Assembly: GCA_024644385.1 (NCBI GenBank)
Contig: JAHELB010000012.1
Location: 1-37,892, forward strand
Direction: 5' to 3'
DNA length: 37,892 bases
Source of the DNA: Nitrosopumilaceae archaeon
GTDB lineage: Archaea > Thermoproteota > Nitrososphaeria > Nitrososphaerales > Nitrosopumilaceae
The notes below the pieces were generated by a model, which saw nothing but the letters and a program-made list of their open reading frames with translations, was not told where the DNA came from and ran no database searches. The position numbers and the translations under genes are program-made. Positions 1-37,892 of this stretch are shown here, piece by piece; position 1 is the first letter of the stretch, and every line of letters starts with the position of its first letter.

Positions 1-295
1 CAGTTTTCTTTGGTTTAGCCTCTAATTCCTTAACAATCTCCTCGGCTTTATTATCAACTGCTTCAATAATTTTTTGAATAAGTCCATCCAAATCACTATC
101 GTCAGCTTCGGGTTCTACCATTCCTGCAATTTCGTTTATTGTACTAGATATTTCTGCACTGACATCTTCAAAACTCTCAGGATCTTCATAGGCCGCATTA
201 TAGAGATTTTTTAGATTATTTACATGTCCAATCACCTGTTCGGTTAGAACAACCCTGTATTCTGTACCATTTACATCGACATGTTTTGCACTCAT
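1..295 (-). CDS. Conserved hypothetical protein, C-terminus cut off by window edge
   Basis: The frame opens with ATG at 295 and stays open for 98 codons to the window edge, so the stop lies outside. The protein starts MSAKHVDVNGTEYRVVL and becomes acidic (EPEADDSDLDG), then turns into a charged helical stretch rich in Glu and Lys. There is no signal peptide, membrane segment or cysteine motif. It reads in the same direction as the gene at 372-821, with 76 bases between the two. I do not recognise the family and assign no function. Confidence 0.75.
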   Translation of the reverse strand, partial: MSAKHVDVNGTEYRVVLTEQVIGHVNNLKNLYNAAYEDPESFEDVSAEISSTINEIAGMVEPEADDSDLDGLIQKIIEAVDNKAEEIVKELEAKPKKT

Positions 296-371
296 AATTC
301 AGGTTTCAAGTTTGGATGCTTAAATATTTTTAGTTGAATGGGATCTACTTTGGGTGTCTATTTTTAATATA

Positions 372-821
372 TTAAAAAACAATATGATCCAAAGCAGCTG
401 CATCACTTATCAATCGGGTGTGAAATGTTCTGGAAACATATCCATTTTTAATTTCATTTGCAGGAACCCATCTGTTAGTTGAGGTGTAATGTCTTTTTTC
501 TGCCAATTCTCGTTCTATTTCTTCAATATCAAATTCTGCCTCTTCAACCATTTGTGTGTCTAGGTGTTTTATTGTAATTAAGATCTTGCTGATTTTAACA
601 CGATCTCCAAACTTCCATTTGGAGGGTGTATTTTCATCAGAAACCTCAAGTACCTTAATTTTCATTTGTTTATTTCCAGTGGAATCATGGCTTATCAAAA
701 GTCGTTCATCAGTAAATTCTTCAAAACTTATTCGAGAGTTTACTGCCTCTTCTGCTTCTGTGACCAAATCAAGAATTGATTCAACCTTGGTTGACTCAGG
801 TGATTCTTTATCTTCAGACAT
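372..821 (-). CDS. Hypothetical acidic protein, 149 aa
   Basis: ATG start and TAA stop. The N-terminal 25 residues are Ser/Glu/Asp-rich and probably disordered (MSEDKESPESTKVESILD). The rest alternates predicted strands and charged helices (ITIKHLDTQMVEEAEFDIEE). There is no membrane segment, signal or cysteine pair, so it should be cytoplasmic. The reverse-strand frame at 556-828 is its shadow. It may be co-directional with the nuclease-like gene at 874-1458, with a 52-base gap. No family was recognised. Confidence 0.75.
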   Translation of the reverse strand: MSEDKESPESTKVESILDLVTEAEEAVNSRISFEEFTDERLLISHDSTGNKQMKIKVLEVSDENTPSKWKFGDRVKISKILITIKHLDTQMVEEAEFDIEEIERELAEKRHYTSTNRWVPANEIKNGYVSRTFHTRLISDAAALDHIVF

Positions 822-873
822 ACTATGAATAATTTAATTATCACTAAAAAATGATCTGATTTCTGTTAAAAAA

Positions 874-1458
874 TTAGGCGTGATTTCTAAATTTTGTTTT
901 AAATGGCATTTTATGATCTTTTAGTGCAATATCTTTTCTCTCTCCATTTATTCTTGCAAAAACTTTACCCTCGTAGCTACACTGGCAATTTGTAATTGGA
1001 ATAGATGGATCCCACTCTTTAAAAAATTCCCTTAGTTCTCTATTTTCATAAATACCCAAACCAATTCTTTTTTTGGATAGAAATTTGAATGCCAAAATTA
1101 CCTTTCTTTTCTTGTAAATATCAAAAGTCTCAACCCAATTTAGACACCTTTCTATTTGGTCTTTAGGAACAGGGAGTGAGTTTGTGGTTCCTGATTTAGC
1201 CTCTATAGTAAAAATTGTACTCTCTTTTGTATTTACGGCTAAAACATCAGGAAGTGCAACGCTGGGTGAACCCAGTCTAAATGCTTTCCAGTCCTCAGTC
1301 GAATTAAATCGTTTTACTATTGTGTCCTCCCAATGATACCCCCGTTGTCGACGGGTATGAGCAGCTATCCGGTGATTTTCTGATTTCTTTTTTTGTTTAT
1401 TTTTTAAAATCGTAAGGATTTCTAAATTTGTTTTCATATTATTCAATGATCTATTCAT
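874..1458 (-). CDS. PD-(D/E)XK nuclease, archaeal Holliday junction resolvase (Hjc)-like
   Basis: The sequence shows a restriction-endonuclease-like core: Glu44 in RGYHWEDTIVKRF, Pro70-Asp71 in VALPDVLAVN, and Glu86-x-Lys88 in FTIEAKSG. This is the order and spacing of the metal-binding residues in Hjc-type resolvases, which cut four-way DNA junctions during recombination and fork repair. A basic N-terminal arm (about residues 19-40) and about 100 extra C-terminal residues make it longer than a typical Hjc of about 120-140 aa. The start may be Met8 rather than Met1. The PD-(D/E)XK assignment is firm. Whether it is the main resolvase or a related nuclease is inferred. Confidence 0.8.
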   Translation of the reverse strand: MNRSLNNMKTNLEILTILKNKQKKKSENHRIAAHTRRQRGYHWEDTIVKRFNSTEDWKAFRLGSPSVALPDVLAVNTKESTIFTIEAKSGTTNSLPVPKDQIERCLNWVETFDIYKKRKVILAFKFLSKKRIGLGIYENRELREFFKEWDPSIPITNCQCSYEGKVFARINGERKDIALKDHKMPFKTKFRNHA

Positions 1459-1625
1459 GATATAGAACCAGAGGTAATAATGACATAACCTTACACTGTA
1501 TCTTTTTTGGGGATTTTAAAAAAATAGGCTTAACCTTAAAATTTTAAAATAAAAAATTAGCTATTCGTGAATCTTCATTGAAATCCTATGTTAAGGACAC
1601 ATATCTTCAATCTTAGTGAATGTAG

Positions 1626-1946
1626 TTAATCTAAGATTATCATTTTAAAAAAATAGTGGTCATCTGCAATACCGCAATCGGTGATTTTGATCTGATCACC
1701 AATTTTAGGTCTACCAGATACAATTTGCCCGAGTATTTTTACTGAATTTTCAATTTCCGCTACTGCAAAGTAGGTATCTTCCTTTTTTGAGAATTCAACA
1801 ATAATTCCTTTTCCAGAACATTTTCTCCATGAATTGTTGCTTAAACATTGATTGCAAAACTCTGATGGGGGCCAGACAATTTTGTTACATTGGTTACATT
1901 CTGAGATAAAAAAATTTCCCTTTTTTAATTCTGATTCAAAGTTCAA
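1626..1946 (-). CDS. DUF35 OB-fold protein with rubredoxin-like zinc ribbon, thiolase partner
   Basis: The 106-residue protein has a zinc ribbon with Cys17, Cys20, Cys31 and Cys34 (CNQC and CNQC), followed by a small beta-rich OB-like half (VEFSKKEDTYFAVAEI). This is the layout of DUF35 proteins, which in archaea bridge acyl-CoA thiolases and partner enzymes and help channel acyl-CoA intermediates. Its TTG start overlaps the stop of the thiolase gene by three bases (TTGA), implying translational coupling and a fixed ratio. At 106 residues it is at the short end for the family. The substrate is unknown. Confidence 0.85.
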   Translation of the reverse strand: MNFESELKKGNFFISECNQCNKIVWPPSEFCNQCLSNNSWRKCSGKGIIVEFSKKEDTYFAVAEIENSVKILGQIVSGRPKIGDQIKITDCGIADDHYFFKMIILD

Positions 1947-3052
1947 TTTTCTAAAATCAAAACAGTTGCTGAAGTTGACGCTGCTGACATGTTATGGACA
2001 AGTCCAACTTTGGCCTGATCAACTTGTCTTTTACCTGCCTTTGATTGAAGTTGTTGGGTAATTTCAACAGTTTGAGCAAGACCAGTCGCACCTAATGGAT
2101 GTCCTGAACCAATAAGGCCTCCGCGAGGATTAATTTTATAATTTTCCGTTAAATACATGTCTTTAACCGTATTGATTCCCTTACCAGGTGCAGTAAATCC
2201 TATTGAATCCAAAGCCATAGGTTCACACACTGAAAAAGCATCATGAATCTCCATTACATCTACATTGCTTGGTTTTTGATTTGCCATTTGAAATGCAAGT
2301 TGGGCCGCCTGCCTTGTAGAGTCCATACTGTCAAATGCGGAATTTTTTGTAAAACTAGCTGATGTTGTTTTTTGACCGATACCTGTAATCCAAATTGGAT
2401 AATCTGAGATTTTTTTGCAGACTTTGTCTGAGGCCAATAAAATGGAAGCACCCCCAGTACAAGGTCTAGAACACTCAAGTAATCTTAAATCCTCTGTTAA
2501 TTTTTTAGAATTTAACACCTCTTCGATAGATACTGCTTTTTGCGAAATTGCATAGGGATTGTTTACAGATTGCTTGTGATTTTTTACAGCAACTAGGGCT
2601 AAATCTTCTGCGGTAAGAGAATATTTTCTTTTGTATGATTTTGAAAAAATTGAGGCCCAAAAAATTGGATGCTTGAATTCCCCCCTCAAGTGATCCCATT
2701 CTAATATTTGTCCAGGACTATCGTATCTCTCTGCTCCTGAAATTAAAACTAAATTAGCTAAACCTGAAACAATATACGAATAGGCTGAAACAATCGCATT
2801 GGTCCCTGAATTACATAGACTTTCTATAGTGTGTCCTATTTTTGGTTGGATCCCAGTCATCTCAGACAAAATCGCAGAGAGATATTTTGAGTTACTATTT
2901 GTAGATACTAAAACAGCATCAATATCTTTTTGATTTAAATGGGAACTACGATCAAACAAATTTTTTGTAGCCCCTAGCAAAACAGATTCTATTTTTATAT
3001 CGTCTTGAGAGAATTTTGTTTGCCCATACCCTACAATTCCAACTTTTGGCAT
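1943..3052 (-). CDS. Thiolase-family acyl-CoA acetyltransferase (archaeal SCP-x-like)
   Basis: A 369-residue thiolase fold. The nucleophilic cysteine is Cys80 in ESLCNSGTNAIV. The C-terminal half carries MEIHDAFSV and the GSGHPLGATG loop that holds the catalytic histidine. The start MPKVGIVGYGQTKF is typical of archaeal thiolases that work with a DUF35 protein, whose gene follows directly. The start codon shares one base with the stop of the LLM oxidoreductase gene upstream. In archaea this family makes acetoacetyl-CoA for the mevalonate route or cleaves beta-ketoacyl-CoA. No HMG-CoA synthase lies beside it here, so degradation or another acyl-CoA route is equally possible. Confidence 0.9.
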   Translation of the reverse strand: MPKVGIVGYGQTKFSQDDIKIESVLLGATKNLFDRSSHLNQKDIDAVLVSTNSNSKYLSAILSEMTGIQPKIGHTIESLCNSGTNAIVSAYSYIVSGLANLVLISGAERYDSPGQILEWDHLRGEFKHPIFWASIFSKSYKRKYSLTAEDLALVAVKNHKQSVNNPYAISQKAVSIEEVLNSKKLTEDLRLLECSRPCTGGASILLASDKVCKKISDYPIWITGIGQKTTSASFTKNSAFDSMDSTRQAAQLAFQMANQKPSNVDVMEIHDAFSVCEPMALDSIGFTAPGKGINTVKDMYLTENYKINPRGGLIGSGHPLGATGLAQTVEITQQLQSKAGKRQVDQAKVGLVHNMSAASTSATVLILEN

Positions 3053-4020
3053 TATTTTTCCTCAAAAAATGTTTTTGAAAATAATTTTAACGAATCAAAT
3101 ACATTTCCTATTGGGTTAAATTGAATAATTGGAAGATCAACACCTGTTTCCCTAAATCTTTGTAATTGCCTAACACAACTTTCAGGATCTCCTGCTATGG
3201 TAAGTGAATTTATCATTTTATCCGTTACAAATTCATGATTTGAGTCGAACCCAGAATTTTTAAATTCTTCAAAAATATTTTTGGTCTCATTTTTAAATCC
3301 ATTTTTTGATAAAAATTCTCTATAAATTTTCCCTACTGACACATAAAACGCAAGGGTTTTTTTGCATCTAGTTATAGCCAACTCAGGATCATTAGAAACA
3401 CTTGTGATAAACTGGCAAGTAACATCAATTTTTCGATTTGACTGCATTGTTTTTATTGTTTTTTCCATTTCATCTTTTGGCCGTAAATAAAAGATAACTC
3501 CATCTGCAATTTCCCAAGTTAATTCAACTAATTTTTGGTTTACAGCTGCAAGATAAATAGGAATTTCTGCTCTTGGTGGTTTTATTAGCAGTGAGAAATT
3601 TTTTAAATTAAATATTTTTCCCGAATAATTAATCTTGTTTCCAGATAAAATTAATTTTATAATTTCTACATATTCTCTCATTCTTAGAACTGGATTTTGA
3701 AATCTATACCCATGAAAGTCTTCAACAATCGGAGTACTACTTGTTCCCAAGCCTAAAATTAACCGACCACCTGAAATTGTATCTACCGTAGCAACTCCCA
3801 TGGCAATAGAGGAAGGACTCCTAGAGTACACATTAATTATTGAGGAACCAATTTGCTGCTTTGTTGTTTTTTGGGAAACCATGCTTAGCATTGAAAAATT
3901 TTCCATTCCCCAAGTTTCTGGAATCCAAATTGTCTCTACTGAGGTTTTTGATAAAACCTGCGCACATTCTAATACCTGATTAACTGATAATAGTGAACCT
4001 AAACTACAAGCAATCCTCAT
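3052..4020 (-). CDS. LLM-class flavin or F420-dependent oxidoreductase
   Basis: A 322-residue luciferase-like TIM-barrel oxidoreductase. The N-terminus reads MRIACSLGSLLSVNQ and is followed by ETIWIPETWG, the SGGRLILGLGTSS segment typical of the cofactor pocket, and a RMREYVEIIKLIL helix. Family members use F420 or FMN to oxidise or reduce small organic substrates. It is the first gene of a three-gene operon: its stop overlaps the thiolase start (TAATG), and DUF35 follows. The context suggests a dehydrogenation or reduction step on the acyl chain that the thiolase handles. The specific substrate cannot be read from the sequence. Confidence 0.85.
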   Translation of the reverse strand: MRIACSLGSLLSVNQVLECAQVLSKTSVETIWIPETWGMENFSMLSMVSQKTTKQQIGSSIINVYSRSPSSIAMGVATVDTISGGRLILGLGTSSTPIVEDFHGYRFQNPVLRMREYVEIIKLILSGNKINYSGKIFNLKNFSLLIKPPRAEIPIYLAAVNQKLVELTWEIADGVIFYLRPKDEMEKTIKTMQSNRKIDVTCQFITSVSNDPELAITRCKKTLAFYVSVGKIYREFLSKNGFKNETKNIFEEFKNSGFDSNHEFVTDKMINSLTIAGDPESCVRQLQRFRETGVDLPIIQFNPIGNVFDSLKLFSKTFFEEK

Positions 4021-4184
4021 AGAGGGATTATTGTGAATAGATATTCTAGTGTTTCCTTTAAATTACAAATTTTTGTAAATTTTAACCAGCAGTGATTTCT
4101 GTGAGCATGATTGTACAACTCTTTTAGCATTGTGTAAAATAACCTTGAGGTTGAATATTATGACAAGATTTTTTTAATAAAATC

Positions 4185-4334
4185 ATGAGCGAGCAAATAT
4201 TTAGTAAAAATCCTGGCACAAAAAGTACATTTTGGAGTAATGCTAGTAAATATACATCCTCGGAAATTGAAGATGAAGGATTTGTAAGTGAGGTAGCCTA
4301 CATGATGGTCACATTACATAGAACAGGGGCCTAA
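4185..4334 (+). CDS. Small hypothetical protein, 49 aa
   Basis: A complete ATG-to-TAA frame in the gap between two leftward genes. It starts MSEQIFSKNPGTKSTFWSNA, has an acidic middle (SSEIEDEGFVSEVA), and ends MMVTLHRTGA. There is no cysteine and no membrane segment. An AT-rich upstream stretch (tttttttaataaaatc) could be a promoter with a very short leader. Codon choice resembles the neighbours, and the sequence is polar and not low-complexity, so I think it is expressed. This rests only on reading the frame. Confidence 0.55.
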   Translation: MSEQIFSKNPGTKSTFWSNASKYTSSEIEDEGFVSEVAYMMVTLHRTGA

Positions 4335-4344
4335 ACTCCAAAAT

Positions 4345-5016
4345 CTATTTTATAATTTTAGAAACCTCTGATGAGCATTCTTCCATGTCTTTAAAAGAAT
4401 CTACAGAATACCATTTTATTCTTTTGAATTTTACCGTGTTTAACAATCCTTTTTCTGCAAATTCTGGAAATAAGGTTTTTTCAATATCTCCTTTTTGAGG
4501 TAAATACTTTAAGATATTTTTTTGTAGGTGATAAATTCCAGCATTCATCCAAACATCAGAAATCTCCTTTTTCTCCCTAAATCTAGTTATCTTGTCGTTT
4601 TTTATTTCCATTATTCCAAATTTTGTTCTTAGCTCAATTGCCGCAATAGAGTTTTGTTTTTTTAGTAATTTATTAATATCAATATCTGTTATCACATCAC
4701 CATTTAATACCAAAAATGATTTGTCCTTGATCATCTTCCCTGCTTTTTTTATTGCCCCCCCTGTACCCAAGGGAGTTTTTTCGACAGAGAATTTCAGTTT
4801 AATACCAAAATTATCTTTCATATGGAGAAAATGTTGAATCATTTCAGTTTTGTAACCAGTGCAAATTATTATCTCATCGACTTTGAATTTTTTTAAATAT
4901 TTTATTTGCCAATCAATAATTGGGATGTTTTTCAGTGGGACAAGAGATTTTGGAACATAATCTGTTATTGGTCTTAGACGTTTGCCCCTCCCTCCAGCTA
5001 AGATTATTGCCTTCAC
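4345..5016 (-). CDS. Sugar-phosphate nucleotidyltransferase (NTP transferase family)
   Basis: The protein starts with KAIILAGGRGKRLRPIT, the nucleotide-binding signature of glucose-1-phosphate thymidylyl- and mannose-1-phosphate guanylyltransferases. KSLVPLKN-P, the GTGGAI loop and LNGDVITDID, with its metal-binding Asp, follow. It activates a sugar phosphate to an NDP-sugar for glycan or glycoprotein synthesis. A longer frame runs to 5079, but the GTG at 5016 puts the signature at residue 2 as in the family, so I chose it (223 aa). It lacks the C-terminal left-handed helix of longer relatives. The exact sugar and nucleotide are not decidable. Confidence 0.85.
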   Translation of the reverse strand: MKAIILAGGRGKRLRPITDYVPKSLVPLKNIPIIDWQIKYLKKFKVDEIIICTGYKTEMIQHFLHMKDNFGIKLKFSVEKTPLGTGGAIKKAGKMIKDKSFLVLNGDVITDIDINKLLKKQNSIAAIELRTKFGIMEIKNDKITRFREKKEISDVWMNAGIYHLQKNILKYLPQKGDIEKTLFPEFAEKGLLNTVKFKRIKWYSVDSFKDMEECSSEVSKIIK

Positions 5017-5085
5017 TTTACTCTCTGTTTTATTTACCGTTATAATCTTAATCCATTCTATCCTAATTCTTAATACCAAAATCGT

Positions 5086-5211
5086 TTAGTTTTTTTCAGT
5101 TAGATAATAGTGGAGTTCAGTATAGCATTCCTTACAATATTCTTCATCATCAGTATGTACACAATCATACACCTTTGAAACGTCATTACTACATTTCTGA
5201 CAGATAGTCAA
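5086..5211 (-). CDS. Zinc-ribbon microprotein, 41 aa
   Basis: The TTG start lies directly after the TAG stop of the membrane protein upstream, with no base between. The protein is MTICQKCSNDVSKVYDC, then a short linker, then YCKECYTELHYYLTEKN. It has CxxC at residues 4-7, a lone Cys near 17 and a second CxxC, so it can form a small treble-clef or ribbon zinc site. The abutting start argues for translation coupled to the membrane protein gene. Function is unknown; a zinc adaptor is the natural guess. Confidence 0.65.
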   Translation of the reverse strand: MTICQKCSNDVSKVYDCVHTDDEEYCKECYTELHYYLTEKN

Positions 5212-5604
5212 CTATGGAGCCTTTGTTTGCGATTTTTTTATCTTTATTGCTCCAAGTGCAATGATAATTGCTCCAATGGCGATCAAACTTCCACCTTCGC
5301 CTGCCATTCTTGCGGCGTTTTCTGATTCACCCGAAGCAGAAATGGAAATTCCTCCACCAATAACAATTAAAGTTCCTGTAATGATTAGCATAACTCCCAA
5401 TCCCGTGAAGGGGGGATTTTTTGATATGAAAAATGCGATAAAGGACAAAATTATTGGTGGTAATCCAAACCCAATTCCACGTGTCATAGCATCAAAGGGT
5501 AAAAATCCATCTCCTGCCCCGCCTCCTCCAACTAGAACGTCTATTCCATAAATTACCAAAAGAACTATGGAAATTCCTGAGAGTATGTGGGGGATAGACA
5601 CCAT
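5212..5604 (-). CDS. Small polytopic membrane protein, 130 aa
   Basis: Four hydrophobic segments are visible: ILSGISIVLLVIYGIDVL, GLPPIILSFIAFFI, LGVMLIITGTLIVIGGGI, and SLIAIGAIIIALGAI. A Gly-rich loop (GGGGAGDG) follows the first, and a basic tail (KIKKSQTKAP) ends the protein. The Gly/Ala/Ile composition and four-helix plan resemble small thaumarchaeal membrane proteins of unknown role. It is followed without a gap by the zinc-ribbon microprotein gene. No catalytic motif is visible. Confidence 0.8.
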   Translation of the reverse strand: MVSIPHILSGISIVLLVIYGIDVLVGGGGAGDGFLPFDAMTRGIGFGLPPIILSFIAFFISKNPPFTGLGVMLIITGTLIVIGGGISISASGESENAARMAGEGGSLIAIGAIIIALGAIKIKKSQTKAP

Positions 5605-5652
5605 GAATTGAACTCTTTTGGATTAATTAATAAATCTATAATGTTTAGAATT

Positions 5653-6813
5653 TTATTTTTGAGGCGCAAATAGTTCTTTAATTTGGATTTTGTCTTTAAT
5701 AGCCTTTAACTTTTGCAGTAGGTCATTCGTGGTTTCACCTTCTTTTGCAACTAAATTAACATGTCCTAATTTTCTTTGTGGCTTTGAGATTTTCTTTCCA
5801 TACATTTTGAGATAAACGTTTGGTTCTGAAATTTTAATTGGTTGGTATTCTCCTTTAAACTTCCTTGATCCCAAAATATTGTACATTATAGTTGGACGTG
5901 CTAGTTTTACACTACCCAAATCCAAACCCAGTATGGCTCTTAAATGTTGTTCAAACTGTGATGTTTCACTTGATTGTAATGTATGATGTCCAGAATTGTG
6001 AACTCTTGGAGCAATTTCATTAATTAAAATCTCATCATTTACTGTTACAAACATTTCAATTCCAAATACTCCTGCACCCTTAAGGACGTTCATTGTGTCT
6101 TTTGCTATCTTCTCAGATTTATCCGAGATTTCTTTTGAGACTCTAGCTGGGGCTATTGTCTCTCGTAATATGTTATCTTCATGTATGTTTTCAACTAACG
6201 GGTATGTTTTAATTTGACCTCGAGTGTTTCTGGCAGCTATTACTGATACTTCCATTTTAAATGGAACAAATTTTTCAAGCATCAAGTTTTTTTTATGGAA
6301 ATAATCATATGCTTTTTGAATTTCTTCTTGGGAATTTATTTTAAAATTCCCTCTACCATCATAAGCATCGCGTCTAGCTTTTAACAAAACGGGATATCCA
6401 AATTTTTTTATCCCTTTTTGTAAATCATCCAGTGATGTTATTTGTATAAATTCTGCGATGGGAATTTTATTCTCAAAAAGAAATGTTTTTTGTAGAAATT
6501 TATCTTGAATTATTTTCAATGTTTCTGGGGAGGGATTTATTTCGGATTTACCCTCTACTGATTTTAAAACATCACTGTCTCCGGATTCAATTTCATAGGT
6601 AATAATATCTGATTTTTCGGCTAATTCCTGTATTGCCTTTTCATCTTTAAAATCCGCAATAATTTGCTCAGCGCCTGCCTGAGATGCAGGACAATTTTTG
6701 GTGGGATCAAGGACAATAATTTTTGATATATTTTCAGGCATTTTTTTTGCTGCCTCGGTTATCATCATTCCAAGTTGCCCTCCACCAATTATTCCTAAAA
6801 TTCTACCCAACAC
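5653..6813 (-). CDS. purK: N5-carboxyaminoimidazole ribonucleotide synthase
   Basis: The protein starts LGRILGIIGGGQLGMM, the Gly-rich N-terminal signature of PurK. An ATP-grasp domain follows (about residues 105-290; GYPVLLKARRDAYDGRGN, then FGIEMFVTVNDEILINEIAPRVHNSGH). The enzyme uses ATP and bicarbonate to convert AIR to N5-CAIR in purine synthesis. Length (386 aa) matches the family. The start is GTG at 6813, with a TTG one codon later as an alternative. It is divergent from purE, whose product rearranges N5-CAIR, so the shared 105-base gap should hold both promoters. Confidence 0.95.
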   Translation of the reverse strand: MLGRILGIIGGGQLGMMITEAAKKMPENISKIIVLDPTKNCPASQAGAEQIIADFKDEKAIQELAEKSDIITYEIESGDSDVLKSVEGKSEINPSPETLKIIQDKFLQKTFLFENKIPIAEFIQITSLDDLQKGIKKFGYPVLLKARRDAYDGRGNFKINSQEEIQKAYDYFHKKNLMLEKFVPFKMEVSVIAARNTRGQIKTYPLVENIHEDNILRETIAPARVSKEISDKSEKIAKDTMNVLKGAGVFGIEMFVTVNDEILINEIAPRVHNSGHHTLQSSETSQFEQHLRAILGLDLGSVKLARPTIMYNILGSRKFKGEYQPIKISEPNVYLKMYGKKISKPQRKLGHVNLVAKEGETTNDLLQKLKAIKDKIQIKELFAPQK

Positions 6814-6918
6814 AGGCTCATTAATTGAGGATTAAAAATATCTAATGCTTTTTTGTACGCCTTTGTTATGGATTTTTTATTTGTTAAAGATAATAACCAA
6901 TAAAGTTTTTTGATTATT

Positions 6919-7494
6919 ATGAGTTTTTCAAAAAAACCTTTGGTCGGAATTATCATGGGTTCTAGTTCAGACAGTAGGATAATGAAGGGTGCTGCAGAAA
7001 TTTTGGATGAATTCAAAGTTAAACATGAAGACCAAATCGTTTCTGCCCATAGGACACCATCTCGACTTGCCGAATATGCAAAGCACGCTGAAAAGATGGA
7101 ATTTAAAGTAATTATTGCAGGTGCAGGGGGAGCCGCTCATTTACCAGGAATGATTGCATCCAATACCACTATCCCCGTAATTGGGGTTCCTATACTAGTT
7201 TATAATGACAAACACACAAAAAAAGCTGGCGACTCAAAATTCTCAGCTTTTGGTGGATTGGATTCCTTACTTTCTATTTCAGAGATGCCAACAGGCTCTC
7301 CAGTAGTTGCAGTTGGAATTAATAAATCAGGAAATGCGGGGATTTATGCTATCAAAATTTTAGCAAATGAGTTTCCTTATTTAAAAAGTAAATTAAAACA
7401 ACACAAAATTACTCAGCATAAATCCGTTTTAAAGGAATCTGATGATTTAAAAAAACAAGGTCTTTCCAAATTTGTCAAAAAGAAATTCAAGTAA
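6919..7494 (+). CDS. purE: N5-carboxyaminoimidazole ribonucleotide mutase
   Basis: Family hallmarks are VGIIMGSSSDSR near the N-terminus, SAHRTPSRL with the catalytic His, and GAGGAAHLPGM. This is the class I PurE that converts N5-CAIR to CAIR, which fits the presence of purK on the opposite side. I chose the ATG at 6919 (191 aa) over the TTG at 6910. A basic tail of about 30 residues (KQHKITQHK to VKKKFK) extends past the usual PurE core. The 3' end overlaps the convergent threonine dehydratase gene by 8 bases. Confidence 0.95.
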   Translation: MSFSKKPLVGIIMGSSSDSRIMKGAAEILDEFKVKHEDQIVSAHRTPSRLAEYAKHAEKMEFKVIIAGAGGAAHLPGMIASNTTIPVIGVPILVYNDKHTKKAGDSKFSAFGGLDSLLSISEMPTGSPVVAVGINKSGNAGIYAIKILANEFPYLKSKLKQHKITQHKSVLKESDDLKKQGLSKFVKKKFK

Positions 7495-8737
7495 GTAAGG
7501 AAAATTGAATGTTCTTTTTTTGAAAAGCATCTATTAGTTTATCAGACTGTTCCTTTCCAGCAGTTTCCAAACTCAGCGTTACGGATGCAGAACCGGCATT
7601 AATGTTGGAACTTAGCCTATCATGTACCACCTCTACAATATTTGCATTGGCTGCACTAATTTCATCTACTATTTCCTTAAATGCCCCAGGCCTATCAGGA
7701 AGCAAAACAGAAATTTTTAAGAGTCTTCCCATAGCTGCCAGCCCTTTATCTACAATTTGGCCTAATAGGTACATGTCAACATTACCTCCAGCTAAAATCG
7801 AAACAACTTTTTTCCCCGGTGATGGCTTGTGTGATATCAAGTAGGCTAAACCTACTGCTCCTGCTGGTTCAATGACCACTTTCATTCGCTCCATCAACAA
7901 AAACATTGCTTTGATAATTTCTGAATCGTCTACTAGAACAATATCATCAATAAGTCCTTTAATTATAGAAAATGTTAGTTGGCCAGGAACTTTCACTGAT
8001 ATTCCATCTGCTATTGTTCTAGAACCACCCACACTTGTAATAGAACCATTTTTCCAAGACTCATACATTGCTGGAAAAGACCTTGATTGAACACCAATTA
8101 TTTTAATATTCGGATGTGTTGTTTTTATGGCAATTAAAATTCCAGCTGCCAATCCCCCTCCACCGATTGGAACGTAAATTTCTTCTACATCTGGTATTTG
8201 CTCTAAAATCTCTAAACCTAAAACACCTTGACCTGCAATAATCTGGGGATCGTCAAAAGCATGAATTAAGATTGCGCCAGTTTCCTTTGCAATTTCGTTT
8301 GCCCTAGTGGATGCCTCGTCATAATTTACACCATCTAGAATTACTTTGGCACCATACCATTTTGTTGCAGAAACTTTGGCAGGAGATGCATTTTTAGGCA
8401 TTACAATTGTACATTGTATATTTTCAGCATTTGCAGCATATGCCACTCCTTGTGCATGATTACCAGCAGATGCAGCAATTACGCCTTTTTGTTTTTCTTT
8501 TTCTGTTAATGTTTGAATTTTGTAATATGCTCCCCGTATTTTGAAGGCTCCGGTTTTTTGTTGAAATTCTGACTTTAGGTAAACTTTGGATCCACTAAGC
8601 ATGCTAAATGTTGGAGAATATACTAGCGGGGTTTTTCTAATTTTTTCATTTTTTATTGAATTTGCCTTTTGTATGTCTTCATAAGTTGGAATCATTGGAG
8701 TTGTTCCTATTTCGCTGATATATTTGGCTTCTTCCAT
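7487..8737 (-). CDS. Threonine dehydratase (threonine ammonia-lyase) with C-terminal ACT domain
   Basis: A fold-type II PLP enzyme. KTGAFKIRGAYYK contains the PLP-binding Lys66, AASAGNHAQGVA follows, and GGGGLAAG binds the cofactor phosphate. The last 80 residues (LLKISVLLPDRPGAFKEIV onward) form an ACT domain, as in the 400-residue biosynthetic or catabolic IlvA/TdcB group. It converts threonine to 2-oxobutyrate and ammonia, the entry to isoleucine synthesis. The ACT domain implies allosteric control by an amino acid. The ATG start at 8737 is clear. Serine dehydratase activity is possible as a side reaction. Confidence 0.93.
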   Translation of the reverse strand: MEEAKYISEIGTTPMIPTYEDIQKANSIKNEKIRKTPLVYSPTFSMLSGSKVYLKSEFQQKTGAFKIRGAYYKIQTLTEKEKQKGVIAASAGNHAQGVAYAANAENIQCTIVMPKNASPAKVSATKWYGAKVILDGVNYDEASTRANEIAKETGAILIHAFDDPQIIAGQGVLGLEILEQIPDVEEIYVPIGGGGLAAGILIAIKTTHPNIKIIGVQSRSFPAMYESWKNGSITSVGGSRTIADGISVKVPGQLTFSIIKGLIDDIVLVDDSEIIKAMFLLMERMKVVIEPAGAVGLAYLISHKPSPGKKVVSILAGGNVDMYLLGQIVDKGLAAMGRLLKISVLLPDRPGAFKEIVDEISAANANIVEVVHDRLSSNINAGSASVTLSLETAGKEQSDKLIDAFQKKNIQFSLLT

Positions 8738-8870
8738 TGAAAAATTACATTATTAATCAATTTTTACCAATGTTTTCAGACAAATCATTCCTAAAGACCA
8801 AAAAATACTTATTTTTGAGAGGGGTATTAGGTGGTAATTTTTTGGATTTTTGATTATTTTAAAAAATAAT

Positions 8871-9710
8871 TTAATTTCCAATAAAGGTCAAAATTTCATT
8901 TAATCGATTTTCAATTTTCGTTTTCAAATTTTCGGAAATTTTTCGTGGATCAAACAGTCCCTCTTTTATTCCCGCCTTGACAAATTCAATGTCAAAAGTA
9001 CATAGGCATCCTTCTTCTCCGGTGACTAATTTTGAATCATCTATTAAAACAGAACTTGTTTGATAGGTTTCAATTAATAAATTATCCAATTCCTTTACCA
9101 ACTCTGTTTTTCTTTTACTCATTGCATGAAAATCAATTTCGGATTTTTCTTCAATCTCTTTGTAAATTTGGTCTCTTAATTCATTGTTTTCAAAAAATAT
9201 TTCAAATAATTTCTGATGATCAAAATCCTTGTATCCTTTTTCTTTTAATTTATCTAAAACGAGTTGATCATTATTATTAGAAATTTCTTGTTCTTTGTTT
9301 TTTGTCAAATCAATAATACTTGCCAATTCTTTTTGAGATTCAATAACTCTTTGATCAGGTCTATAGTATAGCAACACATGATATTGTAAGGATAGATGAC
9401 CTGAAATTAAGTAGTTTCCTTCTCTAATTTCAAATTTTGTAAATATTCTTCTCAAGTCTTCATTGTTTGAAATGGAAACATCTTGAATGCTCCAGTCTTT
9501 TAAATTTTTAATAAATCCCTCATAATAGCTACGAACCAAATTAGGATCAAAAGTTTTTTGTTCTGTAATTGTTGAATCTCCAAGCATGACTTTGATATCA
9601 ACCGTCTTTGTAATACTCTGAATTTTTTTTAGAAATTTTTGTTGAATATTTTCATTTATTTTATTTAAATTTTGGACAAACTCATTTGGAGATCTTGTAC
9701 CGAGACGCAC
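8871..9710 (-). CDS. Hypothetical protein with charged helical content, 279 aa
   Basis: GTG start at 9710; no ATG lies near the N-terminus. The protein alternates strands (VDIKVMLGDSTITEQ, YLISGHLSLQYHVLLYYRP) with long charged helices (residues about 125-220, many Glu/Lys/Asn). One EEGCLCTFD segment carries the two cysteines. There is no signal or membrane span. It stands alone, with 133 bases downstream of the dehydratase start and a divergent microprotein gene on the other side. I do not recognise the family. Confidence 0.75.
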   Translation of the reverse strand: MRLGTRSPNEFVQNLNKINENIQQKFLKKIQSITKTVDIKVMLGDSTITEQKTFDPNLVRSYYEGFIKNLKDWSIQDVSISNNEDLRRIFTKFEIREGNYLISGHLSLQYHVLLYYRPDQRVIESQKELASIIDLTKNKEQEISNNNDQLVLDKLKEKGYKDFDHQKLFEIFFENNELRDQIYKEIEEKSEIDFHAMSKRKTELVKELDNLLIETYQTSSVLIDDSKLVTGEEGCLCTFDIEFVKAGIKEGLFDPRKISENLKTKIENRLNEILTFIGN

Positions 9711-9788
9711 GAAAATATCGAACTTTTACAACCCTTAAACCTTACACACTCAAAATCCTATTAAATGGAATATTGCATATTATTAGGT

Positions 9789-9911
9789 ATGTCAATAAGT
9801 GAATTTACCTGCACAATTTGTTATGCTAAAATTATCATATATTATAATGAAAGATACGCTGGAAATCGAGGGAAATGTACTAAATGTGAGACAGATTTCC
9901 CCCTAGATTAG
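9789..9911 (+). CDS. Zinc-ribbon microprotein upstream of the cyclase, 40 aa
   Basis: A complete ATG-to-TAG frame. The sequence starts MSISEFTCTICYAK and contains CTIC at residues 8-11 and CTKC at residues 30-33, the classical paired CxxC of a zinc ribbon. The middle is aromatic and basic (IIIYYNERYAGNRGK). It ends 8 bases before the cyclase ATG, so the two are probably co-transcribed. A weak AGGT lies just upstream. The role is unknown; a regulator or adaptor for the cyclase is conceivable but not shown. Confidence 0.65.
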   Translation: MSISEFTCTICYAKIIIYYNERYAGNRGKCTKCETDFPLD

Positions 9912-9919
9912 GTAAAAAA

Positions 9920-10729
9920 ATGCCCTCCCACCCAGAATCAAAAGCCACATCAGATAATCCTAATGATGGGGGAAATCGCCCTGATGTCATAGATAGATTA
10001 TTGGAACAAAAAGGGGAAAAAGTCATAGATTCTGAAACAATGATAATAGAAACCCAAAAACGAGTTTGGGGGGCATTAAAAAAAGGATACGAGTATACAG
10101 GGGTCACCAATGATTCGGAAACTTTCTTACGGGGGAATGTTTTTAAAAAAATCAATATTGTTGTGCTATATGTTGATCTAGTTGGGTCTACAACTATGAC
10201 TTTAGAGTTACCCCCAGAAAAATTAGCGACGATAATTAGTTCTTTTTCTCAGGAAATGGCAACTGTGATAAGGTATCATAATGGATTTGTTCTAAAATTT
10301 GTTGGTGATGCAGTAATCGGATATTTTGTTGCCAACGAAAATACTTTGCTAGCTTCGGACAGTGCGGTCAATTGCGCAAAATCGATGTTAACCGTAATTG
10401 AAAAAGGAATCAATCCAATTCTAAATCAATATGATTATCCAGATTTAATGGTAAAAATAGGAGTAGATTATGGGCAAAGCATTATTGTAAGATATGGTTC
10501 AAATGAAGCAACTTCACATGTAGATTTAATGGGCCCTGTAATGAACATAGCTTCTAAAATTCAAGGTATGGCAAAACCAAATCAAATTCTAATTGGCCAA
10601 GATGTTTTTGAAAGGGTTCATCCTAAAACTCAGAAAAACTTTATGGAAAAGAGTTGGTCAAAGGATGAATGGAAATATCGTTCACGATTAACTGGTGAAG
10701 TATACAAGGTTTATGAATACACTGGTTAG
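9920..10729 (+). CDS. Class III adenylate/guanylate cyclase catalytic domain protein
   Basis: A class III cyclase homology domain fills residues 75-269. Metal-binding Asp86 lies in VLYVDLVGST and Asp130 in KFVGDAVIGYF. The adenine-selecting pair is present as Lys126 and Asp202 (VDLMGPVMN). Asn209 is conserved, but the transition-state Arg is replaced by Lys213 (NIASK). The first 75 residues are polar, with no membrane or sensor domain. Alignment predicts ATP as substrate, giving cAMP. The Arg-to-Lys change may lower activity. The upstream microprotein gene is probably in the same transcript. A cytoplasmic location is expected. Confidence 0.85.
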   Translation: MPSHPESKATSDNPNDGGNRPDVIDRLLEQKGEKVIDSETMIIETQKRVWGALKKGYEYTGVTNDSETFLRGNVFKKINIVVLYVDLVGSTTMTLELPPEKLATIISSFSQEMATVIRYHNGFVLKFVGDAVIGYFVANENTLLASDSAVNCAKSMLTVIEKGINPILNQYDYPDLMVKIGVDYGQSIIVRYGSNEATSHVDLMGPVMNIASKIQGMAKPNQILIGQDVFERVHPKTQKNFMEKSWSKDEWKYRSRLTGEVYKVYEYTG

Positions 10730-10852
10730 TGTAAATGAGTTTATGCATTAACTTTCATTTGTTGTTATTTTAGTTTCCAGAAACCCCTTATTGGTTTAAG
10801 TTTATTTTATTATAAGAAAATGCATGTGTAAAATTTCTAGTACACTTGGTAC

Positions 10853-10999
10853 CTAAATAGTAAATCTTCCTGGACATTCAACATGCTCATAATGATGCTC
10901 AGTGAATTTTTCCTGAATCACATAAATCACAATTTTATGTAATTCTTTTTCTTTGATTTCTTTTTTACATCGAATGCATCGTTTTACTATGCCCGTCAT
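10853..10999 (-). CDS. Small CxxC-containing protein, 48 aa
   Basis: A complete ATG-to-TAG frame in the gap between the cyclase and the gene at 11139. It starts MTGIVKRCIRCKKEIKEKE, giving a CIRC knuckle at residues 8-11. A His-rich patch (TEHHYEHVECPGRF) with one more Cys follows, so a CCHC- or CCHH-type zinc site is possible. A 139-base spacer separates it from the divergent gene at 11139 and should contain both promoters. Function is unknown. Confidence 0.6.
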   Translation of the reverse strand: MTGIVKRCIRCKKEIKEKELHKIVIYVIQEKFTEHHYEHVECPGRFTI

Positions 11000-11138
11000 T
11001 ACGTAACAGCGATCTAAAAATCTAATCTATAAGTATCTGCGATCAGCTCGATTTGAGCAAAACTGACATTAATTACACTTTTTGGTATATCAAACGCCTA
11101 AAGCAAAGCAGAAATATGGAAAGAAAGGAGTTTAAAAT

Positions 11139-11513
11139 ATGGATGAGCAACTATTTCGACATATTCAAAGTCTTTATGATTTAAATCACGACATTCCTCA
11201 CAGGGCATTCCAATTTCCAAGATTACCTCCAGGTTTAATTCATCCAATGTCAAAAACCTTTGAAAATCCAATAAAAGCTAAATTTGTACAAGATTCCTCT
11301 AATCTTAGTAAAAAATTAGATGGCTTTCAGAACTTTTATCAACAATATGCATCAGGATTAACTATGATGAATGGAAAGGAACTTGTTCCACCAGGGCACC
11401 CACTTTACTCGGAAAAAAATTCAATTAAAATTCTTAAAAAAGAAAATGAAAGATTGGAAAAACAAAACATGGAATTAAAGAAAAAACTAGAAAGCAAAGA
11501 AGTTGAATATTAA
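11139..11513 (+). CDS. Hypothetical protein with C-terminal coiled coil, 124 aa
   Basis: An AAGGAG ribosome binding site lies about 10 bases before the ATG, unusually clear for this window. The N-terminal 85 residues include a Pro-rich stretch (FPRLPPGLIHPM) and a Phe/Tyr/Gln-rich helix. Residues about 95-122 are a highly charged coiled coil (ILKKENERLEKQNMELKKKL). There is no membrane span or cysteine. It is followed at 11584 by an unrelated co-directional gene. No family was recognised. Confidence 0.75.
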   Translation: MDEQLFRHIQSLYDLNHDIPHRAFQFPRLPPGLIHPMSKTFENPIKAKFVQDSSNLSKKLDGFQNFYQQYASGLTMMNGKELVPPGHPLYSEKNSIKILKKENERLEKQNMELKKKLESKEVEY

Positions 11514-11583
11514 ATTTTAGATATTTTAATTTTTTTATCTTTATAGGTGCGAATCCTTATTAATTTCCAAAAAAACTTTCATT

Positions 11584-11970
11584 ATGGTAAAGACACCAGC
11601 TGAAGAATGGAAAGAAACTATCATAGAATATAGAAAAAAATGCCAAAAAATTATTCAAGTTTCAAAAAATGTGCGATACGCCGGTGTAATTAACGCCTAT
11701 GGCAGAACATTAACTGGAATAGTTCGATCCGATGTTAAACCATTGTTAAAATCAGAGCAAGTTAAAAATGAATTTTTCATTGTTGCAACTTTAATGAACG
11801 CTAGGAAGGAAGCCATAAAAGCAGTTGGCAAGTTGAACTATGTTTTACTTGAACATCAAAAAGTTTCTATTATTGTTTTTCAAAAAAACAAAATCACATT
11901 TTATGTCTCGATAGATAAAAGTGAAAAAAATCTTAAATTAATTATATCTCAGATTAAAAAAATAATTTAG
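11584..11970 (+). CDS. Small alpha/beta protein of a thaumarchaeal-type unknown family, 128 aa
   Basis: ATG start. The protein begins MVKTPAEEWKETIIEYRKKC, then reads VRYAGVINAYGRTLTGIV, a long helix (MNARKEAIKAVGKLNYVLLE), paired strands (KVSIIVFQKNKITFYVSID) and a closing helix. This helix-strand-strand-helix-strand-strand-helix order resembles small roadblock/profilin-like sensor folds. I infer this from pattern only and cannot name the family with certainty. The 3' end overlaps the convergent VOC gene by four bases. Confidence 0.75.
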   Translation: MVKTPAEEWKETIIEYRKKCQKIIQVSKNVRYAGVINAYGRTLTGIVRSDVKPLLKSEQVKNEFFIVATLMNARKEAIKAVGKLNYVLLEHQKVSIIVFQKNKITFYVSIDKSEKNLKLIISQIKKII

Positions 11971-12419
11971 GCTGGAGTAAATCCATGGTACCCGCCAGTC
12001 TGTTGGGTTTTATCTCTGAAAATAGGTTCAAACAATGATACTAAATATCCATCAGGGTCTAAAACTACGGCATTCAATCCAGCATCTCTTTCTACAATAT
12101 CACGATAAATCTCTACACCCTTCTGTTTTAGTTCAGCCACCGACGATTTTACATCTCCTACCAAGAATCCAATGGTTATTCCATTATCAATTGAACTTCC
12201 TATATGTTCAGCAGTTAATGAGGCTGGATGTAAGCTAAGGAGTGCTCCGGATGTTCCCAAATCTACCCAGGACCTTCGTTGATTTTTAATTGGAAGGCCG
12301 ATTATATCATGATAAAATGCTATAGATTTATCAATGTCCTTAACTGCTAGGATGACATTTCCAACCTTTTTAATATTCACAGTAAGCCCTCCGTACTCGT
12401 ATGTTAAATTCTTTGTCAT
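11967..12419 (-). CDS. VOC (glyoxalase/dioxygenase) superfamily protein
   Basis: One vicinal-oxygen-chelate module pair fills 150 residues. GNVILAVKDIDKSIAFYHDI opens the first beta-alpha-beta-beta-beta unit, and TIGFLVGDVKSSVAELKQKG opens the second. VVLDPDGYLVSLFEP holds the conserved DPDG turn and the metal-ligand Glu position. Such proteins bind a metal and act on small molecules as isomerases, lyases or resistance factors; the substrate cannot be predicted. The N-terminal 15 residues are extra. It ends against the gene at 11584-11970. Confidence 0.85.
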   Translation of the reverse strand: MTKNLTYEYGGLTVNIKKVGNVILAVKDIDKSIAFYHDIIGLPIKNQRRSWVDLGTSGALLSLHPASLTAEHIGSSIDNGITIGFLVGDVKSSVAELKQKGVEIYRDIVERDAGLNAVVLDPDGYLVSLFEPIFRDKTQQTGGYHGFTPA

Positions 12420-12658
12420 TAGATTAAAAGTGCGAGTATGTCTGTCCCAGGAGTAGAAATAACATACCCCCTTGTAGTAGCATCAGATTATGCAGGAGGG
12501 GTTTCCAAATTTGAAATCTTTCCATTTGTCATATCCAAATCACCCACAATCACCACGCCCTCTGAAAGGGTAATGGTAATCAAAGCTGACACAGTTCCCA
12601 CTCCAATGGCACCTAGAAATAGGAATAAAATCAGGTAGGAGTTTGAATCAAGGATGTG
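12419..12658 (-). pseudogene. Remnant of a secreted, fibre-like surface protein gene
   Basis: Reading this frame gives a hydrophobic segment LILFLFLGAIGVGTVSALIT, then GDLDMTNGKISNLETPPA, an in-frame TAA at 12488-12490, and then SDATTRGYVIST before the next stop. The phrase K-I-x-N-L-x-T-P-x-A-x-x-D-A-x-T-x-G-Y-V is common in tail-fibre-like and archaeal surface proteins, where it reads through without a stop. No ATG, GTG or TTG precedes the hydrophobic part back to the upstream stop at 12659-12661. The start therefore seems lost and the repeat truncated by a nonsense codon. The forward frame at 12438-12638 is its antisense. Confidence 0.45.
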
Positions 12659-12696
12659 TTAGAGGTAAAGTAATAACTTGAGCAGATCTTTGATTC

Positions 12697-13512
12697 TCAG
12701 GAATACTTTTTAGACTTTCTAATTCCAACTAAAACTGCAACTGGAACACCTACATACATTCCAACATTCAATAAAATCAAACTAATTCCATAACTTATCA
12801 CTTCAGTATCCGTTTCCAAATCCACATGATTCAGAATTGAAAGACTAGAAATCATTGGAGTAATTGCTAGCTTAACGACTTCCTTGAATAGTGAATTTTC
12901 ACGCTCATAATCAGCAATGAGTGGGCTAAATGAATAGTAGAATTCATTGAATCCATTCATGAAATTAGTTCCTGATTCTGTTTGGAGCAGTTTGTTGTCT
13001 CGGAGTTCTCTGAGTTGCTGTACTTGTGGGGCTAGTTCTGAGCCATAACTTGCGGTAGCGATTAGGCAACCTCCACCGGAGCTACCTCCACTTGAACTAG
13101 ATCCTGCAGGATGGTAACACTTGTCAGTTAAACTGACACCTCCAAACTTTGTTGTCGTGTCAGCCTGATCAATTAAAACTCCGTTTTGAATTACACCAAC
13201 ATCCAACTGTCCTTCGGGTGATAGCATAGCAAACTCTACAGTAAAGATGCCATTTCTGCCACAATCAAACATAAACGATTGCACCCCATCCCCTCCTTTT
13301 GAAATTACATCGCCATTGGAATCTGCAACAGCTCCAGTCCACTGGGTATTAGATAAAATAATCACTATTGCTTTATCTGGATTTTGCAAAGATTTTCTTT
13401 TTTCCAAATCAACACGATTGTTGACTTGCTCTTGCGTTTGAGCATCCGCATAGTCAATATTCATCCATACTGAAAGAGAGATAATTGAAAACAAAAAAAT
13501 CAGTTTTTTCAT
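12697..13512 (-). CDS. Secreted, membrane-anchored CFI-box surface protein
   Basis: I chose the ATG at 13512 because it gives a clean signal peptide (MKKLIFLFSIISLSVWMN, cleavage near ADA-QT). A longer frame starts at 13557. A beta-rich domain follows (VIILSNTQWTGAVADSNGD), then a Ser/Gly linker, then GGGCLIATASYGS, the CFI-box, and a helical segment ending in a membrane span (ISLILLNVGMYVGVPVAVLV) with a short basic tail. This CFI-box C-terminal module recurs on many thaumarchaeal exported proteins and probably anchors or sorts them. The role of the N-terminal domain is unknown. Confidence 0.85.
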   Translation of the reverse strand: MKKLIFLFSIISLSVWMNIDYADAQTQEQVNNRVDLEKRKSLQNPDKAIVIILSNTQWTGAVADSNGDVISKGGDGVQSFMFDCGRNGIFTVEFAMLSPEGQLDVGVIQNGVLIDQADTTTKFGGVSLTDKCYHPAGSSSSGGSSGGGCLIATASYGSELAPQVQQLRELRDNKLLQTESGTNFMNGFNEFYYSFSPLIADYERENSLFKEVVKLAITPMISSLSILNHVDLETDTEVISYGISLILLNVGMYVGVPVAVLVGIRKSKKYS

Positions 13513-13612
13513 CACTTTTTGATGGTGTTTGAAAAAATTAAGTGTGTTTATCATCATTAACTAGTTGAAGTTTACATCAATAAACAAATTTGAAATCATT
13601 ACTCCCGTACCC

Positions 13613-13648
13613 CCACTTGGTGAAACTGGAACATGCAAAACCAGGTGG
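13613..13648. repeat. Imperfect inverted repeat
   Basis: CCACTTGGT at 13613-13621 pairs with ACCAGGTGG at 13640-13648 with a single G-U, around an 18-base loop. It sits about 100 bases before the CFI-box gene start and about 90 bases after the RAM-domain gene stop, both on the minus strand. It could be an operator, a leader hairpin or chance. No long T-run follows on the minus strand, so a terminator is less likely. Confidence 0.3.
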
Positions 13649-13738
13649 AACTAGGTTTGATTTTTTAGAGTTTGGCATTACTTTTTGAGGAGGAACTTTG
13701 GAAAATTTATAATGTATTTTTTGACAAGAGAACCTTTG

Positions 13739-13957
13739 TTATTGGACTTCGACCATAGTTTCAGTTCTTTCCACTCCACTAATTCTTTGAATTTGAGTGG
13801 CGATATCCTTAATTTTTCCTAACTCATTGACCTCGATGATTGCTACAGCATCAAATTGTCCACTTGTTGGAAAAGAATCTAAAACATTGCTAACTTTTCT
13901 TAGTCTTGCTGCTATCAATTTTTTAGGAGATTTTACTAGAATTATTGCCCTTACCAG
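13739..13957 (-). CDS. Stand-alone Lrp/AsnC ligand-binding (RAM) domain protein with apparent CTG start
   Basis: The frame is bounded by an in-frame TGA at 13976-13978 upstream and the TAA at 13739-13741. It encodes VRAIILVKSPKKLIAARL, FPTSGQFDAVAIIEV and GVERTETMVEVQ, the beta-alpha-beta plan of a stand-alone RAM domain of about 72 residues, as in the gene just upstream. No ATG, GTG or TTG exists before the first strand. CTG at 13957 is the only plausible codon, overlapping the upstream stop region by seven bases. RAM domains bind amino acids or similar effectors and assemble into octamers. They may control HTH-bearing Lrp relatives. Confidence 0.7.
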   Translation of the reverse strand: MVRAIILVKSPKKLIAARLRKVSNVLDSFPTSGQFDAVAIIEVNELGKIKDIATQIQRISGVERTETMVEVQ

Positions 13958-14190
13958 CCTAAATCCACCTCGACCTCAATTAGTGTTTCAGTAGTTACAA
14001 TTTCCTTAATTTTTTTTAAATCAATAACTGCTTGATTGATTTCCTCCATTGTTCCACGCATTACGGTACTAATGTCAGCCCTACCAGTAACCACCATTAC
14101 ATCCTTGATAATTTTCCGTTTTTTCTTTAAAATTTGTACGACTGCGTCTACCTTCCCGGGTTTAACGGTGATAAGGCATAAGGCTCTCAT
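13951..14190 (-). CDS. Stand-alone Lrp/AsnC ligand-binding (RAM) domain protein
   Basis: 79 residues, starting MRALCLITVKPGKVDAVVQI, then MVVTGRADISTVMRG and IVTTETLIEVEV. This is the RAM (regulation of amino acid metabolism) fold without a DNA-binding helix-turn-helix. ATG start. It overlaps a second RAM gene at its 3' end, suggesting a heteromeric pair made from one transcript. The effector is unknown. Confidence 0.88.
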   Translation of the reverse strand: MRALCLITVKPGKVDAVVQILKKKRKIIKDVMVVTGRADISTVMRGTMEEINQAVIDLKKIKEIVTTETLIEVEVDLGW

Positions 14191-14222
14191 GTATAGTAAA
14201 TGGCATAGGAATGAATAAAGAT

Positions 14223-14468
14223 TTAGTCTGAGGCTTCTTGTGACCTTGCTTCTTCAAGATATGCCCTTCTTTCCTCGTTGATTTTTTCTTGATCAATTGT
14301 TAGATCATCATCAATAATGGCGATTCCATCCCCATAATCTTCGGGTTGGGATTTTTTATTTTTGGTTTTTGACTTTGATTTTGTTGTTTTGGCTTTGGTA
14401 GCTTTTTTGGTGGTCTTTGCTTTAGCAGGTTTTTTTTTCGCTTTGGTTTTAGTCTTTTTTTCTGCCAT
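14223..14468 (-). CDS. Lysine-rich basic protein with acidic tail, 81 aa
   Basis: The start at 14468 gives MAEKKTKTKAKKKPAKAK, a lysine/alanine/threonine-rich arm of about 40 residues like the tails of histone H1 and bacterial chromatin proteins. An acidic C-terminal half follows (QPEDYGDGIAIIDDDLTID). A longer frame from 14483 adds five residues. The basic arm suggests nucleic-acid binding, and the acidic half may mask it or recruit partners. No fold was recognised. Confidence 0.7.
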   Translation of the reverse strand: MAEKKTKTKAKKKPAKAKTTKKATKAKTTKSKSKTKNKKSQPEDYGDGIAIIDDDLTIDQEKINEERRAYLEEARSQEASD

Positions 14469-14522
14469 TATGTCGAAAAACAAGAGTTATGCTTGTTTAT
14501 AAAAATTATGAAGAATAATTAC

Positions 14523-14536
14523 CTGAACAGATTCAG
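14523..14536 (-). terminator. Short hairpin abutting the tRNA-Phe 3' end
   Basis: Read on the minus strand, CTGAA-TCTG-TTCAG forms a perfect five-pair stem with a four-base loop and begins one base after the tRNA discriminator. An AT-rich stretch follows. It could help 3' processing or transcription termination. The short stem makes this tentative. Confidence 0.35.
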
Positions 14537-14610
14537 TGCCAGGGGCGAGATTTGAACGCGCGACAGCCCGGTCTTCAGCCGAGTGCTCTCCCAGGCTGAG
14601 CTACCCTGGC
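14537..14610 (-). tRNA. tRNA-Phe (anticodon GAA)
   Basis: The minus strand folds as a full cloverleaf. The acceptor GCCAGGG pairs with CCCTGGC followed by discriminator A; the D-arm is GCTC/GAGC; the anticodon stem CTCGG/CCGGG has loop CTGAAGA, so the anticodon is GAA. The T-arm is GCGCG-TTCAAAT-CTCGC with one C-U mismatch at the fourth pair. The terminal CCA is not encoded. No intron is seen. Confidence 0.95.
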
Positions 14611-14652
14611 ACATTAAAAATTCTTTTGGCTACAAAATTAAAGTTTGTCTTT

Positions 14653-15189
14653 TTAGACTTTCCAGACCTTGTCACTTTTTCCTTTTCTTTTGTTTATGAC
14701 TCGTCCTAAAACAAATAATAGATCGGATAATCGATTAATGAATTTGATACAATTTTCATTGATTTCTTCTTTTTCTTTTAATAGGACAAGGCAGGTTTCA
14801 GCTCTTCGTACAATTGTTCTTGTGAAATGTAATTGTGACGCCGCAATATCACCCCCAGGCAAAATAAAATTAGATAAAGGTTTCAACTCCTTTTCATAAT
14901 TGTCGATTATTGTTTCCAAATTGACAACCATTTGAAGGGTGATTCTGTTTTTATTTTCAAGTAAATTTAAGTTTGAAAGATCTGCACCGACTACAAACAA
15001 ATCGTTTTGAATTTTTGTTAAAACATTTGTGATATCAACATCCAATTGGTTGGACAGGACTATTCCTAAAGAAGCATTGGCTTCATCAACTGTCCCATAG
15101 GCAATAATTCGTGGGTGGGATTTTGCAAGACGGAGATTTCCTTGTAGTCCAGTAGTACCATCATCACCTGTTTTTGTATATATTTTCAT
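14653..15189 (-). CDS. PduO-type ATP:cob(I)alamin adenosyltransferase
   Basis: All three family blocks are present: KIYTKTGDDGTTGLQG at the N-terminus (ATP binding), FILPGG at 108-113 with RTIVRRAE at 124-131, and NRLSDLLFVLGR at 152-163. Length (178 aa) is usual. The enzyme transfers the adenosyl group of ATP to cob(I)alamin, making adenosylcobalamin. In thaumarchaea this cofactor is needed by methylmalonyl-CoA mutase in the 3-hydroxypropionate/4-hydroxybutyrate carbon-fixation cycle and by B12-dependent ribonucleotide reductase. ATG start. It is divergent from the HD-domain gene at 15280. Confidence 0.93.
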   Translation of the reverse strand: MKIYTKTGDDGTTGLQGNLRLAKSHPRIIAYGTVDEANASLGIVLSNQLDVDITNVLTKIQNDLFVVGADLSNLNLLENKNRITLQMVVNLETIIDNYEKELKPLSNFILPGGDIAASQLHFTRTIVRRAETCLVLLKEKEEINENCIKFINRLSDLLFVLGRVINKRKGKSDKVWKV

Positions 15190-15279
15190 GGTTTTTTGTT
15201 TAAGAGATTAATTATTATGTTGTTCGAATGCCTGTTATACACGAAAAGCTGATTAATCATTCATACAACATTATAACAC

Positions 15280-15810
15280 TTGATTTTAGATTTTTTTCAG
15301 ATTGCAGCCAATCTAAAAACAATTCCTCGACAGGGTTGGATTGAAAAACTACCCCTAAAGAATACCGAATCAGTAGCTGATCATACATATTCTATGGCTG
15401 TTATTGGAATGATTTTATCGGATTACCAAAAATACAATACAGAAAAAATTTTGAAAATGATTCTCATCCATGATTTGGCTGAATCAATCACGGGGGATTT
15501 TACACCTGAACAAATATCAAAAAGTAAAAAAAAAATTTTAGAAAAAAATACTTTTGATAAAATTTTAAAGCATTTACCGAAAAATATTCAAAATCAATAC
15601 TTATCTCTTTGGAACGAATACCAAACAAATAATTCTATAGAAGCAAAATTTGTTCATCAAATCGATAAATTAGAAATGGCACTTCAAGCTAAAATTTATT
15701 CTAAACAAATAAAATCAAATAAGGAATTAAAATCCTTTTTTAATTCTGCAAGAAGAGAAATTCATGATCCAGATCTTTTAAATTTATTTAACCAGTTATC
15801 AGATAATTAA
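15280..15810 (+). CDS. HD-domain hydrolase, YfbR/HDDC2-like (5'-deoxynucleotidase type)
   Basis: The metal-binding HD pattern is seen as His35 in SVADHTYS, His64-Asp65 with Glu68 in LIHDLAES, and a later Asp in VHQIDKLEMALQA. This set matches the small HD proteins that dephosphorylate deoxynucleoside monophosphates. The only start near the conserved N-terminus is TTG at 15280, giving 176 aa of normal length. It is followed after four bases by a small helical gene. Substrate range cannot be fixed from sequence. Confidence 0.85.
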   Translation: MILDFFQIAANLKTIPRQGWIEKLPLKNTESVADHTYSMAVIGMILSDYQKYNTEKILKMILIHDLAESITGDFTPEQISKSKKKILEKNTFDKILKHLPKNIQNQYLSLWNEYQTNNSIEAKFVHQIDKLEMALQAKIYSKQIKSNKELKSFFNSARREIHDPDLLNLFNQLSDN

Positions 15811-15814
15811 AAAA

Positions 15815-16048
15815 ATGTCTGATACTTCTAAAGATGAATTAATTGAAGCCCAAAAACAAGTTATCGGAATTCTTTTTGAGGTGATAAAACGACTACAAGC
15901 AAATAATGATTTAGATGACGAGTATTTTCAAATTATTAGTAAAGATAAAAAAACTAAACAAAACCAAGAAAGATTACAGATCATTTTAAATGAAAAAAAC
16001 GAAAATGCTAAAATTGTCGGGAGATTGTTAGAAAAATTAGAAAGTTAG
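15815..16048 (+). CDS. Small helical protein, 77 aa
   Basis: ATG start four bases after the HD-domain gene stop, so the two are probably translated from one message. The protein is helical and charged: IEAQKQVIGILFEVIKRLQA, then a basic linker, then IILNEKNENAKIVGRLLEKL. It lacks cysteines and membrane spans. A coiled-coil dimer or small partner of the HD enzyme is possible. No family was recognised. Confidence 0.7.
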   Translation: MSDTSKDELIEAQKQVIGILFEVIKRLQANNDLDDEYFQIISKDKKTKQNQERLQIILNEKNENAKIVGRLLEKLES

Positions 16049-16050
16049 AG

Positions 16051-16344
16051 TTAACAGTTGCAGTCCTCATCGGAAATAATTTTTAATTTTAGTGTTTGCT
16101 GATATTTGTTCTGAATATAGCTGGCTAAATTAATGACCCTTGTTCTAGAATTTTTATTTTTCCAGCTACCCTCATTTTCAAACCAAGATTCTATATCCTC
16201 TAAATCAAATCTTTCTTCTTTTTGAATTAAAGTTTTAAAAATATTTTTAATCTCTTCTATTTCCGAATCTGTTAAATTGTTTTTATCTTCTATTATGGCA
16301 GTTATTTCATTTAATTTTATAATGACATTATTAGTTAAAGGCAT
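16051..16344 (-). CDS. Hypothetical small helical protein, 97 aa
   Basis: ATG start. The protein is largely helical and acidic (ITAIIEDKNNLTDSEIEEIK) with a GSWKNKNSRTRV turn, and ends in DEDCNC, a pair of C-terminal cysteines. It converges on the gene at 15815-16048, with two bases between the ends. There is no signal or membrane span. I recognise no family. Confidence 0.7.
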   Translation of the reverse strand: MPLTNNVIIKLNEITAIIEDKNNLTDSEIEEIKNIFKTLIQKEERFDLEDIESWFENEGSWKNKNSRTRVINLASYIQNKYQQTLKLKIISDEDCNC

Positions 16345-16498
16345 TTTTTCTTATTTGTAAAATATTTTTTGGCAATATCTAAACTTATTCTTTGGAATAA
16401 ATTTTTTCAGAAATTAAAAATATTTTAAATTCGTCATCATAGAGTATTTTATTATAAAATTGTGATTGTTTTTATAATGATTGAAGTTCCTATTTCTT

Positions 16499-16846
16499 AT
16501 GCAATACTTTCAAGCCTTAAAACTTGGTCAAAAAAGAGTGGAGCAATCAAGAGAATACCTAAATAAAATTACTGAAGGAAAAGCAATGCCGGCACTGGCT
16601 CTAAGAGATAACAAAACCAATGTCTGGGAACCTGTAGGTGAGGAAAATTTGTATGCGTTTGTCGATGAAACTGCAGGATTTGTTTTGACAGATACAAGTG
16701 GATATATTTTAGCTCTAGTTGACAAAAACGGCACTTCTAAATCCATTGCCCAGGGAATTACCAAAGAGCAGAAAGAAAAATTTGAAGCTGCGTTTCATTC
16801 TGATGATATTTTAGAATATAAAGGAAAAGTAATTTTGCCTGTATAG
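16499..16846 (+). CDS. Hypothetical protein, 115 aa
   Basis: I chose ATG at 16499 (MQYFQALKLGQKRVEQSRE) over TTG at 16481. A helical N-terminus is followed by strands and turns (VWEPVGEENLYAFVDETAGF, VLTDTSGYILALVDKNG) and a helix (ITKEQKEKFEAAF). There is no signal, membrane span or cysteine. The upstream 154-base AT-rich gap probably carries its promoter. It precedes the LOR/SDH-type gene by 70 bases. Function is unknown. Confidence 0.75.
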   Translation: MQYFQALKLGQKRVEQSREYLNKITEGKAMPALALRDNKTNVWEPVGEENLYAFVDETAGFVLTDTSGYILALVDKNGTSKSIAQGITKEQKEKFEAAFHSDDILEYKGKVILPV

Positions 16847-16916
16847 ATAAATTAACAAATCTTGTGCTTAAAATTCTCCCCAAACCTTTTTGAGTGTATG
16901 GCAATGAATTGAGATA

Positions 16917-18140
16917 ATGAAAAAGTATTCTCAAGAAGTTGAAGTAAACGGTCACTTGATAGATTCAATGATTTTAACAAAAATTTTCGATAAAATAATG
17001 AATCGGGGAGGGGAGTTTGAAATTTTAGATTTAAAGGTTGGCAAAAAGAAGAAAGATCCTAGCTACGCAAAACTTCTTGTCTCAGGAAAAAACGCAAAAC
17101 ATTTGGACGAAATTACAGATGATATTCACCGAGAAGGCGCAATGCCTCATAACGAAAAACAAGTCAAGCTAAAAAAAGCCTCAAAAAATATGGTAATGCC
17201 TGATAATTTTTACAGCACCACAAATAATGATACGTGGATTTTTCACAATAAATCCTGGATTTATGTAGAAAATCAAATGATGGACAAGTGTATCGTTGTA
17301 AAGAAAAATCGCGCCTTTTGTGTACCAATTAGAGACATAAAGAAAGGAGACCTTATTGTTGTAGATGAAATTGGAGTAAAGGTATCGCCACCTCAAAGGC
17401 CAAGAGAACAAGCCAACATTTTTGCATTTATGGGAAGCAGTAGTTCAAGTGAAAGACCTACTCAGCATATAGCAAAAAAAGTTGCTCAAGATATAGTACA
17501 AACTACAAAAAATGGAGGAAAAATTGTCGTTGTAGGAGGACCTGCAATCGTTCACACAGGTACTGCCAATTCATTGGCAGCCTTGATAAAACAGGGGTAT
17601 GTTCATGGTTTGCTAGCTGGTAATGCATTGGCCGTACATGATATTGAGTATGCTACCATGGGAACATCGCTTGGAATGTATGTTCATGATGCTACCCTGG
17701 CAAAAAAAGGGCATAGAAATCATATGGATACAATCAATGCTGTTTTTAAAGCAGGTTCTATTCCTAAAATGGTTCAACAAAAGAAACTTAGAAGTGGAAT
17801 TTTTTACGAATGTGTAAAAAACAAGATTCCCTTTGTTTTAGCTAGTTCCATTAGAGATGATGGCCCTTTACCTGATGTTATTACTGATGTCGCTTTAGCA
17901 CAACGAGAGTACAAAAAAATACTCAAAGATGCAAGTATGGTAATAATGATCTCCACGATGCTGCATTCCATCGCGACTGGAAATATGCTTCCATCCAATG
18001 TCAAAGTAGTTGTAATTGATATTAACCAACCCACTGTAACAAAATTAATGGATAGAGGAACATGGCAAGCGTTGGGAATAGTATCTGATGTTGGTGCGTT
18101 TTTACCTCTAGTTGCCCAAGAAATTAAAAAATTAAAATAA
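16917..18140 (+). CDS. LOR/SDH-type (TIGR00300) protein, possible ornithine cyclodeaminase or arginine-degrading enzyme
   Basis: A 407-residue protein. The N-terminal half (about 1-110, starting KKYSQEVEVNGHLIDSMIL) is the small domain seen in LOR/SDH and ArgZ-type proteins. The C-terminal half has a Rossmann-like fold (GGKIVVVGGPAIVHTGTANS, then LAGNALAVHDIEYATMGTSLG). Relatives characterised elsewhere include an archaeal ornithine cyclodeaminase and the cyanobacterial ArgZ guanidinohydrolase domain. The thaumarchaeal activity is inferred only. ATG start at 16917. It converges on the KaiC-like gene with no gap. Confidence 0.8.
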   Translation: MKKYSQEVEVNGHLIDSMILTKIFDKIMNRGGEFEILDLKVGKKKKDPSYAKLLVSGKNAKHLDEITDDIHREGAMPHNEKQVKLKKASKNMVMPDNFYSTTNNDTWIFHNKSWIYVENQMMDKCIVVKKNRAFCVPIRDIKKGDLIVVDEIGVKVSPPQRPREQANIFAFMGSSSSSERPTQHIAKKVAQDIVQTTKNGGKIVVVGGPAIVHTGTANSLAALIKQGYVHGLLAGNALAVHDIEYATMGTSLGMYVHDATLAKKGHRNHMDTINAVFKAGSIPKMVQQKKLRSGIFYECVKNKIPFVLASSIRDDGPLPDVITDVALAQREYKKILKDASMVIMISTMLHSIATGNMLPSNVKVVVIDINQPTVTKLMDRGTWQALGIVSDVGAFLPLVAQEIKKLK

Positions 18141-18992
18141 TTAATTTATTGTTTGTAGCCTTGGGTGTAAAACTTGATACCCATTTTCATTAAATCTTAT
18201 AGGATATGTTTGTTCACTGTGTTTTACTCCCCTCATTTTTATTACCTGAATAGATCTTTCCATGGTATTTGTTTTTTGAACATGATTTAAAATGACAATT
18301 CCTGATGCTGCATACCATTCTGGGGGAGTTCTAGATTCTAAGTTTTCAGAGATAAAAATAGAAGTGCATCTCTGTTCATCTAAAGAATGAATCATTTTTT
18401 GGATTCCCTGGCGAGTATTGAATTGATTTCCGTATTGGATACTCAATACAGAAAGAGAATCAACAACTAGACGTTTTGCATGAATTTTTTTTATTCCTTG
18501 CATAATCAATTGAGTCAAATGTGTAAAGGGAAAAGGTTCTGATTCATACAAAATTTCACTGGATTCAAAATGTTCATCACTTATTTTAAATGGTCTAGCA
18601 TCGATGATCATAATTTTTTCTTCTTCAATTAGTTTCTCAATATTCCAGCCAAAAACACTAAAATCACTTATTAGTTCTTGTGGACTTTGTGTAAGAGTTA
18701 CAAATATTCCAGGTTCTTCAAAGTCTAATGCCCCATTATGAAGAAATTGCATTCCAAATGTAGATTTTCCACTTCCCGACTCTCCGGAAAGGACAATAGT
18801 TTTACCTTCTTTCAAACCACCATCAATAATTAAATCAAATCCAGGAATTCCTGTTCTAATTTTTAACTCGGAATTATTCACAATAAACTGCGAGTAATTT
18901 TCTATATAAAGAAGAGTGAGTTTATCTGATATACACATAAATTTTCTGAGTTCAATTCTAGCTAGAGTGGAATTGATTTTGATTTTGTCCAC
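18141..18992 (-). CDS. KaiC/RadA-like RecA-superfamily ATPase
   Basis: A single RecA-type domain. GIPGFDLIIDGGLKEG leads to the Walker A motif GESGSGKST (Lys76), and RLVVDSLSVLS near residue 165 is Walker B. It resembles the archaeal KaiC-like/RAD55 signal ATPases rather than RadA. GTG at 18992 overlaps the TrmB gene by 31 bases; ATG at 18938 (18 residues shorter) is the alternative. The overlap points to co-translation with the TrmB-like regulator. I considered ArlH (archaellum ATPase), but it is 10 kb from the FlaI/FlaJ motor and paired with a regulator. A phospho-switch or scaffold role is inferred. Confidence 0.85.
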   Translation of the reverse strand: MDKIKINSTLARIELRKFMCISDKLTLLYIENYSQFIVNNSELKIRTGIPGFDLIIDGGLKEGKTIVLSGESGSGKSTFGMQFLHNGALDFEEPGIFVTLTQSPQELISDFSVFGWNIEKLIEEEKIMIIDARPFKISDEHFESSEILYESEPFPFTHLTQLIMQGIKKIHAKRLVVDSLSVLSIQYGNQFNTRQGIQKMIHSLDEQRCTSIFISENLESRTPPEWYAASGIVILNHVQKTNTMERSIQVIKMRGVKHSEQTYPIRFNENGYQVLHPRLQTIN

Positions 18993-19834
18993 AACAAATC
19001 AAATAATAATTTTTTAGAATAAATCATGGCATTTGAGTTTGTCCACATTGCGGAAACATTTTCTTTACCGGAACTAGAATTTTTCATAAAGAAAAGAATT
19101 TCTTCATTATCTTTTATTACAAAGCAAATATCGCCTTCGTCGGTAGAAGGGAATTTTTTTACATTTGTTCTATCAATTTCATCAAAAACGTATAATGTTC
19201 TTGTTGAAGAGTTTGTTAATATTTTCAAATCTACTTCAGATTTATCGAGAGGCTCTAAAAAGTTTGCATGATAGAATTTTAAGAAATCTTTCTCATTTCC
19301 TATAACTTGGAATTCTTTTTTAGTATTTATTATCATGTCGTTAATTTTTCCATAAATTTGGTTTTCCCCCTGCAACATTTGGAATTTATCCTCTTTTACT
19401 AGGTCAGGTTCGTTGTGATAATTTGGAATTTTATCCCAGATTTTAGTTAGATCTTCTTCTTGTTTTTCTAATTGTTTGATGCGCTCTTTTTCGGTATTAA
19501 CCATTGATTTAATTGCATTTGTTAGTGGTATTGCTGAGAATTTAATAGGGTGTTGGAATGTAGCTGAAACAATTCCTTTGTTTTGTAAGGTAGTAAGAAG
19601 ATGGTAAGTTTCAGTTCTTGGAAGTTTTAATGCTCTACAAACTTCAGGGGCTGTCTTTGAACCATATTTTCCAAGAAATATGTATACCTTACATTGATTG
19701 GTAGTTAATCCAAATTTTGAGAATTGATCTTGTAATTGATCTATAGATTGCTTATGTTCATAGGAACTAGAATCTGGGTCATTTTCAAATATTGTCGTTT
19801 GGTTATTTTCAGTCAATTTTGCCTCCGAGGACAA
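18962..19834 (-). CDS. TrmB-family transcriptional regulator, long form with effector domain
   Basis: Residues 41-112 form a winged helix-turn-helix (FGLTTNQCKVYIFLGKYG, then the recognition helix PRTETYHLLTTL). A coiled-coil linker (VNTEKERIKQLEKQEEDL) and a C-terminal domain of about 150-285 resembling the phospholipase-D-like effector half of TrmB-like proteins follow. The start is TTG at 19834; there is no ATG upstream in frame. Its DNA-binding half is 38 of 72 identical (hand count) to the short TrmB-like protein at 35643-36155. It overlaps the KaiC-like gene. It may control the pilus cluster. Confidence 0.85.
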   Translation of the reverse strand: MSSEAKLTENNQTTIFENDPDSSSYEHKQSIDQLQDQFSKFGLTTNQCKVYIFLGKYGSKTAPEVCRALKLPRTETYHLLTTLQNKGIVSATFQHPIKFSAIPLTNAIKSMVNTEKERIKQLEKQEEDLTKIWDKIPNYHNEPDLVKEDKFQMLQGENQIYGKINDMIINTKKEFQVIGNEKDFLKFYHANFLEPLDKSEVDLKILTNSSTRTLYVFDEIDRTNVKKFPSTDEGDICFVIKDNEEILFFMKNSSSGKENVSAMWTNSNAMIYSKKLLFDLLWTKSKSIPL

Positions 19835-19985
19835 TCCAACAAAATGGCTTGATTTAGAGGGATCAAGTCAATTACGTTTGATTTTTCTGATCGTATATTT
19901 GATCTAACGTAAGAAATCTGATGGTTTTTGTTTTCTTTTACAATGGGTTTAGTCATAATTATCTGTAATTTTACAAAATTTCTCA

Positions 19986-20561
19986 TTATTCGCACCCCAC
20001 CGTTAAGATCGATTTAAAGGCAAACTTTTCCCGTTTTCCTCCTGTTTTTATAAATGCCAACTCATATGGACCGTTTTGTTGCTCAAAACCCACCCCAGAC
20101 AATTCCTTTTTTATTCCAGATTTAATTAGATTCTCAAGACTAACTTTTGTGTTTGATAATCTTTCTGATTCTTCCTTCATTTCTTCTAAAGATTTAAAAT
20201 ACAATTCAAGTTCACCTCGAGTCCCAATTCCGTTGTATAGATGGAGGTTTTCATAGTCTATCCAATCCTGAGATTGGCCTTTTTTAGATTTTTTCTTTGA
20301 ATTTTGATTTTGGGGTTTTTTTCCGGTGTTTTTTTTATTTTTAGAACTTTTTTCATCACTTTTTTTATTTTTAGATTTCTCTGGGTTTAATTTGTTTTTT
20401 AAATCAGAAAGTTCCTCAGCATTATTTTTTTCACCCTCTCTAATTTTATCTCCAATTAGTTTAGATTGACCTTCAATTTTGTTATTTAATTCCTTTATTT
20501 TTTTATCTACTAATTCTTGTAATTCTGTAACAGATTCGAAACGGGATATTCTATGATTCAA
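19986..20561 (-). CDS. Lysine-rich coiled-coil protein, 191 aa
   Basis: N-terminal helix (VTELQELVDKKIKELNNKIE), then a very basic, Ser/Asn/Lys-rich low-complexity stretch (about residues 60-97), then a folded C-terminal part with strands (QQNGPYELAFIKTGGKREKF) ending at GCE. Its ATG lies just after the stop of the next gene upstream (two bases between), so the two are coupled. It lies within the leftward pilus operon. No signal or membrane span. The role is unknown; an adaptor between cell envelope and motor is only a guess. Confidence 0.65.
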   Translation of the reverse strand: MNHRISRFESVTELQELVDKKIKELNNKIEGQSKLIGDKIREGEKNNAEELSDLKNKLNPEKSKNKKSDEKSSKNKKNTGKKPQNQNSKKKSKKGQSQDWIDYENLHLYNGIGTRGELELYFKSLEEMKEESERLSNTKVSLENLIKSGIKKELSGVGFEQQNGPYELAFIKTGGKREKFAFKSILTVGCE

Positions 20562-20563
20562 AT

Positions 20564-21127
20564 TTATGCGACCTCGTTAGATAAATTAGATTCTGTGGTT
20601 GATGAATTTTCTAGATTTTGTTTTAAAATATTAGAAGACTTTGCAGTTAGAGAATTTCCAGTTTTGCCTTCAACGTCCTTATCAGAGTTAATTTTTTCAA
20701 TCTTTCCTAATTTAGTAGTAATTGATTTTAAAAATGTTATATTTTTATTTTGAACTATTTTTTCATTTTTACATAATTCTATTATTGGTAAAATGGAGTT
20801 TTTTAAAATTTCAGCAATTTTTTTTGTAGAAAATTCATCTAGTCTTTTTTCCTCAACTTTTCCATTTGATTTTTTTATTACGATTTCTAGAGATGGTGTT
20901 AAAGTGATTTTAGTACTTTCATCTTCATTAAAAATTTTCGGAGATAACTCAACTGAAAAGCCCAGAAATTCTGTTATCACCTTTAAAGAATTATACAATT
21001 CATCAATTACATTTCCTTTTTCACTTTCTAATTCATAAATTTGTACGGATTCATCTACCAACAAATCTGTGCTTTTTAAGACCTCATCAAATTCCTTGAT
21101 TTCAGCCTCAGAATTGCTTGCCATCAT
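20564..21127 (-). CDS. Acidic hypothetical protein of the pilus island, 187 aa
   Basis: A charged alpha/beta protein: helix (IKEFDEVLKSTDLLVDESVQ), strands (FSVELSPKIFNED, TKITLTPSLEIVIKKSNGK), helix (TKKIAEILKNSILPIIELCK), then a disordered Ser/Asn/Lys-rich tail. ATG start, or the next ATG one codon later. It is 60 bases downstream of the LamG pilin-like gene and two bases before the next gene, so it is inside the leftward transcript. The domain plan loosely resembles that of the protein at 26400-26915, but I found no convincing sequence match. Confidence 0.65.
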   Translation of the reverse strand: MMASNSEAEIKEFDEVLKSTDLLVDESVQIYELESEKGNVIDELYNSLKVITEFLGFSVELSPKIFNEDESTKITLTPSLEIVIKKSNGKVEEKRLDEFSTKKIAEILKNSILPIIELCKNEKIVQNKNITFLKSITTKLGKIEKINSDKDVEGKTGNSLTAKSSNILKQNLENSSTTESNLSNEVA

Positions 21128-21187
21128 AATAAAAAGTCAAATTTTGATAAAGAGTATGGGTGTGTAAGTCAAAATTACAAACAACCC

Positions 21188-23641
21188 CTAGGTAACCCTT
21201 ACCACGCCAATAAAGCTGGTATGGAGGAAAACCTGTCCTTCGGAATCAAATCCATCTAAAAATACATACATTCCATACCGTCCCTCAGGAATTAGTGGGC
21301 TTGACGGATTTCCTGGTTGTTCGCGTGGAATATCAAATTCAACAGGGGTTGAACTTCCTACATAAAGAGGAGTGCTGTCCTGGCTTGGAGTCAAGGCTGT
21401 TCCATTAGAACTAATAATAAAGGCAGCATATGGGGCCCCAGAAATCTCATCTTTAAAAATTACCCTGCTTTGGTATTTTATCCAGGTATCCTTTGGACCT
21501 GGATTAAAAATCCCAATTGTGCCAATTCCAGAATTGTCATACGTTGCATACCCTGGAAGACCCACGTCTGGAAGGGGGGGTTGAAGGAAACTGCTTTTCA
21601 GTTTTGAAACAATGTCTGTATCGTCTATTGCCATTTTCATATTCAGATTTCCTATACTTTTTGGTGAATATGTCATGTTAACCATCAACCTTTCACCCGG
21701 ACCGACAATCCTTTCTTCGGTTGTAGTTGCTGTAAAATTTACCTGACCCCAAATATCGCTAATTGGTGCGGCATATTCTCCAAAATCACTTGAATATGCT
21801 ATAGGAAAACTTGAAGTTTGGGCAATTGTTTTATTTGAAAATCCAAGATCTCCTCCAAATTCATCTACAATCCGCAAATCAAAATCCATCAGATGGCTGT
21901 CTATACCATAATTTGTATTAAATAAATCAGTAATCTCTTGCTCGGTACTTTCGTCTAAGGAATAATCATCCCAATGAATAATATCATCAATTAGGCCATT
22001 GAATCCATCAGTTCCACTGTCATCACTTGCACCAATGTAGATATTTCCAGAAAGATTGATGGCTCCATTTCCTCCATGGTTATCTGAATCCACTGAAATT
22101 CCATCCACAAACAATTCACAATCATTATCACTTGGCATTAATGCAACGAAATTATGCCATGAATCATCCTTATAGCTTAAAAGGCTAGTACAAGTTGCGA
22201 CCTCAGAGGGAGAACCTGCATCTATTTGATAAACCAACTGCCCAAGAGAATTTAGAAATATTTTATAAAAATCATTTCCACTGCTACTTTCTCCAAAATA
22301 TATTGTTTGATCACTTAATGGGCCTGAGATATTTGCTTTGAACCAGCCAGATGTGGCAGCTGGACTTGAGTCAAGGTCATTATCATCAGTTACATCTATG
22401 TATGCAAATTGATTTCCTGAAAATTCATAAGCACCTGCACCTTGATGTCCTGTTGCGTTCCATATGGGTCGATTGGAATCAGTACCCAAAGTCATTACAG
22501 TGTTCGTGGTACTGTCCAACGGCGAGTCAAGATCCTTTTCAAAATGATATGACATTGTTTCACTACTAGAACCAGAATGTAACAAACTCTCCGGCATTGG
22601 ACTGCTGATATATCGTATAACAGTATTCCAGTTTCCATCAGGAATATTTACCGTTACATTCCCGTCGGTATTTGTATAAAATATCGCATTAGTTGTACCA
22701 AAATCAATTACCTCTCCCAAATTATTTTCTGGTGAAGCAGACCACATCTGTCTTTCACCTAATGCATCAAAAGTTTCTTTATGAAAAAATAATAAATTTT
22801 GAGGAGTCGAGATAGTGGTCAAAAAACTGCTAACAAGAGAGCTTCCACTCTCTTCAGCAAATTCAACAACCTGAACCTCTACATCTTTAGTTACAGTATT
22901 TCCTGGAACTCCATTTAGAATGCTTGCCTGAAATCTAACTTTGTCATTATCCTCTCCAGAAATTCTATATGTCCACTCAAAAATCGCTGTTTCACCTTTT
23001 TCTAAAACTGGGTGAGGTACTGGGGAAGGACCTTCTAGTTCAGCTGTGCCTCCTAGAGAAATTACATTTAGTAACGGCTGAATATTTGTGTAAATAGTAT
23101 TCTGAGTAGAATTGTTGGTTACGGCCAATAAAATGGTAGATTTAAAATTGGTTGGCACTACCTCAGGCAATGCAAATAACTGCAAGTTAAGGGGATCAGT
23201 TGATGCATTTACGGAGAATTCTTTTGTAGTTCCCCTATCTGTAACTAATTTCATTTTGTATGTTTCAGTTTCCAATGCTGTAAAAGACAAGGTTTTGAGT
23301 ATGTCCTTAGCAGTATTTCCAGTGGTTATAGAACTGTTTAAATTAAATTTATAGACTTGATCAACACCTGTAACATTTTCAACCCATAATCGAGTAAAAG
23401 AAACAGGGATATCCCCTGAATTATATATGTCTAAATTAATTTTATTATTTTCGATTGTTAATTTTGAAATATCAAAAGATTCTTTTTTTCTATTCTCTCT
23501 TTCCTGTTCAACGGCAAATACATTTTCGGAAAAATTTTCAAATAGATTCATGCTATAAGTTAGATAACTAGCTGCAGTAATTATTACAATAAGGAAAAAA
23601 ACACCTCCTACAACGGTGGTTAAACCTCTCCTTTTTTTCAT
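21188..23641 (-). CDS. Giant pilin-like adhesin: class III signal peptide plus LamG/concanavalin-like domain
   Basis: The N-terminus MKKRRGLTTVVGGVFFLIVI is an archaeal class III (prepilin) signal, with probable cleavage after Gly6 and a hydrophobic alpha-1 stretch to about residue 30. A beta-rich ectodomain follows. Residues about 365-575 look like a LamG/concanavalin lectin sandwich (GAYEFSGNQFAYIDV, SWHNFVALM, CELFVDGISV, GLIDDIIHWDDYSL). The last 240 residues are further beta-sandwich. At 817 aa it is several times longer than ordinary pilins. Its ATG overlaps the stop of the small pilin gene upstream by four bases. I infer a pilus-tip or minor pilin adhesin for carbohydrate or surface binding. 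Confidence 0.85.
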   Translation of the reverse strand: MKKRRGLTTVVGGVFFLIVIITAASYLTYSMNLFENFSENVFAVEQERENRKKESFDISKLTIENNKINLDIYNSGDIPVSFTRLWVENVTGVDQVYKFNLNSSITTGNTAKDILKTLSFTALETETYKMKLVTDRGTTKEFSVNASTDPLNLQLFALPEVVPTNFKSTILLAVTNNSTQNTIYTNIQPLLNVISLGGTAELEGPSPVPHPVLEKGETAIFEWTYRISGEDNDKVRFQASILNGVPGNTVTKDVEVQVVEFAEESGSSLVSSFLTTISTPQNLLFFHKETFDALGERQMWSASPENNLGEVIDFGTTNAIFYTNTDGNVTVNIPDGNWNTVIRYISSPMPESLLHSGSSSETMSYHFEKDLDSPLDSTTNTVMTLGTDSNRPIWNATGHQGAGAYEFSGNQFAYIDVTDDNDLDSSPAATSGWFKANISGPLSDQTIYFGESSSGNDFYKIFLNSLGQLVYQIDAGSPSEVATCTSLLSYKDDSWHNFVALMPSDNDCELFVDGISVDSDNHGGNGAINLSGNIYIGASDDSGTDGFNGLIDDIIHWDDYSLDESTEQEITDLFNTNYGIDSHLMDFDLRIVDEFGGDLGFSNKTIAQTSSFPIAYSSDFGEYAAPISDIWGQVNFTATTTEERIVGPGERLMVNMTYSPKSIGNLNMKMAIDDTDIVSKLKSSFLQPPLPDVGLPGYATYDNSGIGTIGIFNPGPKDTWIKYQSRVIFKDEISGAPYAAFIISSNGTALTPSQDSTPLYVGSSTPVEFDIPREQPGNPSSPLIPEGRYGMYVFLDGFDSEGQVFLHTSFIGVVRVT

Positions 23642-24087
23642 GGCCCCATAACATAAGTTTGATAGATAGAACCTTTTTCGGTAGTTATGGTAACCTGAAT
23701 AGGATCAGTTGTTGTCCAATTGTAAGTAATCTCTGTTGATAAAATATCGTTACGATGGATTCCTCCATTTGTAACAAGTAAATTAGTTTTATCCACAGAA
23801 TTATCTAAGGTTATTTTTGTAACATTTAATCCGTTGTTTCCAACGTTGCTCATTGTTAAATTTATAAATTTATTGGGATTGTTTCCAAACCAAATGTTTT
23901 CAATTACTAAAAATTCGTTTAGTTTGTTTACCCCCTCAGAATAAACTGTATTAAGTTCATTTTGTTCTGCTGCAAATATGCTGTTTGACCAAGCGGTTAA
24001 CATGCTCCCCATAATAGCTACTGCGGAAAGCAAAATCCCGGTTGAAACAATGGTAGCTAACGCTCTGCGTTTGGTATGCTTACCCAT
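23638..24087 (-). CDS. Type IV pilin-like protein, 149 aa
   Basis: Class III signal: MGKHTKRRALATIVSTGILL, with the basic KRRA before the hydrophobic helix and probable PibD cleavage after Ala9. The mature part starts with the hydrophobic alpha-1 helix and continues as a beta-rich head with N-glycosylation-like sites (NLT, NVT, NWT). Its stop overlaps the start of the LamG pilin-like gene (ATGA), so both are made together. It could be the minor pilin that carries the large adhesin. Confidence 0.87.
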   Translation of the reverse strand: MGKHTKRRALATIVSTGILLSAVAIMGSMLTAWSNSIFAAEQNELNTVYSEGVNKLNEFLVIENIWFGNNPNKFINLTMSNVGNNGLNVTKITLDNSVDKTNLLVTNGGIHRNDILSTEITYNWTTTDPIQVTITTEKGSIYQTYVMGP

Positions 24088-24162
24088 ATAAAAAAAACCA
24101 AAAATTCAATATTATTCATCAAGGTGTATTTTACAAAACTTACAATAAACCAAAATTTGATA

Positions 24163-24999
24163 TCAATTATGCCCAGAGCAAGGTTTTCCACACGCAGGGC
24201 ACGAGTCATCTAAAGAATTGTCTCTAAACATGCCTATCTGGTTTGAGATTCCAAATCCAAACAGTGCATAGGTCCAGAGGAATAAAATCTCCACTAGATG
24301 ACCTGGGTAGTATTGATTTTGAAGAGATAGGAATAGAACGCTATTATCACCAATAATTTGTGTAATTATTCCTAAAGATAATAGAGATATCATAAAATTT
24401 ACGCCTCCCTTAAAAAATAAAATCACACCAATGATTGCAGGAATTAAAATAATAGAATCTAAGATTGGGTATGCAAACAATACGAGATAATTTTTACTCA
24501 GCAAATCTGGCTCTGAGTCAATAATCATTATTAAAGATGGGATTAGAAGAACCATTGAAAATAAAGATATGCATACTACTAGTTTTTTTGAAATCTGTTT
24601 TAAAAATGGTCTTAAATAAAAAACAAGAGATGCAAAAAACAATTGGTATCCCGTAATATAGAAAAAATCATCTGCGTACTCCCAGGCATTTGTACCTAGA
24701 ACTATGTTATAAAAAATATCTACCGTTTCAGCGCAAAACCAGTATGCTGAAAACAACATAAATAAAATCCATGCCTTTCCATGGTTTCCTTTTGTTCCAT
24801 ATTTTGAAACCATGAAAAAAGAGGTAATCATAACAATTCCCGAAAGAACCGAAGACAAAAATTTTGTAGAATTTTCGGCTGTTTCTTGTCCCACAATATT
24901 TGCCAATAAAAGAATTGATGTAATACCTAATAGCGTAAAAAGAAGGTATTCCTGTACATTAAATCTGTGATAAAATATTTGCAAGAAATTACCTCGCAA
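24163..24999 (-). CDS. Polytopic membrane protein with Cys/His C-terminal tail
   Basis: About eight hydrophobic segments are visible (for example YLLFTLLGITSILLLANIV, SLFSMVLLIPSLIMII, ILDSIILIPAIIGVILFF). The protein ends DDSCPACGKPCSGHN, a CxxC plus Cys and His that could hold a zinc or metal ion outside the membrane core. TTG start at 24999 overlaps the MoxR gene by 11 bases. It sits between the MoxR ATPase and two pilins. It could be the substrate or membrane anchor of the MoxR-VWA pair. No family was recognised. Confidence 0.75.
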   Translation of the reverse strand: MRGNFLQIFYHRFNVQEYLLFTLLGITSILLLANIVGQETAENSTKFLSSVLSGIVMITSFFMVSKYGTKGNHGKAWILFMLFSAYWFCAETVDIFYNIVLGTNAWEYADDFFYITGYQLFFASLVFYLRPFLKQISKKLVVCISLFSMVLLIPSLIMIIDSEPDLLSKNYLVLFAYPILDSIILIPAIIGVILFFKGGVNFMISLLSLGIITQIIGDNSVLFLSLQNQYYPGHLVEILFLWTYALFGFGISNQIGMFRDNSLDDSCPACGKPCSGHN

Positions 25000-26275
25000 T
25001 AATTTTTAGAAATTCTTGTACAGGTTTGGATGTAGACATACCATCAAGATTTTTCTTAATAGAATCAATAATTGTAACATATGCTTTTCCATAAATGTCT
25101 TTAAGGATTCTATTAAGAAATTCAGGTTCATCATAGCAATCTGCAAGAGTTCTGTTATAATCGTCCATCAATCTTTGTTTTACTTTATTCAAATCTGGTT
25201 TTCCGATTTCAAGTAATGATTTTTCAATCGCCGTAATTATCAAAACCTTTGGATCATCACTTGTTTGAATGACTCCCCAATCCACCGATTTTATGATTTT
25301 TCTTACCTCTTCTTGAACTTCAAAATCATCACTAGTCATTGCAACTAGGGTTTCATTTCCAGCATCAATTGGAGAAGAACCATCTGCTATAATTCGTGCC
25401 CAGTTTGCTAAATCTCCTACTGAAGGACCATAGGGTAGATCACCTGATTTGTATTCCTGGCGTAATTTTGCAGCAACCTGAACAATGTTTGCTGCCGTTT
25501 CTCTGAAAATTCCAGAGCGTTCAATTAGAAGGTTAATTTCTTTTTCATCAATATGATTATCTACACTCATGTAATCAAAATTCAACCAAACACTCATTCT
25601 TCTTCTAAATGCTGCGTTGAGAGGTTTAGTTCCAGTAAATTCAGCTGAAAAAGGGTTCATACTGATAATCATGTAGGCATCTTTATGACGAGTGATAAGC
25701 TCGTTATCTTTTTCATTTAATACCATGTGACCTCTAGCATCTAAAATTGGATTTAGTTTTGTTGCTACATCTTGCTTCATCATGTTTGCCTCATCAAGAT
25801 AGAGTATCCCACCATGTCTACACCAAGAAGTAATAACGCCATCAATCCAGTTTTCTTTTCCTAAACCTATGTATCTTCCAAACAAATCATATGCGGAAGT
25901 TTGTAACCCACAGTTTATTTCCCATAATGGAAGTTGAGTTAATTCTGCTACCAGATAAATAATGTGAGTTTTTCCGGTACCACTAGGTCCAATACAAGCA
26001 CATTGTTTGAAGTAACCCAATGCTCTGACTATTCGTTCAACATAATTTTCACCATTATCATAGTATGGAGGAGTATCAGTAGGAATGAGTTCCTCCATTT
26101 CAGGAGGGAAATTAAATTTATCTGGATTTATGTATTTTTTAATATCATATTGATGTAATTTTGTTGTATCTATTTTTTTATTTTTTGAGAAATTAATTTT
26201 AAGGCTAAACGCATCATTATCTATTTTAGAAGTTTGACGATTTTTAACATTGCCTTCAGAAGTACCTGAAATCAT
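24989..26275 (-). CDS. MoxR-type AAA+ ATPase with shared C-terminal domain
   Basis: A 428-residue protein. Walker A is GPSGTGKT (residues 96-103), Walker B is ILYLDEAN (157-164), sensor 1 is ISMNPFS with Asn207, and arginine-finger candidates are Arg224-226. The core resembles the MoxR/CbbQ/NorQ group, which with a VWA partner remodels or metallates target complexes. Residues 349-428 form a separate domain matched without gaps by the C-terminus of the response regulator at 34883-35530. ATG start. It is first in a leftward operon and is divergent from the genes leading to the VWA protein. A role in pilus assembly or control is inferred from location. Confidence 0.9.
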   Translation of the reverse strand: MISGTSEGNVKNRQTSKIDNDAFSLKINFSKNKKIDTTKLHQYDIKKYINPDKFNFPPEMEELIPTDTPPYYDNGENYVERIVRALGYFKQCACIGPSGTGKTHIIYLVAELTQLPLWEINCGLQTSAYDLFGRYIGLGKENWIDGVITSWCRHGGILYLDEANMMKQDVATKLNPILDARGHMVLNEKDNELITRHKDAYMIISMNPFSAEFTGTKPLNAAFRRRMSVWLNFDYMSVDNHIDEKEINLLIERSGIFRETAANIVQVAAKLRQEYKSGDLPYGPSVGDLANWARIIADGSSPIDAGNETLVAMTSDDFEVQEEVRKIIKSVDWGVIQTSDDPKVLIITAIEKSLLEIGKPDLNKVKQRLMDDYNRTLADCYDEPEFLNRILKDIYGKAYVTIIDSIKKNLDGMSTSKPVQEFLKIIAR

Positions 26276-26399
26276 TAAATTTAGTTATTGTAAATGGGTT
26301 AAACAAAAGAGATGTCTTGTCATGCTACAGACAGGCTGTTAATTACCTATAATCAAGATATTAGTCATGTTTCATGAGGTAGAAGTATCTAATTTAATG
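26276..26399. promoter_or_regulatory. Divergent promoter region of the pilus island
   Basis: This AT-rich gap separates the leftward MoxR operon from the rightward VWA-pilin-motor operon. TATA-like stretches are visible on both strands (ctaaatttaatg reading left, cctataatcaag reading right), and ACAG-aca-gg-CTGT near 26329 is a short dyad. It is the natural control point for the island. The elements are read by eye. Confidence 0.5.
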
Positions 26400-26915
26400 T
26401 TTAATAAAACTTCAAGTGATCCAATTGATTTTAAAAAATATGACATTAATGTTGATCTTGAAGAGAAATCAAGCAATGATCAAAAAACAATTCTAAAATA
26501 TTCACTAGATTTAACCTCAAATCCCAAAAATGCAGTAATTAACATTAGTGGAAACACAACCCTTAACGGGGAACAATCAGAAATAGAACAATTTCTAAAG
26601 CAAGAAGATAAAAAAACTCCAGAAGTAGTTTCTTTAATTTATCAAGAATTATTTCCTTTAATGTATATAATTTCTAAAAATATGAATATTCCTTCACCAG
26701 CTCATACAATCTCTCAAAATAATGTTAATCCAACAGAAGAGCAAGAAAAACCAATAGAAAAACCTATTGAAACGCCTTTGGAAATTCCATCTGATAATAA
26801 TCAAAATCAAAATGAGGATAATCAACAAACACAAGAGAGATTACCAGACAATGAGATTAGCAATAATTCCCAATCAGATATACCCGAAAAACAAAATAAT
26901 GAAATTGAATCTTAA
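26400..26915 (+). CDS. Hypothetical protein with beta-helical head and disordered tail
   Basis: ATG at 26400 gives MFNKTSSDPIDFKKYD; the frame also allows ATG at 26367. The head has alternating strands (ILKYSLDLTSNPKNAVINIS, GNTTLNGEQSEIEQF) and a helix (EVVSLIYQELFPLMYIISKN). About 75 residues rich in Asn, Gln, Glu and Pro follow and are probably disordered. The strand-plus-helix plan recalls the SecB-like chaperone fold, but only loosely. It precedes the VWA gene by nine bases, implying co-translation. A delivery or chaperone role is speculative. Confidence 0.65.
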   Translation, partial: FNKTSSDPIDFKKYDINVDLEEKSSNDQKTILKYSLDLTSNPKNAVINISGNTTLNGEQSEIEQFLKQEDKKTPEVVSLIYQELFPLMYIISKNMNIPSPAHTISQNNVNPTEEQEKPIEKPIETPLEIPSDNNQNQNEDNQQTQERLPDNEISNNSQSDIPEKQNNEIES

Positions 26916-26924
26916 TGATGAGAA

Positions 26925-28481
26925 TTGCAACAAACTTTTCTTGACATAATTTATAAAATTTTTTACGATACTTCACAACGAGATTTTAAAGATGTCAAAC
27001 TATTACTGTCTGAAAAATTTTCTTATCCATCGATTGGGTTTGAACCACAAATCGAAGTAAAAATACCCATTCCAAAAAAAACAAATGGTGGATTATTGTA
27101 TTCAGGTTATTTTTTTGAAGACTCCAAACAAGAACAAGCCGCCTGGGGGTTTTTTTTAGCAACGGTTTATCACCTTGCAGCACACGTGGCAGTTTCAAAT
27201 TACTCAATATACAAGAATTGGGTCAAAAACAAAAATCCTAGAATTTTTTGGAAGGTTATTGATTTTATTGAAGATGATGCTGTGGAACGATATCTTTCAT
27301 CAACTAATCCCGATGTTTGGGCAAATATTTCCCAAATCAAAAAAAATTTTGAATATTCTCACGGTGTTGATAAAAATGAATCCATTTTTAGAGTAAAATT
27401 TGCCTCCAAAAAATTAAATTCATTAAAAGAAGAAATGAGAAATGAACCGCTCTTGTGTTTCGACACTGAGCACGAAAATCATGTACTTGAATGGGCTACA
27501 GATTTATATGAAAATCAGCAAATCTTGTATAAGGAATCTCCGTTTTACTATGAACAACGCAATTCAAATCAATCATTAATTTTTAAAAAAAATAAAATAG
27601 AATCATTCCAATCAGGGAAATTTAAAAATACAATTAATAAATTAAATTTTTTATATGATGAAGAAAAGGAACGATTAGAACATATTTTACATAAAATACG
27701 TAAAGACACTGTAGGGTTAAATTTTGATGAGATAAGTTTGCCCAGCGAAGATATTTTTGAATACTATCAATTAAAAGAAAAAAATAAAAAAATCATAAAA
27801 AAAATTAGAGAGCAAATTAGAACTGTGTTTAATAATTCAGAGGATCCACAAACTAATTTTTACGGTGAAATAGATATGGAGTTGGCAATTCAAGCAATTG
27901 CAAGTCATTCTGAAAGATATGCGGAGGTTTTCAATAAGACTGAAGAGCAAAGGATTGAAGAAACATGGGCCATATTGGTTGACAATAGTGCAAGTTTAAG
28001 ATTGAGGTTTGAAGAAGTTAAAGATTTTATGCTCTGTCTTGCCGAAGCTTCTGAGGAATTAACAGGCCCCTCAGGATCATGGGGCCTTTATAGTTACGAT
28101 CAAAAATTTTCCATATTAAAAGATCATAAAGGGAAATACAATCAAGATGTGCGAGCCAGATTAGGAGGTTTGCACAGTGGAGGTTTATCATATACACCTG
28201 ATGCGATATTATTAGCTGGGAGAATGCTGGTCAAAAACCCTGCAGATTTAAAACATCTTTTTGTGTTTACCGATGATTTTCCAACTGGATTGTGGAATTA
28301 TGATCAAAAATTATACCTTGCAATTAAAGAGGTAGAACGAATGGGTGTGGAAGTAATTGGAATTGGATTATCATCAAATATCTCAAAATATTTCTCAGAC
28401 TCCTGTTGGGGTATAAATATAAGAGACCTGGTAAATAAATTTGTGAGGATTTATCGTATGAAATCATTAAAATTCATATAA
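26925..28481 (+). CDS. VWA-domain protein, NorD/CbbO/ViaA type, partner of the MoxR ATPase
   Basis: The C-terminal third is a VWA domain with a complete MIDAS: Asp353-x-Ser355-x-Ser357 (DNSAS), Thr424 (GGLSYTPDAI) and Asp450/451 (FTDD). The N-terminal part carries YHLAAHVAV and FIEDDAVERYL, resembling the His...His...ED-x-x-x-E pattern of NorD/CbbO-type proteins. The start is TTG at 26925, nine bases after the previous stop. Such proteins dock targets for MoxR/NorQ/CbbQ ATPases in the cytoplasm. Here the partner gene is on the opposite strand, sharing the divergent control region, and the pilus motor genes follow downstream. Confidence 0.87.
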   Translation: MQQTFLDIIYKIFYDTSQRDFKDVKLLLSEKFSYPSIGFEPQIEVKIPIPKKTNGGLLYSGYFFEDSKQEQAAWGFFLATVYHLAAHVAVSNYSIYKNWVKNKNPRIFWKVIDFIEDDAVERYLSSTNPDVWANISQIKKNFEYSHGVDKNESIFRVKFASKKLNSLKEEMRNEPLLCFDTEHENHVLEWATDLYENQQILYKESPFYYEQRNSNQSLIFKKNKIESFQSGKFKNTINKLNFLYDEEKERLEHILHKIRKDTVGLNFDEISLPSEDIFEYYQLKEKNKKIIKKIREQIRTVFNNSEDPQTNFYGEIDMELAIQAIASHSERYAEVFNKTEEQRIEETWAILVDNSASLRLRFEEVKDFMLCLAEASEELTGPSGSWGLYSYDQKFSILKDHKGKYNQDVRARLGGLHSGGLSYTPDAILLAGRMLVKNPADLKHLFVFTDDFPTGLWNYDQKLYLAIKEVERMGVEVIGIGLSSNISKYFSDSCWGINIRDLVNKFVRIYRMKSLKFI

Positions 28482-28625
28482 ATTTTATAATTTTTAACAA
28501 AATTTTTAAAAAAATAATAATAATTTGTAATAAATTAGTACCACAAAATAAGGACAGAGATATTGTATGTCCAAAAATATTACACATTCGATCCTATAAC
28601 CTCACATGATGAATTTCTATTAATA
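28482..28625 (+). promoter_or_regulatory. Probable promoter and leader of the major pilin gene
   Basis: This 144-base stretch before the pilin ATG is extremely A/T-rich. It has several TATA-like runs (tttttaaaaaaataata near 28503, ctataac near 28594). A frame extending upstream from the pilin to TTG at 28563 is not needed, because the class III signal begins at the ATG at 28626. It probably gives the pilin its own strong promoter inside the rightward gene row. Confidence 0.4.
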
Positions 28626-29291
28626 ATGAAAAACCACGTTTTCGCAAAAAGAAAAGGTATCAGTACAGTGCTTACTACTGTAATCATTCTGGTAGCTTCA
28701 GTAGTTCTCGGATCGGGTGTAGTTTTGTATGGAACAAGCATGTTCCAAACAGTAGCCCAAGAACAGAGTATTGATGTTGAAGGAATTCAGATTTGGGTAA
28801 ACGCTACAGATCCTTTAGGTGATGCGTGGGGAGCAGCAGGTGTTAGAAATAATGGTGATCAAGTTCTAGCTGTCGATACCATTTCTGTCAAGGGTACAAA
28901 CGTACCATTTACAAGTTGGTATTTTGACAAAGATCAAGTTAGAGTTTCAGCAGAAAACTGGCAGAATACTTTCGTTCATGAAGGTACTGGCGGTGTTGGA
29001 ACAATAATGAACAATTCACCGGAAGTTACAACTTCTTGTCCCGTAACTGGAGTTACAACAATTGAAATCGACATTGATGGTGGTGCAAGCAATCCAAATG
29101 ATGCATTACCAACTATGTGTTTAGAACAGGGTTCAGGTCCAATTGGACTTAGTCCAGGGGAGAGAGCAGTAGTCTACTTCCAAATTCCACAAGAGAAAGT
29201 CACAACACTTGATGCAGGTGCTTCAACTACATTGAAAATCTTTGCTGGCGAGGCAGGAGCTCCCCTTAGTACAATCATCACAAACCCATAG
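28626..29291 (+). CDS. Type IV pilin/archaellin-like protein (probable major subunit)
   Basis: From ATG at 28626 the protein reads MKNHVFAKRKGISTVLTTVI, a class III signal with likely cleavage after Gly11, then a hydrophobic helix (ILVASVVLGSGVVLYGTSMF). The ectodomain of about 170 residues is beta-rich with NAT and NNS glycosylation-like sites and one Cys pair (TSCPVTG, TMCLEQG). Length (221 aa) fits a main archaeal pilin. It has its own AT-rich leader and is followed by a terminator-like hairpin, suggesting high expression compared with the motor genes just downstream. Confidence 0.9.
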   Translation: MKNHVFAKRKGISTVLTTVIILVASVVLGSGVVLYGTSMFQTVAQEQSIDVEGIQIWVNATDPLGDAWGAAGVRNNGDQVLAVDTISVKGTNVPFTSWYFDKDQVRVSAENWQNTFVHEGTGGVGTIMNNSPEVTTSCPVTGVTTIEIDIDGGASNPNDALPTMCLEQGSGPIGLSPGERAVVYFQIPQEKVTTLDAGASTTLKIFAGEAGAPLSTIITNP

Positions 29292-29292
29292 G

Positions 29293-29327
29293 GAGAGTAT
29301 TTTTTTGCCTCTCTTTTTTATTTTTTC
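29293..29327 (+). terminator. Terminator-like hairpin after the pilin gene
   Basis: GAGAG at 29293-29297 pairs with CTCTC at 29309-29313, extended by two G-U pairs, and is followed by two long T-runs (tttttt, tttttt). It starts right after the pilin stop and lies about 15 bases before the ATPase gene. It would separate abundant pilin message from low-level motor message. Archaea often terminate at T-runs alone, so the hairpin may be secondary. Confidence 0.55.
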
Positions 29328-29343
29328 TTATGGAGATTAAACA

Positions 29344-30891
29344 ATGAAACCAATTAATGAAAATCAAATTGAATTAGAAAATATTCTAAGTAAAGAACTG
29401 TTAGATGAAAAAACTATCAATGAAATTTCGACTCAATTCAAGGTTGTAAAAGAATATCCTTTATTAGCGCCTTTCAGCTATGCAAAGATTTTGTTTGATG
29501 AAAAAAATTCTAATTTTCAGTATTTCGTTGATGAGATTAAATTAAATTTTGAGGAGGAAAGAATTTACAAAGATCTCTATACATTTGTTGAACAAAGTTT
29601 GGATTCCTTAGAGCATACAAAAGAAGAAAATTTTGATGTTCATTTAAACAGAGTAATCAAAAACAATGAGGGGTTTTTTATTGCAAATCCCGTCGCAAGC
29701 ATGGAGAAGGTAAAATATTTTCTAAAAAAGGACATAATGGGTTTTGGTGAAATTGACGCCTTAATGCATGACCCAAATATAGAAGATATTAGTTGTAGCG
29801 GTCCAAATTTGCCCCTATACGTATGGCATAGAAATTATGACAGTATTTCTACAAACATTTCTTTCGAATCTCATCAAAAATTAAATTCCTTTGTTACAAG
29901 AATTGTCTTCAAGTCTGGAAAACATGTAAGTACAGCACACCCAATTTCTGACCTTGCATTGGCCGGAAATCATAGAATTTCGGTCTTGTATCAAAAAGAG
30001 ATCACTCCCAAAGGAACTAGTTTTACCATACGAAAATTCAAAGAAGACCCATACACCATCATAGACCTAATTAGTTTTGGGACAATAGATCTTGAAACAG
30101 CTGCATACCTTTGGATGATGATTGAAGCAAAAATGTCAATAATGATAATTGGTGCAACAGGTAGTGGTAAAACAACGGTACTTAATGCCATTGCAGGACT
30201 AGTAAGTGAAAATGATAAACTTTTTTCCGTTGAAGATGTTGCAGAGATTAATCTTCCTCATGATAACTGGTTTTCATTAATTTCTCGTTCTGGATATGGG
30301 TCTAATGATGAAGGGGAAATAGGATTATATGAGTTAATTAAATCAGGAGTAAGGCACAGACCAGATTACATTATCGTCGGTGAAATTAGAGGCTCTGAAG
30401 CTTATGTAATGTTTCAGGCAATGGCCACAGGTCATGGAGGCTTGTGTACGATGCATGCAGATAGTTTAGAATCAGCAAGTAAGAGATTACAACAAAAACC
30501 CATGAACATACCTCCTGCTTATCTTTCCCTGATGAATTGTGCCCTAGTAATAAAAAGAGTCAAGGATAAAACAACTGGGAAAAGTATGAGACGTGCACTA
30601 TCCATTGAAGAAATCTCTCCTACAACCACCCCAACTTCCATAATAAAATGGAATCCTAAATCTGATTATTTTGATCATTCCTTTGATGCGAGTAAGAATC
30701 TTAAAAAAATCTCTGAGCACACAGGTGATGAATTTAGTGAGGTGTTAGAAGAACATCAAAAAAGAACAAAAATTTTGAAATGGATGTCGTCTAATAATAT
30801 TCGACAACATAAGGAGGTCACAGAGATGATTAGAAAATATTACAACGATCCAAAACCAGTTCTGAAAAAGATCAATTATGGTGATGATTGA
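29344..30891 (+). CDS. Type IV pilus/archaellum-type secretion ATPase (FlaI/PilT/VirB11 family)
   Basis: A 515-residue protein. Residues 1-250 are an N-terminal domain with AMP-contact sequences typical of FlaI (DIMGFGEIDALMHDPNIEDI). The ATPase core has Walker A GATGSGKTT (270-278), the Asp-box region FSVEDVAEINLP, Walker B-like IIVGEIRGSEA (343-353) and the His-box CTMHADSLESASKRL. It powers insertion of pilins into the filament and works with the FlaJ protein encoded two bases downstream. No ArlH, ArlF, ArlG or ArlX gene was recognised beside it, so a pilus motor is more likely than an archaellum motor. Confidence 0.93.
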   Translation: MKPINENQIELENILSKELLDEKTINEISTQFKVVKEYPLLAPFSYAKILFDEKNSNFQYFVDEIKLNFEEERIYKDLYTFVEQSLDSLEHTKEENFDVHLNRVIKNNEGFFIANPVASMEKVKYFLKKDIMGFGEIDALMHDPNIEDISCSGPNLPLYVWHRNYDSISTNISFESHQKLNSFVTRIVFKSGKHVSTAHPISDLALAGNHRISVLYQKEITPKGTSFTIRKFKEDPYTIIDLISFGTIDLETAAYLWMMIEAKMSIMIIGATGSGKTTVLNAIAGLVSENDKLFSVEDVAEINLPHDNWFSLISRSGYGSNDEGEIGLYELIKSGVRHRPDYIIVGEIRGSEAYVMFQAMATGHGGLCTMHADSLESASKRLQQKPMNIPPAYLSLMNCALVIKRVKDKTTGKSMRRALSIEEISPTTTPTSIIKWNPKSDYFDHSFDASKNLKKISEHTGDEFSEVLEEHQKRTKILKWMSSNNIRQHKEVTEMIRKYYNDPKPVLKKINYGDD

Positions 30892-30893
30892 TA

Positions 30894-32333
30894 ATGTTAT
30901 CAATTAGTAAAATTAACCAAAAAGGATTTGAGCACAAGCAAGGCGGGAAAATCAATAAAGAATTACCTTATTTTATTACAATTGTAACTCTGCTTAGCAG
31001 TGCTGGAGTCGGCCCATATTTTATGCTGCAACGGGTAAAATCAATGGAGTTGTTGCCAACTATCAGGAATGAAACCAGCAAAATGATTAAACGGATTGAT
31101 TTGTTAGGGGTAGATCCGCTAGAGGTAATGCGTCAGGTAAGAACTCGTGCTAGCTCAAAGGCGTTGGGGGAATTTTTTGATGGGTATGTTGCAACTGTAG
31201 AAAGTGGTGGAAATTTAATTAACTATCTTAAAAGTAAAATGAAAACAATTTTTGATAGACATGCAGAATCCCAAAAACAGGCAGTAGTCAAATTAGGAGC
31301 TCTAGTTGAGGCCTATATGACCATTCAAGTTGTTTTATTGGCAGTTTACATTATTAGCGCCGCAGTAATCTCGGATCCATTTGCAACATCTGAAACCGGA
31401 ATAAGCAGTGAAGTAATATTTTTGATTTTAACACCAGCAATATCATTTCTGTTTCTTTTAGCAGCAAATAAAAATTCTGTCTCAAAAAGTCCAGAAATTA
31501 GCATAAAAAAAATTATTATGTTTGGAGCTCCGGGATTAATTGTAAGCGGGATTATAATTGGATTGGGTTTGATTCCAGATCCCTTAATGGAGCCTTACCT
31601 GTTAGGAGGTGCATTTATCGCATCTTCAATTGTCCCAACAATATATTTTAAAAAATTATATGCAAAAACAATTTCTGCTGAAGACTCTACACCTAAAATT
31701 CTTCGAACTATTTCAGAAGCACGAAAAACAGGAATGAGTCCCGAAAGTAGTGTAATTCATGCTTGTAAAAGAAAAGAATATGGGATGTTTAATTCTGTAG
31801 CAAATGGAATTGCAAATAAAATAGAATGGGGTGTTGACTTTAAAACAATATTCAAAGATTTACAAAGAGAAATTCAAGCCTTTAATGTTTTGATTAGTTT
31901 CAACATATTATTTGAGTTAATATCCGCAGGTGGAGGAAATCCGCAAACACTGGATTCCTTAACAGAGACCTCGGAGAGAATGCAAGAAATTCAAAAGGAA
32001 AAAAGAGATCTTTTGATGCCGTACTTGTTTGTAGGATTTGTTTTAATGGGGACCACTGGATTTACAACTTTGTTAGTTATTGACTCTTTTGGAGATATTG
32101 CTCAAGAAAGTCAAGATCTCTCAAACCTGGAAGGTGAACTCTTAGGATCTTCATTAGGTCTTTTCCCGCTTATTGTATTGGTTCAATCATGGTGTTCAGG
32201 ACTATTTCTGGGCAGAGTAATAAAAGGAGCATTTTCTGGAGGGTTTTTCTATTCAATAATATTGGTGATAATGACCTTGATTGGAATAACCTTGATTCAA
32301 TTCTCGATAATAGATGTAAATTCTCTGTTCTAG
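30894..32333 (+). CDS. Type IV pilus/archaellum platform membrane protein (FlaJ/TadC type)
   Basis: ATG at 30894 follows the ATPase stop by two bases; an upstream TTG overlap start is less likely. Two type II secretion F-like domains are visible: SSAGVGPYFMLQRVKSMELL with GYVATVESGGNLINYL, and again ISEARKTGMSPESSVIHA with LFELISAGGGNPQTL. Several membrane helices lie between and after them (VVLLAVYIISAAVI, FGAPGLIVSGIIIGLGLI, SIILVIMTLIGITLIQF). The protein is the membrane platform that anchors the ATPase and the growing filament. Length (479 aa) is in range for this family. Confidence 0.92.
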   Translation: MLSISKINQKGFEHKQGGKINKELPYFITIVTLLSSAGVGPYFMLQRVKSMELLPTIRNETSKMIKRIDLLGVDPLEVMRQVRTRASSKALGEFFDGYVATVESGGNLINYLKSKMKTIFDRHAESQKQAVVKLGALVEAYMTIQVVLLAVYIISAAVISDPFATSETGISSEVIFLILTPAISFLFLLAANKNSVSKSPEISIKKIIMFGAPGLIVSGIIIGLGLIPDPLMEPYLLGGAFIASSIVPTIYFKKLYAKTISAEDSTPKILRTISEARKTGMSPESSVIHACKRKEYGMFNSVANGIANKIEWGVDFKTIFKDLQREIQAFNVLISFNILFELISAGGGNPQTLDSLTETSERMQEIQKEKRDLLMPYLFVGFVLMGTTGFTTLLVIDSFGDIAQESQDLSNLEGELLGSSLGLFPLIVLVQSWCSGLFLGRVIKGAFSGGFFYSIILVIMTLIGITLIQFSIIDVNSLF

Positions 32334-32402
32334 CCACCAATAGATGTATCACAAAAAGTCATACAGTTTCTTATATCAATTCTGAGCGTAATTTTTCTTG
32401 TA

Positions 32403-34865
32403 TTGAAAACTGTATTGTTCCTAGTGTTGATTGTAGCAACAATAATCATACCCAATGTAAATGCGCAAGAGTCCAAAGATTTTGGATACAAGATGATGCC
32501 TGAAAAACTCGTTGAAGGGACTGATGGTATTTTACAAGTTTATGGACTTCAAAAAAATATTCCGGTTTCAAATTCCATTAATGATTTGATTGTTACTTCT
32601 TCTGATCAACGAGTAATTCAGATTTTGGAATTATCTACAAATACAGAAACCTCTATCACAACTGTAAGATTAAGAGCCGTTGATTCTGGAACTGCAAATA
32701 TTGCAATCGCTGCTCCCGGGTTTACATCAAAAGAATTTTCAATTACTGTTTATGACATTAAACAGGGAGGACAGAAATTATTAGTAAAGACAGTTCCAGA
32801 TACATTCACAATCAATGGTCCCACACAGGGATATTTTTCAGTAGAGCTTGCAGATGTTGATTCCAACCCTACGTTGGCCAAGCAAGATACCATAATTTCA
32901 ATTACTGCATCAAATTCTGAAATCGTCAATCTTTACCAAAATGAAATAATGATAAATGAGGGAGAATATTTTGCCATTGGAGAATTTCAGGCAATTAAAC
33001 CAGGTGAGGTCACAATATATGCAGAGACACCAAACACAGATTCTGGAAGCAGCAAAATCAAAGTATTTGGTGCCGCAGGAGAGGATTCTGATAGTGAGGA
33101 TGAATATACAATTCAACTATATGTATTGCCAGAAAAAATTAGTAATTTTGCTACCTCTAGTACTTTTGCAATTGTTCAATTACAAGGACCAGATGGATCC
33201 CCCATTAAGGCAACCAACACCATTCCAGTTTCATTAAAAATCGACCACGCTAAATCAATTTTTAATGATAATAGGAGTAATGTAATAAGCACTGTAGATT
33301 CTCTGGTAATTCCTCCCGGTTCTTCTACTGGATATGCCAAATTATCTGTAAAAGCAGGCGTACAAGAAACTTACAGTGTAAGTATATCGGCAGAAGATTA
33401 TCATGTTTCAAACCCTGTAAAATTTCAAACAGTCTTAACACCCGATGTAAACTCACCGCTGACAAAATTGGAAACTATTCCATTAATGGCCACAGGATCC
33501 GAACAACTCATTGGAGTGCTATACCCGGCTGATGAAAACGGTGTCTCCTTGATTAACTTGCAAACTGTAGAATCTGAAATTTATTCTTCTGATAGAGATG
33601 CTTTGACGATATCGGATGACAGAATGGGGAAAGGTTCAGGTGCCAAATTAATTTATGGAAAAGTAGGGCAAACTGTAATAGATCGACTGATAGTTACTAT
33701 TGTAGGGGAAGAAATAGAAACCGTATTTCCAATAGTGTATGGACCTGAAAGAAATGAGCTTGAATTAGTTTCTGAACCCTTGATCTCCAAAGTAATGCCA
33801 GGTACAAGTTTCCCCATGATGGTGTATCTTATTGATGAGGACGGCGCTAGTTGGTATTTTCCAGACACTTCAAATGTTGTTATGGGTCCAAATGAATATG
33901 TAAAAACAACAGTTCAAACTATTAGTGAAGGACAATCCATAAGTATGTTAAATTCAAAATCAATAAAGGAGGGGAAAACAACTCTTGCCTTTGAAGCAAA
34001 TAAATTTACCAGCACTGTAGGTTTTGATACCGGAATTTCAAAAACTTCTAAAATCGCATTAGCATCTCCAGACCATTTGTTAACTGGAATGAAAAATACA
34101 TTATCACTGCAAATTTTAGATATTGATGGTAATCCTATTTTTGCAAATAAAGATATTGAGTTTAGAATAGCAACCAATGATAATACTATTGAAATGCCTC
34201 AAACTGTAACCATCAAAAAAGGAACCTATAATTCATTTTTTGATATTATTCCAAAACAACCAATTGAAACAGAAATTTCTATCCTCGCAAGTGATTTTCC
34301 ATTATCAAAATTTAATCTCAATACTGTTAAAACAACTCCATCATTAATCATTTCAACGGTAAACTCCATTACGTCGGGAGAAGCTTTTGATTTAGTTTTA
34401 GATGCCAAAATTTTGGATGTTCCAATTAGCAATGTTGAGATAAATTGGGATATTCAGGGTGCACAAATCCAAGAAATCTCCAAAGTTACTGATAATAATG
34501 GAAAAATCAAACTGTCTTTGCTGGCAGGCGATCCAGGAATGATTACCATTCGAGCAACCACATCAGAATTTGATCAAATAACAGCATCAAAACAGATCAA
34601 AATAATGGCTCCGGGCCAAACAGTTGCTGGTACTACTCAAAATGAAGATTTCTTAGGAGGAAATATGGTGCTGATTCTTATTCCAGGAGTGGTGATTGGA
34701 AGCGGCATTCTCTTACGCAAAAGGAGTCTACTTGAGCCGATTTCTGAGAGATTTCCCTTTTTTGAAAGCGTCCTAGATAAATTTGATGTAATGTTTGAAA
34801 AGATGGAATTTTCTGAGAAATTTGAAACAATCAAAGAAAAGATCCCTATAATTAAAAATAGGTAG
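32403..34865 (+). CDS. Secreted, membrane-anchored beta-sandwich (Ig-like) surface protein, 820 aa
   Basis: The TTG start at 32403 gives the signal peptide MKTVLFLVLIVATIIIPNVN with cleavage near NAQ. No ATG is available upstream in frame. The body is a string of beta-sandwich-like segments (AVDSGTANIAIAAPGF, AIKPGEVTIYAETPN, LLAGDPGMITIRATTSEF), with the Gly-x-x-x-Ile-x-x-x-Ala motif typical of bacterial-Ig-like folds. A single membrane span near the C-terminus (MVLILIPGVVIGSGILL) leaves about 50 charged residues inside. It follows the FlaJ gene by 69 bases and may form part of the surface scaffold or S-layer-associated stalk for the pilus. Confidence 0.85.
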   Translation: MKTVLFLVLIVATIIIPNVNAQESKDFGYKMMPEKLVEGTDGILQVYGLQKNIPVSNSINDLIVTSSDQRVIQILELSTNTETSITTVRLRAVDSGTANIAIAAPGFTSKEFSITVYDIKQGGQKLLVKTVPDTFTINGPTQGYFSVELADVDSNPTLAKQDTIISITASNSEIVNLYQNEIMINEGEYFAIGEFQAIKPGEVTIYAETPNTDSGSSKIKVFGAAGEDSDSEDEYTIQLYVLPEKISNFATSSTFAIVQLQGPDGSPIKATNTIPVSLKIDHAKSIFNDNRSNVISTVDSLVIPPGSSTGYAKLSVKAGVQETYSVSISAEDYHVSNPVKFQTVLTPDVNSPLTKLETIPLMATGSEQLIGVLYPADENGVSLINLQTVESEIYSSDRDALTISDDRMGKGSGAKLIYGKVGQTVIDRLIVTIVGEEIETVFPIVYGPERNELELVSEPLISKVMPGTSFPMMVYLIDEDGASWYFPDTSNVVMGPNEYVKTTVQTISEGQSISMLNSKSIKEGKTTLAFEANKFTSTVGFDTGISKTSKIALASPDHLLTGMKNTLSLQILDIDGNPIFANKDIEFRIATNDNTIEMPQTVTIKKGTYNSFFDIIPKQPIETEISILASDFPLSKFNLNTVKTTPSLIISTVNSITSGEAFDLVLDAKILDVPISNVEINWDIQGAQIQEISKVTDNNGKIKLSLLAGDPGMITIRATTSEFDQITASKQIKIMAPGQTVAGTTQNEDFLGGNMVLILIPGVVIGSGILLRKRSLLEPISERFPFFESVLDKFDVMFEKMEFSEKFETIKEKIPIIKNR

Positions 34866-34882
34866 TTTTGTGAAAAAATAGA

Positions 34883-35530
34883 TTAAGTATTCAGAGCCTC
34901 TAGAAAATTTTCAGTTGATTTATGAGAAGAAATACTTTTAATATTTTCCTTCAAGGAATTTAATACATCGTTGTAAGAGTCACCCAACAAGTCTTGTAAA
35001 ACCTGTTTTAAAATTTCTGGATTGTCATAACAATCTTCTAGGGTGCTATTATGATCTTTTTGTAACATTAAAACAATTTTATCAAATTCCTCTAATCCTA
35101 ACTCTAGAAATGTATTTTTTATGGCCAAAGTAACCATAGTTTTTTTCATCTGATCTACAGAATCCCCTGTTGGAAGGCAAAGTTTATGAGTTTTTCTTAA
35201 AATGTCATCAACATCTATGGGTTCTCTAATTACAGCAGATGGTTTTAAGCGATTTAATTCAATTTCTTTATTGATGCTTAATTTATCATAAATTACAATA
35301 ACATTTGCTTGTGGATTTGTATCACGTATTTTTTGTAATGCAAAGATTCCGTCATAAATAGGCATGATAATATCTAAAAATAAAACATCAGGTTTTAATT
35401 TTTGAAAAAGAAATATGGCATCTTGACCATTATGGCCTTTCCCTACAACCTTAATTCCATTACTAGTAAGAAGTTCACTGAATAATTCTATAGTTTCTTT
35501 ATCGTCGTCTATTACTACGGCTCTAATCAA
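34883..35530 (-). CDS. Receiver-domain response regulator with shared C-terminal domain
   Basis: Residues 1-115 form a REC domain: acidic pocket Asp8-Asp9, phospho-acceptor Asp53 (VLFLDIIMP). The usual Thr/Ser (near residue 81) is replaced by Tyr, and the Lys of the Lys-Pro motif is replaced by Glu102-Pro103 (IREPID), so switching may be atypical. There is no DNA-binding domain. Residues 134-213 match the C-terminus of the MoxR ATPase without gaps (29 of 80 identical by hand). It is convergent with the surface protein gene and divergent from the short TrmB gene. A regulator of the MoxR-VWA machine is inferred. Confidence 0.88.
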   Translation of the reverse strand: MIRAVVIDDDKETIELFSELLTSNGIKVVGKGHNGQDAIFLFQKLKPDVLFLDIIMPIYDGIFALQKIRDTNPQANVIVIYDKLSINKEIELNRLKPSAVIREPIDVDDILRKTHKLCLPTGDSVDQMKKTMVTLAIKNTFLELGLEEFDKIVLMLQKDHNSTLEDCYDNPEILKQVLQDLLGDSYNDVLNSLKENIKSISSHKSTENFLEALNT

Positions 35531-35642
35531 TGATGATTTTTTGTGGGTATTTTATAAAAAGTTGTCATAATGTACACAGGATTTTGTGTGTCATATTAAA
35601 TTACATAATCTCCCTTATGTTACATTTAAAATAATACAATCC

Positions 35643-36155
35643 ATGGAACGAGAAGAAACAATTGCACGAAGTATCGATAACCAAGGTGCCTTAATTCTAG
35701 CTTTACAAGAGAAATTAAGAGATTTTGGCTTGACAAAAAATGAATCCAAAATATACATATTCTTGAGTAAAAACGGACCTAAAAAAGCGATAGAAATTTC
35801 TCGAGAAGAAAGTATTCCAAGAACTGAAACATATCATTTACTTTCAAATTTAGAAAACAAAGGAATTATCACCCCATCAATTCAAAGACCAACAAGATTT
35901 TCCGCAGTAATGATAGAGAAAGCCATTGAATCTATAATTGAAAATCAACTAAAAAGAATTGATGAATTAAAATTACTAAAAGACGACATGGTAGATTTAT
36001 GGAATTCTTTTCAAAATATACGACACAATAGTAAATCAGACTTTTTAAAATTTGAAGCAGCTATGAAAAAATATGCAAAATCAGATAGATTGAGAGCCAA
36101 TTTTAAACGAAATTTAAAAGAAATGAGACATAAATCAGATATGTTAGATAATTAA
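35643..36155 (+). CDS. TrmB-like transcriptional regulator, short form
   Basis: ATG at 35643 (MEREETIARSIDNQG) was chosen over a GTG at 35586. Residues 28-99 form the winged helix (FGLTKNESKIYIFLSKNG, PRTETYHLLSNL), matching the long TrmB at 18962-19834 (38 of 72 identical). A coiled-coil helix follows (ENQLKRIDELKLLKDDM), and a basic tail ends the protein at 170 aa. It lacks the effector-binding C-terminal domain, so it may act as a dimerising partner or competitor of the long form. It precedes the prepilin peptidase gene by 30 bases, suggesting control of pilin maturation. Confidence 0.85.
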   Translation: MEREETIARSIDNQGALILALQEKLRDFGLTKNESKIYIFLSKNGPKKAIEISREESIPRTETYHLLSNLENKGIITPSIQRPTRFSAVMIEKAIESIIENQLKRIDELKLLKDDMVDLWNSFQNIRHNSKSDFLKFEAAMKKYAKSDRLRANFKRNLKEMRHKSDMLDN

Positions 36156-36185
36156 AAAGAAAAGTAATCTGAGGGGATATGGATT

Positions 36186-36875
36186 ATGATCGAATTTGAT
36201 ATTATGCACATTCGAATTTTACTTGCTTTGGTAATGTTAAGTGCTGCTACAATAATCGACATTCGCAAACGAGAGATATCTGACTTAATGTGGATAATTT
36301 TTGGAATTATTGCAGTAATTCTTGTATTCTTTGAACCAAATTTAGTGGAGGCAGCACTAGGAATTGGATTCTCTTTAATTGTAGCACCTCTGGTACTGAT
36401 ACTATGGAGGTTTGGATTATTTGGCGGAGCTGATGCATTGGGACTGATTGTACTATCGGCCCTAGCACCAATGGCTACTTTGTCTGATTCAGCAATAAGT
36501 CCATTTACGATTCTAGTTAACAGCGCTCTACTTTCAATAACCCCTATGATATTCAACTTTATACGAAACTCTGTATTAATTTTAAGTAGTGTAGATATCT
36601 TCCAGGACTTTGATGAACCAAAATCAAAGAAAATCTTTGCAATGTTTCTTGGGTATAGATCCAAAAATCCAAAATACAGTTTTTCATTAGAAAGAACAGT
36701 AGGAAAGAAAAAAAGATTGAATATAGCATTACATCATTCAGATTCTGCAGAATACTGTACAACCCCTGATACTTGGGTCACCCCAGGATTGCCTTTTATG
36801 ATTTTCATTTTAGGAGGGTTTATTGTACAGATTCTATTTGGAGATGTTATTCTAGGATTGATCGGCCTTACATAA
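36186..36875 (+). CDS. Archaeal type IV prepilin peptidase (PibD/FlaK family, A24)
   Basis: A polytopic aspartic protease. The two catalytic aspartates are Asp25 in ATIIDIRKREISD and Asp83 in FGGADALGL, the archaeal form of the GxGD motif. About six hydrophobic segments are visible, including the last (FMIFILGGFIVQILFG). A cytoplasmic loop of about 70 residues (near 130-200) is charged. It should cleave the class III signals of the pilins at 23638-24087 and 28626-29291 and of the LamG adhesin at 21188-23641. ATG start at 36186. Confidence 0.92.
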   Translation: MIEFDIMHIRILLALVMLSAATIIDIRKREISDLMWIIFGIIAVILVFFEPNLVEAALGIGFSLIVAPLVLILWRFGLFGGADALGLIVLSALAPMATLSDSAISPFTILVNSALLSITPMIFNFIRNSVLILSSVDIFQDFDEPKSKKIFAMFLGYRSKNPKYSFSLERTVGKKKRLNIALHHSDSAEYCTTPDTWVTPGLPFMIFILGGFIVQILFGDVILGLIGLT

Positions 36876-36962
36876 AGAAAATTATTAATTTTAAACATTG
36901 CCATTGTTAGATTCATGTTTATTCTACGTTTTTTTTAAAAAGAAAAATTTGTAAAAAAATTA

Positions 36963-37892
36963 ATGCCAAAAAAACTTGTCTTTGTTTTGGCCAATCTAGT
37001 TTTATTGGCAGGGTTTTTGCCTGCATTTGCAGAAGTAACAGATTTGCAATTAGACAAAAGTTCCTACATGCAAGGAGAGTCAATGAGTGTAAAAGGAGTT
37101 GTATCGGGTGACTCTTCGGGATTAGTTTCGATTGTACTAAGGGATCCCAACAATAAATTTGTATTATTAAGTCAGGCATTTATACAAGATGATAATTCTT
37201 TTGAAAAAATAATCCCAATCAATGAAAAATTTCAGTTAATAGGAAACCATAATGCAACAGCCTTTGTTCTAAATATGACAGCAGGAAAAACTCAATCCTT
37301 TAACCTTGTGAATATTTTACCTGAAAAAGAATTAGGTTCAAAAGACAAGTTTTCGGAGCAGTTTCAATTACCGGATTTCATATTAAAAGACACCCTCACT
37401 CAAGGTAAGGAAAAAATAGAAAACAATCCAGAACCAACGAGTTTTCAAATCCAAGAAGAATCGTCTGTTAAAAGGTCACAAGAAAAAATTAACAATAATG
37501 AATCCCAAATTGCAGATTTTGTAGATATCAGCAAAGACCCACAGCATTATTTGGATAGATATTATAACGAACCAGACTACAAAATATGGTTTGATAGAAA
37601 TTATCCAAACTTGACAATAGAAGAGGCAGTAGGCTATGAAGGAGTAAAAAAAACTGGGTCTAGTTCTATAAACGAAAATGTAGGTACAAGTATTATTCCA
37701 CAAGCCGAGGCAATATCATCTATGGCTTCACCAATAAATTCAGAGTCTAAAAGGGAGAATGAGAAAGTTGTGTTATTTTTGGGTGGATTGGGAATCTTAT
37801 TTGGCGCTGTATATGGAGTAAAGAGAAAAGCAGAGAGCAATACAAGACTTTTTTCATTTAACAAATCAAGTATTTACAGAAAAATTACCTTA
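36963..37892 (+). CDS. Secreted thaumarchaeal surface protein, C-terminus beyond window
   Basis: The frame starts at ATG 36963 and stays open for 310 codons to the window end. The signal peptide is MPKKLVFVLANLVLLAGFLP with cleavage near AFA-E. A beta-rich domain (GESMSVKGVVSGDSSGLVSI) is followed by a charged linker and the motif YLDRYYNEPDYKIWFDRNYP, then TIEEAVGYE. A membrane span (VVLFLGGLGILFGAVYGV) and a basic tail lie near the visible end. The YNEP-x-Y-x-x-WFDxNYP motif recurs in exported proteins of ammonia-oxidising archaea as I recall. The reverse-strand frames here are shadows. Confidence 0.78.
   Translation, partial: MPKKLVFVLANLVLLAGFLPAFAEVTDLQLDKSSYMQGESMSVKGVVSGDSSGLVSIVLRDPNNKFVLLSQAFIQDDNSFEKIIPINEKFQLIGNHNATAFVLNMTAGKTQSFNLVNILPEKELGSKDKFSEQFQLPDFILKDTLTQGKEKIENNPEPTSFQIQEESSVKRSQEKINNNESQIADFVDISKDPQHYLDRYYNEPDYKIWFDRNYPNLTIEEAVGYEGVKKTGSSSINENVGTSIIPQAEAISSMASPINSESKRENEKVVLFLGGLGILFGAVYGVKRKAESNTRLFSFNKSSIYRKITL

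Follow-up and report, generated by a model that had tools for sequence, protein, structure and literature searches.

Type IV pilus loci of thaumarchaea are known to contain a pair of genes for a MoxR/GvpN ATPase (arCOG00441) and a vWA protein (arCOG02900), for which a regulatory role has been proposed, and a KaiC-like ATPase goes together with a DEATH-like protein, arCOG03758, in archaeal type IV pilus loci (Makarova et al. 2016, PMC4858521). RavA, a MoxR-family ring, carries an accessory docking domain, LARA, by which LdcI is bound (PMC6987120). A third line of earlier work concerns NitrOD5. REC-NitrOD5 and stand-alone NitrOD5 proteins are found in Nitrosopumilales and the domain belongs to an archaeal death-domain-like family (Galperin et al. 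2018, PMC5847659). We found no function assigned to NitrOD5 in the literature searched.

The stretch of DNA analysed here (37,892 nucleotides from a Nitrosopumilaceae archaeon, referred to as the window) carries a pilus locus that resembles these systems in part. It shares with the arCOG00441/arCOG02900 pair the type of ATPase, the VWA partner and the kind of locus, but the ATPase of its relatives has no C-terminal NitrOD5 and is encoded beside the VWA gene, and the window differs in both respects. With the arCOG03758 system it has in common a small helical death-like protein beside an ATPase in a pilus locus, a likeness of gene arrangement; there the protein is the product of a separate gene next to a KaiC-like ATPase, whereas here NitrOD5 is fused to MoxR. 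In two genomes (G083 and G089), PF11537 (NitrOD5) members above the Pfam cut-off are encoded between the pilus TadC gene and the KaiC-like ATPase, and a third (G086) shows only the NitrOD5-HTH-KaiC part of this arrangement, which is the one reported for arCOG03758 (PMC4858521); such separate genes are an independent parallel to the MoxR fusion. The domain itself is known, and what is new here is the MoxR fusion, the pairing with the gene of a membrane protein (TM278) and the divergence of NitrOD5 and TM278 in step. The passages of PMC5847659 consulted contain no mention of a MoxR fusion or of a TM278 gene partner, nor did we find an earlier description of the NitrOD5-TM278 link in the open-access literature searched, where NitrOD5 is named by a single paper.

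The domain shared by MoxR and a receiver protein

The two proteins that carry the domain in the window have the following parts:

24992-25240, minus strand: NitrOD5-like domain of MoxR, residues 346-428 (E=1e-18 by BLASTP against the REC copy; model pLDDT 91.9)
25283-26275, minus strand: MoxR/GvpN/CbbQ-type AAA+ ATPase core, residues 1-331 (Pfam AAA_5 6e-21, CbbQ_C 2e-13)
34892-35143, minus strand: NitrOD5-like domain of the receiver protein, residues 130-213 (BLASTP, Pfam)
35144-35530, minus strand: receiver (REC) domain of the REC-NitrOD5 protein, whose whole frame is 34883-35530 (Pfam Response_reg 8e-16)

The ATPase has the AAA+ core, the CbbQ_C domain and the VWA gene in the locus that mark the MoxR/GvpN AAA+ proteins (CbbQ/GvpN/NorQ group), and its Walker motifs GPSGTGKT and LYLDEA are invariant in the alignment. 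A sequence-only reading of the window had pointed out that MoxR and the receiver protein end in the same 80-residue segment, aligned without a gap and with 29 identities. A single BLASTP comparison bears this out, matching MoxR residues 343-424 to receiver residues 130-211, ungapped, with 30 of 82 positions identical and 54 of 82 positive (70 bits, E=1e-18), and the motif NxTLxDCYDxPE occurs in both proteins as that reading had stated. Its 80 residues lie inside the domain, although the N-terminal edge is slightly further out, at about MoxR 343-346. When the MoxR segment is compared with all six reading frames of the genome, the receiver protein comes next after the query itself (E=1.9e-16). 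Three more NitrOD5-like copies turn up: another REC fusion (C58), one stand-alone protein (C85) and a weak match with an HTH-like tail (C9, E=0.002). Judged by these scores, the similarity of the two segments is far beyond chance.

The same reading knew of no named family for the segment and took the receiver to be without an output domain. Both statements have to be given up: sub-threshold Pfam matches, profile-profile comparison and PMC5847659 identify the domain as NitrOD5 (Pfam PF11537, 'Nitrosopumilus output domain 5'), and the C-terminal segment of the receiver protein is this catalogued output domain. As single sequences, the MoxR and REC copies score 14.7 and 15.1 bits against PF11537 and do not reach the cut-off of 27 bits; the best REC-NitrOD5 relative scores 25.1 bits over positions 4-87 of 94, and 17 of 42 family members show a weak PF11537 match (best 1.5e-5). 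When the 42 members were compared by hhalign with a profile of six PF11537 matches, three of them over the cut-off, the probability was 97.4% (E=1.1e-11, 78 columns). The AlphaFold2 model of the MoxR copy (pLDDT 91.9) has five helices, and its sole high-probability Foldseek match is PH0832 (PDB 2p9x; probability 1.00, TM 0.68-0.71, though E=0.04), which the profile of PF11537 matches also finds by sequence (E=2e-6). PH0832, deposited as a hypothetical protein, has the same all-helical fold as the domain described here, but is a stand-alone Pyrococcus protein with 16% identity. On the profile-profile comparison (E=1e-11) and the fold match to PH0832, the domains of MoxR and of the receiver are divergent members of NitrOD5. 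They share with the NitrOD5 of PMC5847659 the size, the occurrence in REC-fused and stand-alone forms, the distribution in Nitrosopumilales and the presence of several copies per genome, and differ in scoring below the Pfam cut-off (about 14-15 against 27 bits). Matches of the model to pyrin domains are weak (Foldseek probability ~0.2, TM ~0.25), and the domain itself has five helices in the model, the Greek-key death fold of eukaryotes six. Conserved positions are D49, C50, P54 and L57, in the numbering of the modelled 98-residue segment. Interferon-gamma and ribosomal P0, which came up in a PDB sequence search, matched in weak, low-scoring pieces and were taken as chance.

It is a true mobile domain, shared by an ATPase and a receiver protein. 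A profile of the family finds further members in 63 of 250 genomes of the order, and with a profile from a deeper alignment the NitrOD5-like domain is found in 95 of the 300 genomes surveyed for the class, the majority of them belonging to a single family; the genomes surveyed are mostly metagenome assemblies. The majority of copies stand alone, with a length of about 94-120 residues, and profile searches and loci show both the stand-alone and the REC-fused architectures in Nitrosopumilales. Four proteins (L184, L185, L189 and L193) carry an N-terminal zinc-ribbon-like segment, CPDC...CxNPxC, which in L184, the one compared with Pfam, gives a weak TFIIB zinc-ribbon match. In two others (L005:1156-1758 and L106:20493-20990) the NitrOD5-like segment is followed by an HTH-like region, whose sequence suggests DNA-binding forms; a different membrane-protein gene adjoins that of L005, in divergent orientation.

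Fusion and gene order in one genus

The remaining features of the pilus locus are:

21188-23641, minus strand: large secreted LamG-domain (concanavalin-like) protein (Laminin_G_3 2e-13)
23638-24087, minus strand: pilin-like protein, ancestral neighbour of o182 (conserved order)
24163-24999, minus strand: membrane protein TM278, with eight helices; its gene overlaps the end of moxR (gene pairing; homology to a kinase N-terminal domain)
26367-26915, plus strand: conserved protein o182; in related pilus loci its gene diverges from moxR (conserved neighbour)
26925-28481, plus strand: VWA-domain protein, usual operon partner of MoxR (Pfam VWA_2 3e-7; gene order)
28563-29291, plus strand: pilin-like secreted protein (no Pfam match; conserved between VWA and secretion ATPase)
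29344-30891, plus strand: type IV pilus secretion ATPase, FlaI/TadA family (T2SSE 2e-36; FlaI-like NCBIfam match)
30888-32333, plus strand: pilus membrane platform protein, TadC/FlaJ (T2SSF 4e-16; UpsF/FlaJ NCBIfam matches)
32403-34865, plus strand: large secreted protein with Ig-like repeat (Big_1 2e-6, below curated cut-off)
36186-36875, plus strand: prepilin peptidase, FlaK/PibD (Peptidase_A24 3e-8)

The LamG protein is a candidate pilus adhesin.

MoxR is fused to NitrOD5 in all eight genomes of the genus that carry moxR, in frames of 431-449 residues; the named relatives in the genus are Nitrosopumilus sp. and metagenome-assembled genomes of Nitrosopumilaceae or Thaumarchaeota (85-95% identity). 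By comparison, the frames of 29 moxR orthologues from the family's other genera, most of them ~70% identical, do not exceed 364 aa. NitrOD5 is absent from the 22 with ends that were read, which stop soon after residue 331, and the others are no longer than these. No MoxR with NitrOD5 was found in 73 named loci outside the genus, Bathyarchaeota included. Within the genus, the fused NitrOD5 has a pN/pS of 0.14 (median dS ~1.4); the AAA core has 0.08, and the N-terminus plus linker ~0.22. The fused domain is under purifying selection.

Gene order differs together with the fusion. Related pilus loci have the ancestral order o182< moxR> VWA>, and the seven named loci of the genus all have VWA< o182< moxR-NitrOD5> TM278>, so that in the window the VWA gene is displaced to the other side of o182. 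These orders fit an inversion of o182-moxR plus the gain of a NitrOD5-TM278 pair, and the TM278 gene was probably gained together with the NitrOD5 domain at moxR. An intermediate with an unfused NitrOD5-TM278 pair behind moxR was not seen among the loci examined. The domain is short and the deep branches of its tree are poorly resolved; in this tree the MoxR copy lies in a different part from the REC copy of the window, weakly separated. Recent duplication of the REC domain next to it as the source of the MoxR domain is not favoured by the tree but not rejected either, the AU p-value for a common clade being 0.35.

The TM278 gene as a neighbour of NitrOD5

TM278 is a protein of 278 residues that matches no Pfam family; its stand-alone homologues have 260-290 residues. 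Outside the genus, and counting one locus per genome, NitrOD5 is encoded directly upstream of stand-alone TM278 in 19 of 22 loci, and TM278 lies directly downstream in 10 of 22 stand-alone NitrOD5 loci of other genera; as the loci were fetched through best matches, these fractions are not a census. The genes of many such pairs lie within 4 bases of each other or overlap, and six REC-NitrOD5 genes are also directly followed by TM278. The three stand-alone TM278 genes that have no NitrOD5 (L078, L086 and L092) all occur in one different gene context. An adjoining TM278 is lacking in about half of the stand-alone NitrOD5 genes that were examined, so the domain has other partners too.

Long homologues of TM278, of about 580-640 aa, have the TM278 domain at the N-terminus, and two of the three compared with Pfam are histidine kinases (HisKA plus HATPase_c). 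The third (L198:2004-3923, 640 residues) gives a weak metalloprotease match (Peptidase_M10) near the C-terminus, below the cut-off, so that the TM278 domain may have further fusion partners. Some NitrOD5-TM278 pairs adjoin a separate kinase frame that is too short for both parts.

Pairwise distances of NitrOD5 and TM278 are strongly correlated (r=0.78, 33 pairs), and when the pairs were thinned to 19 diverged ones the correlation was r=0.51, a value that none of 5000 permutations reached; this co-divergence may partly reflect species history.

The TM278 linked to MoxR ends in a Cys-rich tail, CPACGKxCxGHN (window 24163-24205), which most of the genus has and which the other TM278 homologues fetched do not show; it is a possible metal site. 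The fold matches of TM278, to rhodopsins and GPCRs, were set aside, with E>0.2 and low TM-scores, and a PepSY-like N-terminus suspected by eye in L179 and L180 had no Pfam support (L179).

What the fused domain may do

The gene most strongly linked to MoxR-NitrOD5 is TM278, directly behind moxR, and not the receiver. On balance, with some reservation, we favour the reading that NitrOD5 is an adaptor docking MoxR onto the membrane sensor TM278 in the type IV pilus locus. NitrOD5 would then be a helical adaptor of the NitrOD5 superfamily (archaeal death-domain-like) with a TM278-family membrane sensor as common partner, a sensor that is also built into histidine kinases as their N-terminal domain. 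The NitrOD5-TM278 gene pair would have come behind moxR in the pilus locus, and an in-frame fusion would have joined NitrOD5 to the ATPase. Through its NitrOD5 domains the MoxR ring would dock on the cytoplasmic face of TM278, which might thereby recruit or gate a MoxR-VWA remodelling machine acting on the pilus. The proposal resembles RavA, as an analogy of function, in that a docking domain contacts another complex and a VWA partner is present; but the LdcI-binding LARA domain belongs to RavA (PMC6987120), and NitrOD5 is another kind of helical domain, for which a membrane protein is the proposed partner. The arrangement suggests that the ATPase has been plugged into an existing membrane signalling module.

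The sequence-only reading had seen in the shared domain a docking or dimerisation module that wires a phospho-signal to the ATPase. Docking by an adaptor is still the best reading; it is the phospho-signal that has lost ground. If the two NitrOD5 domains paired, phosphorylation of the receiver could control assembly or activity of the MoxR ring. Death-fold-like domains do self-associate, although the fold matches to pyrin domains are weak here; in the window, as in L099, L104 and L105, the two genes belong to one pilus locus, the receiver keeps its Asp8-10 acidic pair and the phospho-acceptor Asp53, and the AU test does not reject a common clade of the two NitrOD5 copies (see above). The conserved Lys before Pro104 (KP motif), however, is kept in six of six other receivers aligned and is Glu in ten of ten receivers of the window type, so that the window receiver is REC by homology and atypical by residues, falling short of the full set that defines REC. 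In G271 (named relative L102), moreover, the REC-NitrOD5 gene of the pilus locus is interrupted by a stop codon (C41:26960-27217), with MoxR-NitrOD5 and another REC-NitrOD5 intact; in other genera, the 1.5 kb examined at REC-NitrOD5 genes of the window type contain no pilus gene of the window; and the best-linked partner gene is TM278. The receiver may still be active, for instance without phosphorylation, yet the evidence does not point to it in particular as the partner of MoxR, and we consider control of the ring by its phosphorylation unlikely.

The fusion might instead be neutral, a rearrangement having set the pair behind moxR and a stop having been lost, with the domain tolerated and useless to MoxR. 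Its limitation to one genus, where it coincides with the altered gene order, would agree with this, and since the domain still adjoins the TM278 gene, TM278 alone could hold it under selection. Against it, the fused domain is intact in all eight genomes at the pN/pS and median dS given above, and a stop that would free NitrOD5 again, though easy to regain, is seen in none of the genus genomes; a useless domain seems quite unlikely to us. Related domains with an HTH-like tail (C9, L106) or a zinc-ribbon-like N-terminus bring to mind a further role, in which NitrOD5 would regulate MoxR allosterically by binding a small molecule or a nucleic acid, but D49, C50, P54 and L57 suggest no recognised ligand site and no ligand-binding NitrOD5 member was found in the literature searched, which leaves this reading improbable.

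The adaptor reading can be widened, tentatively and at less than even odds, to a split system of ammonia-oxidising archaea, in which TM278, freed from histidine kinases, would signal through NitrOD5 to exchangeable effectors. A kinase encoded apart or a receiver could serve as such an effector and, in this genus, so could the AAA+ remodelling ATPase; the MoxR fusion would then act on the type IV pilus as an output that needs no kinase. With the TM278 pair and the MoxR fusion, NitrOD5, a domain numerous in these archaea, gains a first testable partner, and the MoxR-VWA pair of thaumarchaeal pilus loci a testable input.
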